64,000 bases of DNA from Mariniblastus sp. (GTDB taxonomy: Bacteria; Planctomycetota; Planctomycetia; Pirellulales; Pirellulaceae): positions 1 through 64,000 of the forward strand of contig JABACA010000008.1 in assembly GCA_014237975.1 (NCBI GenBank), in the 5' to 3' direction. Numbering within the stretch: the stretch's first letter is position 1; every line of letters begins with the position of its first letter. Positions 1-64,000 of this stretch are shown one piece after another. The position numbers and the translations under genes are program-made. The notes under the pieces are model-generated. The model ran no database searches and was not told where the DNA came from. It saw only the letters and a program-made list of their open reading frames with translations.

Positions 1-285
1 CTTCCAACCGAGTTCAAGGTGCCCCATATGGGATGGAATCAAATCAACGTCTGTCACGATTCACCACTTCTCAAAGGTGTGGCATCCAAGGCATATGTTT
101 ATTTTGTTCATTCCTACTATGTCCAACCCAAACATTCGGATGTTGTCGCACTGACCGCCAATCACGGACATGAATTTTGTGCTGCCGCCGCCAGCAACAA
201 CGTTTTCGCAACCCAGTTTCACCCTGAAAAAAGCCAGGCAGTCGGCTTGCAGATCATCAAGAATTTCTCGCAATGGGATGCTTGA
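1..285 (+). CDS. hisH: Imidazole glycerol phosphate synthase subunit HisH, 3' end (5' truncated by window edge)
   Basis: Open frame from base 1; translation ...MGWNQ...YFVHSYYV...FCAAAASNNVFATQFHPEKSQAVGLQIIKNF is typical of the HisH glutamine amidotransferase C-terminus (FHPEKS catalytic His/Glu). Confidence 0.93.
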   Translation, partial: LPTEFKVPHMGWNQINVCHDSPLLKGVASKAYVYFVHSYYVQPKHSDVVALTANHGHEFCAAAASNNVFATQFHPEKSQAVGLQIIKNFSQWDA

Positions 286-542
286 TCCGACGGCCAATCA
301 GAGCCAATTTCTGACCCTGGGCCATGGCCCACTGCTGCTGGGGCGTTTGGCTTTCCCGAGCGTTGTTATCCACTACCAGTAAACGCCGCCGTCATCGACC
401 GATGGGGCATGCTGTCAAAATGGATTTGGCTACAGCTTTTCAACAAACGGCTGCCGGTTAATTTCGTCATGGTGGATCGTTTTTGGTGGCAAACGATGAA
501 TCCCAGACTTCCTGCTTGCAAAACACCCCCACACTGCGTAAA

Positions 543-556
543 TGTACTTTTGTACA
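543..556. promoter_or_regulatory. Candidate LexA/SOS operator TGTAC-TTTT-GTACA upstream of imuA
   Basis: Perfect 5-bp inverted repeat with 4-bp spacer, ~103 bp upstream of the imuA ATG (659), overlapping a TATATT -10-like hexamer at 558-563. Confidence 0.55.
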
Positions 557-658
557 CTATATTAGATTTTTGCAATTTCGCAGCCGATATTGACCAAAGG
601 TGTCTGTCAAACCTTTTGTAATGTTGCACCGAAACTGGAGATACTCGAGGCAGCCGGG

Positions 659-1504
659 ATGCTTACGAACGTTACAACGGAAACGCAAGCGAATCACACC
701 AACAATCAACCGTTGATTGATCAACTGCGTAAAAAAATTCACGACAGCCAAACGGCCCGTCGAAATGACGAGGGTGCATTGGTTTCCTGTGGTTCCCCGG
801 ATATCGACCAATGCCTTTCTGCGGGTGGCATTCCGCGTGGAACATTGGCCGAGTGGTTAGTAGATCACCATGGAAATTCGGGTGAGTTTCTTTCTTTGCT
901 GGCAGCCTCGCGGGCACTGGCAGACGGGGGTGCCTTGGTGATCGCCGACCCACACCGTCGTTTCCATCCACCCGCCGCCGCATTGCTGGGAATCAATCTC
1001 GCCGATCTGGTCGTTCTGCGTCCAGGCCCACCGGACCAGCCAACCTCGGTTGGTCCATCCGGATTTCAACGTAACGATCTGTTCTGGGCAGTCGACCAGG
1101 CACTCCGTTCAACGGCAGTGGCTGCGGTCTGGGGTTGCTTTACGGAAATTAACGAACGTTGGTTCCGACGTTTTCAACTGTCGGCAGAATCCAGTGGTTG
1201 CCTCGGTTTATTTGTACGTCCGACGTGGACATGTCAGCAACCGAGCTGGGCTGAAATCCAATGGCAGGTTCAATCCAAACCTTGCCCTGACAACCGTCAA
1301 TTACGCCAAATCTCTCTACAACTGCTGCGTTGCCGGTCGGGAAAAGCCGGCAAAACCGTTTCGTTGAACATCGACACCGTCACAGGGAGTGTGCAACATG
1401 CACGAAATGAACATGCCCACCACAGCCGAATCCAAACGCGCGCTTTGTCTTTGGCTACCCAGCTGGCCCATCCAGCGACTGGTCGCCGCCCAGCCCGAGC
1501 TTAA
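659..1504 (+). CDS. imuA: ImuA-like RecA-fold translesion synthesis accessory protein
   Basis: IDQCLSAGGIPRGTLAEWL...LAASRALADGGALVIADPHRRFHPPAAALLGI...LVVLRP; immediately upstream of imuB and dnaE2. Start placed at internal ATG. Confidence 0.85.
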   Translation: MLTNVTTETQANHTNNQPLIDQLRKKIHDSQTARRNDEGALVSCGSPDIDQCLSAGGIPRGTLAEWLVDHHGNSGEFLSLLAASRALADGGALVIADPHRRFHPPAAALLGINLADLVVLRPGPPDQPTSVGPSGFQRNDLFWAVDQALRSTAVAAVWGCFTEINERWFRRFQLSAESSGCLGLFVRPTWTCQQPSWAEIQWQVQSKPCPDNRQLRQISLQLLRCRSGKAGKTVSLNIDTVTGSVQHARNEHAHHSRIQTRALSLATQLAHPATGRRPARA

Positions 1505-3230
1505 GCGTCAACAGGTAATCCTGTTTCGCCGGGACTCACGCCGTGGCCAGCTGGTTTCAGCCGTTTCTCCGTTGGCGAGCCGTCATGGTGCACGATACAA
1601 CATGCCATTGTCCGAAGCCAAATCGTTACTTAAACGAGAGACGAACAATCAAGATTCCCAGTGCCACGCCCCACTGAATGGTTGTTCGAGCGACTTGAAT
1701 ATTTTCCTGCACGAGCCAGCAAAAGACCTGGCTGCACTGGAAGACCTGGCCGATTCACTGGAGCCATTCAGCCCAATTATCGGATTGCAACAAGTCGATC
1801 AACCGGACTGTCTGTTTCTGGACGTCACAGGACTAGCTCACCTGTTTCATGGCGAAGACCAACTTGCCTGGCAGGTTTCACAACACTGCCAAGTCCGTGG
1901 TTATGTAGTGCGAGTTGCCCTTGCCGACACGCCGGGACTAGCATGGGGAGCGGCTCGGTTTTTAATTCAGGACGCAACCGGTCCAGTCGTGATCCCGGTG
2001 CACGATTCTCGAATCATGCCCAGCTTGCCAATCAAGGCACTGCGACTGAGCGACCCCATCACTGAAACTTTGCACCAGTTGGGTATTTTGAAAATCGGGC
2101 AACTTTTGAAGTTGCCACGTCACGATTTGACGGCCCGTTTTGGAAGCGAAGTTCATCGACGTCTTGACCAGATGACAGCCGTCCTGGAAGAACCGATTGT
2201 CGCTCGCCAGAAACCACCCGCATTCTACGCCCAACAATTACTTGACTTCCCAACCTCGGATCGGGAAACGGTCGATGCCATCATACAGCAACTGACCAGC
2301 CAGCTTTGCAATAAGCTGGCTGCCAGGCAACAAGGTGCGCTGGAATGGACCGTGAAAATGTACTGCCAGAACAAGCGATTGCCCCTCCAGTTTTGCGTCC
2401 GTTTATTTCAGCCAACTTCTACTGTCGAACACATCATGCAATTGGTTCGCATGCAATTGGAACAGGCCTTGCAGCCACAATCCGATCACAAGCAAAAAAA
2501 GACCGTGTTAAACAGTCGCGGCAAACCGAAACGTCGCAAACGGCGACACGTTGTAAAATTGCTGGACGGCCAGAAGATGGAAATCAGCGAGATTTCTGTC
2601 GGGGTAACTTCCTGCGCACTGTTAACCCACCAACAGAGACAACTGTTTGATGAAAACCCTCGACAGGATCGTCGGGAACTGGCGCAATTGATCAACCGAC
2701 TGGCCAGCCGCCTGGGAACCGACCAGGTGGTCTACCCGACCATTCGCCACCAAGCCCAGCCCGAGCATGCATTCCAGTTTCAGCCCTTGATTCAGCCTGG
2801 CAAGCGGCACAAGCGGGCAAGGAGAAAACCGGACGGCCAATCACATGTCATGTCTCGCCCCCTGCAGCTTTATGAACCGCCCATCCCTTTAAAACCAGGG
2901 GCTTCTTCAACCACGATGTCCTGTTCTGTCATTTCACCGCCAACCCAGATGACGGCCAGAAACGACCCGGAATCCCGCTCACCGCCTACGTCAGACCATC
3001 GATACAAGAGTGTTGCACGAACGAACACCGACGGTCCCTCGTTACCATCATCGTCGCCAACTCAGTACCGGATCGTTCACCACTGGGGTCCTGAACGGAT
3101 TGAAACCGGTTGGTGGCGCGGGCCCATGACGCGACGCGACTATTGGCGAGTCGAAACCGGTTCCCATCAGCAGTTCTGGATCTTTCGGGATCTTAAAAAC
3201 GGAGATTGGTTCCTACATGGTGCTTTTTAA
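1389..3230 (+). CDS. imuB: ImuB, Y-family DNA polymerase-like protein
   Basis: RALCLWLPSWPIQRL N-terminus, Y-family core (FLDVTGLAHLFHGED), ImuB C-terminal motif (HHWGPERIETGWWRGPMTRRDYWRVET...FWIFRDL..GDWFLHGAF). Confidence 0.9.
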   Translation: MCNMHEMNMPTTAESKRALCLWLPSWPIQRLVAAQPELKRQQVILFRRDSRRGQLVSAVSPLASRHGARYNMPLSEAKSLLKRETNNQDSQCHAPLNGCSSDLNIFLHEPAKDLAALEDLADSLEPFSPIIGLQQVDQPDCLFLDVTGLAHLFHGEDQLAWQVSQHCQVRGYVVRVALADTPGLAWGAARFLIQDATGPVVIPVHDSRIMPSLPIKALRLSDPITETLHQLGILKIGQLLKLPRHDLTARFGSEVHRRLDQMTAVLEEPIVARQKPPAFYAQQLLDFPTSDRETVDAIIQQLTSQLCNKLAARQQGALEWTVKMYCQNKRLPLQFCVRLFQPTSTVEHIMQLVRMQLEQALQPQSDHKQKKTVLNSRGKPKRRKRRHVVKLLDGQKMEISEISVGVTSCALLTHQQRQLFDENPRQDRRELAQLINRLASRLGTDQVVYPTIRHQAQPEHAFQFQPLIQPGKRHKRARRKPDGQSHVMSRPLQLYEPPIPLKPGASSTTMSCSVISPPTQMTARNDPESRSPPTSDHRYKSVARTNTDGPSLPSSSPTQYRIVHHWGPERIETGWWRGPMTRRDYWRVETGSHQQFWIFRDLKNGDWFLHGAF

Positions 3231-3256
3231 GTTTTCCTCCAAACCGATTGATTTCA

Positions 3257-6200
3257 ATGTATGCTGAGCTTCACTGCAAAACCAATTACTCGTTCCTGAC
3301 CGGTGGATCGCATGCCGATGAACTGATTCATCGGGCCGTCACACTTGGCTATTCGGCTCTGGCTGTCACGGATGAAAATAGCCTGGCAGGAATCGTCCGG
3401 GCCTATGCGGCCGCCCGGGAGCATCCAATCAAGTTGATTGTGGGTGCCGAGATCATTTCCAATGACGCACCAACGGTCGTGCTATGGGCTCCCAGCCGCA
3501 CCGCGTATGCACAACTGGCCCGGTTGATTACGGTGGGACGAAGGCGGGCTCCCAAAGGAGAATGTTGGTTGGCGTTTGATGACATTGCCACGCACAGCAC
3601 GGAGCTGCTGGCCGGCGTTGTGCCTGAGATCGCCGGTGACCGTTCGCCAACCGACCACATTGACCCAACGCATCCCAGCTATGAGTGGTTCTCTGGACGC
3701 CCGACCGCGACTGGGCATGAGCAGCGTTACCGGGAACTGTTTGGAAACCGGGCCTATTTACTGGCAGAGTTGTATCAAGGGGTTGATGATCAATGGCGGA
3801 TTGACCAGCTACAGCGACTGTCTCGACAAACGGGGATGCCATTGGTTGCCGCCGGTAGCGTCTTGTATCACGTCCCCAATCGGTTGCCACTGCACGATGT
3901 TCTGACGGCGATCAAGTATCGCACCACGGTCGACCTGGCCGGTGATCGCTTGTTACCCAACGCCCAGCGACACCTGCAAACGATTGCCCAACGAAAAAGC
4001 GCCTTTGCTGCCATCCCCGACGCCCTGTCTCGAAACCTTGAGATCGCTGAACGCTGTTCGTTTTGCCTGAGTCAATTGCGATATGAGTATCCCGAGGAGC
4101 TCGCCCCAGACGGGAAAACACCGATCGAATATCTACGGCAGCTGACCCTGACAGGTGCCCGCCAGCGATACTCAGGAACCGTTCCGGAAACCGTGCAACA
4201 CCAGATCAACCACGAACTGCGGCTGATCGAGGAATTGGAGTACGAGGCCTATTTCCTGACCGTCTGGGACCTGGTTCGATTTGCCCGAAACCGCGGAATC
4301 CTCTGCCAGGGTCGGGGCTCCGCGGCCAATTCGGCCGTTTGTTATTGCCTGGGAGTCACCTCGGTCGACCCCGCCACCACCGACCTCCTGTTTGAGCGTT
4401 TCGTCAGCAAGGAACGTGATGAAGCACCCGACATTGATGTCGATTTTGAACATGAACGACGTGAAGAAGTATTACAGTACCTGTACGAAAAATATGGCCG
4501 CGATCGAGCCGGGCTGGCGGCTACCGTCATCACGTACCGGGTGCGCAGTGCTGTACGCGACGTAGGCAAGTCATTGGGACTATCTCTCGACCGCGTTGAT
4601 GCATTGGCAAAACAGGTGGAGGGCTATTCCCGCGAAGATCAGCTGGCCGAACGAATGAACGATGTTGGAATGGATCCCAACTCACAGACAGGCCGTCAAC
4701 TGGATCACTTGGTCAATGAAATGATCGGTTTCCCGCGCCATCTATCGCAACACGTAGGTGGCATGGTGATCACCCGCGGCAAATTGGATGAGTTGGTCCC
4801 CATTGAAAATGCCTCGATGGATGGTCGGACCGTGATTCAATGGGACAAGGAGGATCTCGAGGAACTTGGCCTGTTGAAAGTCGATTGCCTGAGTCTGGGG
4901 ATGCTAACTGCAATTCGCAAATGTTTTCACTTGCTGGGCCAGCATTGGGACCAACATGTCTCACTGGCAACCGTTCCCCGAGAAGACCCGTTGGTCTACG
5001 ACATGATTTGCGAGGCAGACACCGTTGGCGTATTTCAAATTGAAAGCCGTGGACAAATGAGCATGCTGCCCCGCTTGCGACCGCGCTGTTGGTACGACCT
5101 GGTGATCGAGGTTGCGATCGTCAGGCCGGGCCCCATTCAAGGAAACATGGTCCACCCCTATTTGCGTCGCCGCAACGGAGAAGAACAGGCCGTTTATCCT
5201 AACGATGCCATTCGCTCGGTACTGGAGCGCACCCTGGGTGTCCCGATCTTTCAGGAACAGGCGATGAAGCTGGCGGTGGTTGCTGCCGGGTTTACACCAG
5301 GAGAAGCGGACCAACTGCGCCGCGCTATGGGGGCTTGGCGGAAGACGGGAGTGATTGAAACGTTTCGTGAAAAAATGATGCTCGGCATGCGCAACAACGG
5401 ATTGAACGATGAGTTTGCTGCACAGGTATTCCGGCAGGTCCGCGGATTTGGTGAATACGGTTTCCCGGAATCTCACGCTGCCAGTTTTGCCTTGCTGGTT
5501 TACGTCTCAGCCTGGCTTAAACGCCATTACCCGGCAGCATTTACGGCGGCCATTCTCAACAGCCAGCCCATGGGGTTTTACGCTCCGGCTCAACTGATTT
5601 CTGACGCCAGGCAGCATGGCGTCCAAGTGATGCCCGTTGATGTCAACCACAGCGAATGGGATTGCACGCTGGAACCTCTGCGACATCCACACGCCAGGCA
5701 GCCTGGCCATCACGACCCGGCTCCCATGAATCACGGCAACTCGACAACGCCAACACTGACTGCCGGCCAGCCAGGCTCGGTCGACGATTTTTCGTTGCGA
5801 CTGGGACTGCGGATGATTTCAGGATTGCAAACCGCTCACGCTGAAGCCATTCTGCACGCGCGTCGCAATGGAACGTTTACGAGCGTCACTGACCTGACTC
5901 GGCGAACCCGCCTGGCACAATCCGTAATCTCGCAATTGAGTGCTGCCGACGTCTTTGAGTCACTGAACCAGGACCGCAGGACCGCATTGTGGCAGGCACT
6001 GGCGCAGGAACAAAAACCGGTACACCAGCCGTTGTTCGACGGGCTGGATGCGGGCGATGACGAAATCTCTTCACTACCCCGGCTGACACCGGAACAACAG
6101 GTCGTCGAAGATTACCGAACCGTAGGTCTCTCTTTAAAAGCCCATCCTCTTTCTTTTCATCGCTGCCTGCTGGACAGACTGAAAATCACGCCCACCAGCC

Positions 6201-6505
6201 ACTTAAAAAACCAATCCGACAATCGCCACTTGAGAGTCGCGGGCATGGTCATCTTGCGACAACGACCCTCCACGGCCAAAGGAATTACGTTTGTGACAAT
6301 TGAGGACGAGACGGGAACCGCCAACCTGGTCGTCAAACCCACCATCTGGGAACGGTATTATAAAATTGCCAAGGGCAGCTCAGCCTGGATCGCTCATGGG
6401 AAACTGGAAAAGAAAAATGGCGTTATTCACGTTGTCGTCAATCGAATCGAAGACCTTTCGGAAAGACTGCCAGACCACAACATCAAATCCAAGGATTTCC
6501 GCTAA
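3257..6505 (+). CDS. dnaE2: Error-prone DNA polymerase III alpha subunit DnaE2 (ImuC)
   Basis: MYAELHCKTNYSFLTGGSHADEL; CQGRGSAANSAVCY; DIDVDFEHERREEV; VRPGPIQGNMVHPYLRRRNGEE; FPESHAASFALLVYVSAWLKRHYPAAF. Confidence 0.96.
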   Translation: MYAELHCKTNYSFLTGGSHADELIHRAVTLGYSALAVTDENSLAGIVRAYAAAREHPIKLIVGAEIISNDAPTVVLWAPSRTAYAQLARLITVGRRRAPKGECWLAFDDIATHSTELLAGVVPEIAGDRSPTDHIDPTHPSYEWFSGRPTATGHEQRYRELFGNRAYLLAELYQGVDDQWRIDQLQRLSRQTGMPLVAAGSVLYHVPNRLPLHDVLTAIKYRTTVDLAGDRLLPNAQRHLQTIAQRKSAFAAIPDALSRNLEIAERCSFCLSQLRYEYPEELAPDGKTPIEYLRQLTLTGARQRYSGTVPETVQHQINHELRLIEELEYEAYFLTVWDLVRFARNRGILCQGRGSAANSAVCYCLGVTSVDPATTDLLFERFVSKERDEAPDIDVDFEHERREEVLQYLYEKYGRDRAGLAATVITYRVRSAVRDVGKSLGLSLDRVDALAKQVEGYSREDQLAERMNDVGMDPNSQTGRQLDHLVNEMIGFPRHLSQHVGGMVITRGKLDELVPIENASMDGRTVIQWDKEDLEELGLLKVDCLSLGMLTAIRKCFHLLGQHWDQHVSLATVPREDPLVYDMICEADTVGVFQIESRGQMSMLPRLRPRCWYDLVIEVAIVRPGPIQGNMVHPYLRRRNGEEQAVYPNDAIRSVLERTLGVPIFQEQAMKLAVVAAGFTPGEADQLRRAMGAWRKTGVIETFREKMMLGMRNNGLNDEFAAQVFRQVRGFGEYGFPESHAASFALLVYVSAWLKRHYPAAFTAAILNSQPMGFYAPAQLISDARQHGVQVMPVDVNHSEWDCTLEPLRHPHARQPGHHDPAPMNHGNSTTPTLTAGQPGSVDDFSLRLGLRMISGLQTAHAEAILHARRNGTFTSVTDLTRRTRLAQSVISQLSAADVFESLNQDRRTALWQALAQEQKPVHQPLFDGLDAGDDEISSLPRLTPEQQVVEDYRTVGLSLKAHPLSFHRCLLDRLKITPTSHLKNQSDNRHLRVAGMVILRQRPSTAKGITFVTIEDETGTANLVVKPTIWERYYKIAKGSSAWIAHGKLEKKNGVIHVVVNRIEDLSERLPDHNIKSKDFR

Positions 6506-6549
6506 CACCACCGGCCTGGCCGGAGCCTTGCAACGAGAAATCTGGATGG

Positions 6550-7764
6550 CTATTTCTCAATGTCCACCCAAACCATTCGGTGATCAGAAGCCGTGACCGC
6601 CTCTGCTCCAGGCTCACCCGGTTTCGGCCATACCACACCACTGGCGACTACCCTTAAATCCTGCGACGGCAACACGTAGTCGATCCGCATATTCCCAACA
6701 TTTTCATCTGGGAAATCCCCCGTATCGTGCAACGGGTTTCCCGTATGCCTGGCGTTCATGCCGCCTTGCTGCTCGGCCCAATACCCACCGCCGGTCGATT
6801 CGGGCACAAATTCCGATTGCACCATCGGGTTTTCCAATAATTGCATGATCGCTTTATCAAGACTGTCTCCATCGTGGGGGTCGGCGTTCAGATCACCAGC
6901 CACGATAAATGCTGCCCCTGATGACAACCCACCCTTCACACCACGATCATCGTACAAGTAGTCGGCCTGGCCCTTTACATAGTCTGACCACAATCGGATT
7001 TCGTCATGATTGCGACGTCCATTTCGGTCTTCTGATCCGTCAAACACGGGAGGCGTCGGATGGCTGACCAGGAAATGAACCACACGACCTCCAACCTGAA
7101 TGGGCAGATCCCAATGGCTCTTGGAAGACAACCGGAAAATCTCAAGCACCCGGGGGCGGTAATAGGACTGCTCCGACGCCTTATCGATCGGCAACCGTGC
7201 ACCCGGCATGTCTTTCCAGAGGAACTTCTGGAATGTACGGACCTGGTCTCGGTCAAATTCACGATTGGAAAGGACCACCATTCCGTATTGCCCCGGGTGA
7301 CGACCGTAACCAAGGGCATCATTCGCTGTACCTGTCCGGCGGTCCTCGTTGAGGTCAAATCCACTACCGATCCCCGTATTGACTTCGGCAGTAAACACGT
7401 GGGGATACTCAATCGGTCGATTACCATTTTGAGCCACAGCCAAGTATTCCTTGAGGAATGAATCGACACCGGCATTGTCCGATTGGTAATCAAATTCGTT
7501 GAGTAACAGTACATCCGGGCGAATCATCTGAATCAACTCGGCAACCTGTTTGGCTTGCGACCAATTACCGCCTGCCAGGTTTTTCGCCACACCACCAGCT
7601 TTTGGATCTTGAAAGGCAATATTAAATGTTGCAAACCGCACGAAATCCTGTTTGCCCTCCTGGTCCACCGGCTGGGCGACTTCCTGTGAATAGCATGAGC
7701 AGACAAAACTCCCGCAACAGGCCCATCCAAATATTGCCAAAATACAGACAGAGTTCAGTTTCAT
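6550..7764 (-). CDS. Endonuclease/exonuclease/phosphatase family protein (secreted)
   Basis: Signal peptide; FATFNIAF...RPDVLLLNEFDYQ...FIVAGDLNADPHDGDS...IDYVLPSQDL...ASDHRMVWVDI. Confidence 0.88.
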   Translation of the reverse strand: MKLNSVCILAIFGWACCGSFVCSCYSQEVAQPVDQEGKQDFVRFATFNIAFQDPKAGGVAKNLAGGNWSQAKQVAELIQMIRPDVLLLNEFDYQSDNAGVDSFLKEYLAVAQNGNRPIEYPHVFTAEVNTGIGSGFDLNEDRRTGTANDALGYGRHPGQYGMVVLSNREFDRDQVRTFQKFLWKDMPGARLPIDKASEQSYYRPRVLEIFRLSSKSHWDLPIQVGGRVVHFLVSHPTPPVFDGSEDRNGRRNHDEIRLWSDYVKGQADYLYDDRGVKGGLSSGAAFIVAGDLNADPHDGDSLDKAIMQLLENPMVQSEFVPESTGGGYWAEQQGGMNARHTGNPLHDTGDFPDENVGNMRIDYVLPSQDLRVVASGVVWPKPGEPGAEAVTASDHRMVWVDIEK

Positions 7765-7872
7765 GGTAAGCCTGATTGGTTTTAAACGGGAAAAATTATT
7801 TTTCATCAATAGAACCGATCCCGTCGGATCTTTGAACCTGCGTTCGGCTTGGCCATCGATTTCCCGGATAGC

Positions 7873-8763
7873 CTAGGCATATTTTTGCATAATTTGCAAA
7901 CAGTCTGCCAAATAGGAAGTGCCGAACAGGTTCAAGTGATTTAACAGATGGTACAAGCGATAGATTTCGATTCGGTCGTCCGATCCTGCTTGCATGGGCC
8001 ATATTTCCTGGTAGGCATCGTAAAACCAATGGCTCAACCCACCAAACAACGTCGTCATCCCGAATTCTGCTTCCCGATCCGCAAAGTAAACGGCGGGGTC
8101 CAGCAGGACCGGGTTGCCCTTTTCGTCTGCCAGGTAATTCCCACTCCACAAGTCACCATGAATCAATGCAGGTTGTACTTCGTGACTTAACAAATCGTCC
8201 ATTCGATCCAACACTCTGTCAGCAAGTCTCGAAAATCGGTGATCCCCGTATCCATTATTCCGCGCCAAATCCAGCTGGTAACCCAAACGACACGATTTCC
8301 AGAATTCAATCCAACTGGAATTCCATCGATTGGGTTGGGGCGTGCTCCCGATAAAATTGGAACGGGCAAACCCGAATTCTTCAGCGACCCCATGGCGGTG
8401 CAATTCCGCCAGCTGCCGGCCCAGTTGTTGCTCAAAATGGGCACCAGGAGCAGCCGTTTGAATCGCCTCCAGTACCAGGAATTGGACTCCGTGGGCAGAA
8501 ACGCCACTGCCTATTACCTCGGGAACCCGCAGCGACCGTGTCAAACGGATCGCTGTCAGGCCGTCAGTTTCACACTCGAACAGACTGCCGGGTGCTTGTT
8601 CGTTCCATTTGACGAACAGCGAGAGGCCAATATCAGTTTCCAAGATGATCGCATGATTGATGCAGCCACCGCTAACCGTTCGTGTGGGTCCCAGTTGAAT
8701 CGACCGGCCAATTTTTTTTTCAACCAGCTGTTGGATCGACGCCAACAGCTCCGAATCGAGCAT
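7873..8763 (-). CDS. Fructosamine/ketosamine-3-kinase family protein
   Basis: SGGCINHAIILETDIG.SLFVKWNE...LIHGDLWSGNYLADEKGNPVLLDPAVYFADREAEFGMTTLFGG. Confidence 0.9.
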   Translation of the reverse strand: MLDSELLASIQQLVEKKIGRSIQLGPTRTVSGGCINHAIILETDIGLSLFVKWNEQAPGSLFECETDGLTAIRLTRSLRVPEVIGSGVSAHGVQFLVLEAIQTAAPGAHFEQQLGRQLAELHRHGVAEEFGFARSNFIGSTPQPNRWNSSWIEFWKSCRLGYQLDLARNNGYGDHRFSRLADRVLDRMDDLLSHEVQPALIHGDLWSGNYLADEKGNPVLLDPAVYFADREAEFGMTTLFGGLSHWFYDAYQEIWPMQAGSDDRIEIYRLYHLLNHLNLFGTSYLADCLQIMQKYA

Positions 8764-8765
8764 TC

Positions 8766-9272
8766 TCACTCCAGTAACGTCGACAGTATTTGCGGACATG
8801 CGGCCTCGATCATATCAAGCACCTCTTCAAACCCTGCCTCCCCACCGTAGTACGGATCGGGCACGTCGACGGGCCAGTCGTCTGCGAGAAAATCACTCAA
8901 CAAACAGATCGTGGCAGTCGGTTGGGAATTGACGGCCTCGATCGCCCGTTGGTTCGACCGATCCATCGCGATGACCAGATCAAATTCGTGCATATCCTGA
9001 TGAACCAGTTGTCGGGAACGGCTCAACAACGGGTAACCACGACGTGCTGCGCACTCACTCATTCGGCCGTCTGCCGGTTGACCAACGTGATACCCACTGG
9101 TTCCCGCCGAATCAACCAAGAGACGTGATTCCAGATTTTGCTCTTCAATCAAGCGAAGCAAGACCCCCTCGCCGGTCGGAGAACGGCAAATATTACCCAG
9201 GCAGACAAACAAAACTGATTTGGTTTCCGGCATCGTTCCACCATCGGGATCGATCAATCGTCGATACAGCAA
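8766..9272 (-). CDS. Low molecular weight protein-tyrosine phosphatase
   Basis: SVLFVCLGNICRSPTGEGV (CX5R P-loop) ... VPDPYYGGEAGFEEVLDMIEAA (DPYY motif). Confidence 0.95.
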   Translation of the reverse strand: MLYRRLIDPDGGTMPETKSVLFVCLGNICRSPTGEGVLLRLIEEQNLESRLLVDSAGTSGYHVGQPADGRMSECAARRGYPLLSRSRQLVHQDMHEFDLVIAMDRSNQRAIEAVNSQPTATICLLSDFLADDWPVDVPDPYYGGEAGFEEVLDMIEAACPQILSTLLE

Positions 9273-9569
9273 AAACGCTCTGCATGCTTCAACGGTTCGA
9301 AGAATTTGCGACGGTCCATATTTTAATACGCAGGCAACCGATTATGCAAAGCGGCTGTCGGTTTCCAGGCACGAATGGCAATGAGTTTGGAGAATTATTT
9401 CTGGGTTGGAGCCAGAGGAATGCAGAAACCTGCGGGGCCATGATCATTAGAATGGCAAGGGTGGACCAGCCATCAACATGGCTACCGCAGAACATTTGCG
9501 CAACCAATCACGGACAAATGGTTTTTCCCCAGGCTGTCTATATGGCTCGAATTCTCGACTTCGAGGACA

Positions 9570-9765
9570 CTATCTATCGTCACCCAAACCCGATAACGCC
9601 TGGCTACTATCTTGCCAAATCTCGTTTTGAACTTGCCCAAAATTGATCAAAACAGCAAGACAAAAAATCACGACTACACCCAGCATGACCGAATATTCGA
9701 TTGCCGTAGGACCATCATCATTCTTTGAGAAACGCCTTATCGATTCAAATACTCCGCGTATCATT
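9570..9765 (-). CDS. Flp/TadE-type type IVb pilin
   Basis: MIRGVFESIRRFSKNDDG|PTAIEYSVMLGVVVIFCLAVLINFG; G-xxxx-EY prepilin processing motif followed by hydrophobic helix. Confidence 0.85.
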
Positions 9766-9974
9766 AGGCTACCTTCCAAACTATGGCGGGAATAACGAAG
9801 AAGACGGCACGCAAAAGCTGGAAATACCGTTCCTCCCATAACAAGTCACCTGGGCGATAGCGGTGCCATTTCAAACCTATGTCACAAATCAACATTTGGA
9901 TCCCCAAGTTCGATGGATGGCTTTGGTTTGGACGATCAAGCCCCGTTGGGATAGGCTTATAACGGTCATGCCGA

Positions 9975-11321
9975 TTATTCGGCCGCATCTCGGGCGTGGC
10001 GATTCCGTTTCAGCTTTGAACGGATCTCTTCTTTTAAATGATTCAAAACCGAGTCCTTGTCGGTATTCTTGAGAATGTCGGATACGACCGACTTGGCAGA
10101 ACCCGATCCCCAGGATCCACCATGCTCGAAATAGTGCTTCGCGGCCTGACCAATAATGTAGGAACTGAATCCTGCCGCGGCACCCTGGGGAATGGCTGTC
10201 AGGACCACTCCCAGCTGTACCGTGGCTACCTTCAAGGCACTGGCACCCCACGAGGTAATCTCGCCCAATGCAAAAATGCCTGCCGCTTTCCCGATCGCCT
10301 TGGAGAGATTACGAGCCTGTGCCATTGAAAAATTCAGACCATAGACTTTGGAAAGTGAAAAAACCATGACTGCGTCGATCGCCAATCCGCTAATGATATC
10401 CACGATTCCCGGAGAAAATGCGACGACCACTGACTTGGTTCCAGCCATGGTCCAAATCAGCTGCGTTGCCTGACGGTTCCGCATTTCCACTCTCAGTGCA
10501 GCAATTCGATCACTCTTGTCCGCTGCAAACAGAGCCGCATTGATAGCGATTAATCCAAGTCCTTCTTTATCCAGCGTTTTCAGGATTAAGGATTTGAGTT
10601 CGGCCACTTCGGGGGCCGGTTTTCTCCATTCGGCTCGATGGGAGCCACCCGGTTTCTCGATCACGTATTCGACCGCTCTCGGATCGGCCGCAGTGGTAAC
10701 CACCAAATTCGGCGATATCAAATCTCCCAGTCGTTGCGCAAGTACTTTAAGCAGTGCTTGCAGGTCTTTCTCTGGATAGAGGTCTTTTTTGTTGAACACG
10801 AAAATGATCGGCTTCTGGACCGCCGCCAATTCAACCAGTGCGGCAAACTCCGTTTCATTCAAATCCGAGTCCGTTACAAACAAGATCAGGTCGGCCTGTC
10901 GAGCCGTCGTTTCTGCCAGCTCAGCTCGATCCGCCCCCCCCACTTCGTTGATTCCCGGTGTATCAATTAACACCAATTCAGAATTATCAAAACCGCGAAT
11001 ACGATGGCCGGCACCTTCCCACCGTGTTCCCCAAACCTGCTGGGTCCAGCCACCCTGAACATCAACGTCGGCAATCTGCTTCCCGATCAATGCATTAATT
11101 AACGCTGATTTCCCAGTGCTGATCTCACCAAAAATCACGATCTCGACACGGCCATTACTGATCTTGTCGTACATTTCATTCAATTGAACAAAATCGGATT
11201 TCAGCTCGGCTCGTTCCCGATCGGAGCAACCCCGCAAGCGCTCCAGGGTCGCTTCAACGGAATTGACCGCTTCCTGAAATTGCCGGTCAGTATTCTCTGA
11301 ATGATTGTCCAGTTGATTCAC
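9975..11321 (-). CDS. Dynamin/Era-like GTPase with C-terminal hydrophobic DUF697-like region
   Basis: P-loop GEISTGKSALINAL, DTPGINEVGG, VFNKKD; hydrophobic helical C-terminus. Confidence 0.8.
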   Translation of the reverse strand: MNQLDNHSENTDRQFQEAVNSVEATLERLRGCSDRERAELKSDFVQLNEMYDKISNGRVEIVIFGEISTGKSALINALIGKQIADVDVQGGWTQQVWGTRWEGAGHRIRGFDNSELVLIDTPGINEVGGADRAELAETTARQADLILFVTDSDLNETEFAALVELAAVQKPIIFVFNKKDLYPEKDLQALLKVLAQRLGDLISPNLVVTTAADPRAVEYVIEKPGGSHRAEWRKPAPEVAELKSLILKTLDKEGLGLIAINAALFAADKSDRIAALRVEMRNRQATQLIWTMAGTKSVVVAFSPGIVDIISGLAIDAVMVFSLSKVYGLNFSMAQARNLSKAIGKAAGIFALGEITSWGASALKVATVQLGVVLTAIPQGAAAGFSSYIIGQAAKHYFEHGGSWGSGSAKSVVSDILKNTDKDSVLNHLKEEIRSKLKRNRHARDAAE

Positions 11322-11329
11322 GACGGCAC

Positions 11330-12883
11330 CTATGAAGAACCGAGTTTGGAACGGGCAGATTGAACCAGTTTGCGCAATTCATCAACACTTGTCACGACAT
11401 CCCATTGCCGGCGAGCCAATCCGGCTAAACCACCTTCCGGAGTATTCATCTCATTACGAAAATACTCAATAAAAACAGCACCAATCCACTTGGTAATGAG
11501 CGCCTGCACGGCTCCCTGCATGACGCCTCCCGCAATGGTCCCGGCCAAAGGTACCGTTTTAATCAAGGATGCGGCTACCGACGTCACGGCGATCGAAGCA
11601 CCCTGGGCCCCCAGAAAGCCAACCAGGTTTTTTCCCATTTCGCTGAGCCATTGTGATGCGGTCTGCAGATCGACTTTTTGTTGGTAGACCTCGGCCAAAT
11701 CGAGAATCATTTTGGACGAAATCGCGGTTCCGGCCGCCAAGTCAACAAGGGGAAACGGGTTGATGGCAGCCACGCCACCGGCACCCCACATATACTTGTC
11801 AACAATGGACCAAGCCTTCTTATCGATCGATTCCTGAACCCGGCTTCTCGCTTTTTCAACCAGTCCCCGCGATTGCAACAACAGGTTGGCCGCCAACAGT
11901 TCTTTACCATCCTGCCGCAACACAACCATCATTCGATCGGCCAGGGGCTCAATCGAGGGTGGGACATCGACCTGTTCCTCAATTTCGCTGCCATCTACCT
12001 GGACCCGTCGCCGTACACGGCTACCCGTTTCGGCTTGAATGGAAACAATATCCTCAGCTCGAACAAACGGTTGAGTTTGATGTTGGATTTGCCCGATCAG
12101 TTTTTTTCGATCCTGATCTGAGTACCAGTCGACTTTATTAAGGCAAACGACAATCCGTTTTTCCATCTGCCCCAGGCGATCAAGTAATTCGTGTTCGCTG
12201 GCTCGCAAAGGCCCGTCAACCACCAAGATGACGAGATCGGCATCTTTGGCACTTTCGGATGCAATATGGACATGAGATTCGCCGTCGACCTCGCCCAGGC
12301 CCGGGGTATCGACCAATGTGACCCGGTCCATACCTGGCCAGGGAATCTCGTTGCGGGTAACGGTCGTCCCGCCACGGGTATCGGTTGCAAAAACGTTGCG
12401 CCCTGCCAGCAGGTTTAAAACCGACGACTTACCACTGGAAATCGTTCCGAAGGCAACGATTTCCAAAACCTGCTGTTCCCGTTTTTCCAACACCTGGCGT
12501 ACCAGCGGGTCCAGTTGACGGTTGATTTCTCCTTGCCCGTCGGTCTTGGTTTTTAAAGCTTCAATCTGCTCCAGATTTTCGTCGATTTCGCGCTGCTGCT
12601 GTGAATGCGACAACTGGCTGGGATTCTTGTCACGGCGCTGGCGGCGGCGTTTCTTGTAGATCGAGGCCCCCCACAATTTCCAGACGATCCAAACTGCGCT
12701 GGCGGTAACCAGCAATAGTCCGGAACCGACAACTACCAGGTAAAGAGTTCCCCAGATTTGCCCGAGCTCGGCAGCCGCCCTGTAATTTGAAAGCAACCAA
12801 TTCGGTAAATAGATCAACGCCAAGCCTGCAAATGCAGCCAGGACGATCATCATAAAACCGGACATGGTTTTGCGAAGTTGCAT
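11330..12883 (-). CDS. Membrane-anchored Era/dynamin-like GTPase with DUF697-like C-terminus
   Basis: Two N-terminal TM helices; GTISSGKSSVLNLLAG, LVDTPGLGEVDG, CLNKVDW; C-terminal hydrophobic region. Confidence 0.82.
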   Translation of the reverse strand: MQLRKTMSGFMMIVLAAFAGLALIYLPNWLLSNYRAAAELGQIWGTLYLVVVGSGLLLVTASAVWIVWKLWGASIYKKRRRQRRDKNPSQLSHSQQQREIDENLEQIEALKTKTDGQGEINRQLDPLVRQVLEKREQQVLEIVAFGTISSGKSSVLNLLAGRNVFATDTRGGTTVTRNEIPWPGMDRVTLVDTPGLGEVDGESHVHIASESAKDADLVILVVDGPLRASEHELLDRLGQMEKRIVVCLNKVDWYSDQDRKKLIGQIQHQTQPFVRAEDIVSIQAETGSRVRRRVQVDGSEIEEQVDVPPSIEPLADRMMVVLRQDGKELLAANLLLQSRGLVEKARSRVQESIDKKAWSIVDKYMWGAGGVAAINPFPLVDLAAGTAISSKMILDLAEVYQQKVDLQTASQWLSEMGKNLVGFLGAQGASIAVTSVAASLIKTVPLAGTIAGGVMQGAVQALITKWIGAVFIEYFRNEMNTPEGGLAGLARRQWDVVTSVDELRKLVQSARSKLGSS

Positions 12884-13141
12884 GGGCGACTCGATCCAGA
12901 AATTCAGTTCCGTGACAGGGGCCTGTTTGCACCCCTCGTCGATGTCCTACCCGGTATTCGCTGCTCAGGGCCGGGGTTGGCATCAAATTATTAGAATTCC
13001 ACGTTCTGAAACATAATAGCCCAGTTTTTTTCGTTGCTGGAACCAAAAAACCGTAATCAAGGGCCGTATGCCACGGCGATTCCGCCGAGAAGGTCGGCTG
13101 TACGAAAAAAAACGGTTGAGCGTGGCAAGATTACCTGATTT

Positions 13142-14449
13142 TCAGGCGAACAGGCCATTCAATACCGAACCATCGCGTACGATTGAGATGGGACGACCAA
13201 TACTGGTCTGGTATTCCTTGTGAGGATCGATACCCAAACTGTGATAGAAACTGGCGGCAACGTCCTCCGGAATAACCGCATCATTTTTTGGACCGGCCGC
13301 ACTTTCGTCACTTTCGCCAATCACCTGTCCGCCCAGCACTGGACCACCTCCCATCAACATACACATGCAGCGAGGGTAATGATCTCGCCCGCCCTCGGCA
13401 CTCCGTGTATTGATTTTTGGAGTTCGACCAAACTCGCCCGTCACGAACACCGTCGTCGTATCCAGCAAACCCTTTTCAGCCAGGCCTCTAAAAAGACCGG
13501 CCAGGCCCGCGTCAAGCTTGGGCAATAAATTTGTTTTAAGTTTGCTGAAGTTGTCTTGATGCGTGTCCCACCCGCCAAGGGTGACGGTCACAAATCGCAC
13601 ACCCGACTCGACCAGTCGTGTTGCCAACAAACAGCTTTGGCTGAAATCGTCTTCGCCGTAGAGTGCCCGCAACTTCTCCGATTCATGACTAATGTCAAAC
13701 GCTTCCCGGGTTCGCTTGGATGTGATCATGTCAAACGCTTTCTGACTGAACCGGTCCAGACCGCTTAACAGGTCATCCTGTTTCTTGATCGCGTTAAATT
13801 TCGTGTCAAGATTTCTTAATAAATTCTGGCGTTTCTCGACTTGATGCAACGTCATTCCTCCAGCCAGCGACACGCCTCGCACATTAAACGGTCGACCGGC
13901 GCGCGGTATCGCATTGGTGGCAAGCGGTGCATATTTCACACCCAAATGCCCTGGACCCTGGTTCGATTTTGGAATCGCGACAAAACTCGGAAGGTCCGCA
14001 GCGCCAGCCAACTCTTTGGAAACAACCGATCCGAAACAGGGGTATTCCACCGAGGGATTAGGGCGATTACCAGTGAACAGAAACCGCTGGCCCAAGGGGT
14101 GTGCGCCAAGCGAATGGGACACCCCCCGGAAAATGACATACTTATCCGCGCAACCGGCCAACTTGGGCAGATGCTCCGAAATCTGGATACCAGGAACATT
14201 CGTATTGATCGGTTTAAAGCTGCCACGGATTTCCGTTGGCCCCTCCGGCTTCAGATCAAACGTATCGAGATGGGAAGGGCCACCCGGTAACTCAACGAAA
14301 ATGGCCGATTGGGCTTTGGCGTCTTGACGAATTTCTCCTGCATCGGCCATCCGCATAAAACCGCTCATGGTAATACCGGCAGAACCAAGCATTCCGATTT
14401 TGATCGCATCGCGGCGAGCCATGCCGTCACACTGTTGATGACGTCCCAT
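13142..14449 (-). CDS. DUF1501 domain-containing protein
   Basis: MARRDAIKIGMLGSAGI; FVELPGGPSHLDTFDLKPEGPTEIRGSFKPI; GWDTHQDNF; VFVTGEFGRTPKIN...GRDHYPRC. Confidence 0.93.
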   Translation of the reverse strand: MGRHQQCDGMARRDAIKIGMLGSAGITMSGFMRMADAGEIRQDAKAQSAIFVELPGGPSHLDTFDLKPEGPTEIRGSFKPINTNVPGIQISEHLPKLAGCADKYVIFRGVSHSLGAHPLGQRFLFTGNRPNPSVEYPCFGSVVSKELAGAADLPSFVAIPKSNQGPGHLGVKYAPLATNAIPRAGRPFNVRGVSLAGGMTLHQVEKRQNLLRNLDTKFNAIKKQDDLLSGLDRFSQKAFDMITSKRTREAFDISHESEKLRALYGEDDFSQSCLLATRLVESGVRFVTVTLGGWDTHQDNFSKLKTNLLPKLDAGLAGLFRGLAEKGLLDTTTVFVTGEFGRTPKINTRSAEGGRDHYPRCMCMLMGGGPVLGGQVIGESDESAAGPKNDAVIPEDVAASFYHSLGIDPHKEYQTSIGRPISIVRDGSVLNGLFA

Positions 14450-14508
14450 AATTTCCCTTTCGAGGATTTGTTTCGGCAGCCTGCAATCGAACAGGCAACG
14501 CTGACTGT

Positions 14509-17301
14509 TTAATGATTGACAACAAATTCCTTGGTGTTAATCAAGGCCCACAATATCCCGCGCAGGCCCGTGGCAAAATCTTGTTCTCCAACCAGAAACT
14601 TCTCGCATTCAACTTTTTCTAGATCGGTCGGGTAGCGACCGAGGGTTCGCAAGTATGCCTCCGTGATCAACTTCCGATTTTCCAGTGGAATCGTTTGTTG
14701 CTCATACTCTTGTTCTCGTTTCTTCAGTTTCTGAAGTTTCGCAGCCTCTTTGCGACGTTGTTGTTTCAATTGTTCCACTTGTTTGGAATCACCCTGCTGT
14801 TCTTTTGTCTTGACCATCCGATTCAAACGGTCCAGCTGTTTTTGCAATTGCACAACCTGCTTTTGCTCGCTTTCTGCCAGACCTGATTGATTCCGCAATT
14901 TCGCAATTTCCGCAACCCATCCCGACCGATCCGCCAGCATGGAATGGATATCTCGGTCATTTTGCAGGTAGACGGTTTGAATCAAGCTGGTTTCGTCTGA
15001 CCGGTCACAATCACAACTGTTGGCCCGTTCCGATCGGCCGAACACCTGGAGTGCAAACGCAGAGGTCGGCACACCCTTTCGATTTCCGTAATTCAGGTTC
15101 GTGCCAGGAATGGAAATGGAGCGACCGTCAATCTTGTTGCGGTAAAGACGATTCTCTTCCCGGTTTAAGACTGCCTGCCGGGCAACATCAAAGACCACTT
15201 CGGCAGGAAGTCGGCGAGGCTGTGCCCGGCTAAAGTTGCGACGATCGTTCGCATTGGTTTCATTGGCGACCCAATCAACCTGGTACGTCCGGCTGTTCGT
15301 GATTTCCCGATGTAACCATTTCAGGTCGTAGCCGTTTTTGACAAACCCTTCTGCCAGGTAATCCAACAAAGGTGCATTGCTGGGGGGATTGGCCCGATTC
15401 AGATCATCCGCCGGTTCCACGATTCCAACACCAAAGTAGTGTGCCCAAACCCGGTTGACGATCGACTGGGCGAAATAGGGGTTATCCGATTGTCGCATCC
15501 ATTCCATTAATGGCTCGCGAACATCGTTGTATTGAGTTAGATCAATCGTTTCGCTACCCAGCAGAGTAGCCGTCTCGTGGAACTTGCCCCGTTTGCCCCT
15601 ATTGACTCGATCTTCCCGTTTCAGATCCATCTTGGGTGCATGGACCAATAATTCTGTAAACGGAATCGTTTTGCCATCTCGCAGCGCGGCAACCAGAGCG
15701 CGTTGCAACATGCCGCCACGAGTCTTCTCGGTATCGATACCCAGGTCCTGGTAGATTTTTTTGATTTGGGCCGCCCTCTCTTTACTTCCACCTTGAGTTC
15801 GGCCAATCGACACACCGGTAAAAAACTTGGAAAATTGTTGGAAGTCATCCTGACTCCATTGGTCAAAGGGGTGTTTATGACATTGGGCGCACTGTATACG
15901 AATCCCCAAAAAGGCATGAGCAAAACTGATCGCCCGTGTATCCTGCTCCTGAAACTCGCGCCGCATCCAAAAATACGGCATCGATTTGGTTTTTGCGAAC
16001 GAGTCATTTTCTTGATCTCGACTGGTTTTGCTCATCCGCTTGCAATAAGCGAGATAATCTTCATTCGGTCGACGGCTGGTAGCGACCACGATTCCCTCAA
16101 CCATTTCGTCATAAGGAACGTTCTTTTCAATCTTGTCATGAATCCATTGGTACCATTGCAAACTGGCCTTATCCTGACTGATTCCCATGTTCCTCAATTG
16201 CTGCGTGTTGTTACCGGTCAGGTCACAGAAAAAAGTGGTCCACCATGCGTTATACGCCTTGGAATTCAGCAATTGGTCAATCTTGTGGCTACGTTTTTGA
16301 ACATCACTGTCCGCAACAAATTGGCGGATTTCTTGCGGACTTGGCAGCGTCCCCGAAATATCAAGGCTGACCCGCCGCAGGAACGTCACGTCATCCGCTA
16401 CGGCAGACTGCCGAATCCCGAGTTTGTTGAGCTTTTGGAATACCAGGGAATCAATCTGGGTCGAAGCATCCTTAACTGAATTGGCAGACTTGGCAAATTT
16501 CAATTCGACCAGGTTACCTTGCCAATCATATTTTGGGCCGGCAGGTCGACTGGCTAACGCCCTCATGACGGGAATCGGTGCCACTGCATTGTCATAAAAG
16601 ACAACCAAATGGGTGTCACCGGGAACCTCTGCCGGTTTGACCATTCCCTCGGCAGTCACTTTTGCAATGGCCGTATTGTTGACCTGGAACCGACATAACG
16701 GAGTTACATCTTCGCTGACTCCGCCTTGCCAATGGGCAATCACTTGCAACTCGACCTGTTCAGGATTGTCCTCCTCGGTCAGGATAATCTCGGCCGGCAA
16801 GACTTCCAATTTCTCCAATCGCAGAGGCTTTTCGGCTGCAATGGCACCCGCTGCCACCCAACTTTTCAGTACGTTGTATTGCCAGCTACCCGTTTCGTAA
16901 CGCTGGCCCCCTTCATGAATATCTTCATCGGTCGGCTTTCTCAGGATCAAACTTTCCAGCGGTTGATCCAAATCGACACGACCACTGTCGGCTTCCGTCA
17001 AGGCAGCATGATCTTTGGCAAAGTCATAACCAAACAGAGACAATCGGAAACCACCCTGACCCTGGAACGATCCGTGGCAGGCGCGGCCATTGCAACCCAG
17101 ACGACTCAGCAGCGGCGTCACATGCCGCTGAAAATCGGGGACCTCATCCGTCTGTTTGGCAAATCGTTTTTCGACACTTGGCTGTAGACCCTCGTGGGGT
17201 GATTCTGCAGCTGAGAAGCCAGTCATTAACAGGCCGATTGCCACCATTACCAACATGTTGATCAACCGTTGCAACACGCGTGTATTTCTAGTTTGAACCA
17301 T
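14509..17301 (-). CDS. DUF1549 / DUF1553 domain-containing protein
   Basis: LGCNGRACHGSFQGQGGFRLSLFGYD; IDSLVFQKLNKLGI; RRVSLDISGTLPSPQEIRQF; FLGIRIQCAQCHKHPFDQW; SIVNRVWAHYFGVGIVEPADDL. Confidence 0.9.
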   Translation of the reverse strand: MVQTRNTRVLQRLINMLVMVAIGLLMTGFSAAESPHEGLQPSVEKRFAKQTDEVPDFQRHVTPLLSRLGCNGRACHGSFQGQGGFRLSLFGYDFAKDHAALTEADSGRVDLDQPLESLILRKPTDEDIHEGGQRYETGSWQYNVLKSWVAAGAIAAEKPLRLEKLEVLPAEIILTEEDNPEQVELQVIAHWQGGVSEDVTPLCRFQVNNTAIAKVTAEGMVKPAEVPGDTHLVVFYDNAVAPIPVMRALASRPAGPKYDWQGNLVELKFAKSANSVKDASTQIDSLVFQKLNKLGIRQSAVADDVTFLRRVSLDISGTLPSPQEIRQFVADSDVQKRSHKIDQLLNSKAYNAWWTTFFCDLTGNNTQQLRNMGISQDKASLQWYQWIHDKIEKNVPYDEMVEGIVVATSRRPNEDYLAYCKRMSKTSRDQENDSFAKTKSMPYFWMRREFQEQDTRAISFAHAFLGIRIQCAQCHKHPFDQWSQDDFQQFSKFFTGVSIGRTQGGSKERAAQIKKIYQDLGIDTEKTRGGMLQRALVAALRDGKTIPFTELLVHAPKMDLKREDRVNRGKRGKFHETATLLGSETIDLTQYNDVREPLMEWMRQSDNPYFAQSIVNRVWAHYFGVGIVEPADDLNRANPPSNAPLLDYLAEGFVKNGYDLKWLHREITNSRTYQVDWVANETNANDRRNFSRAQPRRLPAEVVFDVARQAVLNREENRLYRNKIDGRSISIPGTNLNYGNRKGVPTSAFALQVFGRSERANSCDCDRSDETSLIQTVYLQNDRDIHSMLADRSGWVAEIAKLRNQSGLAESEQKQVVQLQKQLDRLNRMVKTKEQQGDSKQVEQLKQQRRKEAAKLQKLKKREQEYEQQTIPLENRKLITEAYLRTLGRYPTDLEKVECEKFLVGEQDFATGLRGILWALINTKEFVVNH

Positions 17302-18226
17302 CATCACTTGCCTTATCCGATTTCTTGTTCTTGCCACGAATCGGCTTCTTGTTTTTTTCATCAGTCGATTGTTTTAGCGATTTTTTGTCAGTGGGTGCAT
17401 CACCGTCTACAACTTGATCCGACATGGCGCGCTGCATGTTCCGGGTTGCTGTACGCATGACCGAATCCATGTTTTTCTGGATTTCAAGCTGACGATCAGA
17501 TTGTTGTTCCACCAGTTCCGACAAACGTTTGAGACGCTCACGCAGCCTGACTTCTTCGGCCAGCAGCGCATCGGTTCGGTTATCGAACTGCTTGGCGATC
17601 AGGGATTCCAATTGTTTACGTTGCTGGGGAGTATCCTTGACCGCTACCTGAGCCGCTTTGAGCTTGATCCGGGAGCTTAACTTCCATTGCTCCAGTGCCG
17701 CGTCATATTGCTTGGTTTTTCCCTGGTCCTTCAACAATTGCAAACGGTGATAGGAATTGGAGAGGGACCGCATGGCCGATTGGTACTGACGCGGACGATT
17801 TTTCTCGAGCGACTTGAGTAACCGTGTCAGCTCGGGGTGATGTTGGTGAACAAACGCAAGCAGAGTCTCACGGGTCTTGCGATCGATTTTGATCGGTGGT
17901 TTTTCGGCTTGTGTTGGGGAATCTTTAGGCTTCTGTCCAACGTTTTGCACCCGCCTCACCTGCGCCGCAGTGGGGTCGACTGGGAGAAGCCCGCCGCCCT
18001 GACCGAAGGGATACGTTTGCTCGAGGGTTTGTGGCCCAGTATCGGTAAACGCCCGGTGAAGTTGAGGTAACAGAGAACTTTGTTCGGGCGTTTCCCAGTC
18101 TTGGTGGGTATCCACTTTATCACCAGTGGAACGGACGCTCCCTTCCTGGGCTATTCCGGCGTTGAGCAAAACGCCAACCATCAGCAAACCAACGCCACAC
18201 CCAACTCTGTTACAAGAAAGCTTCAT
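17288..18226 (-). CDS. Hypothetical exported helical/coiled-coil protein
   Basis: ORF with N-terminal signal sequence; start overlaps the preceding stop (ATGA); Lys/Gln-rich helices. Confidence 0.65.
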   Translation of the reverse strand: MKLSCNRVGCGVGLLMVGVLLNAGIAQEGSVRSTGDKVDTHQDWETPEQSSLLPQLHRAFTDTGPQTLEQTYPFGQGGGLLPVDPTAAQVRRVQNVGQKPKDSPTQAEKPPIKIDRKTRETLLAFVHQHHPELTRLLKSLEKNRPRQYQSAMRSLSNSYHRLQLLKDQGKTKQYDAALEQWKLSSRIKLKAAQVAVKDTPQQRKQLESLIAKQFDNRTDALLAEEVRLRERLKRLSELVEQQSDRQLEIQKNMDSVMRTATRNMQRAMSDQVVDGDAPTDKKSLKQSTDEKNKKPIRGKNKKSDKASDDGSN

Positions 18227-18888
18227 TTCGATTCGCTTCCCTCTTCACGCTCAAGGTCCATCAACGCCACCAGCATCCAGCTGCCAGATTCACTATCAAG
18301 ATCATTCTCTATATCACTTCCAGCAGGATCCAAACTCGGTTCGCCGCCAGGCATCCCGGTAAGTCTTAAGGTCAACCAAGGGTCATCATCGGAAAAAACC
18401 GGGACGGCCGGCTGGGATACAAACGACTCCCGATCGTCCCAGTCTACCAGGTTACTCCAAGCATCGACCACATCCAGGGTCATCACGGCCAGTGAATCAC
18501 GCTCTCCTGTTGGTGACAACTGCCAAGCCCAAACGGCAGCAACCAGAGCAATACAAGCCGCGGCTGCAAACAGAACTGCTGGCAGACGGCGCCTGGTTAC
18601 AGGTGCGACCGTTCGATCGGTCGACAATCCTGCTGCCCGACGTTCCACAACAGGGGCACGTCCCGTTCTGTGTTGCCGGGAATCTGAATCCGACAACGCC
18701 GGCCCAAAACAGGGGTACGCCAACTCGCCGAGTTCCATTACCCGGACGACCGCATCGCGAACTGCCTGGTCCTCAGCCATGCGGTCTTCGAACTCCTGCC
18801 GCTGCAACTCTGTCATTTCATCGGCAATGTAACAGAACGCCTGCCAGTCCAGCTCGTTCGAACCGCGATTTAAATTGGGATCCAAACT
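18223..18888 (-). CDS. Putative anti-sigma factor-like membrane protein
   Basis: Directly follows ECF sigma gene; N-terminal ~100 aa soluble region then a single TM helix (LPAVLFAAAACIALVAAVWAW). Confidence 0.6.
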   Translation of the reverse strand, partial: SLDPNLNRGSNELDWQAFCYIADEMTELQRQEFEDRMAEDQAVRDAVVRVMELGELAYPCFGPALSDSDSRQHRTGRAPVVERRAAGLSTDRTVAPVTRRRLPAVLFAAAACIALVAAVWAWQLSPTGERDSLAVMTLDVVDAWSNLVDWDDRESFVSQPAVPVFSDDDPWLTLRLTGMPGGEPSLDPAGSDIENDLDSESGSWMLVALMDLEREEGSESK

Positions 18889-18939
18889 CATTTCAACACT
18901 TTCCTGATTCAAGTTCCTGGGAGAATCCAAAATGGATAC

Positions 18940-19503
18940 TCACTTTAGTTCGTTTAATTTCATTCTCAATTTAGCAAGACTGTTTCTCATTCGCGTCAAC
19001 ACGGTTCCCAGGGGAACCTCTAGCCGCTGGGCGATCTCGGCGAATTTCAATCCTTCGTAGATCCGTAACTGAACAATCACTTGCAATTCCGGGCTCAACT
19101 CCCCCAAGGCCAATCGAATCTGTTCGACATCTTCCGCACGTATTACCCCTTGAATGCTCTCATCGAGCGACTGGGCGTTTTCCCGGGATCTGGCATGCCA
19201 AGCCAATTTTTGATTCGCTCGCTTGGCAACCTTACCTCGACGGATCGACAACATCGCCTCGTTGTAGGCGACTTTAAACAGCCAAGCACGCCGGGCCTTG
19301 CTGGTGATGTCCCCCCCTTTTTCAATCAACCTGACAAACGTGGTTTGAACGATATCTGCGGCCAGCGCCGGATCTTTTAGCAGGCCCAGTAAAAACCGCT
19401 CAATTTCTGCCGCATGAGCTTCAAACGCCCGTTCGGCATTCGCATCATCCAGCCGGTCTGAAAAATTTGGTTCGTCGTTCAATTCAAAAGCCGCTCGGCT
19501 CAA
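18940..19503 (-). CDS. RNA polymerase sigma factor, ECF subfamily
   Basis: Region 2 (DPALAADIVQTTFVRLIEKGGDITSKARRAWLFKVAYNEAML) and region 4 (LGELSPELQVIVQLRIYEGLKFAEIAQRLEVPLGTVLTRMRNSLAKLR); TTG start. Confidence 0.92.
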   Translation of the reverse strand: MSRAAFELNDEPNFSDRLDDANAERAFEAHAAEIERFLLGLLKDPALAADIVQTTFVRLIEKGGDITSKARRAWLFKVAYNEAMLSIRRGKVAKRANQKLAWHARSRENAQSLDESIQGVIRAEDVEQIRLALGELSPELQVIVQLRIYEGLKFAEIAQRLEVPLGTVLTRMRNSLAKLRMKLNELK

Positions 19504-19856
19504 ATGCCTTCATCGAAAAAACAAGTTGGACAAACAAAGTCCAAGCGACGCATTTTTAATACGTTTTGAGTACTTATTATTGCCAAATTCCCTTGGGTTC
19601 CAGAAAAAAGCGATGAATTTAGGCATCTCCGAGGACAGAAAGCCCAGCAGACCGCCAAAACCATGTATTTCTGCCCGCCTTGATCGTGGATCGAGCTGGA
19701 TTTTTTCCGGGCAAAACCGAGGCAATTTGGTTGAGTTGGCGTAGAAAAGCGTGGGCGGCACTGGAAAATGACTGCCCAGCATCGAAGCCTTGCCATAATC
19801 TGGATTTACGGTCATCATTTTCAAGTCCCTCAGTCATACGGTTTTTTTGGCCAACC

Positions 19857-21740
19857 GTGGTTTTCTACCAGCCGCGCGTGAGGTCCTGGGAGTATCCATT
19901 TCCATTGTTTGTCGGCCCTGTATTTTCTCGTGAAGCGGTCGTCGCACCGCGGCGTCCCCGACATTACGTGATGCGAACCGTTTATGGATTGGCATTATTA
20001 CTATTGATTTGCACCGCTTGGATGATTTTGGCTGGCACCCAGGTCATTCGAAATGTGGGTGACATGGCCCGCTTTGGTGCGATTCTTTTTCAGATTTTGG
20101 CCCCACTCCAATTAGCCATTATCCTGTTTTTGTCAGCCATTCAATCAGCCAGCAGCATCGCTGTTGAAAAAGATCGGCAGACACTAATCCTGTTATTGAT
20201 GAGTCGTCTGACCAATAGCGAGCTAGTCTTGGGGAAATTGTTTTCCAGCCTGCTCAACAACGGTGTCATGTTGATGACAAGCATCCCGATCCTGATGCTG
20301 ATTGTCTTATTCGGCGGCACTTCGTTCGATCAGGTAGGCTGGACGGTAGCGGTCACGTTTGTCACTGCATTGGCAGCAGGATCGATTGGGGCAACCGTTG
20401 CATTATGGCGCGAGAAGACATTTCAAACACTCGCGCTGGTTGCATTGTCAATCGTCTTCTGGCTTGGCCTGGCAGCGGGCATCGGGCTGATACAACAACC
20501 TATCCTGGGAGTGAATGCCCAATGGTTATCATCGGCCCTGAGCCCCATTTCGGCCATCTTTGCAGCGAGCAACCCGTCGATCGCCTCCAATTGGTCAATC
20601 GAAGTTTTTCCTTACCTTGTTTTTGCCACGATGCTGACAATCTTACTGTGCGGTTTATCGGTATTGCGGGTTCGCAAGTGGAACCCCAGTCGTGATGTTC
20701 GGCCGGGACAACAAGAAGATTATTCAGGGGGCATTGACCTGTTCACGGGCGAGGTGAAATTGGACAGTGACGGGAATCCTCTCACCCCATCAGAAGCAAG
20801 CCACCACGTCGATGACCGTTCACGAACGGTCAACCAAGAAAGTCGCCGCGTCTGGGACAATCCCGTATTGTGGCGGGAAATGTGCACCTGGGCCTACGGG
20901 CGAAAAATACTGTTTATCAGAATGGCCTATTGGTTGATGGCCGCATTCGTATTTATTGCACTTTATTCGCTGATTACCAGTGGCGAAGCAACCCGGGCCA
21001 CCGCCGATTCATCGGTGTCGATCCCTGTCGTTGCCGGCCCCTTGGCCCCGTTCATGTTGGTCAGTCTCGTCATGGTTAATGCACTGGCTGTCACTTCGAT
21101 TACCAACGAAAGGGATGGACGAGCTCTGGATTTGTTACGGGTCACTGATATTTCACCCAAAGAATTCCTGTTTGGGAAACTGTTTGGTGTACTGTACGTC
21201 GCGATTGATATCGTACTGATTCCAGTGGTCATGTGCCTGTATTTATCTCTCAACGGTGCCATTACGTATGAGAACCTGTTGTACCTGCTATTCGCGATAT
21301 TGGTCCTCAATGTGTTTGTTTCAGTTCTTGGAATTCACTGCGGGATGTCTTACGGAGGCAGTCGCCAGGCAATCGGCGTCAGCCTGGGAACGGTTTTTTT
21401 CCTGTTTCTGGGAATTGTAACCTGCATGGTCATGATGGTTTCATTTACGGGCAACGTCGAAGCCCAGTTGACACCGTTTTTGGCGTGTATCGTAGGTGGA
21501 GCTGTCGGTTTGTACGTGGCGCTTGGCTGGAATACGCCATCGCCAGCGTTGGCATTGGCTTCGGCGATATTACCATTGGCAATGTTTTATTCGATTACCA
21601 GTTTGCTTCTGGAAAACTACTTATCCGTCATATTGGTCGTTGCGTTTACCTATGGATTTACCACGACTGCCATGATCATGCCAAGGTTGAGCGAGTTCCT
21701 TGTGTCAACGGGTCGTTCAAAAATTTCTGAGAATGAATAG
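19857..21740 (+). CDS. ABC-2 type transporter permease
   Basis: Multiple TM helices; GPVFSREAVVAPRRPRHY, SSIAVEKDRQTLILLLMSRLTNSELVLGKL and ITNERDGRALDLLRVTDISPKEFLFGKL, tandem permease halves. Start uncertain (GTG 19857 or 19878); 5' part of the computed ORF looks non-coding. Confidence 0.78.
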   Translation: MVFYQPRVRSWEYPFPLFVGPVFSREAVVAPRRPRHYVMRTVYGLALLLLICTAWMILAGTQVIRNVGDMARFGAILFQILAPLQLAIILFLSAIQSASSIAVEKDRQTLILLLMSRLTNSELVLGKLFSSLLNNGVMLMTSIPILMLIVLFGGTSFDQVGWTVAVTFVTALAAGSIGATVALWREKTFQTLALVALSIVFWLGLAAGIGLIQQPILGVNAQWLSSALSPISAIFAASNPSIASNWSIEVFPYLVFATMLTILLCGLSVLRVRKWNPSRDVRPGQQEDYSGGIDLFTGEVKLDSDGNPLTPSEASHHVDDRSRTVNQESRRVWDNPVLWREMCTWAYGRKILFIRMAYWLMAAFVFIALYSLITSGEATRATADSSVSIPVVAGPLAPFMLVSLVMVNALAVTSITNERDGRALDLLRVTDISPKEFLFGKLFGVLYVAIDIVLIPVVMCLYLSLNGAITYENLLYLLFAILVLNVFVSVLGIHCGMSYGGSRQAIGVSLGTVFFLFLGIVTCMVMMVSFTGNVEAQLTPFLACIVGGAVGLYVALGWNTPSPALALASAILPLAMFYSITSLLLENYLSVILVVAFTYGFTTTAMIMPRLSEFLVSTGRSKISENE

Positions 21741-23004
21741 CCTTCTGCAACTTTTGCCATGGTTCATTGGAATGTTAGTGCTGGTCTGCTGTTCGGGATT
21801 TTTCTCGGCCAGTGAAGCGGCCCTTTTCTATTTGCGGCCGAGTGACCGACGTTCGCTGAAGAATGGTTCCTCCAGTGAACAACTTGCCTGGGAACTGCTG
21901 GACGATCCGGATCGGCTGTTGTCGGCTGTCCTGTTCTGGAATCTGGTCATCAATATCGCCTACTTTACGATTAGCTCCATCATTACGCTGAGGATGGAGA
22001 GCGATCCATTACTTGGTCAGAGTATTGGCATCGGATTCGCTATATTTTCCCTGTTGGCAATCATCTTTTTCAGTGAAATGCTGCCCAAGAGCTTGGCCGT
22101 TATCAAGCCCCTTTCGATTACCCGGATCGTCAGCCTGCCATTATCGATTGCCGTGCGGGTATTGGATCCCGTCATGCCCGTATTGCAGAGTGTGAATCTC
22201 ATATCAAAAAGGATATTGTTGCCGTCCTTCAAGAAAGAGCCCTACATGGAAACGGGCGATCTGGAACGTGCCATCGAATTGACCGGGGACAATGATGCCA
22301 GCGTGATCAAACAGGAACAGGCTGTTCTGCAGAACATCGTGCAACTTTCCAAGATTCGAATTGATGAGTGGATGCGTCCCCGAACCCAGTTCGTCAATTA
22401 CAAACCACCTGTCAGTTTGAACGACCTGAGATCAGTACCGGCCAGTGGTTATCTCCTGGTGACGGAACCTGATTCGGAAGAAATTGCGAAGGCAATTCGA
22501 CTGGACAACCTGTTCGATCTGCCGGATGAAAACGTCGAACGTTTGGCGGAGCCGGTCCTTTATCTGCCCTGGTCGGCGACGGTTGCAGACGCACTGGAAA
22601 AAATGTCACATCGGGATCGCGAGGTAACGGTTGTCCTTAATGAATACGGTGAAACGATTGGTATTCTGACGATCGAAGACGTTTTGGAGACCGTTTTTAA
22701 CTATTCCCCCAGTCGAACCAAGCGACTCTTGGATCAAAACCCCCTGCACAAGATCGAGGATGGAAAATGGGTGGTTTCAGGAATGATGAGCCTGCGTCGG
22801 TTGAGCCGTGAACTGGATATTTCCATCCCTGAAACCCACAGTGTCACGGTTGCCGGTGTGATTCAAGAGAGCATGCAACGGCTGGCCGCCCAACAGGACG
22901 AATGCGATTGGGGACCGCTACATTTCCGGGTTATCGAGATCCCGCATCGTGGCCATATGATCGTCGAAATGACATTGAATGCGACCGACGAGGACCAGCA
23001 ATGA
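21733..23004 (+). CDS. CNNM (DUF21) / CBS domain membrane protein, CorC/HlyC family
   Basis: N-terminal DUF21 helices (FSASEAALFYLRPSDRR), CBS region (EVTVVLNEYGETIGILTIEDVLETVF), CorC_HlyC C-terminus. Confidence 0.88.
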   Translation: MNSLLQLLPWFIGMLVLVCCSGFFSASEAALFYLRPSDRRSLKNGSSSEQLAWELLDDPDRLLSAVLFWNLVINIAYFTISSIITLRMESDPLLGQSIGIGFAIFSLLAIIFFSEMLPKSLAVIKPLSITRIVSLPLSIAVRVLDPVMPVLQSVNLISKRILLPSFKKEPYMETGDLERAIELTGDNDASVIKQEQAVLQNIVQLSKIRIDEWMRPRTQFVNYKPPVSLNDLRSVPASGYLLVTEPDSEEIAKAIRLDNLFDLPDENVERLAEPVLYLPWSATVADALEKMSHRDREVTVVLNEYGETIGILTIEDVLETVFNYSPSRTKRLLDQNPLHKIEDGKWVVSGMMSLRRLSRELDISIPETHSVTVAGVIQESMQRLAAQQDECDWGPLHFRVIEIPHRGHMIVEMTLNATDEDQQ

Positions 23005-23990
23005 TCGGGGTGTCCATCGTCTTGTTACTGGCAGGGGTTTTCCTGAGCGCGTTTTTCAGCGGCAATGAGACAGGTTTTTATCGAGCCAGTCGGGTTAGAT
23101 TGGTGATGGACGGTTTGGATGGTGATTGGGTTTCAAGATATCTATTAAAGTTTGCCAACAACCCGACCCTATTTGTCGCGACGACTCTGGTTGGAAACAA
23201 TGTTGCAAACTACCTGACTTCGCTGGCAATCGTATTGTTGACTAGAGCCCTTTACCTGGACGATCCGGGCCTGGCCGAAATGTTGGCACCCATCCTGTTT
23301 GCCCCCTTCCTGTTTGTCTACGGAGAGTTATTGCCAAAACACCTGTTTTACAATGCTCCCAACCGGTTATTGCGACGAAGTGGAGTTTTGTTTCTCGGTT
23401 TTACACTGCTCTTTACACCCATCGCCGTCATCCTCTGGGGACTGGCACGCATGCTGGAACGTATTCTCGGCAAATCGCCCGACAAAGTCAGGCTGATGTT
23501 GGCCCGACAGGAGCTGCAGGAAGTGCTGGTCGAAGGTCAGCAGGCAGGTATCCTGCACCCAACACAGCGGCACCTGGGACAGAATTTTTTCCTGGTGGCA
23601 TCCAACCCCGTGCGCTCGGTCTGTACTCCATTAGCCAAAACCCTTCCGATTGCCATGGGTACAGAAAATTCGCTTGCGATCCGACATGCTCGCAAGCACG
23701 AATTGGCTGACATCCCGCTCTACCAAACCAACCGGAACAATATTGTGGGCTACGTCCGAACCATTGACCTGTTACTGAAAAATCAGCCGGATGGCACCAT
23801 CCGTAATGTCCAAACGATGAGCGAGATCAATGAAGAGGAGGTTTTTGGCGAAGCCCTGCTTAGGATGCAAACCAACCGGGAGACGATTGCGCGTGTCATA
23901 CGCGAGAACGGACAGACGGTTGGACTCTTATCGATTGACCAGTTAACCGACCCTTTATTGAAGGGCCCCTTGGGATCGTTTCGTCGCTAG
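23001..23990 (+). CDS. CNNM (DUF21) domain membrane protein, second copy
   Basis: ATGA overlap with upstream gene; FLSAFFSGNETGFYRASRVRL, ARQELQEVLVEGQQAGILHPTQR; CBS-like C-terminus. Confidence 0.85.
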   Translation: MIGVSIVLLLAGVFLSAFFSGNETGFYRASRVRLVMDGLDGDWVSRYLLKFANNPTLFVATTLVGNNVANYLTSLAIVLLTRALYLDDPGLAEMLAPILFAPFLFVYGELLPKHLFYNAPNRLLRRSGVLFLGFTLLFTPIAVILWGLARMLERILGKSPDKVRLMLARQELQEVLVEGQQAGILHPTQRHLGQNFFLVASNPVRSVCTPLAKTLPIAMGTENSLAIRHARKHELADIPLYQTNRNNIVGYVRTIDLLLKNQPDGTIRNVQTMSEINEEEVFGEALLRMQTNRETIARVIRENGQTVGLLSIDQLTDPLLKGPLGSFRR

Positions 23991-23995
23991 CAGGT

Positions 23996-24256
23996 CTACA
24001 TCGCTTTGCGATAACCGAGTGACCGGATCACTTCCAACATCTCCTCATAGTTGATGTAACGACGTCGGTGTGTGACCTTGTAACTATCCATCGCATGGCC
24101 TAATTCGGCGGCATCGTCGGTCAGTTCACTATGAGAATCACTGAATTGCCGCCGTTCCCGACCATTCTGATTTGCCAGATTACTGAGATTTCGTCGATCG
24201 ACAAAAACGGTTGGGCGGGAATGGACGGCAGCGCCATTTTCTTTACCGGTTTTCAT
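23996..24256 (-). CDS. Conserved hypothetical protein (86 aa)
   Basis: Short ORF convergent with 23990; charged C-terminus YINYEEMLEVIRSLGYRKAM. Confidence 0.5.
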   Translation of the reverse strand: MKTGKENGAAVHSRPTVFVDRRNLSNLANQNGRERRQFSDSHSELTDDAAELGHAMDSYKVTHRRRYINYEEMLEVIRSLGYRKAM

Positions 24257-24414
24257 TGCATCGCTTCCTGGACAAGGGGTTTACCTTTATATAGGTTACG
24301 CCGGTAACACGGGTCGAAGTAAACCGGGAATCCCTCGCAGAATGCGTTCTTTTTTTGAGATCAGAATGCGGATATTATCGGAAATGCGGGATGATTTCAC
24401 AGCCTTACCGGGGA

Positions 24415-25470
24415 TCATCGATGAATGAGATCCAGCGCAGCGACATGTTCGTCCTCGCTTTCCCGCAACTGATTCAATAGCGAAGTCAATTTGGCTTCGG
24501 CAGGATATCTCTCGAGTCCACGGGTCAATGTGGACCGAGCCAACGACGGTTGGCCCGCCAGGAACTGGGCTCGTGAGAGTTGTACAAATGTGTCGGATGT
24601 CGCATCGTTGCGATTGACTGCCACCTGTAGTTTCTCCATTGCCGATTCAAACTGTTGCAACTCAATCAGCACGACACCTTGAAAAAGAAGGGCGTCTTGG
24701 GGTTCCTGGCCGGTAGGATATTGACTCAACAACTGCTCGATACCGGACAAGGCGCGCTTGGATTGACCCATCTGCCGATGTAATTGGGCTATCTGGATCT
24801 GAACACCACTCCTGTTTGGGTCAATGCTCAATGCGCGTTGAAAATCAGCCACCGCTTCGGGCAACTCGCTTTGGGACCAGTGGGTTTGCCCACACAACTC
24901 CCAAGCTGCTGCCAACTGCCGGTTTCCCTCAAGGGCCAACTCGGCCTGGCGTTTAGCGGGAATCAGTTTACCACTTCTTAAATAAGCGCGGCCCAGTTTG
25001 ACTCTCAAATCGGCGTCTCCGTCAGACAGCTCGACGGCTCGCGTCAACTCGGCAATCGCTTCCGGATATTCACCGTTATCAATATAAATATCCGCCAATT
25101 GCTCTCGAATTCGACGATCATCAGGAGCATTGTTGATGGCACGCCGCAGGCAGTTTTTTGCTTCTTCGATACGACCGTTGGATAGCGCATCCCGACCACC
25201 CTGCTCCCAAAGCCGCGCATCCGCCAGTGTGCTGTTGGTTTGATTAAAGGGTCGGAACACATGGCAACCTGTTGAACTGATAACGACAACAACCAGAATC
25301 AAAAATGTTTGTTGGCTTACGTTTTCCAGTCGTTTGTTCAACAATCGGCTCAACTTTTTTTTCCCCGGAAGGTCCCTTGCTATCAGCGCAGCGGCCAACC
25401 ATAACACCCTTGGCCCGTTGCATCTATATCGGAATCTCGACCCATTCGTCATGATCCGAATTGCCAGCAA
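24415..25470 (-). CDS. Tetratricopeptide repeat lipoprotein
   Basis: Lipobox-like ISSTGC; repeated TPR motifs (AIAELTRAVELSDGDADLRVKLGRAYL, AVADFQRALSIDPNRSGVQIQIAQLH). Start uncertain. Confidence 0.85.
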   Translation of the reverse strand: MLAIRIMTNGSRFRYRCNGPRVLWLAAALIARDLPGKKKLSRLLNKRLENVSQQTFLILVVVVISSTGCHVFRPFNQTNSTLADARLWEQGGRDALSNGRIEEAKNCLRRAINNAPDDRRIREQLADIYIDNGEYPEAIAELTRAVELSDGDADLRVKLGRAYLRSGKLIPAKRQAELALEGNRQLAAAWELCGQTHWSQSELPEAVADFQRALSIDPNRSGVQIQIAQLHRQMGQSKRALSGIEQLLSQYPTGQEPQDALLFQGVVLIELQQFESAMEKLQVAVNRNDATSDTFVQLSRAQFLAGQPSLARSTLTRGLERYPAEAKLTSLLNQLRESEDEHVAALDLIHR

Positions 25471-25533
25471 TGTTCATCCAGTTGGAATGGTATATAAAGA
25501 AAGGCACTCCGTTACTTATTTGCTAGCAGGACT

Positions 25534-25971
25534 ATGACAACTACATTCAAACGAGAACACATTGAGTTTATCTATCCCGAAACCTGGCAACTCACCGAGA
25601 CGGTAGAAGAGGCCCCATTTTCTGGAGAAGTTTCACTGGAAACACCAGACGGTGGTTTTTGGACTCTACTGATCTTTCCTCCGGACGTTGACGCCAACGA
25701 GTTGTTAGAAAACGCGAAACAGGGATTGGTCGACCAGTATGAGGACATTGAATTCCAAGCTCCCACTGGCCCGCTGGATGAAATCTACGAATGCATCGGC
25801 GCCGATGCATTTTTTTATTGTCTGGATTTCCTGGTGACCGCCAATCTAAGTGTCATTTCCACACCGCGGCATGTGCTGGTTATTTGCTGTCAGGCTGAAA
25901 GTCGGGAATTTGACGAGAAGAGAGAAGTCTTTGCGGCAATCACTACGAGCTTATTAAAAAACATCGCCTGA
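25534..25971 (+). CDS. Conserved hypothetical protein (145 aa)
   Basis: Clean ORF with globular composition; no convincing family recognised. Confidence 0.65.
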   Translation: MTTTFKREHIEFIYPETWQLTETVEEAPFSGEVSLETPDGGFWTLLIFPPDVDANELLENAKQGLVDQYEDIEFQAPTGPLDEIYECIGADAFFYCLDFLVTANLSVISTPRHVLVICCQAESREFDEKREVFAAITTSLLKNIA

Positions 25972-26106
25972 AAGACTTCCTGCATCGGCAAATTAGAACC
26001 CGTAGCCTGTAATTTCTACAATCACCTGCCGGAAATACACATAACCCACACCTCGCGGTTGGCTGGTTTCCCGAAAAAACGTGGATCCTGACGATTTGAT
26101 TAGGTT

Positions 26107-26122
26107 TGGCACGGCAAGTGCA
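26107..26122 (+). promoter_or_regulatory. Candidate sigma-54 (-24/-12) promoter
   Basis: TGGCACGGCAAGTGCA versus consensus TGGCACGRNNNTTGCW: all fixed positions except T->G in TTGC; GG-N10-GC spacing exact. Confidence 0.55.
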
Positions 26123-26132
26123 ATACGATCAG

Positions 26133-26378
26133 CTACCCAAGACGACGTTCGAAACAACGAAAGTGAAACCATCAAGGGTCCGCCGAATCACTCACGGGAT
26201 TCGGCATCCACTGGATGGGGTCACATCATCCGGATTGGGAAACTGTTTCGGACAGGGACGTCGCTCGTGAATCTAAGGTACCGTCACATCATGCCGTGAC
26301 CCACGAAAGCCGAATCACCAACCCGGCAAACCAGTTTTTCACGACGAAACAACCCGCTTTCACCGGCGGGTTTTTTTT
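26133..26378 (+). ncRNA. Candidate small RNA, sigma-54 promoter to intrinsic terminator (~245 nt)
   Basis: Intergenic; predicted +1 ~12 nt after the -12 GC; hairpin GCCGAATC/GATTCGGC (26182-26189/26198-26205), repeated GCCGAATCAC and GTCACATCAT motifs, ends in strong terminator; no credible contained ORF. Confidence 0.4.
26351..26378 (+). terminator. Rho-independent terminator
   Basis: AACCCGC-tttcaccg-GCGGGTT stem followed by eight T (26371-26378). Confidence 0.85.
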
Positions 26379-26422
26379 GTGTCTCCCATCGGGATCGGTT
26401 CGCCGGCAAGACCAAACTTCGG

Positions 26423-27871
26423 TCAGGAAATACGGCCGACCAGGATATTGTCGTGCACGTCGGGCATCCATTGGTTATCCGTGACCATCACGACCGGATC
26501 CCCTATCTCGCCTAGCGCCACCGACTTGGCCCATTGATTGACAAACGACCGAAACTGTTCCGGTGTGTGAGGTTGACCGGTACAGATCGGGATAACCCCC
26601 CAATAGAGACAGATAAAACGGGCAACCTCTCGATGGTGGGTCAGGCAAACGGTCGGAATGAAATCTCGCTGTTTTGATTTGATTAAGGCGGTTTCACCGG
26701 TGGAACTGGAAATCACCACGATCCGGGCCTCGAGTTGTTGGGCAATTTGGGCCGCCCCGAACATGACCGCCTCGGAAACATCATTCGGATTCGGATCATC
26801 CGGACCTGAAATTTGCGAAGCCGTCCGTCGCAACAATTGCTCGGTTTCCAGCATGATCTCCTGCATCATCGTGACCGCCTCGGCCGGGTATTGGCCGATG
26901 GCCGTTTCTCCCGACAACATGCAGGCATCCGCACCATCGAGGATCGCGTTAGCCACATCACTGACCTCGGCGCGGGTCGGCTGTTTTGACGTATGCATGC
27001 TTTCGAGCATCTGCGTGGCAACAATCACGGGCCGGCGATGGCGCAGGCAGGTCTTGATGATTTTTTTCTGGGCAACCGGCGTCTTGTAGATTTCAATTTC
27101 GACACCCAAGTCGCCCCGCGCGACCATGACGCCATCACAGGCCAGGACAATCTTATCCAGATTATCCAGCGCCTCGCGTTTCTCGATTTTGCCAATCACG
27201 CCGGCCTGGCAACCGTGGTCCCGCAACAGTGTTTTTAACTCGTTAATCTCATCCGCATTCCTGACAAAACTGAGGCTGACAAAATCGACTGACTGGGTCG
27301 TCGCCCAAACGGCATTGTCTCGGTCTTTTTCTCCCAAGGCTGGAATACTGAGCTGCGTGGAAGGCAAGTTCACACCTTGCCGACTGCGAAACGTGCCGCC
27401 ATCCATCACCACACATTCCACCCGATCATCCGTTTTAGCCGTCACTTGCAAACGGACCAGGCCGTCGGCCAAGACGATTGCCTGACCCGGTTGAACTTCA
27501 TCGACCAAGCCTTCATACGAACAGGTCAATTCATCGGCGCCCGCTGATTCCACACCACGGACAAACGTCAATTGCTGGCCATTGGTGACCACCAGCGGGT
27601 CCTGGGCGAGCTGACCGAGGCGAATCTTGGGTCCCGCCAGATCGATCAGGATACCCACCGACGTCTGCAGGGCAGCTTCTGCCTGGCGGATCCTGGCAAT
27701 CGCCGTTTCATGGCTTTCCCGACTCCCATGGGCCATGTTAAGGCGAAAAATATCCACCCCCCGGTAAATCAGGTCTTTGAGTATCTCAAAGGACTCGCAG
27801 GCGGGGCCCACTGTGGCGATCGTTTTGGTCCGGGAAATATCGGATAACGTCTTGTCTTGCATGACATCCAT
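26423..27871 (-). CDS. pyk: Pyruvate kinase
   Basis: TKTIATVGPACESFEILKDLIYRGVDIFRLNMAHGSRE; VMVARGDLGVEI; ATQMLESM...PTRAEVSDVANAILDGADACMLSGETAIGQYPAEAV. Confidence 0.97.
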   Translation of the reverse strand: MDVMQDKTLSDISRTKTIATVGPACESFEILKDLIYRGVDIFRLNMAHGSRESHETAIARIRQAEAALQTSVGILIDLAGPKIRLGQLAQDPLVVTNGQQLTFVRGVESAGADELTCSYEGLVDEVQPGQAIVLADGLVRLQVTAKTDDRVECVVMDGGTFRSRQGVNLPSTQLSIPALGEKDRDNAVWATTQSVDFVSLSFVRNADEINELKTLLRDHGCQAGVIGKIEKREALDNLDKIVLACDGVMVARGDLGVEIEIYKTPVAQKKIIKTCLRHRRPVIVATQMLESMHTSKQPTRAEVSDVANAILDGADACMLSGETAIGQYPAEAVTMMQEIMLETEQLLRRTASQISGPDDPNPNDVSEAVMFGAAQIAQQLEARIVVISSSTGETALIKSKQRDFIPTVCLTHHREVARFICLYWGVIPICTGQPHTPEQFRSFVNQWAKSVALGEIGDPVVMVTDNQWMPDVHDNILVGRIS

Positions 27872-28097
27872 CAGATTCTACGATTAAGGTTCATTGGAAT
27901 TCTAAACCGTTGCTTTACGATGAACAGCAACCCGGCCCGCTTGTTGGGAAAAATTTTCTGTTCCATCAGCCTCCCAGGACCGATACAGGTACAGGATGTC
28001 GACCCGATTCACTGTTCGCGGATCTGTTCTATTACTTTTTCACGCTGAACTCGTATTAACGGCAGGCGATCACCGCAAGACAAATCCCATATAAACC

Positions 28098-28754
28098 ATG
28101 ATCTGCACAACCCTGATCGACGGCTACAACGTGATTTTCGGTTGTGGACTGTATGGCAAGCATGCCACCGCAGAATCGCTGGCCCAAGCTCGGCACCGCC
28201 TGCTGTTAGAGATCGGGCAACGTTACGGCAAACGGACTAACCAGGTTACCGTCGTTTTCGACGCACAACGAGCGGCCTTGACGGGACAAACCGAGCGGCA
28301 AACCGAACTCGGCGTGGACGTCTATTACTCCGTTGGTTATTCCAATGCAGACCTGTTGATCGATGAGCTGATTGGCGCCCATCCGGATCCACAACGCCTA
28401 ACGGTGGTCTCGTCGGATCATTGGGTTCAAAATGCGGCTCGCCGCCGCCGAGCCAAGTTTGTGGATGCCGAAGCCTGGTATTACGATGACCAACCCACGG
28501 CGGATCAGGCCGAGGACAACGAAGTCACAGGTAAACCGACCGGTCAGAGTGACGATCTGCTTGATGATGCGGAAAAAAAATCCTGGGAACTGTGGGCCCA
28601 GCAACTGGCGGATCAACCGGACGATGGCCAGGCAACGGCCAAGGAGGGCGACCAGCTAGACGCGCCACCCTTGGACAACCGCAGCCCTTTTCCACAGGAT
28701 TACCTGGACGAACTACAGCGTTATTTGGGCAAACGCCCGCCAGACGATGCCTGA
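28098..28754 (+). CDS. NYN domain (YacP-like) ribonuclease
   Basis: LIDGYNVIF...ARHRLLLEIGQRYG....TVVFDAQR...YSNADLLIDELIG...TVVSSDHWVQNAARRRRAKFVDAEAW. Confidence 0.88.
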   Translation: MICTTLIDGYNVIFGCGLYGKHATAESLAQARHRLLLEIGQRYGKRTNQVTVVFDAQRAALTGQTERQTELGVDVYYSVGYSNADLLIDELIGAHPDPQRLTVVSSDHWVQNAARRRRAKFVDAEAWYYDDQPTADQAEDNEVTGKPTGQSDDLLDDAEKKSWELWAQQLADQPDDGQATAKEGDQLDAPPLDNRSPFPQDYLDELQRYLGKRPPDDA

Positions 28755-28784
28755 ACAAGACCGGACACAGGCAAACCCAGGTTT

Positions 28785-30083
28785 CTAGATCTGTTGTGTG
28801 ATCGCCTTGTCAGAAATGTCTTTACGGCACCAGGCGCCATCCCACCGAATGCACTGAACTGCCCGATACGCCTGCAGTTTGGCCGTCGCCACGCTCTCGC
28901 CCAGCGCGGTGACGCCCAGCACCCGGCCCCCATTGGTCACGACATCATGATTGACCATTCTGGTTCCAGCGTGAAATACTTTAACATCCTCAACCTTGGC
29001 CGCTTCCTCCAGCCCCCGAATGGAATGCCCTTTGTCATACGGGTTGGGGTAACCCTCGGAAGCCATCACAACACAAATACTGGGTCGAGGATCCCATTGG
29101 AGGGGTTCAATTTCGGCCAGGCGGCCATCCAGTGTGGCTTCAATCACATCGATAAAATCGGTCTTCATTCGCATCAACATCGGCTGACACTCGGGATCGC
29201 CAAACCGAACATTGTATTCGAGCACCTTGGGGCCCTGGGGTGTCAGCATCAAACCGGCATACAGGATTCCCCGAAACGGGTTTCGCGACCGCTTCATCGC
29301 GTGAACGGTCGGCACGAGAACACTCTCCTCGACCCAACTCAACATTTCGTCGTTGATGGCAGGTGTTGGACAATAAGCGCCCATGCCACCCGTGTTGGGT
29401 CCGGTGTCGCCGTCACCGGCTCGTTTATGGTCCTGGGCAGGCGGCAGGGTCAAGATCGTTTGGCCATCGGTAATGGCCAGGATACTGGCCTCCTGCCCCG
29501 ACATACGATCCTCGATAATAAACCGATCACCGGCCGTTCCGAATTCGCGGCTACGGGCGATTTTCTCGATCGCTAACAGGGCTTCCTCCTGGGTCCCGCA
29601 GACGATCGCCCCTTTGCCTGCAGCCAAACCGTCGGCCTTGACGACCAACGGCACATCTTCGGGAGTCTCCCCATAACGCTCGTTGATAAACCGTTCGGCA
29701 TTGGTAGCATCTTCAAATGTATGAAAATCAGCTGTCGGCACATCGGCCGTACGCAACATTTTTTTGCAGAAAACTTTACTTCCTTCCAACTGCGCTGCGC
29801 GCCGACTTGGACCAAAGGCCCTCAATCCGGCTTCCGAAAAATCATCGACGATCCCGTCACAAAGCGGCGCTTCGGGGCCGACCACGGTTATGTCGACCTG
29901 GTTCTGCTTGGCAAACGAGATCAATTTGGCCGTGTCCGTTGCCGAAATGTCAACGTTTTCCGCATCCACCTCGGTTCCCGCGTTCCCAGGTGCGACAAAG
30001 ACCCGGTCAACCCTGCTACTTTGGCCAATTTTCCAGGCCAATGCATGCTCTCGACCACCACTGCCAATGATTAAAACGTTCAT
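28785..30083 (-). CDS. purD: Phosphoribosylamine--glycine ligase
   Basis: MNVLIIGSGGREHALAWKI; GPEAPLCDGIVDDF; QDHKRAGDGDTGPNTGGMGAYCPTP; EYNVRFGDPECQPML. Confidence 0.97.
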   Translation of the reverse strand: MNVLIIGSGGREHALAWKIGQSSRVDRVFVAPGNAGTEVDAENVDISATDTAKLISFAKQNQVDITVVGPEAPLCDGIVDDFSEAGLRAFGPSRRAAQLEGSKVFCKKMLRTADVPTADFHTFEDATNAERFINERYGETPEDVPLVVKADGLAAGKGAIVCGTQEEALLAIEKIARSREFGTAGDRFIIEDRMSGQEASILAITDGQTILTLPPAQDHKRAGDGDTGPNTGGMGAYCPTPAINDEMLSWVEESVLVPTVHAMKRSRNPFRGILYAGLMLTPQGPKVLEYNVRFGDPECQPMLMRMKTDFIDVIEATLDGRLAEIEPLQWDPRPSICVVMASEGYPNPYDKGHSIRGLEEAAKVEDVKVFHAGTRMVNHDVVTNGGRVLGVTALGESVATAKLQAYRAVQCIRWDGAWCRKDISDKAITQQI

Positions 30084-30195
30084 TTTTTAAACTGTCGTAT
30101 CTAGAGGATTCGTTAAACAAGCGGTAAACACTGGGCTGATTTTACAGGTTGTTGAAAAATCCTAAAGACGTTGGAAGAATTGAAGGTGTGAAAAA

Positions 30196-30237
30196 CGGGT
30201 GAAATCGGATTACAATAATCTCATATCCGATCACCCG
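30196..30237. promoter_or_regulatory. Inverted repeat in the leader/promoter of the cox operon
   Basis: CGGGTGAAATCGGAT (30196-30210) and ATCCGATCACCCG (30225-30237) are inverted repeats with a 2-nt bulge; loop contains GATTA-CAA-TAATC; ends 34 bp before ATG 30272. Confidence 0.5.
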
Positions 30238-30271
30238 ATCGCCCTATCACGATTTCATCAATGGAAAAAAA

Positions 30272-31063
30272 ATGCGAAAGTCTTTCTTGTTTGCCGTAAT
30301 AATACTTGGTTTTATTTCAATGCCACTGGTCAGCGATGATGGCTGGGGCTCGCTCAAGGGCAGTATCGTGGTCGATGGAGCCGCTCCAGAGATTTCCAAG
30401 GAAAAAATTGACAAAGACCAGGCGTCCTGTCTGTCTGGCAAGCCAGCCCCTGATGATGACAACCTGCTGGTCGGCCCGGGCGGCGAACTCAAGGATGCGT
30501 TTGTCATGATGTACCGCAAAGGTACAGACCCGACACCGGCCATACATCCCTCCTATGCCGATGCCAAAAAGCAACCGGTTGTGCTGGACAACAAGAACTG
30601 TCGTTTTGTCCCTCACGCTATTTTCCTGCAGACCGGACAGCCATTGGAGATGCGCAACAGTGATGACGTAGGCCACAACTGCCATATCATCACGTTCAAC
30701 AATGAGGAAAACATCAACCTGGCCACCAAGGACTCCGTCCAGGTCACCTTTACGGATGCCGACAAAACACCGGGCAATGTGGTATGTGATATCCACAATT
30801 GGATGGACGCCATCATTCTGGTACGCGACGAACCGTACGCCGCAATCAGCAAGGCAGATGGTACGTTTGAAATCAAAAATATTCCCGCGGGAACTTGGAA
30901 ATTCCAGTTCTGGCACAAGAAAACAGGTTTCATGAAAAAACTGGACGTACCCAATTACAAGGTCGGCAAGATCAAGGCTGATATCGAGGTAACTATCAAA
31001 GATGGTGAGACGCTGGATCTGGGAAAACTGACCTTGCCCGCATCCTCAATCAAGAAAAAATAA
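30272..31063 (+). CDS. Exported cupredoxin-like protein with carboxypeptidase-regulatory-like C-terminal part
   Basis: Signal peptide; HAIFLQTGQPLEMRNSDDVGHNCHI...GNVVCDIHNWMDAIILVRDEPYAAISKADGTFEIKNIPAGTWKFQFWHKKTGF. Confidence 0.78.
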   Translation: MRKSFLFAVIILGFISMPLVSDDGWGSLKGSIVVDGAAPEISKEKIDKDQASCLSGKPAPDDDNLLVGPGGELKDAFVMMYRKGTDPTPAIHPSYADAKKQPVVLDNKNCRFVPHAIFLQTGQPLEMRNSDDVGHNCHIITFNNEENINLATKDSVQVTFTDADKTPGNVVCDIHNWMDAIILVRDEPYAAISKADGTFEIKNIPAGTWKFQFWHKKTGFMKKLDVPNYKVGKIKADIEVTIKDGETLDLGKLTLPASSIKKK

Positions 31064-31166
31064 CCGTGTCCCAAAACTGTTTCGTGGCCGCAAACGTATT
31101 TCCGCGCTCGGGGGTGTTTTCGGGATGCAGGACCAAGCGGGCACCGACAACCATTACCGGCTAGCA

Positions 31167-31325
31167 ATGCGCACATTCCACTTCACGCTGATCCTTCTTG
31201 CCACGACTGTGGCCCTGGCGCTGGCTGGCTGCAGCCAGGGTTCCATGGCCCCTGCCTTGGAGTTTGATCAACAGAAAGTGAATGACATCCGAACCCAAAT
31301 CGACAACTTTGAGTGGGATGAATGA
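31167..31325 (+). CDS. Small lipoprotein (52 aa)
   Basis: MRTFHFTLILLATTVALALAGCSQG lipobox; stop overlaps next ATG (ATGA). Confidence 0.65.
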   Translation: MRTFHFTLILLATTVALALAGCSQGSMAPALEFDQQKVNDIRTQIDNFEWDE

Positions 31326-32137
31326 TGCGAGTGCTTTTCAACTTGATGATCGTCACGCTGCTGGCGACGTGGCTGTCGGCGACCCTTACTGCGGCTGACC
31401 AACCGGTCTCCACCCAACAGGGGTGGGGAAATTTGCACGGACAAATTATCGTGCGGGGAGATGTTCCGTCGATCAGGAATGAACGGATACCATCCGACCT
31501 GGCCATCTGCCTGCAAGGTGAATTGGGTATCAAAGACGACAATTTACTGGTCGATCCGGCTGGAGGGTTGGCCGATGTTTTCGTCATGTTGATACCCGAC
31601 GACAATCAAATCAAACCAAGCATCCACCCTTCTTACCAGGCGGTCCAGGGTCAATCCGTTACACTGGAATTCGACAATTGCCGACTGCAGCCCCACGCTA
31701 TTCTTCTTCAAACAGGACAGGAGCTGGTCCTGAAAAACAATGATGACGTTGGACATCATTGCCAAATTGATACGTTTCAAAATAGTGGTAACCTGTTGGT
31801 TGCCCGCCAAAGTGAATATTCATTTCGATTTCAACAACCGGACCGAACACCAGGTACTGTCAAATGTGGTATTCACAAATGGATCGACGCGTTGATCCTG
31901 GTGAAGGACCATCCTTATAACGATATCTCACAGCCGGATGGACGTTTTGAAATCAACAACATACCAGCCGGGAAATGGAAATTCATGTTTTGGCACAGCA
32001 AGACTGGCTACCTCGACGAAATGGAAGTCGCCGGCTTTGAGGTCAGTCAGCGGGGCGAAATCACCGCTCAGATTTCAGCGGAATCCACAGTCCAGCTGGG
32101 TCAAATCATCGTCCCAGCCCGTGTGTTCAAGGACTGA
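31322..32137 (+). CDS. Exported cupredoxin-like protein, paralogue of 30272-31063
   Basis: HAILLQTGQELVLKNNDDVGHHCQI...GTVKCGIHKWIDALILVKDHPYNDISQPDGRFEINNIPAGKWKFMFWHSKTGYL aligns with the upstream protein. Confidence 0.78.
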   Translation: MMRVLFNLMIVTLLATWLSATLTAADQPVSTQQGWGNLHGQIIVRGDVPSIRNERIPSDLAICLQGELGIKDDNLLVDPAGGLADVFVMLIPDDNQIKPSIHPSYQAVQGQSVTLEFDNCRLQPHAILLQTGQELVLKNNDDVGHHCQIDTFQNSGNLLVARQSEYSFRFQQPDRTPGTVKCGIHKWIDALILVKDHPYNDISQPDGRFEINNIPAGKWKFMFWHSKTGYLDEMEVAGFEVSQRGEITAQISAESTVQLGQIIVPARVFKD

Positions 32138-32301
32138 CCTGGTCACGACCAAACGCCCCCGATACACCTCCATTACGTTATTTCCCGGCTTGTTTTACGG
32201 ATAGTTAATTGGCAATGCGACAATTTGTCTAGTCGACAATCGGTAGAGCTATCGGCGAAAATGGAAGACTGCCATGGGATTCAAATTCGGGAACTAAAAC
32301 C

Positions 32302-33609
32302 TTGCGAAACGTTTTGCTGCAATCGAGCTGCTTACTGGTCGTCATTTTGATTCTGACCACCCTGACAGGCTGCAATCCTTCACCGGAACCGCAGTTTCGT
32401 TTCAATCGGGTTGCAATGCTGAAACAGGAAAAAACCGATCTCTCGGAAGGAGAAATTTACCCGGCCGAATATCAGTCAGAGATCAGTAACATCTTGACGG
32501 CATTGTATGGAACCCCCAATGAACCAAGGTTTCCATTTCCACTGGGCGACGACGATCCGGCCCATGAAGTACTGTCGCTGGACAACCTGAATCAGGCCGC
32601 AGGTCCAGTGAGTATCGATCGACTCCACCAAACGGCGGGACTCTACCGGGAGCTATGTTCCCACTGCCATGGAATTTCTGGAGACGGCGCCGGGGGCACA
32701 GCACCTTCGTTGAAACCGTATCCCCGTGATTTTCGGTTAGGTAAATTCAAGTTTAAATCGACCCCCCTGCGGCGGATGCCAACCAACGAGGATCTGACAC
32801 GGATCATCAAAAACGGAATACCGGGCACGGCGATGCCATCGTTTCGCACGCTTCCCGACAATGAAATTGAAGCGCTTGTCGACTACGTCAAGTACTTGAC
32901 GATTCGAGGCCAGCATGAGCGGCGACTGATCGCCGAGCTGGCCAATCTCGACGGTCAACCGATCCTGGATTTCGACCTTTTAAAAGAGACCGACGAGCAA
33001 GGCCAGGAAATTGACGAGGAGACGATTGCTGAAAACCTGGAAGAATTCCAGGCACAACTCTACATGGTCGTCGGAGAGTACTTGGGTGAAGATATCGTTT
33101 CCCGATGGGTCGAACCCGAAGATGAAATCATTGAGATTGAAAACGCCCCCGCGGCATTTCTGTTAGACCACCCCGCTCATGCAACCTTGATTCTTCAAGG
33201 AAAAGAACTGTTTTACGGGAAGGCCAACTGCGTTCAATGTCATGGCGAGACCGGGTTGGGTGACGGGCAAACTGCCAACTTTGATGACTGGACAAACGAT
33301 TGGCTCAAGACGGCAGGTGTCGCTTATGAACAGCCGGCTACCTATGTCGATTTTCTGAAGGCCGGTGCGTTGTACCCCAAGCCCATTGTTCCCAGAAATT
33401 TGAGAACACCCGTTTTCCGCGGCGGCAATCTGCCGTCGGATGTCTACCGTCGGATTGCCAATGGAATTGAAGGAACGCCGATGCCCTCCTCTCCCACCCT
33501 CTCAACAGGTGAAATTTGGGCGCTTGTATGCTACGTCAAATCGCTGCCTTATGAAAACCAGGGCGTGAAGCGAAACGAACTGCCAGTCAATGAACGTGTC
33601 GTAGATTAA
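32302..33609 (+). CDS. Dihaem cytochrome c lipoprotein
   Basis: TTG start, lipobox LTGC; two CXXCH sites (CSHCHG, CVQCHG), each followed by a distal Met motif (GTAMPSF, GTPMPSS). Confidence 0.9.
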   Translation: MRNVLLQSSCLLVVILILTTLTGCNPSPEPQFRFNRVAMLKQEKTDLSEGEIYPAEYQSEISNILTALYGTPNEPRFPFPLGDDDPAHEVLSLDNLNQAAGPVSIDRLHQTAGLYRELCSHCHGISGDGAGGTAPSLKPYPRDFRLGKFKFKSTPLRRMPTNEDLTRIIKNGIPGTAMPSFRTLPDNEIEALVDYVKYLTIRGQHERRLIAELANLDGQPILDFDLLKETDEQGQEIDEETIAENLEEFQAQLYMVVGEYLGEDIVSRWVEPEDEIIEIENAPAAFLLDHPAHATLILQGKELFYGKANCVQCHGETGLGDGQTANFDDWTNDWLKTAGVAYEQPATYVDFLKAGALYPKPIVPRNLRTPVFRGGNLPSDVYRRIANGIEGTPMPSSPTLSTGEIWALVCYVKSLPYENQGVKRNELPVNERVVD

Positions 33610-33621
33610 GGCGTTTCCCAA

Positions 33622-34455
33622 GTGAATCGATTATGGAGCATTTTGTTTTTCCTGGTTCCCATCCTGGGTATGGGAACGTTTGTGATGGCGGCGTGGGGTA
33701 TGCCTCCGTTCCAAGGCGCGTGGCTTCCAGAAAATTACAGTGTTGCCGGCAAAACAATTGACCACCTGTTCTACCTGTTGAACTGGATTTCAGCCTTGAT
33801 ATTCATTGGCACGGGGATCGTTATTGGCTGGGTGATCTGGAAATATGATCATCGACGACGGGATACAGCCAATTACTTTTCACACAACTTCAAGCTGGAA
33901 TTAATCTGGACGATTATTCCCGCCATCATTCTTGTGTTCATCGCCTTTTACCAGATGAACTCGTGGGCAGAAACCAAGATGATTCGACCCACGATCATGC
34001 AAAATGGCCAGCCCGTGACCAAGCCGCCGATGGTATTGGTGATGGCAAAACGATTCGGCTGGGAATTCCATTATGCGGGTCCGGATGGTTTGATTGAGAC
34101 ACAAGACGACGACTACATCGAAAATGAGCTGGTACTTCCCATCAACACGGATATCGTATTGCAACTGGAAACCAGGGATGTGATCCACAGCTTTTTTGTC
34201 CCGCAGTTAAGAGTCAAACAGGATATTGTCCCTGGCATGAAGCAATTCATATGGTTTCGCGGGACTGCGACGGCCGAAATGGACATCGCCTGCACCGAAT
34301 TGTGTGGTTGGGGGCATTACACAATGAAAGGGCGACTCCGGTTAGTCACTCCCAAAGATTACAATCTGTGGTTGGCCGAGCGCCGCGCATTACAGAATCC
34401 ACCGATCGACTCCGAACAACAGAAAGCACCTGCAGGCCAACCCGGATCCGAGTAG
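33622..34455 (+). CDS. coxB: Cytochrome c oxidase subunit II
   Basis: Two N-terminal TMs, RDVIHSFFVPQLRVKQDIVPG, CuA motif CTELCGWGHYTMKG. Confidence 0.97.
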   Translation: MNRLWSILFFLVPILGMGTFVMAAWGMPPFQGAWLPENYSVAGKTIDHLFYLLNWISALIFIGTGIVIGWVIWKYDHRRRDTANYFSHNFKLELIWTIIPAIILVFIAFYQMNSWAETKMIRPTIMQNGQPVTKPPMVLVMAKRFGWEFHYAGPDGLIETQDDDYIENELVLPINTDIVLQLETRDVIHSFFVPQLRVKQDIVPGMKQFIWFRGTATAEMDIACTELCGWGHYTMKGRLRLVTPKDYNLWLAERRALQNPPIDSEQQKAPAGQPGSE

Positions 34456-34485
34456 GCTTCGCCCGAAACATTAACCATTTTATCC

Positions 34486-36273
34486 ATGACAGACACCTTA
34501 AAAAATATCGAAACAGGGAACACAGGCCGGTCGGGCAATCCGATTTTGAGGTTCTTGGGGACGTACGTCTTTTCCAGCGACCACAAGATCATCGGGCTGC
34601 AATTTCTGTTTTCTTCGCTTATCTGGTTTGCCATAGGAGGAATGCTGGCATTGGCCATCCGTTGGCAATTGGCATTTCCATGGAGTGACATGCCGATTTT
34701 CGGACCGACACTGTTTGCATCCGAAGGAGGCCAAATCCCTGGCGTCTTTTACAACATGCTGTTTACGATGCATGCCACCATCATGATTTTTTTCGTGATC
34801 ATTCCGATCTTGAGCGGTGCTTTTGGAAATTACCTGATCCCGCTGATGATCGGCGCAGAAGACATGGCGTTCCCGCGGCTCAACATGTTCAGTTATTGGT
34901 TCATGTGGCCGGCATTCGCCTGCATGATTCTCAGCTTTACCATGCCCGGCTTTGGCCCAACCTCGGGCTGGACCTCCTATCCCACATTAAGCCTGATTAC
35001 CGGGGACGCGCAAAATTTTTGGATCCTGGGACTGATATTTGTCGGTATCTCGTCGATGATTGGATCGATCAACTACATGACAACCATCCTGCAGATGCGG
35101 GCACCCGGCATGCATATGTTCCGCATGCCAATGACCGTCTGGGCAATGTTCATTACAGCCATTCTACAGGCGTTCGCCCTGCCCGTCCTGACTGCCGCGT
35201 TGTTCATGCAATTGTCAGACCGGCTGCTGGCCACCGGATTTTTTGCACCCGAGGCCATCCTGGTCAACGACACGACGACCATCAGTGGTGGTGGCGAGCC
35301 GTTACTGTGGCAACACCTGTTCTGGTTCTATTCCCATCCTGCCGTGTACATCATGATCCTGCCGGCGATGGGCATGGTCTCCGATATGCTGAGCTGTTTT
35401 GCAAGAAAACCCCTGTTCGGTTATCGCCCGATGATTTATTCGTTGACGGCAATTGCAGGGCTGGGATTTGTAGTCTGGGGGCATCACATGTTCGTTTCGG
35501 GCATGAACCGGATCCTGGCAATCTCGTTCATGGTTTCCACCATGTTGATTGCGTTACCAAGTGGTATCAAGGTATTCAACTGGCTCGGTACGCTGTGGGG
35601 TGGTCGACTGTTTTTGACCACGCCGATGCTTTTTAGCATTGGCTTTGTGTCGATGTTCATCATCGGCGGTTTGTCCGGTATCGTGATGGCTGCCCCACCG
35701 GTCGATATCCAGATCCACGACACCTATTTCATCGTGGCACATTTTCATTACGTGTTGTTTGGCGCCAGCGTACTGGGTGTGATGGGTGCCATCTATTTCT
35801 GGTATCCAAAAATGTTCGGTCGAAAGATGAACGAGACATTGGGCAAGATACACTTTTTTCTGACGTTCATTTTTTTGAATGGCACATTTTTCCCTATGCA
35901 TTTCCTGGGGGCTCGTGGATTCCCGCGTCGGTATGCCGACCCTTACCGGTTCGAGGAATTCCAGGACCTGCTACCGCTGAATCAATTCATCACGCTCTGT
36001 GCATTTTTAATGGGCGCCGCTCAATTGATCTTCCTGATCAATTTTTTTGGCAGTTTGATCTGGGGGAAGAAAGCAGGTCGCAACCCGTGGAATGCAAACT
36101 CGCTTGAATGGTCGGCGCCCAGCCCGCCTCAACATGGTAATTTTGATTTCCAGCCGCAAGTGTATCGCGGCCCTTACGAATACAGTCACCCCGACCGAGT
36201 GGACGACTACTGGCCCCAAATCGAATCACCTGAACCACCCGATTCAAACCAGATATCACCTCCCGTAGGCTGA
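34486..36273 (+). CDS. coxA: Cytochrome c oxidase subunit I
   Basis: TMHATIMIFFVIIPILSG, LFWFYSHPAVYIMILPAMG, WGHHMFVSGM, HDTYFIVAHFHYVLFG. Confidence 0.98.
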   Translation: MTDTLKNIETGNTGRSGNPILRFLGTYVFSSDHKIIGLQFLFSSLIWFAIGGMLALAIRWQLAFPWSDMPIFGPTLFASEGGQIPGVFYNMLFTMHATIMIFFVIIPILSGAFGNYLIPLMIGAEDMAFPRLNMFSYWFMWPAFACMILSFTMPGFGPTSGWTSYPTLSLITGDAQNFWILGLIFVGISSMIGSINYMTTILQMRAPGMHMFRMPMTVWAMFITAILQAFALPVLTAALFMQLSDRLLATGFFAPEAILVNDTTTISGGGEPLLWQHLFWFYSHPAVYIMILPAMGMVSDMLSCFARKPLFGYRPMIYSLTAIAGLGFVVWGHHMFVSGMNRILAISFMVSTMLIALPSGIKVFNWLGTLWGGRLFLTTPMLFSIGFVSMFIIGGLSGIVMAAPPVDIQIHDTYFIVAHFHYVLFGASVLGVMGAIYFWYPKMFGRKMNETLGKIHFFLTFIFLNGTFFPMHFLGARGFPRRYADPYRFEEFQDLLPLNQFITLCAFLMGAAQLIFLINFFGSLIWGKKAGRNPWNANSLEWSAPSPPQHGNFDFQPQVYRGPYEYSHPDRVDDYWPQIESPEPPDSNQISPPVG

Positions 36274-36294
36274 CAAACAAATTAGACTAACATA

Positions 36295-37221
36295 TTGATT
36301 TTGATGAAATACATTATTGCAACGAGAACGAAACCGATGGAATCGAGTGGTCTCAGCACCAAGCTGCGCGCATTCGCAGAGCTGACCAAGCTGCGAATCA
36401 CGATCATGGTCCTCTTCACATTTTGTGTAGCTGGCGTTTTGGCGGCCGGGCCCGATGTGAAAATGGGCACCTTGATTTGGGCCGCTTTGGGGCTTTTGTT
36501 TATGGCCGCCAGTGGTAATGCGATGAACATGTACCTGGAGCGGTACACCGATTTCTTGATGATCCGCACTGCCAAACGTCCATTGCCCGATCAGCGACTG
36601 TCGTCTGGGGAAGTGGTGATGTTTGCATCGGTCTGCTTCGGAATATCGGCAGGGATCTTTTTGGCAGCTGTCAATTGGCAAACGGCACTGTGCGGACTGG
36701 TGACCTGGGTTCTTTATGTCTGCGTCTATACACCGCTCAAAACCCGAACTTCGCTGAATACGGAAATCGGCGCGATTCCAGGCGCGCTCCCAATCATCAT
36801 GGGCTCACTGGCCACGACGGGAACGGTCGGTCTGCAGGAATGGGCGTTCTTTGCAACCCTGCTGTTTTGGCAATTCCCTCACTTTATGGCCATCGCCTGG
36901 CTTTATCGGGATCAGTACCGCGAGGGCGGTCACAAGATGCTAACGGTCATCGATCCCACGGGCAGGCGGGCAGGGAAAAAGGCCGTCGTCACCTGTGCCA
37001 TCCTGTTATTGGTCAGTCTTTTGCCTGCCTTGACGTTTCGCACGGGCCTGCAAAGCGTCCTGTTTTCTTTCAGCGCCGTTTTGCTGGGATACTTTTATAT
37101 GCGAGACTCGATCCGCTTTGCCGGCAATCGAAATAAAACCACGGCTCGCCGTTTACTCAGGACATCGATCATCTACCTCCCCCTGTTCATGTTGGCACTT
37201 GTCGTTGCAAGCCTTTCCTGA
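36295..37221 (+). CDS. ctaB: Protohaem IX farnesyltransferase (haem O synthase)
   Basis: LTKLRITIMVLFTFCVAG; NMYLERYTDFLMIRTAKRPLP; YTPLKTRTSLNTEIGAIPGALPIIMG; FWQFPHFMAIAWLYRDQYREGGHKML. Confidence 0.96.
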   Translation: MILMKYIIATRTKPMESSGLSTKLRAFAELTKLRITIMVLFTFCVAGVLAAGPDVKMGTLIWAALGLLFMAASGNAMNMYLERYTDFLMIRTAKRPLPDQRLSSGEVVMFASVCFGISAGIFLAAVNWQTALCGLVTWVLYVCVYTPLKTRTSLNTEIGAIPGALPIIMGSLATTGTVGLQEWAFFATLLFWQFPHFMAIAWLYRDQYREGGHKMLTVIDPTGRRAGKKAVVTCAILLLVSLLPALTFRTGLQSVLFSFSAVLLGYFYMRDSIRFAGNRNKTTARRLLRTSIIYLPLFMLALVVASLS

Positions 37222-37236
37222 TAGTTGATTGACACA

Positions 37237-38520
37237 ATGGTGAACAACAAGATTAATCCTGAACCGGACCATGGCTCTCACGGTCATGCGGTCCCGCTGG
37301 TCTACCAGCAAGCGCTGCCGATGTCGCGCGGGAAAGTGGCCATTTGGCTATTTTTGTCAACCGAAATCATGTTTTTTACAGCGCTGATCGGAACCTATAT
37401 CGTTTTGAGGTTTGGAGCACCGGAAGGGACTTGGCCGACTCCTTCGCAAGTGGGAGTGATGGAATCGCTTGGAGCACTGAACACATTTGTCCTGATTTGT
37501 TCCAGTATGACGATCGTTTTTTCCTACGAAGCAGCAAAGTCAGACCGGATCCGGGCAGCGCGAAGTTGGTTGTTGGCAACCATGTTGCTGGCCTTTGTCT
37601 TTCTAGGAATCAAGGGAGTCGAATACACCTCCAAATATACTCATGGAATTTATCCCCAATTCCCCCGCTCCCTGATGCATGATCGGCCCGATGTTTATTA
37701 CGTCTCCAATTTTTCGGCGCAGCTCAAAAAGCGGATTGCCGACCTGGAATCCAATACCAGTCCAGCCAACGACCACGATCCGGCAACCCTGGAAACGTTG
37801 TATCTGATTCAATCCGGCCTGGTGAACTGGACGGAAAAAAAAGTCGGCATGTCGGACGACCCCAACATGAAGCGGATGGCCCTCGAATCGTTTGCCCACC
37901 AAATACACCCGCTCTCAAAAAGACCGGATATCGACAAGTACCTGGTCGATGAGCAAGCGGAGCTGCTTGGAAAACAGCAGGAACTGGAACCGCAGCTCAC
38001 ACAGCTGGAAGCTGACTTGGCAAAGCTCCAGCAACAACTTGTTGCCCTGTCCGATGAAATCGCCCAACTCGAAAGTGACCGCAAATCCAAAGTTGACGCA
38101 AATGGTGATTTCCCGGAACCGGGCCCGGAAGAACTACAACAGACAGCATTGTTAGAGTCAACGGAGCAAAAAGCGAAAACCGTGACGGATTCGATCAACA
38201 CCTTTCACCAACGCCTGAATCCAATCAATCGTCGCCTGGAATCGCATTCGGCGTTCAACCAATTTGAAAAGGGCGTCAATGAACACTTTCATTTAAAATT
38301 GCCCATGGTGATTCCCAGTGGCAACACATGGGCCAACACCTACTTCCTGATAACCGGGTTCCATGCGTTGCATGTGGTACTTGGAATCGTTGTGTTTTTG
38401 TTCCTGCTACCCTTGGAGCTGAATCGCAGGCGGGCAAAGATCATGGAAAATGTCGGTTTATACTGGCATTTCGTCGACATCGTATGGATATTCCTGTTTC
38501 CAATGATTTACTTGTTTTGA
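37237..38520 (+). CDS. coxC: Cytochrome c oxidase subunit III with large internal insertion
   Basis: [91 protein letters not shown] 37237 preferred, TTG 37225 possible. Confidence 0.93.
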
Positions 38521-38521
38521 T

Positions 38522-38947
38522 GTGATGGAATCTACCAACACTACCGATTCGCCGCCGACCAGCCAGCGCAAGGTATTCCTGATTGTTTTTGGTTTACTCG
38601 TGGTCCTTACCGGCATATCCTTTGGGGTGGCCAACTCCTCGATTATGGACGATCGAATCATCGGCTGGAGCGTAATGGTTGGGATTTCTGTCTGTAAGGC
38701 AATGCTGGTGGCCACCTTTTTCATGCACCTCTGGTGGGAACAAGCCTGGAAATATGCACTCACCATCCCGACGTTGTTTATGGGCTGCATGCTCGTATTA
38801 TTACTTGTTCCCGATATTGGTATGCGAACGGATCATTATCCACGGTCCCGTCAAATGCTGAGCCCTGAGTCGATTACCGTTCCGGATGCACCAGGTGACG
38901 AATCGCCAACGCCCAACTCCGAATCAACCACACGTAAAGAATCATGA
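38522..38947 (+). CDS. Cytochrome c oxidase subunit IV-like small membrane protein
   Basis: Three TM helices (VFLIVFGLLVVLTGISFGVAN, WSVMVGISVCKAMLVATFFMHLWWEQ, LTIPTLFMGCMLVLLLVPDIG); position after coxC. Confidence 0.82.
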   Translation: MMESTNTTDSPPTSQRKVFLIVFGLLVVLTGISFGVANSSIMDDRIIGWSVMVGISVCKAMLVATFFMHLWWEQAWKYALTIPTLFMGCMLVLLLVPDIGMRTDHYPRSRQMLSPESITVPDAPGDESPTPNSESTTRKES

Positions 38948-40194
38948 AAAAATCACTTCCTATTGTTCTCTGGGTATTGGTGATCGTCGTGGGCGGGTTC
39001 ACGTTTTACGTGGAATGGACAAGGCCAAAACGGCCGGTCGTCATGGAATCGGAAACCGATGCACAATCGACCGGTGCAGTACTCGTCGATGTTCCCTGGA
39101 AACACTTGCAACACGTACCCGACTTTGAAATGACGAACCAGGATGGCCAGCCCTTTTGTTACAGGGATTTTGCTGGGCAACCGATGGTTGTCAGTTTCTT
39201 TTTTGCCGGCTGCCCGAGTATTTGTCGGGATTTGAATTCCCAGATAAAACGACTGCGCGACCAACTAAAAGACCAGGATATTCTCTTTTTGAGCATTACG
39301 GTTGACCCAGAAAATGATACCGTCGATGTACTTGAACGTTACGCCAAGGACTATGAAGCAACCGTTGACCAATGGGTTTTCGCCACGGGAAAGCCATATA
39401 AGGTTCGGGAGATTGGTGAGCAGATTTTTCGCGTCGTGGTTGACCGGGACACACACACCGATAACATCCTGTTAATTGACCGCTGGGGAAAGTACCGGGA
39501 TCGTTTTAAATGGGATGATCCCTATGACATGAAACGGTTTGTTGCCGTGGCCAAAGAGGTGATTGCCGAAACGGAACCTCCCATGGAATCCGTGGTCCGG
39601 ACGCGCAACGCAATGGCTGGCGTTGAACCAAGAGATTGGGATACGGTTCCCTGGATTCGCGAATTCTTTCTGACGTCGTCGGCCGGCGACAAAGTGTACT
39701 CGCGAGACTTTACCGGCGAGACGTGGATTGGCAGTTTCTTTTTCACGTCATGTCCCGGCATCTGCATTGAACAAAACAATTACCTGGCCGGATTGCAAGA
39801 CCGATTGAAAGAACATCCCGCCAGGATCGTGAGTATTACAACGGACCCCAGTACCGACTCGCCCCAGGTGCTCGGAGAGTATGCGCGAAAACTAGGGGCC
39901 AAACCCGACCGGTGGGTGTTTACCACTGCGGGTGATGAAACATTGACTCGTCGTATCAGTAGTGAATTTTTTCGAGCTGCGGCGGGGAGTTCCCATCACT
40001 CGTCTGAGCTGTTTGTCGTCGATCGTTGGGGAAATCTACGCGGCCGGTTTGATTGGCAACAACCCAAAGACGAGGTCCGCATGTTCGCCTTGATTGACCA
40101 GCTGAATTCTGAAAAAGTACCTCCTGGCAGTTTTTCAATGGTCAAACCGACTCCCAAACCAACCAGTGATTCCAAGGACACCGACGACGAATGA
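38944..40194 (+). CDS. SCO1/SenC family protein with two tandem SCO domains
   Basis: Two CXXXC motifs: GCPSICRDLN (39211-39225) and SCPGICIEQN (39751-39765); two ...LLIDRWGKYRDRF / LFVVDRWGNLRGRF segments each preceded by His. Confidence 0.9.
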   Translation: MKKSLPIVLWVLVIVVGGFTFYVEWTRPKRPVVMESETDAQSTGAVLVDVPWKHLQHVPDFEMTNQDGQPFCYRDFAGQPMVVSFFFAGCPSICRDLNSQIKRLRDQLKDQDILFLSITVDPENDTVDVLERYAKDYEATVDQWVFATGKPYKVREIGEQIFRVVVDRDTHTDNILLIDRWGKYRDRFKWDDPYDMKRFVAVAKEVIAETEPPMESVVRTRNAMAGVEPRDWDTVPWIREFFLTSSAGDKVYSRDFTGETWIGSFFFTSCPGICIEQNNYLAGLQDRLKEHPARIVSITTDPSTDSPQVLGEYARKLGAKPDRWVFTTAGDETLTRRISSEFFRAAAGSSHHSSELFVVDRWGNLRGRFDWQQPKDEVRMFALIDQLNSEKVPPGSFSMVKPTPKPTSDSKDTDDE

Positions 40195-40664
40195 TCCACA
40201 CGTTCATGAATTCATCGATAATAATGGCCGATTCCGTTTTGCCTCACGTTAATGCATCCCTCAACGCATTGGCAACCGTCGTGCTTATCGCGGGTTATTT
40301 CTTTATTCGCAACCGAATGGAAACGGCTCACAAGGCAGCCATGCTTAGTTGCTTTGCTATCTCGATCATATTTCTGGGCTGCTATTTGACCTATCACTAT
40401 GGTTATGGTCATACGACCTTTGATCGGGAAACCTACCCGATCGCGGCCATACTCTATTATGTGCTGCTGGGAACCCACATTCCGTTGGCCATCACGGTGC
40501 CCGTCCTGGCCCTGATTACGATTTACTTTGGCTTTAAGGACAACCGCGTCAAACACAAGAAAATGGCTCGCTGGACCTTTCCGATCTGGTTGTATGTTTC
40601 CGTAACGGGAGTTTTAGTATATTTTATGATCTATTGGTGGTTTCCACCCGGCTCCCAGGTCTAA
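40191..40664 (+). CDS. DUF420 (CtaM-like) membrane protein
   Basis: LPHVNASLNALATVVLIAGYFFIRNRMETAHKAAMLSCFAISIIFLGCYLTYHY...YVLLGTHIPLAITVPVLALITI...HKKMARWTFPIWLYVSVTGVLVYFMIY. Confidence 0.92.
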   Translation: MIHTFMNSSIIMADSVLPHVNASLNALATVVLIAGYFFIRNRMETAHKAAMLSCFAISIIFLGCYLTYHYGYGHTTFDRETYPIAAILYYVLLGTHIPLAITVPVLALITIYFGFKDNRVKHKKMARWTFPIWLYVSVTGVLVYFMIYWWFPPGSQV

Positions 40665-40675
40665 ATGATTCGCCC

Positions 40676-40945
40676 ATGACTCCCAATTTCCGCCAAACAT
40701 GTTTGCCCCTGATCTGCTTTCTGGCAGTTGCCTTGCTGTGCAACAACGCATTGGCGTGTCCCACCTGCAAGGACGGAATGCATGATCAAACTGCGACAGC
40801 ATTTGCCATGAGCATTCTTTTCATGATGAGCATGCCGTTCCTTATCCTCTGTGGCTGGGTTTTTGCAATCTTTCGAATGCGGCAAAACATGAACGAGTCC
40901 AGCGAGCTGCTGCTGGAACATGGGCTTGAGGAAAACGGTCGCTGA
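40676..40945 (+). CDS. Small exported/membrane protein with CPTC motif
   Basis: Signal sequence then ALACPTCKDGMHDQTATAFAMSILFMMSMPFLILCGWVFAIFRMRQ; last gene of the cox operon. Confidence 0.65.
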   Translation: MTPNFRQTCLPLICFLAVALLCNNALACPTCKDGMHDQTATAFAMSILFMMSMPFLILCGWVFAIFRMRQNMNESSELLLEHGLEENGR

Positions 40946-41021
40946 TTTCGCCAGATGCGTCCTTACCCGATCCGAAACACCAGCCAGCGTGCCGAGTTCC
41001 CCATACGGCCTGGCCCTTCGA

Positions 41022-41885
41022 TCATGCGGTGCAGGACTCCAGCCATCGGTGAATGGCAGATTCCACGACATCAAATCTAGCCGAGTAAAAATGATCGGCG
41101 CCGGGAATCGTTTCGATTGAAACGTTATCGAGCTGATTTGCGATCCGTTCCAAATCATCTTGAAGTCCGACAAACACCGGATTCTCATTCAACTCCAACT
41201 CGCCGAAACCAATCCAGGTTGGCACCGTGACTTGATGAACAAAATTCAGCCAGTTAAGAAAATCTCCCGACCGGTATTTTTCCAAGTAGGCGCCGGCTGA
41301 CATCCAGGTCGGGAATGGAAAATCAACGTACATTAATTCATCCGCCTGATGGCTGGCCACGAGTTCTCGGGCAGCCTTCAGCCAGTGGGAAAAACGATCA
41401 CCCTCGCTCGATGCCAGAAACGCATTGTAGCTTAATCGGGTCGCTGACAATCCGCAGACCGCCGCCACCAAAGGGTGGGGAGCATGTGCCTGAGCGTAAA
41501 GAGATTTGATAGCTCCTAAACTGTGCCCTGCCAAGAGAACATTACGGTGCCCCTCGTCTGACAGAAAATCAACCCAGGCATTGATATCATACTTACATTC
41601 GTCAATCCGCTCGTACGCTGCACCAAGCGTAACAGAACGACCCGACCGAACCGTCAGGTTCAGGTAATCATGACCTCGTGTGTTTATCAACACAGCACTG
41701 ATTCCCTGACGTACAAAAGACCCCGCCAGATGCTTGAGCAATCGAGAAGTATAAAAATTTCCACTCAGTCCATGAGTGATCACGGTCGCGTCGATCTTTC
41801 CGTTGGGCTCGGTTTCGGCAGCCATGTAGAAACCATCCAATCGAACCCGGTCCGATGTCATCACGCTAACCAACTGGCCATGCAT
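41022..41885 (-). CDS. Alpha/beta hydrolase family protein
   Basis: THGLSGNFYTSRLL; VLLAGHSLGAIKSLYAQ (nucleophile elbow GHSLG); GADHFYSARF. Confidence 0.85.
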   Translation of the reverse strand: MHGQLVSVMTSDRVRLDGFYMAAETEPNGKIDATVITHGLSGNFYTSRLLKHLAGSFVRQGISAVLINTRGHDYLNLTVRSGRSVTLGAAYERIDECKYDINAWVDFLSDEGHRNVLLAGHSLGAIKSLYAQAHAPHPLVAAVCGLSATRLSYNAFLASSEGDRFSHWLKAARELVASHQADELMYVDFPFPTWMSAGAYLEKYRSGDFLNWLNFVHQVTVPTWIGFGELELNENPVFVGLQDDLERIANQLDNVSIETIPGADHFYSARFDVVESAIHRWLESCTA

Positions 41886-41916
41886 TCATTCCACCTGCTT
41901 CAATCGAATTGGCATT

Positions 41917-41949
41917 AAAAAACCCTGATTCGCGGTATACGAATCAGGG
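41917..41949 (-). terminator. Rho-independent terminator downstream of the 42001-42474 gene
   Basis: Perfect 10-bp stem CCCTGATTCG/CGAATCAGGG with 7-nt loop, followed on the minus strand by six T. Confidence 0.9.
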
Positions 41950-42000
41950 CATGTGTAATCTATTTGTTTTCGTTGGTAAATTGCCAGGGAATACAACCCA

Positions 42001-42474
42001 CTAAGCACCACTTTGAGCGTGATGCGGCACACTACTCAATTGGGACAATAACTGCAAAACACCGTTAAGATGGGCCAATCGAGGGCCGTAGCGATCGACA
42101 AATTCATTGAGAACAAATTCACCATCGAGCATGTTTTCATAGTTGTCATTGACTTCGATCGTCAAGTTCTCAAGAAACTCGGTTTGCACCCGACTCAAAG
42201 CTTCTGCCGCCGCGCGGCAACGGCGAGCCAGCAACGGGTTTGCCTCTTTCCATTGACCCAGTTCATTAGCGCGTTGGCGCTGGCTGGCATTCGTTTGATC
42301 AACCAGTTCTTGCAACAGTTCATTCTGGCGTTCTTGGCCAAAGACTAATTGCTGCAACAGTGTATTAAGCTCTTGATTGTTATTCATGGTGGTATTGCCA
42401 ACCGTGGGTTTGCTAGCATCTTGACTGACGTCGATCCGAAAAATCGGTGACAAATCTTGGGGGTCACGTGTCAT
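42001..42474 (-). CDS. Conserved hypothetical protein (157 aa, helical)
   Basis: ORF bounded by a good promoter and an intrinsic terminator; Q/E/L-rich helices. Confidence 0.72.
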   Translation of the reverse strand: MTRDPQDLSPIFRIDVSQDASKPTVGNTTMNNNQELNTLLQQLVFGQERQNELLQELVDQTNASQRQRANELGQWKEANPLLARRCRAAAEALSRVQTEFLENLTIEVNDNYENMLDGEFVLNEFVDRYGPRLAHLNGVLQLLSQLSSVPHHAQSGA

Positions 42475-42512
42475 TAAATATCACTCCAAATAATTGCGCA
42501 TCGATTTCACCT

Positions 42513-42541
42513 AGTATAAACAGATGATACAAAAGTGTCGA
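42513..42541 (-). promoter_or_regulatory. Sigma-70-type promoter
   Basis: Minus strand TCGACA - 17 bp - TATACT, ending 39 bp before the start at 42474. Confidence 0.6.
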
Positions 42542-42842
42542 GCAGTACGTTGTCACTCCTTCCCGTATTCATAAAATTTTTAATTATTCTAAAGTGAAAA
42601 ATCGGTACTGCTGTCAAGGCTTCTAATAAAACGTACGTGCTGCGAAATATTTAACACTGATTCCAATCATAACGCCAAGATTTCCCCACTACCGTGTGTT
42701 AAAGAACTGATTCCCTAGCCTCCGATTCAAAGCTAGGTGGCAATTGTTGTCACATTTCACTGTTTTGATCGTTGACAAACAGTTCTCGCCAAGCACTGCC
42801 CCCGGGCCGACTTGAGATATTGGTTTCCCCAGAGATCCGGAA

Positions 42843-43349
42843 TTGAACCAAACCCCAGCTACTAAAAACCCACATTTGGGTTTTCTGACCGTTTTTGAAG
42901 TCCCTTCTGCCGGATTTGGTGGAGGGCTATTGGTCACGTCCTGCAAAGGTCGGCCAGTTGAATTTCATTGCACAGCCCCCCTTAACGCCAATCGGGCCCA
43001 GGAAATTCTTTATGGACAGACGCTGAGATCTTTCTTGTTTTGTGACCAAATCGGGATCGCATTGATTGAAAAGGCAAGCACGTCACTTGATGTGGTCGTA
43101 ACCGATGCAGCTGAAATGATCGAGCTATCTACGTCTGTCAATATCCCGTTCGCACTGGTGGATTTGGACGCAACCGCCACTGCCAAAGATCCCTCGGTTA
43201 AAATCGACGCACACATTACCAAGCTTGTTTCTGCGAACACCGACCAGACCCTGCAAGTGCTGAACCAGTTCACCGAGACCTTGCCGTTAAATGAGCCGTT
43301 TGAGCGAATTCAACAGGCCATCGCCGAAGCACACAAGGTGGCTGCTTAA
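42843..43349 (+). CDS. Conserved hypothetical protein (168 aa)
   Basis: ORF; FLTVFEVPSAGFGGGLLVTSCKGRPVEFHCTAPLNANRAQEILYG; precedes SNF2 helicase on the same strand. Confidence 0.7.
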   Translation: MNQTPATKNPHLGFLTVFEVPSAGFGGGLLVTSCKGRPVEFHCTAPLNANRAQEILYGQTLRSFLFCDQIGIALIEKASTSLDVVVTDAAEMIELSTSVNIPFALVDLDATATAKDPSVKIDAHITKLVSANTDQTLQVLNQFTETLPLNEPFERIQQAIAEAHKVAA

Positions 43350-43385
43350 ACCTGTCACGAAAGCCCGGAAACCAGGCGATTCAAA

Positions 43386-45119
43386 TTGACTGATACTCCT
43401 TGGAATATGACCGATTGGAATGCTGATTTAACTCAGCCAATCCAGATCGAAACGACAAGTTGGGAGTCGATGGACTCCAGCGAACCTCAGGTCATTACCC
43501 TGCCGATACGAGTCAAACCGAGACGGGTACAAAGTTATTTTTTCAATTGTGAATCCGAGCAAAAAAACGAAGGAAAAGAATCCGCCGCCAAGGCGTTTCT
43601 TTCGTCCGGGTCAAATAAGACACCATCAGCTATCAAACCTAGCAAACGTCCCGACAATCCATCAAGAACCCGCATCAAACCGCCTCGTGACATCATCAAG
43701 CTGAGCGACCGTCTATTCTATGTTTTGCAGCCACCCCTCGAAACACTTCTCGCCAGTAACACAATTGAATTCCCCTTCAAGCCTTTCGATTTTCAGTATT
43801 CAGGAGTTGCATTTCTGTTCCCTCGCCATTCTGCGATCCTGGCCGACGAGATGGGACTGGGTAAAACGATGCAGGCCATTACGTCCATTCGCATGTTGTT
43901 GCGGAGTGGCTACCTGAAAAATGTGTTGTTGATCTGCCCCAAGCCGCTGGTTACCAACTGGCAACGTGAATTTGCTTTATGGGCTCCCGAGGTTCCCGTT
44001 TCGGTCGTTTCCGGTTCGCAAGCCAAACGACAGTGGCATTGGGAAAACAATCATACTCCTGTCAAGATTGCCAACTACGAGTTAATGGTCCGTGATGAAC
44101 AGCTGGTTACCCAGCCCGACGCCCCGTATGACTTGGTGTTGTTGGATGAAGCCCAACGAATCAAGAACAAATCAAACTCGACCAGCAAGGTTATTCGCAA
44201 CATTCCTCGGCAACGCAGTTGGGCTTTGACCGGCACGCCGATTGAAAACAGTATTGAAGACTTGATCGGTATTTTTGAATTTGTTTCACCAGGCGCCATC
44301 CATAATGCCATGAGCGCACGCGAACTGCGGCGGGAAGTCAAGGATTTTGTTTTGCGGCGAAGCAAAGACATGGTTCTCAAAGATTTGCCTCCCAAGTTGA
44401 TCCGTGACACCGAGTTGAGCTTGACCGGCGAGCAATATGATTCGTATCAGCAGGCAGAAAAAGACGGCGTACTGAAATTAAATGACCTCGGCGCCGAAAT
44501 CACGATTAAACATGTCTTTGAATTGGTTCTCCGGTTAAAGCAGATATGTAATTTTGATCCTTCAACTGGCCGAAGCTCCAAGCTGGAGCTGCTCCAGAGC
44601 GATATGGAAGAAGTGGCAGCCAGTGGCCGAAAAGCAATCGTGTTCAGTCAATGGGTCAAGACATTGGATACGCTCGATGGTCACCTGAAAGAATTTAATC
44701 CGTTAGCCTACCATGGACGAATTCCGTCGGGAAAACGAGATGCCATTCTGCAGGAGTTCAAGGAATCACCCGATCGCCATATCCTGTTGATGAGCTACGG
44801 TGCCGGCAGCGTCGGGCTCAATCTTCAATTCTGTCGTTACGTCTACCTGTTCGATCGCTGGTGGAATCCGGCGGTGGAAGACCAAGCGATCAACCGGGCC
44901 CACCGTATTGGTGCTGCGGGCAGTGTGACCGTTACACGAATGATATCGGCAGGAACCATCGAACAGCGGATTCACGACATTCTCGAATCCAAACGAGAAC
45001 TATTCAACGAGATACTCAGCGACAACCGTAATCCGGCAAGTTACGGCCTGAGCAAGGAAGAGATCTTTGGCCTGTTTAATCTAAAGACGCCTGACGGTAC
45101 GATATCCAAAGTCGCATAA
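43386..45119 (+). CDS. SNF2-family DEAD/DEAH-box helicase
   Basis: LADEMGLGKTMQAI; LLDEAQRIKN; SWALTGTPIENSIEDLIGIFEF; VFSQWVKTLDTLDGHL; LMSYGAGSVGLNLQFCRYVYLFDRWWNPAVEDQAINRAHRIG. Start uncertain. Confidence 0.94.
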   Translation: MTDTPWNMTDWNADLTQPIQIETTSWESMDSSEPQVITLPIRVKPRRVQSYFFNCESEQKNEGKESAAKAFLSSGSNKTPSAIKPSKRPDNPSRTRIKPPRDIIKLSDRLFYVLQPPLETLLASNTIEFPFKPFDFQYSGVAFLFPRHSAILADEMGLGKTMQAITSIRMLLRSGYLKNVLLICPKPLVTNWQREFALWAPEVPVSVVSGSQAKRQWHWENNHTPVKIANYELMVRDEQLVTQPDAPYDLVLLDEAQRIKNKSNSTSKVIRNIPRQRSWALTGTPIENSIEDLIGIFEFVSPGAIHNAMSARELRREVKDFVLRRSKDMVLKDLPPKLIRDTELSLTGEQYDSYQQAEKDGVLKLNDLGAEITIKHVFELVLRLKQICNFDPSTGRSSKLELLQSDMEEVAASGRKAIVFSQWVKTLDTLDGHLKEFNPLAYHGRIPSGKRDAILQEFKESPDRHILLMSYGAGSVGLNLQFCRYVYLFDRWWNPAVEDQAINRAHRIGAAGSVTVTRMISAGTIEQRIHDILESKRELFNEILSDNRNPASYGLSKEEIFGLFNLKTPDGTISKVA

Positions 45120-45140
45120 GCAAATTGGATTGATTGGCCC

Positions 45141-46286
45141 ATGCCTGAACGTCAAGAAACTCGTCTTCCTGAAAACCACCAAGCCAATTGGTATCCCCCC
45201 TGGGCTCCCCGTTTTTGGAACGGGATGCGGATGCTGGATTACTGGAGGCTACTGCATGCCAATCAGTTTCGAATCCATCCAACACGGCTGCCGATGGCCT
45301 TTATGGTCGGTTGCTGCACCGTGATTAATTCATGCCTGTCCGCCATGCAAACGCTCTGCTATGAGCGCACCATTCGCAACTCGAAATTCGATAGTCCACC
45401 CGTCTTTATTGTGGGGCACTGGCGCAGCGGCACAACCTTGCTGCACGAGTTGATGTCTCTTGATCCACGCATGGCGTTCCCCAACAACTATGAAGTCTTT
45501 GTCCCGCATCATTTCCTTGTATCCAAGGTGGTTCTACAGCCACTCATTCTGCTTTTGCTGCCACCGACGCGACCGATGGACAGGATGCCGATGCGAGTCG
45601 AATTGCCACAAGAAGATGATTTTGCACTATGTGCCATGGGTGGACCGACGCCGTATCGCAGAATCGCGTTCCCGAACCAGCCCAATGACGATTATCTCCA
45701 GCTGGATACGGACAACCTGAGGGAAGACCAGGAAACGGAACTCTTTAAGTGCCTGAACAAATTCTACCGGGCATTGACGGTTCGCCACAAAAAGCAATTG
45801 GTCCTCAAGTCGCCTCCCCACACCGGTCGGATCGCCAAACTCGCCAAATGGTTCCCGGGCGCCAAGTTCATCCACCTCAGTCGCGACCCTAACCAGTTGG
45901 TTCCATCCACCATCCGACTCTGGCAGACACTGGACCAAGTCCAGGGGTTTCAGCCAGCAAAATACGATAACGATTGGTTACTGGAGTATATTCGCAAGAA
46001 CAAAGAAATCATGTATGGCAGTTACTTGCGAGACCGCGCCCAATTACCGGCTGATCAATTGGTCGAAGTCAAATTCGAAGAACTGGTTGCCGACCCGCTG
46101 GCGCAGATGCAGGCCATCTATGAGCAACTGGAACTGGGTGATTTTGAATTAAACCGGGACAATATCAAACAGTATTTTGAACGCCGTGGTGATCACAAGA
46201 AAAACGAAAACAAGCTCAATCCGGCATTGGAATCCTGGATTGACACGAACTGGCACGATTACAAACAGCAATTCGGTTACCAGTAG
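45141..46286 (+). CDS. Sulfotransferase family protein
   Basis: PVFIVGHWRSGTTLLHELMSLDPRMAFPNNYEVF (5'-PSB loop); AKFIHLSRDPNQLVPSTIRLW (3'-PB region). Confidence 0.9.
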   Translation: MPERQETRLPENHQANWYPPWAPRFWNGMRMLDYWRLLHANQFRIHPTRLPMAFMVGCCTVINSCLSAMQTLCYERTIRNSKFDSPPVFIVGHWRSGTTLLHELMSLDPRMAFPNNYEVFVPHHFLVSKVVLQPLILLLLPPTRPMDRMPMRVELPQEDDFALCAMGGPTPYRRIAFPNQPNDDYLQLDTDNLREDQETELFKCLNKFYRALTVRHKKQLVLKSPPHTGRIAKLAKWFPGAKFIHLSRDPNQLVPSTIRLWQTLDQVQGFQPAKYDNDWLLEYIRKNKEIMYGSYLRDRAQLPADQLVEVKFEELVADPLAQMQAIYEQLELGDFELNRDNIKQYFERRGDHKKNENKLNPALESWIDTNWHDYKQQFGYQ

Positions 46287-46488
46287 CGACCAGCCCACAT
46301 ACCCGTGATGTACATTTCATGCCGATAATTTGCACGAGTTTGCTGTTTCCGTGCAAGACACGCAAGCCGAGGTAGAGCATAATCTGAGCTGGGAAACTAT
46401 TTCGCGACGCTACCGTCGAGTACCGAGTTCGACGGCCAGGCCGGCGTTGTGAGAACTCCAACCAATTTGCCAGACTGCCCTGAATCTG

Positions 46489-49434
46489 ATGTGCCACTTA
46501 CATTTCAATGCCCGTATCTTGTTGGGCGCGCGCGCCGCACTGATGGCGGTCATGCTGCTATGGAGCGGTTGGCTGGTTGCGGATGAGCCATTGAAATACA
46601 ACCGGGAGATTCGCCCCATCCTGGCCAAGCACTGCTTTGTCTGTCATGGTCCCGACGAAGGCTCTCGTCAAGCCGGCTTGCGACTGGATGATCGCGCGGC
46701 CGCGATAGAGATGAAGGCGATCCAGCCAGGCAGGCCCGCTCAAAGTGGTTTGGTTGAGCGTATTCAATCGACCGATCCGGAGAGCGTCATGCCACCTGCG
46801 GATTCAGGTCACTCGCTCAGTGCCGACGAAATCAAACGCTTGCGGCAATGGGTCGCCGAGGGAGCGAAATACGAAGTACACTGGTCTTTTACCGCGCCAA
46901 AAAAAGCGGATCCTCCCACGAACCAGGCCGACGGGTCCAATCACCCCGTCGACCGTTTTGTTCTCCGTCATCTCGAAGCTGCCCAGCTCAGCCCGACAGC
47001 CGAAGCGGACCGGCTGACCTTGATTCGCCGATTGTCCTTGGATCTTACCGGGCTTCCCCCAACGGTCGAAGAAGCCGACGCATTCGCTGCGGATCGTTCT
47101 CCCGAGGCCTATGAAACGGTGGTGGATCGCCTGTTGGCCTCCGATGCCTACGGCGAGCATTGGTCCAGGATGTGGCTCGATTTGGCGCGGTACGCCGACA
47201 CCAAGGGCTACGAAAAGGACCGGCCCCGTACGATCTGGCGATACCGCGATTGGGTGATCGATGCCTTCAACCACGACATGCCTTACGATCAATTTACGAC
47301 AGAACAATTGGCGGGCGACCTGCTTTCCAGCCCGACAAACGAACAGTTCCTGGCGACTGCCTTTCATCGTAACACGATGGAAAACGACGAGGGTGGCACC
47401 GACGACGAAGAATTTCGTGTGGCGGCCGTCAAGGATCGGGTGGATACGACACTTCAGGTCTGGATGGGTTTGACGATGGGGTGTGCCAAGTGCCATTCGC
47501 ACAAGTACGATCCGATCAGTCAACACGCTTACTACCAGATGTATGCACTGTTTAATCAAACCGAAGACGCGGACCGCGAACAACCATTGTTGAAAACACC
47601 GACGCGCGAGCAGCAGGACCAGATCCAACGACTCGAAGGCGAGCTCAAGACACTCCAACAGGCATTGGCTGACCGGCCGCCCGGTTATGCCGAGGCCTTT
47701 TCCGATTGGCAAGCCAAATTTAAAGGCCGACCGCTTTGGGCGCCCCTGCTCTATTCGGGGTTTGAATCCACCCAGGGGATCGTGTTGACCCAGGATGATC
47801 AGGGCATTTTGCTGGTGGACCAGGAACTGCCTGAAAAAGACACCTGGAAACTGACGCTCCAGCTGCCACCGGGGCAGCCACTTACTTCGATCCGCATCGA
47901 TACATTCCCCAAGCCAAAGGGTGGGAAGTGGAACGACAAGAATGTTGTCCTGAATGAATTCAAGGTCGAGCTGATTGAACCGGGTCAGGATCCGGTACCC
48001 TGCAAACTGGCGCGTCCCCGGGCGGACTTTTCCCAGCGGGACTGGCCGGTGGCCAAGGCGATTGATGGCCAAGCCAGCTCGGGCTGGGCCTTTTCACCCC
48101 AAGCGGGCCAGGCCCACGCTGCCGTCTTCGATTTTGAACAACCGATCGAACCGGGAACAGGTCGACAATTGCGACTGACACTCCAACAGCAATACGGCGC
48201 CGGCTTGCTACTCAAACGTTTTCGAATTTCGGCCAGCAACTACCCTGTCTCGTGGTTGGCAGCGGAAGTTAAGATTCCCAGCACAGAGACCCTCTTTGAG
48301 ACCAAGGTCTTCCCCGCCACGCGGCAGCTTCACGCAAACATTGCCGCGAAACGCCAAGAGATTACGCGTGTTCGCCAGGCCGTCCCCTCGACGCCCGTCA
48401 TGCGGGAGCTGGCAGCCGACAAACGTCGTCAAACGAGAATCCATGTGCGAGGCAACTTCCTGGACCTGGGCGATCCTGTCGAGGGAAGCGTGCCGGAAGG
48501 GTTTGGTCGGTTCGATGCTGCCTGGCCCCAAAATCGGCTGGGCGTTGCCCGTTGGTTGATAAACTCCGCCAACCCCCTGACGAGCAGGGTGGCCGTCAAT
48601 CGTATCTGGGCTCAGCTTTTTGGCCGTGGGTTTGTTGAGACGGAAGAAGATTTTGGGACGCAGGGGACCCTGCCCTCTCACCCGGAGTTGCTGGATTGGT
48701 TGGCAGTCGATTTCCAGGAAAATGGCTGGTCGTTAAAGCGGCTCCTGAAAACGATCGTAATGTCACGGACCTATCGTCAAAGCTCGCATGTTAGCCCGCA
48801 ACAGCTTGAGATCGATCCAGGCAACCGCCTGTTATCGCGCGGCCCGCGTTTCCGCCTGTCGGCAGAGATTGTCCGTGATCAAGCGATGGCCGTATCCGGT
48901 TTGCTGACGCGGCAAATCGGGGGGCCCTCGGTCATGCCACCCCAGCCGGGCGGGATTTGGAAATCGACTTACAGCGGCGAGAAATGGAAGAACGCGACGG
49001 GGGCCGATCGCTACCGACGGGCCCTTTACACTTATAAAAAACGGACGAGTCCCTACCCGGCCATGCTCACATTTGATTCAGGCAGTGGTGAAGTTTGCCA
49101 GATCCGACGGGTGCGGACCAATACACCCCTGCAGGCGTTGGTGACACTCAACGATACGGTTTATGTCGAGGCCGCCGGGGCGCTGGCAACACGCATGGAG
49201 CATTCGGCCAGCACCTCGCGGGACCGAATCGCCAACGGTTTTCGGATGGTTCTTGTGCGGCACGCCGATCCCAAGGAGCTTGACCGATTGGTCGCGCTGT
49301 ACGATTCGCTAGAGACCGAACTGACGGATGGCGACGCGCTGCTCAAGTCGGCCGGATTGACCGAAGGGGATCCTCGGCTTGTCGCCGTGGCGAATGTTCT
49401 GTTGAACCTGGATGAAACCTTGATGAAACAATAG
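46489..49434 (+). CDS. Planctomycete cytochrome c / DUF1549 / DUF1553 domain protein
   Basis: KYNREIRPILAKHCFVCHGPDEGSRQAGLRLDDRAAA; RRLSLDLTGLPPTVEEADAF; LGLTMGCAKCHSHKYDPISQHAYYQMYALFNQTEDAD; NRIWAQLFGRGFVETEEDFG. Confidence 0.95.
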   Translation: MCHLHFNARILLGARAALMAVMLLWSGWLVADEPLKYNREIRPILAKHCFVCHGPDEGSRQAGLRLDDRAAAIEMKAIQPGRPAQSGLVERIQSTDPESVMPPADSGHSLSADEIKRLRQWVAEGAKYEVHWSFTAPKKADPPTNQADGSNHPVDRFVLRHLEAAQLSPTAEADRLTLIRRLSLDLTGLPPTVEEADAFAADRSPEAYETVVDRLLASDAYGEHWSRMWLDLARYADTKGYEKDRPRTIWRYRDWVIDAFNHDMPYDQFTTEQLAGDLLSSPTNEQFLATAFHRNTMENDEGGTDDEEFRVAAVKDRVDTTLQVWMGLTMGCAKCHSHKYDPISQHAYYQMYALFNQTEDADREQPLLKTPTREQQDQIQRLEGELKTLQQALADRPPGYAEAFSDWQAKFKGRPLWAPLLYSGFESTQGIVLTQDDQGILLVDQELPEKDTWKLTLQLPPGQPLTSIRIDTFPKPKGGKWNDKNVVLNEFKVELIEPGQDPVPCKLARPRADFSQRDWPVAKAIDGQASSGWAFSPQAGQAHAAVFDFEQPIEPGTGRQLRLTLQQQYGAGLLLKRFRISASNYPVSWLAAEVKIPSTETLFETKVFPATRQLHANIAAKRQEITRVRQAVPSTPVMRELAADKRRQTRIHVRGNFLDLGDPVEGSVPEGFGRFDAAWPQNRLGVARWLINSANPLTSRVAVNRIWAQLFGRGFVETEEDFGTQGTLPSHPELLDWLAVDFQENGWSLKRLLKTIVMSRTYRQSSHVSPQQLEIDPGNRLLSRGPRFRLSAEIVRDQAMAVSGLLTRQIGGPSVMPPQPGGIWKSTYSGEKWKNATGADRYRRALYTYKKRTSPYPAMLTFDSGSGEVCQIRRVRTNTPLQALVTLNDTVYVEAAGALATRMEHSASTSRDRIANGFRMVLVRHADPKELDRLVALYDSLETELTDGDALLKSAGLTEGDPRLVAVANVLLNLDETLMKQ

Positions 49435-49443
49435 CGAGCCAGC

Positions 49444-50943
49444 ATGACACTACCTATCCCTCTCCAACAGACGCGCGCCATCAGCCGGCGACATTTTTTT
49501 GGCCAGGCCGGGCTCGGTTTTGGCTCGATCGCGCTCAGCTCGTTACTTGCGCGGGATGGCCATGCAACCGATACTGACTGGAAAATCCCGGCCAAAGCGA
49601 AATCGATCATCTACCTGCATATGGCCGGTTCGCCCTCACAGCTCGAGCTGTTTGATCCGAAGCCGGCCCTGAACAAGCTTCACAATACGGAATGTCCTCA
49701 GGAATACCTGGATGGCAAACGATTTGCCTTTATCCGCGGTGTGCCCAAGATGTTGGGGGCGCAGTCCAAGTTCCAACAGCATGGCGAGAACGGCCAGTGG
49801 TTGGGGCATCATTTACCGCACCTGGCCAAGATCATCGACGAACTTTGCGTGATTCGATCAGTCCACACAGACCAGTTCAATCATTCGCCAGCCCAATTGT
49901 TGATGCAGACGGGCAACCCGCTTCTCGGTTACCCGGCCATCGGTTCCTGGGTGACCTACGGCTTGGGGAGTGAGAACGAGAATCTTCCAGGATTCATGGT
50001 CCTCTCATCCGGTGGGAAAACGCCGAGCGCAGGAAAATCACTGTGGGGCAGTGGCTTCCTGCCAACCGTCTATCAAGGCGTGCAATGCCGCACCGATGGA
50101 GGTGACCCCATCCTGTTTCTTTCCAATCCCAAGGGCCTGTCGAGGAATGCCCGCCGCAAAACGCTCGATGCGATTGGCGATCTAAACCGGTATCAACACA
50201 ATCACATTGGGGATCCTGAAACGATGACCCGGATTGCCCAATACGAACTCGCTTTTCGCATGCAGGTTTCCGTTCCCGAAGTGATGGATATTAGCCGGGA
50301 AACGAAGGAGACACTCGAACATTACGGAGCGAAGCCGGGACATGTCTCCGAAGCGGAATCGGCGGCTGACCCGAGACGGTTGTACAAAGGGGATGACCCG
50401 ACATTCGCCAATAATTGTCTGTTGGCCAGGCGGCTGGTAGAGAATGGCGTACGTTTTGTACAGTTGTATGACTGGGGCTGGGATCACCACGGTTCGTCTC
50501 CCGGTGAATCGATCGATGAAACACTTCCTATCAAATGCGCCCAAGTGGATCGCGCCATCGCCGCCCTCATAACCGACCTTAAGCAACGTGGCTTATTGGA
50601 CGAGACCCTGATCGTATGGGGAGGAGAATTCGGCCGAACGCCGATGATGCAAAACAATGTGAACAAGGAATTGAAGAAAGGTTTCTACGGTAGAGATCAT
50701 CATCCCCACGCCTTTACCATGTGGATGGCCGGAGGAGGCGTCAAACCAGGGGCGTACGGTCAAACGGATGACATCGGGTACTACATCGCGGAAAACCCGG
50801 TCGGCGTGCGGGACTTGCAAGCGACCATCCTGCATCAGATCGGCATCGATCCCCACCGTTTCAGCTTTCCGTATCAGGGACTCAACCAACGGTTGATTGG
50901 GCCGACCGACGAAGGCAAAGTAATCCGCGATCTATTGATATAG
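49444..50943 (+). CDS. DUF1501 domain-containing protein
   Basis: SRRHFFGQAGLGFGSIALSSLLA; YLHMAGSPSQLELFDPKPAL; YDWGWDHHGSS; LIVWGGEFGRTPMMQ...GRDHHPHAFTMWMAGGGVKPG. Confidence 0.96.
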   Translation: MTLPIPLQQTRAISRRHFFGQAGLGFGSIALSSLLARDGHATDTDWKIPAKAKSIIYLHMAGSPSQLELFDPKPALNKLHNTECPQEYLDGKRFAFIRGVPKMLGAQSKFQQHGENGQWLGHHLPHLAKIIDELCVIRSVHTDQFNHSPAQLLMQTGNPLLGYPAIGSWVTYGLGSENENLPGFMVLSSGGKTPSAGKSLWGSGFLPTVYQGVQCRTDGGDPILFLSNPKGLSRNARRKTLDAIGDLNRYQHNHIGDPETMTRIAQYELAFRMQVSVPEVMDISRETKETLEHYGAKPGHVSEAESAADPRRLYKGDDPTFANNCLLARRLVENGVRFVQLYDWGWDHHGSSPGESIDETLPIKCAQVDRAIAALITDLKQRGLLDETLIVWGGEFGRTPMMQNNVNKELKKGFYGRDHHPHAFTMWMAGGGVKPGAYGQTDDIGYYIAENPVGVRDLQATILHQIGIDPHRFSFPYQGLNQRLIGPTDEGKVIRDLLI

Positions 50944-51101
50944 CCGTCAAACGCACGTTACCCGGAACTGGATAACGTTCTCGTTCTCGGAACTTCAACC
51001 GGCACCAAACCAGTTCACCCATTGCATCACGCATCCAAATCCGTTGGCCACAGAACCCGCCTCGCTTTCGCCAAGCGGAGCCGGATCGATTTCAAGATTT
51101 T

Positions 51102-51866
51102 TCACTTTCGGCCATTCAGCTGACGATGCAGCCGCCTTCGCTTGTTGATGATCTGCGGATCACCGCTCTGGCTGCGTTGCTCATCACGCAGCTGCTGGTC
51201 CGTCATGCGAAGCCGCTGATGAAATGAGAAGTACTCAATCACAAAATCGAGCAATGACATCCCCAGCAACACCACGGCGACCACCAAGCACGACCCGAAA
51301 ACAAACCGTGACAGCGCATCGACCATCGGTGACAACGACAACATCGTGGATTCAAGCAACTCATCGCAACGGTACCACAGGATCAGCGAGGTCGTCACAA
51401 AAACGACCGTTAACTTGGGAACCCCCAATACGCTTCGAGACAATCCCCGCAGGGAAAACAACTGTTTCCACCAGTGCATCGGCGATAATCGACTGGGATC
51501 TGGAACGGCAGACTTTGCGACCCACATGGGGCCCGTTTGCAGGTAATGCGACAAAATCCCGACGACCAGGATCATACCCAACAGTGGCAGGATGCCGGAG
51601 CCAGCCGCGATGATCCCCTGTCGAACATCCTCATTAAACACCGTCGAATTATACTCACTGCCCAGTCGCTGGCTGCTCCAGGTTTCGCTGGCAAAATCCT
51701 GCAGTCGCTGTCCCATCATCGAGAACAGGAACCAACATGCGGCAATACTAAACACCAGTTGCAGGGATGCCGACAACTCCTGGCTCTTGGCAACCTGTCC
51801 GCTCTGCCTGGCCTGCTGCAGGTGAATGACCGAGGCAGGGTGAACAGCATCATCATGATGGCTCAT
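51102..51866 (-). CDS. flhB: FlhB N-terminal membrane domain only (C-terminal autocleavage domain absent)
   Basis: QQARQSGQVAKSQELSASLQL; LSPMHWWKQLFSLRGLSRSVLGVPKL; DFVIEYFSFHQRLRMTDQQLRDEQRSQSGDPQIINKRRRLHRQLNGRK*; no NPTH before the stop or in other frames up to 50941. Confidence 0.82.
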   Translation of the reverse strand: MSHHDDAVHPASVIHLQQARQSGQVAKSQELSASLQLVFSIAACWFLFSMMGQRLQDFASETWSSQRLGSEYNSTVFNEDVRQGIIAAGSGILPLLGMILVVGILSHYLQTGPMWVAKSAVPDPSRLSPMHWWKQLFSLRGLSRSVLGVPKLTVVFVTTSLILWYRCDELLESTMLSLSPMVDALSRFVFGSCLVVAVVLLGMSLLDFVIEYFSFHQRLRMTDQQLRDEQRSQSGDPQIINKRRRLHRQLNGRK

Positions 51867-51876
51867 AGCAATTTCC

Positions 51877-52632
51877 TTACGCCGAGTTTTGAAGAGCGTT
51901 TTTCAGCAATTGGATTGATGACTGAATATCATCAACAAACAGCCAAATACACCCTCCCAAAGTCAGAAAAATGGCCAGCAGCATGACGATCAAGTTGGAG
52001 GACAGTCCCACCTGTAAAATGTTGACTTGGGGTAGCGAACGTGACACCATGCCAATCACGACGGTCGCAATCAGAATGGCACCCATCGCCGGGGCGACTG
52101 CCCGCAGGGAGAGAACAAAACTCTGGTGCAATAGAGTTACGCAAAGTTCCAGCAGGTTTTGCGTATCGATCGGAGCCCCCAATGGTAACGCCTGGAAAGA
52201 CCCCAGCACCGATGCGATCAGCATTTCGGGTCCGCCAATCAAAACAAAAATGGCAGCGGAAAGAATCGCAAACATTCTCCCCATCGTGGATTGGCCACTT
52301 GTCTGAGCTCCAGAAAACGTATCGACCTGAAGTCCGGCCATCTGGCCAATCAGTGTACCCGCCGATTCGGCAGCCGAGTAAATAATCAAAACACCAAGCC
52401 CCATCATCGTCCCAATAACCACTTCGGACAGCATGGCCGAAAGCAGGCCTCCCCAGTGATCCGGCGCATCGCTCGGCATTTTAGTCAAGGGAAGTGCTAC
52501 CAGTGAAATCATGAGACTGCCCACGACACGGATCATCAGCGGGATCTGGCGACTCCCCAACACGGGTGCTGACAATACCATCGACAGAACTCGAACCGTA
52601 ATCAACAAGTAGGTCGTTGTTAAAACGATCAA
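51877..52632 (-). CDS. fliR: Flagellar biosynthetic protein FliR
   Basis: LLITVRVLSMVLSAPVLGSRQIPLMIRVVGSLMIS; GTLIGQMAGLQVDTFSGAQTSGQ; RSLPQVNILQVGLSSNLIVMLLAIFLTLGG. Confidence 0.92.
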   Translation of the reverse strand: MIVLTTTYLLITVRVLSMVLSAPVLGSRQIPLMIRVVGSLMISLVALPLTKMPSDAPDHWGGLLSAMLSEVVIGTMMGLGVLIIYSAAESAGTLIGQMAGLQVDTFSGAQTSGQSTMGRMFAILSAAIFVLIGGPEMLIASVLGSFQALPLGAPIDTQNLLELCVTLLHQSFVLSLRAVAPAMGAILIATVVIGMVSRSLPQVNILQVGLSSNLIVMLLAIFLTLGGCIWLFVDDIQSSIQLLKNALQNSA

Positions 52633-52910
52633 GGCTTGCCATCCATCCCGATTAAGAACGGGGATTCCATCATTGATGCGCTGTACTCAACCATGTAATC
52701 GGTCAACCATGGCAGGCTGATGGCGAGCACAATCGTAATCAAGATGATCTTGGGAACAAACGAAACCGTTTGGTCCTGGATATGCGTCATCGATTGCAGG
52801 ACACCAACCAGGATGGCAATCAGCAAACCAATTACCAGAACGGGGCCTCCCACCATTAAACAGACCAAGATGGCATTTTGACCCGTTTCGACAGCGTCTT
52901 GAGGTTCCAT
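52629..52910 (-). CDS. fliQ: Flagellar biosynthetic protein FliQ
   Basis: GGPVLVIGLLIAILVGVLQSMTHIQDQTVSFVPKIILITIVLAISLPWLTDYMVEY. Confidence 0.95.
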   Translation of the reverse strand: MEPQDAVETGQNAILVCLMVGGPVLVIGLLIAILVGVLQSMTHIQDQTVSFVPKIILITIVLAISLPWLTDYMVEYSASMMESPFLIGMDGKP

Positions 52911-52962
52911 ATTGGCTCCTGCCTTACTTAAAAACCATGAACAAACAACCGCGCTAGCTTAG

Positions 52963-53898
52963 CTAAGTAAACGGTGCAAAACTCTGCAACAACATTCCGA
53001 CAACCAGATTCCACCCGTCGACCATGACAAACAAGATGAGTTTCAAAGGAAAACTAACCATGGTCGGTGGGAGCATTAACATGCCCATCGAAACGGTAAC
53101 CGTTGACACAACGAGATCCAGGACAAGAAAAGGCAAATAGATCTGGAATCCCAGCAAAAAAGCCACTTTTAGTTCACTCACGAGAAATGCGGGCAACAGA
53201 ACGTTGACCGGTACTTGTTCCAAGCTCGTGGGTCGAGTCATTTCTTCATTGCGGGGAAGATATTTATAAAACAGGGCGATCGATTCTTTGTTGTCTGCAA
53301 TTTCGATCTGCTTTGCCATGAATTTCTTGACCGGAACCAATCCTCGAGCCCACGCCTCGTCCCAGCTGATGGTTTCCGAATTGGAGTAAGGGTCAATCGC
53401 TTGCTGCTTGACTTCATTCCAGACAGGCATCATGACCAACAAGGTAATGAACAACGACAATGCAGTTAAAACCTGGGTGGGTGGCAATTGTTGACCACCA
53501 AACGCCTGACGCAACAAGCTCAATACAACGATGACACGAACATAACAGGTTGTCATCAATACCAGCGCGGGTGCCAGGCTGAGTGCCCCGAGAAGTATCA
53601 GTGCTTTGATCGATGAGCCAGAATTTTCTCGCGAAACGAGGTTTTTTGCTTCGGAAGCGATTAGATCGGTCAACGAGGAACCCGTCTGCGGTTGCTCGAC
53701 GGCTGGTTCGTCCCGATCATCGGGCAGCTCGATCGACATCGGGCTGTTGGCAATCCTGGGACTTTCATCGAGAGATTGTGCCCATACCAAGTCGCATCCT
53801 GCACCCCATGCCAACGGGACGATAAGAACCAGACATCGCCGCAATAACACGGCCAATCGTCGAATGGCCCATGGAGCTAGGGAAGTATTTGAGTGCAT
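52963..53898 (-). CDS. fliP: Flagellar biosynthetic protein FliP
   Basis: LMTTCYVRVIVVLSLLRQAFGGQQLPPTQVLTALSLFITLLVMMPVW; VLLPAFLVSELKVAFLLGFQIYLPFLVLDLVVSTVTVSMGMLMLPPTMVSFPLKLILFVMVDGWNLV. Confidence 0.96.
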   Translation of the reverse strand: MHSNTSLAPWAIRRLAVLLRRCLVLIVPLAWGAGCDLVWAQSLDESPRIANSPMSIELPDDRDEPAVEQPQTGSSLTDLIASEAKNLVSRENSGSSIKALILLGALSLAPALVLMTTCYVRVIVVLSLLRQAFGGQQLPPTQVLTALSLFITLLVMMPVWNEVKQQAIDPYSNSETISWDEAWARGLVPVKKFMAKQIEIADNKESIALFYKYLPRNEEMTRPTSLEQVPVNVLLPAFLVSELKVAFLLGFQIYLPFLVLDLVVSTVTVSMGMLMLPPTMVSFPLKLILFVMVDGWNLVVGMLLQSFAPFT

Positions 53899-53912
53899 GA
53901 ATAGTGTCCTGA

Positions 53913-54743
53913 TCACGCCTCGAAGACCGAACCGTTGGGTTGCGAGCGAACGACATTTTGTAGCTGCTGCAGAACGTCTCTTAAGTTATCCGCGGCTGGC
54001 GGTGCGGGCTGTTGGTCCGCCATGGTGGAACGATTTGGTTGGTTGGCCGGAACACTTACAGGACGGGCAACAGGATGGCTGACCGTTTGTTTCCGTCGTT
54101 TGACGGTGCATAACGAAGCGAGATACTCCACCTCTTGCGGGTCGGACACTTCGCCAATCAACTGCGAACCCTCGGCACTGTTAATCAACAGCAGCAGTTT
54201 GCTGCCCAGGCGAATGACCTGCAGGTGTTTCTTGGGTCCAAACGGTGTTGCACCCAGAACTTCGACAACTTCAACCGGCAATCCTCGTGACGAGGTAGGA
54301 TTGATTTTGCGTAACAGCCAAACAATTCCAAAATAGCCTCCCAACACGATTGCCAACGATCCCAGCATCTTGGCCAAATCCAGGTCGGCAAATTGTCCAC
54401 TGACGCCAGCGAGGAAACTGCTATCCGAGTTTTCTGCTTCCACAAGCTCAGCAAAAATCTCATCCGAAACGGTGAAATCTTCAACCGCTGGAATGTCGCT
54501 TGCAAGCGATTCCGCGCCAGCCTGGTCGACGGACCCATCCTGCGGGATTTCCATTGGCTGGAAATCGGCCGGTGCAACATGAGTATCTTCGTGAACCGAC
54601 GATGTATCTTGTGCGTCGAAAGAAGGTTCGAATTCTTGCTGAGCGGACAGCATGCTGTCGCAGGACAGGAATACCAATGCCGCTACGATGGCGAGCCATG
54701 GCCGTATTCTAACGGATGCAATATTTTTAAAAATCGACTTCAT
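53913..54743 (-). CDS. fliO: FliO-like flagellar biosynthetic protein
   Basis: Single TM (LAIVLGGYFGIVWLLRK) followed by LPVEVVEVLGATPFGPKKHLQVIRLGSKLLLLINSAEGSQLIGEVSDPQEVEYLASL; directly upstream of fliP. Confidence 0.82.
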   Translation of the reverse strand: MKSIFKNIASVRIRPWLAIVAALVFLSCDSMLSAQQEFEPSFDAQDTSSVHEDTHVAPADFQPMEIPQDGSVDQAGAESLASDIPAVEDFTVSDEIFAELVEAENSDSSFLAGVSGQFADLDLAKMLGSLAIVLGGYFGIVWLLRKINPTSSRGLPVEVVEVLGATPFGPKKHLQVIRLGSKLLLLINSAEGSQLIGEVSDPQEVEYLASLCTVKRRKQTVSHPVARPVSVPANQPNRSTMADQQPAPPAADNLRDVLQQLQNVVRSQPNGSVFEA

Positions 54744-54888
54744 CTTTGGTATCTTCCATGACGATAGTGATGAAGTAAAAATAGACTTGAATTCAAATCC
54801 TTGAATTCACAAATTCAAATTTTGGGCCGTTCTTTTCGCGGAAATCGCTGGATATCGCAAGTGCAATTCTTTGGCTGCCAGCAGCGGG

Positions 54889-56460
54889 TCAAGCAAAGTC
54901 GCGCAGCCAGCTTTTAATCACCTTGGCAGCCGTCTCCGGGTCCCGGTCGATTAGATTTGCCAACTTTGATTTTAGTTCTTCGCTGTCAGTTGGATCATAA
55001 TCCGATGCATTGGACGTCGATTCCGCAGACGGATGCAAGTCGGGAACTCGCATGATATTGAACAGCACACTGATGAACCCAAGCAATCCAACTGCCAACA
55101 GTGGCCAATGACGTTTTGCACTGTTTCTTAACCAATTCCATGTCTCGGCGCTGGCCTGGTCACCCGAGGGCTCACCCTCCAAAACCACCGCAACGGGTAA
55201 CTCATTCTGAGCAACCGCATTTGGCAGAATGGGATTCACACGTTTAATAATATCGTCCTTGATCAGTTTAAATTTACTGTCCGCAGATTTGACAGTCACA
55301 TTGGCCGAGTCCGTTGGACATCGCATGGTTCCCAATAATCTAGCGGGAATCCGAATGATGACATGGACGCTTTCCGTAGCGGAACCCTTTGGTTCGGCGT
55401 GCCGTTCATTGGACTCGTTCAGTCGATCGACTGAATCTGCGGTTTCCAGATGGCCAACCAACTTGGTAACCACTGGAAAGACGTTAATAGCAGCCGTTCC
55501 GTTGGCTCCAGGAACAGCAGTTTTCAAAGCCCTGGGCAGCGCCGCATTGACGTCTTTGGTTGGAATGCGACTTGCGATGCCAATCGGTTCTGCCGGCTTC
55601 AGTCCGCGCGGTTGAACCTGGTTGTGCAAAGTCAGCTTGTCAGATCCCGGGTGATCACCGTTCTGCTCGACATGAACATCGATTTCAATACCGGGATATT
55701 CAACGAGGATGCGTTCAATTTTCTTCATGTAATACCGCTGTCGATCGATGCGCCAACGCGCCGACTGGGCATGTACATTCCCATTAACGGAATCTTCTGG
55801 ATGAGCCCGACCCTCGTTTAAATCGGTCAACACAATATCTTCGGGTGAAAGCCCGGAAAAAGCACCGGCGATCGTTTCTCGTATCGTGGAAATATTGTCC
55901 CACGAGAGAATTTGTTCCGACTTTGGCTGGACAACCACCACGGCTGACATTTTCACAGGCTCAAAGATACCGTTGCAACCAGAATCACACTCCAACCATG
56001 CCTCATCGACGTAAGGCAGCCTGACAATCATATCCATCACTTCACGACGTTTCCTCAGCTTCGCAATCCGTTCACGCTCGCTGGGGGCCAGAAGAAAATT
56101 CGATTTCAGGGAGTCATCCTGCCGGGTACCAAACCCCGGTATTCCGTGTTTTTCAAGTGCCGAATAGTATTTTTGTTTGAGCATATTGGGAACCATGATA
56201 CTGCCATTTACCAACTCATAGTCCCGCAGTCCTTCAATATTCAGTGCCCTGACAATCTCCTGTGTTTGGCTCGGTCGACAAGGTTCCCCGTCTAGCAAAT
56301 CAGAGCGCATGATTTCTTTTTGGAAATTCGAAAAGTGCAGCGCCGTCAGCAGGCCCATCAGCAAGAGGATTCCAAAGGTCGCCCGGCGGTGGCGAGGGCG
56401 TAGCCATTGAGCCAGCTTGTCGGTGATTTGTTGTGATGAATCCAAGTGGGCCGCTCCCAT
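54889..56460 (-). CDS. fliF: Divergent FliF-like MS-ring protein
   Basis: Two TM helices flanking a large periplasmic region; FLLAPSERERIAKLRKRREVMDMIVRLPYVDEAWLECD RBM-like; C-terminal FliG-binding tail SKLANLIDRDPETAAKVIKSWLRDFA. Confidence 0.82.
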   Translation of the reverse strand: MGAAHLDSSQQITDKLAQWLRPRHRRATFGILLLMGLLTALHFSNFQKEIMRSDLLDGEPCRPSQTQEIVRALNIEGLRDYELVNGSIMVPNMLKQKYYSALEKHGIPGFGTRQDDSLKSNFLLAPSERERIAKLRKRREVMDMIVRLPYVDEAWLECDSGCNGIFEPVKMSAVVVVQPKSEQILSWDNISTIRETIAGAFSGLSPEDIVLTDLNEGRAHPEDSVNGNVHAQSARWRIDRQRYYMKKIERILVEYPGIEIDVHVEQNGDHPGSDKLTLHNQVQPRGLKPAEPIGIASRIPTKDVNAALPRALKTAVPGANGTAAINVFPVVTKLVGHLETADSVDRLNESNERHAEPKGSATESVHVIIRIPARLLGTMRCPTDSANVTVKSADSKFKLIKDDIIKRVNPILPNAVAQNELPVAVVLEGEPSGDQASAETWNWLRNSAKRHWPLLAVGLLGFISVLFNIMRVPDLHPSAESTSNASDYDPTDSEELKSKLANLIDRDPETAAKVIKSWLRDFA

Positions 56461-56463
56461 TGC

Positions 56464-56976
56464 CTAGCCTGCTTTTCGTACCGCAAAGCGAGGAATCACC
56501 AATACATTGGCGGTACCTCCCTGTGGACATTCCCAAGTTTGCACCTGCCCACCATGGATCATCGCCGCCGAGTTTGCGATCTCCAGATGCTCTTGAACGC
56601 ACATTCCCTGCAAACGAATTGGCTCGTTTTCCGGATTAAAGTCCGGTTCGGTGGGAGGTAATACATCTGCCGAACGTGTATCCGCAATTTCCAGCTCCCA
56701 CTGGTGTCGGCAATCTACCAGGGTGACCAGCAATTCACCGCCGGACGGCATCGAGTCAATCGCGTTCTCAATCAGATTCGCAACGGCTCGATGAATCGCC
56801 TCCGGAAAAACGTCGGCTGTGACATTCGGCAAATCCGTTTCTACACGAATATTGTGTTGCTCAAACCTGCTCGTAAAAGAAGCAACCAAGTCTTTCGTCA
56901 AACTGTTTATTTCGATCGAAGTCTTAGTCGACTTTTTTCCCATTCCGGAACCTGACGACTCATTTTTCAGATGCAT
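56464..56976 (-). CDS. GHKL (histidine-kinase-like ATPase) fold protein with degenerate ATP-binding boxes
   Basis: N-box-like AVANLIENAIDSMPSGGELLVTL; no HisKA dimerisation domain in the ORF; C-terminal IHGGQVQTWECPQGGTANVLVIPR typical of the end of a HATPase_c domain. Confidence 0.72.
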   Translation of the reverse strand: MHLKNESSGSGMGKKSTKTSIEINSLTKDLVASFTSRFEQHNIRVETDLPNVTADVFPEAIHRAVANLIENAIDSMPSGGELLVTLVDCRHQWELEIADTRSADVLPPTEPDFNPENEPIRLQGMCVQEHLEIANSAAMIHGGQVQTWECPQGGTANVLVIPRFAVRKAG

Positions 56977-57014
56977 CTTAAAACCCTCGCTACGAATTTA
57001 TTTTTGAGGAGATG

Positions 57015-57044
57015 CTTGTAGCGAAAGATCAAAGTTCTTGTCAA
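57015..57044 (-). promoter_or_regulatory. Possible sigma-70 promoter for the flagellar block
   Basis: Minus strand TTGACA - 18 bp - TACAAG, 39 bp upstream of the 56976 start. Confidence 0.4.
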
Positions 57045-57192
57045 TGCAGGCCGATGAGCGTTTTTCCGAAAAAACCTTTAGATTCCCCAACCCATCAAAA
57101 AAATGACCGTTTCCTGCGCAAGAAAATGCCTGCCTAGGCGGGGAAACGAACAGATGGTTCGGGAAAAAACCGACAAATAAAATGAAGATAAA

Positions 57193-57942
57193 CTAGTCGG
57201 TGACTGCAGTCTGGATCATATCCATGATCCAGCAATTGACATCTGATAGCATGGAATCCACCAGTTGGTCATCCCCGGGATATTGCCGCAAGGTGACTGA
57301 AAAACCGGCGATGTGCAGCAGACGGAGCTGTTGGCATAGCTTGGATTGATCAAAGGTAATCGAATTTCGGCAATGGGCCCAAAACAACTCCAGACGACGG
57401 CATTTTTTCCAGTCGCTCAACGGAGTATGGGTTTCAGGTATTGGTCCGTTGATCGAAATCAAACCCGCAAATAAATCAGGTTTTTCAAAGGCAATTCGGT
57501 AGGCCATTGTCCCGGCAGCACCAAAACCACCAATAAAAATCTTGTCCGGCGCAATATTGAACCGCATCATGGCTCGATCGATAGCACTCGTCACCGACGC
57601 ATGAGCGGCTTCGATGCACGATCTTGTTTGTTCCCAATAAAAACCTCGTACTGAGTCACCGACGACCGACTGCGGCGCCACAGCAGCGTAGTTCCTCAGG
57701 CTGAGGCCAGGCATGACATTCTGAATCTGCTCGGAAGTACTGCCATCGCTGTGCAACCAGACCACCAAGGGGTATTGATAGGTCTTCGCGTAGTGCAGTG
57801 GCACAAACAACGAACAATCTGCGGCGGCGTCAGGGAGTCCGGCAAGGTTTTCAGAAGCCAAACTTGCCAGCTTCTCTCCAACCTGAGAGGTCGCCTTGTT
57901 TAAAGAAGCACTAGCCAGCGGGCTGATCTTGATTCTATTCAT
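57193..57942 (-). CDS. Esterase/polyhydroxybutyrate depolymerase-like alpha/beta hydrolase
   Basis: YQYPLVVWLHSDGSTSEQI; DKIFIGGFGAAGTMAYRIAFEKPDLFAGLISINGPIP (GGFGAAG replaces the usual GxSxG). Confidence 0.75.
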   Translation of the reverse strand: MNRIKISPLASASLNKATSQVGEKLASLASENLAGLPDAAADCSLFVPLHYAKTYQYPLVVWLHSDGSTSEQIQNVMPGLSLRNYAAVAPQSVVGDSVRGFYWEQTRSCIEAAHASVTSAIDRAMMRFNIAPDKIFIGGFGAAGTMAYRIAFEKPDLFAGLISINGPIPETHTPLSDWKKCRRLELFWAHCRNSITFDQSKLCQQLRLLHIAGFSVTLRQYPGDDQLVDSMLSDVNCWIMDMIQTAVTD

Positions 57943-58126
57943 TCGCCTGTCGCGTTAAAGACTGACGGTTTGTTGATAATTAAGTCTCACGTTGTAAGAC
58001 ACGCGCGTTTGAAAGTCAACCGCATTCGCCACCCGATTGGTTGCAATAATACCAAGCTGGCAGCCAAAAAAAAACAGACCCAAATTAACGGGATGCTAGC
58101 GATGATTGTTGTTCAACAAACGCCCG

Positions 58127-58162
58127 GTCCAACAACAAGTCCAACAACAAGTCCAACAACAA
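58127..58162. repeat. Short tandem repeat: three perfect copies of GTCCAACAACAA (12 bp)
   Basis: 58127-58138, 58139-58150 and 58151-58162 identical. Confidence 0.95.
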
Positions 58163-58216
58163 ATTCAGGTTACATCAAAAACGGCCTGCTTGATGTTTCG
58201 AAAAAACAACACCAAC

Positions 58217-59194
58217 CTAAAGCAGGTCTTTGACGGCCTCTCGTTCCTCATTGAGTTCGTTCATAGTGGCCTGCATCCGCTGTTGGCTAAAATCATCGAT
58301 CTCCAAACCTTGCACTATGGCATACTCTCCATCCTGGCAGGTCACCGGGAAGGAATAGATCAGGCCCTCGGAAATCCCATAACTACCGTCACTCGACACG
58401 GCCATACTGACCCAGTCGCCATGACGAGAGCCAAGCATCCAATCATGGATATGATCAATGGCAGCATTGGCAGCCGACGCAGCGCTGGAGGCGCCACGAG
58501 CCTTGATAATCTCTGCGCCTCGTTGTTGCACGGTCGGTATAAACGTCTCCTGATACCAAGCTTCCTCTACCAGATCCGCGGCGGCATTCCCGTTAATAAT
58601 CGTTTTTGAAATATCCGGGTACTGTGTCGCAGAGTGATTACCCCAGATCGTCATATGGTAAACGTCTAGCGATGCGGCATCTGTCTTCAAGGCCAGTTGG
58701 CTGATCGCCCGATTATGATCCAAGCGGGTCATCGCTGTGATTTGCCGTGGATTGATATCGGGAGCGTTGGCCATCGTGATCAGTGCATTGGTATTGGCTG
58801 GGTTGCCAACAACCAGAACCCTGATATTCCGGTTTGCGTTTTCGTTGATCGCTTTGCCCTGCACCGAGAAGATCTTGGAGTTGGCTTCCAATAGATCCTT
58901 GCGCAACATTCCCTGTTTGCGCGGCATGGCGCCGACCAACAGTCCGAATTCAGCGTCGGCAAAAGCTGTATTCGGATCGTCGGTGGCCACAATATCCTGC
59001 AACAACGGAAAAGCGCAATCATGCAATTCCATTACAACGCCCCTCAATGCATCCATCGCCGGTGGAATCTCCAGCAATTGGAGAATCACTGGTTGGTCTG
59101 GTCCAAGCATATCGCCTGCGGCAATCCGAAATAGTAATCCGTAACTGATTTGACCGGCTGCCCCGGTAACGGTTACGCGTACAGGATCTTTCAT
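58217..59194 (-). CDS. mdh: Malate dehydrogenase
   Basis: [101 protein letters not shown]. Confidence 0.97.
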
Positions 59195-59410
59195 ATCTTC
59201 CCTTATCAAAAGATGGAGATTGTCGGCATCGACTTTCAATCTTCCCAAGCACAATTCAAACAAATCCTCACGGTCCGATTTCCCGACAACCGTTTGGAAG
59301 AACCAAATGCCGAACCCGCGAATATCGCCAAGCCGCTGTCCGATTTCAAGTGGGGACGCTTGTTCTCGACCGTTTATCCCCTGCTAGAATCTCAAACTTG
59401 CCAATCCTGG

Positions 59411-60880
59411 CTAACTTTCAGGCGGGACGCCGATCCCACCCGAGCCTTTCCCCTCATCGGCTGCTTTCTCGTTCGTCTCCAAGGGGGTCGGTTTCAGATC
59501 GTCCTGGAATTCGTGAAACCGACCATGCATAGGATTTTTCTGCCGCTGGTCGGACCGGTGGAAATACCAGATCAACCCGGCAATGCCGAGCCCGACAACA
59601 CCTAACACCGTCAACAAAAAGTTATCAATCGAATGTTTGGAGCTGTTACTGATTCTGGGTTCAATCCCTATAACGAGTGGGCTGACCTGCCCCAAGGAAG
59701 GGTGTAATCGCGAGGTAAACTCGGAGTCGTAGTTCCAGAATTTCATGAAAAATCCATCGATCGTCACTCGCTTACCCCGGATTTCCTCGATCGTTCCCGG
59801 CAATCGTGGTACGCATACGGTTGCTGGAAAACGGTTTTTGTAAACCACGTCTTCCGTCTCAGCCGACGCATCATCTGGCGTTTGGCTTTTGATCACGATC
59901 CGGCTATCGCCCAAGGGGATAAACATGTCCAGTTCGTAATAGTAATCCAGGCCCAATCGTTCACGAACCGCTTTGCGATCGATATAGATTCTTACCGCGC
60001 GTTTGACATGGCCTGTAAACTGAACGGCCCCACCAAAATGGTCCTTGGGGTTTTCCAGCAATTCCACGAATCCTATCTGGTTTCCCTTAAAATCATTCGG
60101 CGTCAAACGTTCCACTGCGTCCAATAGCTGAAAAAAACAACTCGAGTCACTTTCCGTAATCGCCCGATTATTATTTTGCTTTACGAATTCAAATTGCCCA
60201 ATATCGACGCCATTGCGGGCCAACAGGAGATGACTTTCGTTGACGCCAGCAACCGCACCAACCCGATCCGGAAACCAGCCCATTCGATCCGTTACAAACA
60301 ACGGAGCCAGGGAAACGCCTGCTGTCAGTTCACCGGTCGGCGCTGTTTCGGCAGGATCAGAAAAATCAACGACTGCCTGGAAAAATCCTCGACATCGAAA
60401 TGGCTCATCCATGGAGGTACGGACGGGCCACACCCGGGGCACAGAGCAAGCGGCAACCATAAATGACTTACCCGTATCTGATTCAACACGGGCTAAATAA
60501 AACCCTTTGATTTTTGAATTTTCGTACTTCTCCGGCAAACGAATCGGATAGACCATTTTTACCCTGCCCGTTAATTCAAAAACCTGAAACCGATATTTTT
60601 GAGGATTGTCCTCGATCGCCTGCAGGCCAATACCGCGCGTGTACTCGGCATAACGTTGCCAACTTTCCGGGGAAGCATTGGCAGCCCGCAACAGCAACCG
60701 GATCATGAATTCATCGGAGGCCGAAAACTGCGACTCATCAATAACATCGTATAACTCACTCGGCTCAAATCCGGAAAGGGCCGAGGGTAGTTCCTGCTGG
60801 GCGGCGGATGAGCCGGAAATGAGCAGCGCCAGGCTAAAACCGGCAAGCCAAGCTGAGACAACCCGTTTCCCGCTATTCAT
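59411..60880 (-). CDS. Hypothetical exported membrane protein with repeated beta-rich (OB-like) modules
   Basis: Signal sequence, C-terminal TM (FLLTVLGVVGLGIAGLIWYF); modules YRFQVFELTGRVKMVYPIRLPE..., GGAVQFTGHVKRAVRIYIDRKAV...; related to next gene. Confidence 0.7.
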   Translation of the reverse strand: MNSGKRVVSAWLAGFSLALLISGSSAAQQELPSALSGFEPSELYDVIDESQFSASDEFMIRLLLRAANASPESWQRYAEYTRGIGLQAIEDNPQKYRFQVFELTGRVKMVYPIRLPEKYENSKIKGFYLARVESDTGKSFMVAACSVPRVWPVRTSMDEPFRCRGFFQAVVDFSDPAETAPTGELTAGVSLAPLFVTDRMGWFPDRVGAVAGVNESHLLLARNGVDIGQFEFVKQNNNRAITESDSSCFFQLLDAVERLTPNDFKGNQIGFVELLENPKDHFGGAVQFTGHVKRAVRIYIDRKAVRERLGLDYYYELDMFIPLGDSRIVIKSQTPDDASAETEDVVYKNRFPATVCVPRLPGTIEEIRGKRVTIDGFFMKFWNYDSEFTSRLHPSLGQVSPLVIGIEPRISNSSKHSIDNFLLTVLGVVGLGIAGLIWYFHRSDQRQKNPMHGRFHEFQDDLKPTPLETNEKAADEGKGSGGIGVPPES

Positions 60881-62339
60881 GGCGCTCTCGTCGATTGCTG
60901 CTATGGGGGTCGACATCGGCGTGAGGGTCTTCATGCAACCGATGGTTCTCGTGTAACTCCTCCACCCGCTGAACATCCGATTTGATCGATTGATTCTGCG
61001 TCAGGTCTCCCAGGTCTTCTACCAACTGCTTCTCGGATTTGGCCGAGATCGTGTGGGGTGAAGTCTTGGTCATTTGGTAGACCCCAATGGCAATGCACAC
61101 GGCAACCAGTGGCATCACTACGAGAAATGCAACTAACATCCAAACCGGAGGCTGCCAGATTGACGGTGCAACTATTGTTTTGAGCGGAATAAGTTCACAG
61201 GTTTTGGCCAGAATCAGCGGACAGATTGCCATTTCCCGTTCTGTCGTTTCGTAGCTGCGGAGCTTAAAAAAAATACCCTTAACCCGGACCGTTTCCGACA
61301 AGGCAGTAAATTGGTTGTCCACCTGAGACAACGCGGTTGGCAAATCAAGGCAATAGACGCAGTACGGTGACACATTGGAATCAGCCGGCTGAATCCACAA
61401 GACGTAATAGTGATCAAAACCTAACTCATTCTTGCGAACTTCAATTTTATTTGCCCCGCGGATCGTACCGCTGATTTCGACCCATCGCCCCCGATAACTC
61501 TCCGGTTGGCTCAGTAATTGAATATGGGAAATCAATGAATCCGGATCTTCCAATTCGGTATCCGGTTTGCCAACCTGAATACGCTCCCAGGTTCTCAACC
61601 ACGCCGGACCATCGGCCGACCGGACTACGGGTGTGCGATCGCGAATCATTTCATAAGTTGTTTGGTCAATGATGGCTTGCACGTCACCAAGTATCTCAAG
61701 CTGCTCTGCATCGAGTGGCTTGCCTTGGATACCGTCCATTGCGGCCGTCTTGAATTTTCTCCAATGATCCTGAAAGTCCACCAATTGCTGGCTAAGGATC
61801 ATTTTATGTTTTGACGCCGGACCGAGCAGTGAAATTTCGCCAAGGAGGTCCGCTTGAGAATCGTTACCGAACCCTTCAATTTTATCGATCAGCTGCTTAA
61901 ATGCCGGGTCCATTTCTTGACCGGCAGAACCCTGTTTCAACCCTTGTCGCAAGACCTGGTTAAGTTTTTTTTTCTGCTTCAGTGACAAGTTTCGGTAGGA
62001 ACTTTTCCAGAATCGATCAGTAAATGAAACGTCGTTCTTTGGTCGAGCCCGGTCTGATTCAGAATCAATGACATCGGCTGGATCCCGGGAATCCTCCGTC
62101 GGGATCGTCTGTTGGGCTGTGGGTGCAATCTCAACAGGCCCGTTCCCAGCAGGTGTCTCTCCGAGCCCCAACCAGGCCCATCGCTCCGGTTTTTGCGCCT
62201 CTTTCATGGCAATTAACACCAGCACAAGCGCGGCAAACAAACTCATTAAACGCAATTTGGTGGGGCGAGTGGTAAAAACGGCTTTGGGTCTACTGGGCTC
62301 CCGTTGAGGGTCTGCTTCCGGCTGGATGTCGATTCTCAT
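60873..62339 (-). CDS. Hypothetical membrane protein related to 59411-60880
   Basis: N-terminal TM (LRLMSLFAALVLVLIAMKEA), C-terminal TM; module GRWVEISGTIRGANKIEVRKNELGFDHYYVLWIQP; start of the next gene overlaps its 3' end. Confidence 0.72.
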   Translation of the reverse strand: MRIDIQPEADPQREPSRPKAVFTTRPTKLRLMSLFAALVLVLIAMKEAQKPERWAWLGLGETPAGNGPVEIAPTAQQTIPTEDSRDPADVIDSESDRARPKNDVSFTDRFWKSSYRNLSLKQKKKLNQVLRQGLKQGSAGQEMDPAFKQLIDKIEGFGNDSQADLLGEISLLGPASKHKMILSQQLVDFQDHWRKFKTAAMDGIQGKPLDAEQLEILGDVQAIIDQTTYEMIRDRTPVVRSADGPAWLRTWERIQVGKPDTELEDPDSLISHIQLLSQPESYRGRWVEISGTIRGANKIEVRKNELGFDHYYVLWIQPADSNVSPYCVYCLDLPTALSQVDNQFTALSETVRVKGIFFKLRSYETTEREMAICPLILAKTCELIPLKTIVAPSIWQPPVWMLVAFLVVMPLVAVCIAIGVYQMTKTSPHTISAKSEKQLVEDLGDLTQNQSIKSDVQRVEELHENHRLHEDPHADVDPHSSNRRERHE

Positions 62340-62499
62340 ACACTCATCTTAACGCTTGATTCTATTTCGGGGACCTGAATTATTGCCGGAACGACCGTTT
62401 GCCAATTGAAAACCGCCAATTAATTTTGATAATTAGATGGTTGAACATTTCTATTTAACGGCGATCGGGTTGAGCCAACGCCCAGGCAAGGAGTGGATA

Positions 62500-64000
62500 G
62501 TGAAGAGAAGTCGCATTGCCACCTGTTTCATGACATTTCCAGTCTGTCTTATTGTCGCAGCCACTGTGCCGGCGGATGAGCCCGCCGAACGCTTCCTCGA
62601 GGCGCTTCGTGAGAACGGCTATTACGACATTGCACTCGTCTACCTTGATTCGATTAGCAACAGTCCGGCCGTCTCGGATGATTTTAGAAAAATCCTGCCA
62701 TTCGAGAAGGCAGAAACGTTGATCAAGAGTACGGCGAATATTCGCAATGTCGATGAATGGGAATCGGTTCTGGACGAAGCACAAAAGCTGCTTAGTCAGT
62801 CAGCCCAATTGGCCGATACGCCCGAGCTACAAGCGCGGTCCCAGCGTTACGAAGGCAACCTGCTCTACCGTCGCGCTCGGGTCTACATGAGACGATCGGA
62901 GGATGACCGACTGACGGTTAGCGAACAACAGGAGTTAATGAAAAAAGCTCAAGAACAATTGCAGCAATCGATGACCGTTTACAACAAGGCCCGTACTTCA
63001 CTTAAGGATCTCATTGCAAATTTCCAGATTGATCCGGATGACCCGAATTCGGCAGCCAAAAAGAAAACACTGGAGAGCACCTACACAAAAGTTCGAATCC
63101 GCTCTCCCTTGATCATGGAGCAATTGGCAGACACCTATCCGCCAGGATCTGAAAACCAGAAGAAATATCTAACAGACGCAGCCAGCGAATATGGCAAATT
63201 ATGGGAAAGTTACTTTCGCTACGCAGCCGGTTTGGATTCCTGCCTGTTTGCTGCCCGCTGCTATTACAAACTGGGCGATTACGATCGTTCGATCAGTTAT
63301 CTGCAAGAGATTTTTTCTTTGAACGACTCCACGGCGCTGCGCGGCCTAAAACGGAAAGCGATGGTGCTGGCCACGGACGCCTGGATGAAGAAGGAACCGT
63401 ATCCGTATGACGATGTGATCGCCAACTTTCAGCCGACCGTCGAACGGCTCACGCGAGCTGAGTTACGAATACCGGATTGGCAACGGATCCAGGTTGAATT
63501 AGCCCGCGCCTATCGAAAAAAGGCCGAGGGCTTGGAGGCTGAAAAAAGCGGTCAAAACACGGGACGAATCAACAATTTCAATCGCGACGCGGTCAAGCTG
63601 GCCAAATCCATTTCCCGGATTCCAGGACCGCACCGCGATATGGCGAACACACTGCTGGAGCAGTGGAATTTATCGGTAAATATCGAGGAGGAGGAAGCCA
63701 AGCCGGTGGAGTCGTTTGTCGACGCAAAACAGAAAGGGACGGATCATGTTGCCGAAGTCGAGATTATCCTGGGAGAAATCGCAGCTGCCAAGGCAGCACT
63801 TTCGGCGGCGCAAACCGATGCCGAAAAGTCAATAGCTCAAGCCGAACTGGACGAGGTAAAGGACCGTTTGAATACCGAGGCAAACCGGGCACTTGCCATG
63901 TTCGAGATGGCACTAACGCTTAAGGACGACGAAACGACCAGAGCAGATGTCAACAGCCTGCGTTATTTACAGAGTGTCTGCCATTTCGCAATGACCAATT
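62500..64000 (+). CDS. TPR-like exported protein, 3' truncated by the window edge
   Basis: Open frame from GTG 62500 to the window end, absent from the supplied ORF list because it has no stop in the window; MKRSRIATCFMTFPVCLIVAATVPADEPAERFLEALRENGYYDIALVYLDSIS... and AARCYYKLGDYDRSISYLQE. Confidence 0.8.
   Translation, partial: MKRSRIATCFMTFPVCLIVAATVPADEPAERFLEALRENGYYDIALVYLDSISNSPAVSDDFRKILPFEKAETLIKSTANIRNVDEWESVLDEAQKLLSQSAQLADTPELQARSQRYEGNLLYRRARVYMRRSEDDRLTVSEQQELMKKAQEQLQQSMTVYNKARTSLKDLIANFQIDPDDPNSAAKKKTLESTYTKVRIRSPLIMEQLADTYPPGSENQKKYLTDAASEYGKLWESYFRYAAGLDSCLFAARCYYKLGDYDRSISYLQEIFSLNDSTALRGLKRKAMVLATDAWMKKEPYPYDDVIANFQPTVERLTRAELRIPDWQRIQVELARAYRKKAEGLEAEKSGQNTGRINNFNRDAVKLAKSISRIPGPHRDMANTLLEQWNLSVNIEEEEAKPVESFVDAKQKGTDHVAEVEIILGEIAAAKAALSAAQTDAEKSIAQAELDEVKDRLNTEANRALAMFEMALTLKDDETTRADVNSLRYLQSVCHFAMTN

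Follow-up and report, generated by a model that had tools for sequence, protein, structure and literature searches.

The window, that is, the whole stretch of 64,000 nucleotides analysed here, carries a cluster of flagellar export genes on its minus strand. The flhB gene (51102-51866, minus strand; PF01312) codes for a protein of 254 aa reduced to the transmembrane domain, the gate loop and the cytoplasmic linker, without the C domain. Adjacent to it are the export gate genes fliR (51877-52632; PF01311, E = 1e-42), fliQ (52629-52910; PF01313, E = 5e-22) and fliP (52963-53916; PF00813, E = 2e-67), and the syntenic fliO, coding for a gate assembly factor (53913-54743; PF04347, E = 2.5e-6), all on the minus strand. 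The FliP protein passes the NCBIfam profile of flagellar FliP (TIGR01103, 227 versus a cut-off of 217.45 bits) and fails that of the injectisome type (TIGR01102, 168 versus 208.6 bits); judged by these scores, the export system is flagellar and not injectisome-like.

Further along the minus strand lies a fliF-like gene for a strongly diverged MS-ring protein (54889-56460; PF01514, E = 2.7e-9, below the TIGR00206 cut-off), which is syntenic in many relatives. It is followed by a gene for a lone HATPase-domain protein (56464-56976, minus strand; PF02518, E = 1.3e-6), conserved beside fliF; this protein has no clear histidine phosphotransfer domain, and it is a fliF neighbour in several genomes. 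Two conserved, syntenic neighbours on the same strand code for an esterase-like alpha/beta hydrolase (57193-57942; PF02230) and a malate/lactate dehydrogenase (58217-59263; PF00056/PF02866), the latter being probably not part of the export machine. The set ends with memA (59411-60976, minus strand), conserved in 5 genomes, and memB (60873-62339, minus strand), also conserved, whose products are membrane proteins without any Pfam or NCBIfam match. These adjacent paralogues (59411-62339) are conserved together with the export cluster. The gene order upstream of flhB, from fliR to memA/memB, recurs in many relatives.

On the other side of flhB, a sulfotransferase gene (45141-46286, plus strand; PF13469, E = 1.6e-32) has a putative tie to the export system: about 13 family genomes have such a gene close to the cluster, next to either flhB or flhA (e.g. 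L037, L038, L039, L044 and L049). We know of no connection between sulfation and the export gate. In the window, a DUF1549/1553-type and DUF1501 gene pair (46489-50943) separates flhB from the sulfotransferase gene. Since the latter directly adjoins flhB in L040, L044, L048 and L049, the pair resembles an insertion here. The flhA gene of relatives has its own neighbours, namely flhF and a gene for a FliA-like sigma factor, whose products in flagellates place or regulate the organelle.

An intact flhB reading frame without the C domain

The flhB reading frame is intact, running from an ATG start to a TGA stop. The Bac_export_2 profile (PF01312) matches residues 11-251 of the protein with its positions 7-240 of 335 (E = 2e-49), and residues 5-250 align with residues 7-251 of a solved FlhB of 383 aa (36hu). 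The transmembrane domain with the gate loop is thus present, by both the profile match and this alignment. The aligned region spans the gate-wrapping loop, continues into the cytoplasmic linker (...MTDQQLRDEQRSQSGDPQIINKRRRLHRQL) and ends just ahead of the autocleaving domain, with the usual cleavage Asn lying about 15 residues beyond the end of the window protein. The autocleavage site Asn-Pro-Thr-X and the cytoplasmic C domain are absent, and TIGR00328 scores 140 bits against a cut-off of 349. The preliminary description of this locus, which had reported a FlhB without its autocleaving C-terminal domain, is therefore borne out. Its further statement that a simple frameshift does not explain the short protein also holds. 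Only about 160 bp separate the flhB stop from the convergent DUF1501 gene, insufficient for the roughly 95 missing residues, and translation of this gap in three frames revealed no NPTH-like or C-domain sequence, which rules out both a frameshift and an overlooked C domain beside flhB.

The C domain could instead be encoded elsewhere and act in trans. Such an arrangement has some precedent in other planctomycetes, where stand-alone FlhB C-domain ORFs of 106-113 aa are found (G217:C154:85-303 and G324:C7:119718-119933), though the former is close to the start of its contig and could be fragmentary. This split FlhB, suggested earlier for the locus, is nevertheless very improbable. This genome (5.0 Mb in 404 contigs, 94.8% complete) contains a single PF01312 match, and no second complete flhB was found in it. 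Furthermore, a 12-row C-domain profile, run at E values up to 10 on 20 genomes with truncated FlhB (this one and 19 others), returned only the residual linker and weak, partial chance matches, and no stand-alone C domain.

Hardly credible is an assembly or sequencing artefact, or a truncation by local rearrangement beside the DUF1501 gene, even though the DUF1549/1553-DUF1501 pair lies directly downstream of flhB here and not in relatives with the same cluster. FlhB ends at this point in about 15 genera of the family, with differing downstream neighbours, and the truncated form also occurs in a single-contig genome (G036) and in the isolate Stieleria tagensis TO1_6. Neither decay after a local rearrangement nor an assembly error, both raised before, can be upheld against this recurrence, and at the same locus in the nearest relatives FlhB is not full-length either.

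FlhB states and rod/hook genes in relatives

Comparison of 80 genomes of the same family revealed four states of FlhB: full-length with NPTH, full-length with NPTE (in one case NPTQ), a C domain that has lost Asn-Pro-Thr, and no C domain at all; L043 (G009), whose FlhB meets a contig end, was left out of the counts. The motif-less C domains, one step of a graded series, read, for instance, SPTE, TPGG, IDPN, AGRS, TSTI, IAGT or TDGS. The truncated proteins stop no more than about 10-25 residues from the linker helix, and their genes usually lie within a conserved fliF-fliO-P-Q-R-flhB cluster. Truncated FlhB extends beyond the family to the planctomycete families f4, f5, f18, f60, f65 and f68. 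As a separate observation, most full-length FlhB proteins of the family (L002-L031 and L146-L164) carry NPTE, or NPTQ in one case, instead of NPTH, and rods are present in those genomes.

The state of FlhB follows the presence of rod/hook proteins (PF06429), which were found in 55 of the 80 genomes. When only genomes with a readable FlhB motif are considered, Asn-Pro-Thr is intact in 50/51 rod-positive genomes versus 2/24 rod-negative ones (Fisher p ~1e-15 by genome and ~1e-12 by genus, values that ignore shared ancestry); most of these genomes are drafts, none of the rod-less ones examined is known to be closed, and absence is called by HMM cut-offs. The single rod-positive exception, G015, has Asn-Ser-Thr (NST) and a single rod-type match instead of the usual five. 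The two rod-negative exceptions, G007 and G026, both retain NPTE; being rod-less with an intact motif, they suggest that the axial genes are lost first and that the FlhB domain decays later.

This association was then assessed on genomes taken from an independent FliP scan, in which FlhB was read first and rods were searched for afterwards. All six classified genomes (6/6) were as predicted, two more being left unclassified because their FlhB runs off a contig. Five rod matches were found in each of the two NPTE genomes, against none in the four with truncated or motif-less FlhB, among them the isolates Stieleria tagensis TO1_6 and Rhodopirellula solitaria CA85. The same held for the tested genomes of families f4, f5, f18, f60, f65 and f68 with truncated or motif-less FlhB, in which no rods were detected. 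The FlhB C domain has thus been lost or broken on repeated occasions, nearly always in species that have no flagellum, suggesting another job for the leftover gate.

The rest of the flagellar gene set agrees with this distribution. In the window genome (G000), no match was found to flagellin (PF00669) or to the rod/hook proteins (Flg_bbr_C, PF06429), five matches to the latter being typical of flagellated relatives. More generally, flagellin and Flg_bbr_C are found in 0/14 genomes without a readable intact FlhB versus 11/11 with an intact one. The alternative export switch proposed in the preliminary description is not needed, since without rod, hook and filament genes there is nothing to switch between. 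No FliI above the family cut-off was detected in G000 either; its best score, 215 versus 379.5 bits, is in the range of other rotary-type ATPases found in all genomes. FliI exceeds the cut-off in 2/14 genomes without a readable intact FlhB. It is retained in G024 and G038, in the clusters L104 and L107, and in families f18 and f65, so the idea that the truncated system is always ATPase-free was rejected.

The gate itself is kept. FliPQR and FlhA are both present in G000, where FlhA lies on another contig and is interrupted by its end; a full-length FlhA (PF00771) was found in 21 of the 22 genomes searched, G000 being the exception, and a loss of FlhA was accordingly rejected. For FliG, the part that meets the stator is FliG_C. 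The FliG proteins at L038:13070-13771, L042:4850-5518 and L037:5772-6425 have the N and M domains with little or no FliG_C, which is kept elsewhere; given this mixed picture, a general absence of the FliG C domain from truncated systems was rejected.

Some genomes (G036, G027, G049, G055, G012, G076 and others) have two export systems, an NPTH flagellum from a separate clade and a truncated or motif-less native gate. In family f18, truncated FlhB is encoded in a compact, ordered operon, fliF-fliH-fliI-fliJ-fliO-P-Q-R-flhB-flhA-flhF-flhG-fliA, without rods. A conserved gene for a PMT_2-like membrane protein follows this operon in L103, L107 and L108.

Repeated loss and residual constraint

The history of the truncation was examined on an IQ-TREE tree of 48 rows, built from concatenated FliP, FliQ, FliR and the FlhB transmembrane domain; the tree of FlhB alone was weak. 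On the concatenated tree, motif-less and truncated rows are nested among intact ones. The truncated label needs 9 changes, of which at least 4 are forced by well-supported branches, the exact count being unsure in view of long branches or odd composition in some rows. An uncultured Pirellula with truncated FlhB falls inside the NPTE clade of P. staleyi and G010 (100/97), R. solitaria and G045, which have lost the motif, stand beside the NPTE genome G011 (100/95), and the truncated G036 and S. tagensis lie within an NPTE-rich clade (100/100). Furthermore, the truncated G005 is the sister of G002/G069, in which the motif is lost (100/99). The window FlhB forms a group with two other truncated proteins, those of G047 and the congeneric G067 (96/97). 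A single ancient truncation is unsupported, given the several forced events on this tree. The NPTH rows, four in number, make up a single clade distinct from every other row (100/100), so two export systems can co-exist in one genome.

Repeated loss would also be expected if the export genes were merely a vestige, slowly decaying after the loss of the flagellum, with the FlhB C domain among the first parts to go, and the multiple independent losses on the tree fit such a course. So do the very diverged FliF, the partial absence of ATPase and C-ring genes (some lineages lack FliG, FliN and FliI) and a dN/dS higher than in flagellated relatives: for FlhB, it amounts to 0.32 in a close truncated pair versus 0.01-0.11 in intact NPTE pairs. 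The retention of the gate speaks against simple decay, however. FlhB is found in 25/25 rod-less genomes of the family and FlhA in 14/14 of those tested, and between G000 and G067, which are saturated or nearly so at synonymous sites, the shared reading frames are still open. In the truncated pair G005/G071, the one close pair available, purifying selection is seen: dN/dS is 0.12 for FliP, 0.12 for FlhA, 0.26 for FliR and 0.32 for FlhB, and an approximate count puts every one of these values significantly under 1. Constraint on the truncated systems is weaker, not gone. Moreover, the ordered operon of family f18 is kept without rods. Since all 25 rod-less genomes keep FlhB and the reading frames have stayed open at saturated synonymous divergence, slow decay appears rather unlikely as the whole explanation.

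A proposed remnant export gate and its relation to known systems

In solved structures, FlhB contributes its transmembrane domain and loop to the FliPQR gate as an integral component, while its C domain is attached by a flexible linker (PMC7064499). In Salmonella, the docking site for early substrates sits in the cleaved FlhB C domain. When that domain is deleted, or FlhB is cut short by a stop at residue 258, late export becomes possible in the absence of a hook, and export of early substrates is blocked (PMC13344023). This stop arose spontaneously in a strain without rod/hook genes, and the late mode seen once the domain was removed further depended on the absence of Fluke and on overexpression of the regulon (PMC13344023). 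By analogy, the window gate is probably locked in "late" mode, as with the Salmonella stop at 258. We infer such a gate, with cargo recognised by FlhA, because the truncation lies near the Salmonella residue and the rod/hook genes are absent.

We therefore favour, with some reservation, a remnant flagellar export gate that lacks rod and hook and no longer needs a switch, and that may be locked in late mode and serve another function. This type III gate would derive from the native flagellum of the family and would be composed of FliF, FliO, FliP, FliQ, FliR and FlhB from the locus, with FlhA encoded elsewhere in the genome. The FlhB transmembrane domain and the gate-wrapping loop would have been retained as structural parts of the pore. 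The C domain, which normally docks early (rod/hook) substrates and, once autocleaved, allows a switch to late ones, would have lost its purpose once the axial genes were gone. Its catalytic Asn-Pro-Thr would decay first and the whole domain would be dropped later, several times independently. Without it, the gate would reject substrates of the rod/hook type and remain in late mode, accepting FlhA-delivered cargo with the proton motive force as driver; in the absence of a rod, this cargo would be released into the periplasm.

Alternatively, the gate could be part of something other than an exporter, e.g. a scaffold tied to pili or surface attachment. In the non-flagellated Lysobacter enzymogenes OH11, parts of the export apparatus serve twitching (PMC7277350), and rosettes and thick polar fimbriae are known from S. 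tagensis, a carrier available in culture (PMC10541342). The FlhF and FliA-like sigma factor kept in relatives would suit such a role too. Still, FliP is well conserved and the FlhA cytoplasmic domain is kept, which fits export better, and a scaffold seems quite improbable. Extending the remnant-gate reading, we tentatively suggest that a bare flagellar export gate, without axial structure or switch, could constitute a Planctomycetota-wide secretion or envelope machine, evolved repeatedly from flagella by loss of rod, hook and filament and then of the FlhB switch domain, and exporting FlhA-recognised cargo.

FlhB autocleavage and its C domain are commonly regarded as fixed in every type III system. 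Here, nature has deleted this domain several times, almost only where no switching remains, which independently supports the notion that the role of the C domain lies in choosing between rod/hook and later substrates, and not in the pore as such. The gate appears to be kept for another reason in a large group of apparently non-flagellated bacteria; since the carriers include cultured isolates, the role of an export gate without a flagellum is directly testable. In the open-licence literature, we found no paper on planctomycete non-flagellar export systems.

One close counterpart is the flagellar type III export apparatus, which shares gate proteins and gene order with the window system and whose equivalog cut-off is passed by the window FliP. 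Unlike this apparatus, the window system has no rod, hook or filament genes, no FliI above the cut-off and no FlhB C domain. A Hat-like inner-membrane complex is likewise tied to flagellar export genes yet separate from the flagellum, and the species in figure 2 of that study include no planctomycete (PMC9380563). L. enzymogenes OH11 keeps its export apparatus without a flagellum, with flagellin export shown there; FliI is kept and required, unlike in the window genome, and the accessible portion of the paper reports no FlhB C-domain loss (PMC7277350). The NF-T3SS of Myxococcales is flagellum-derived, devoid of motility parts and was first called a relic, yet it is conserved; it is a separate lineage, and in the accessible portion of its source planctomycetes figure in the survey only among flagellated phyla and no loss of the FlhB switch domain is described (PMC3459982). 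The Salmonella mutant is similar in the extent of FlhB, with a stop at 258 versus a last residue equivalent to about 255 here and with rod/hook genes absent in both. That case is a laboratory mutant also lacking Fluke, whereas the planctomycete truncation is natural, inherited and found in many genera (PMC13344023).
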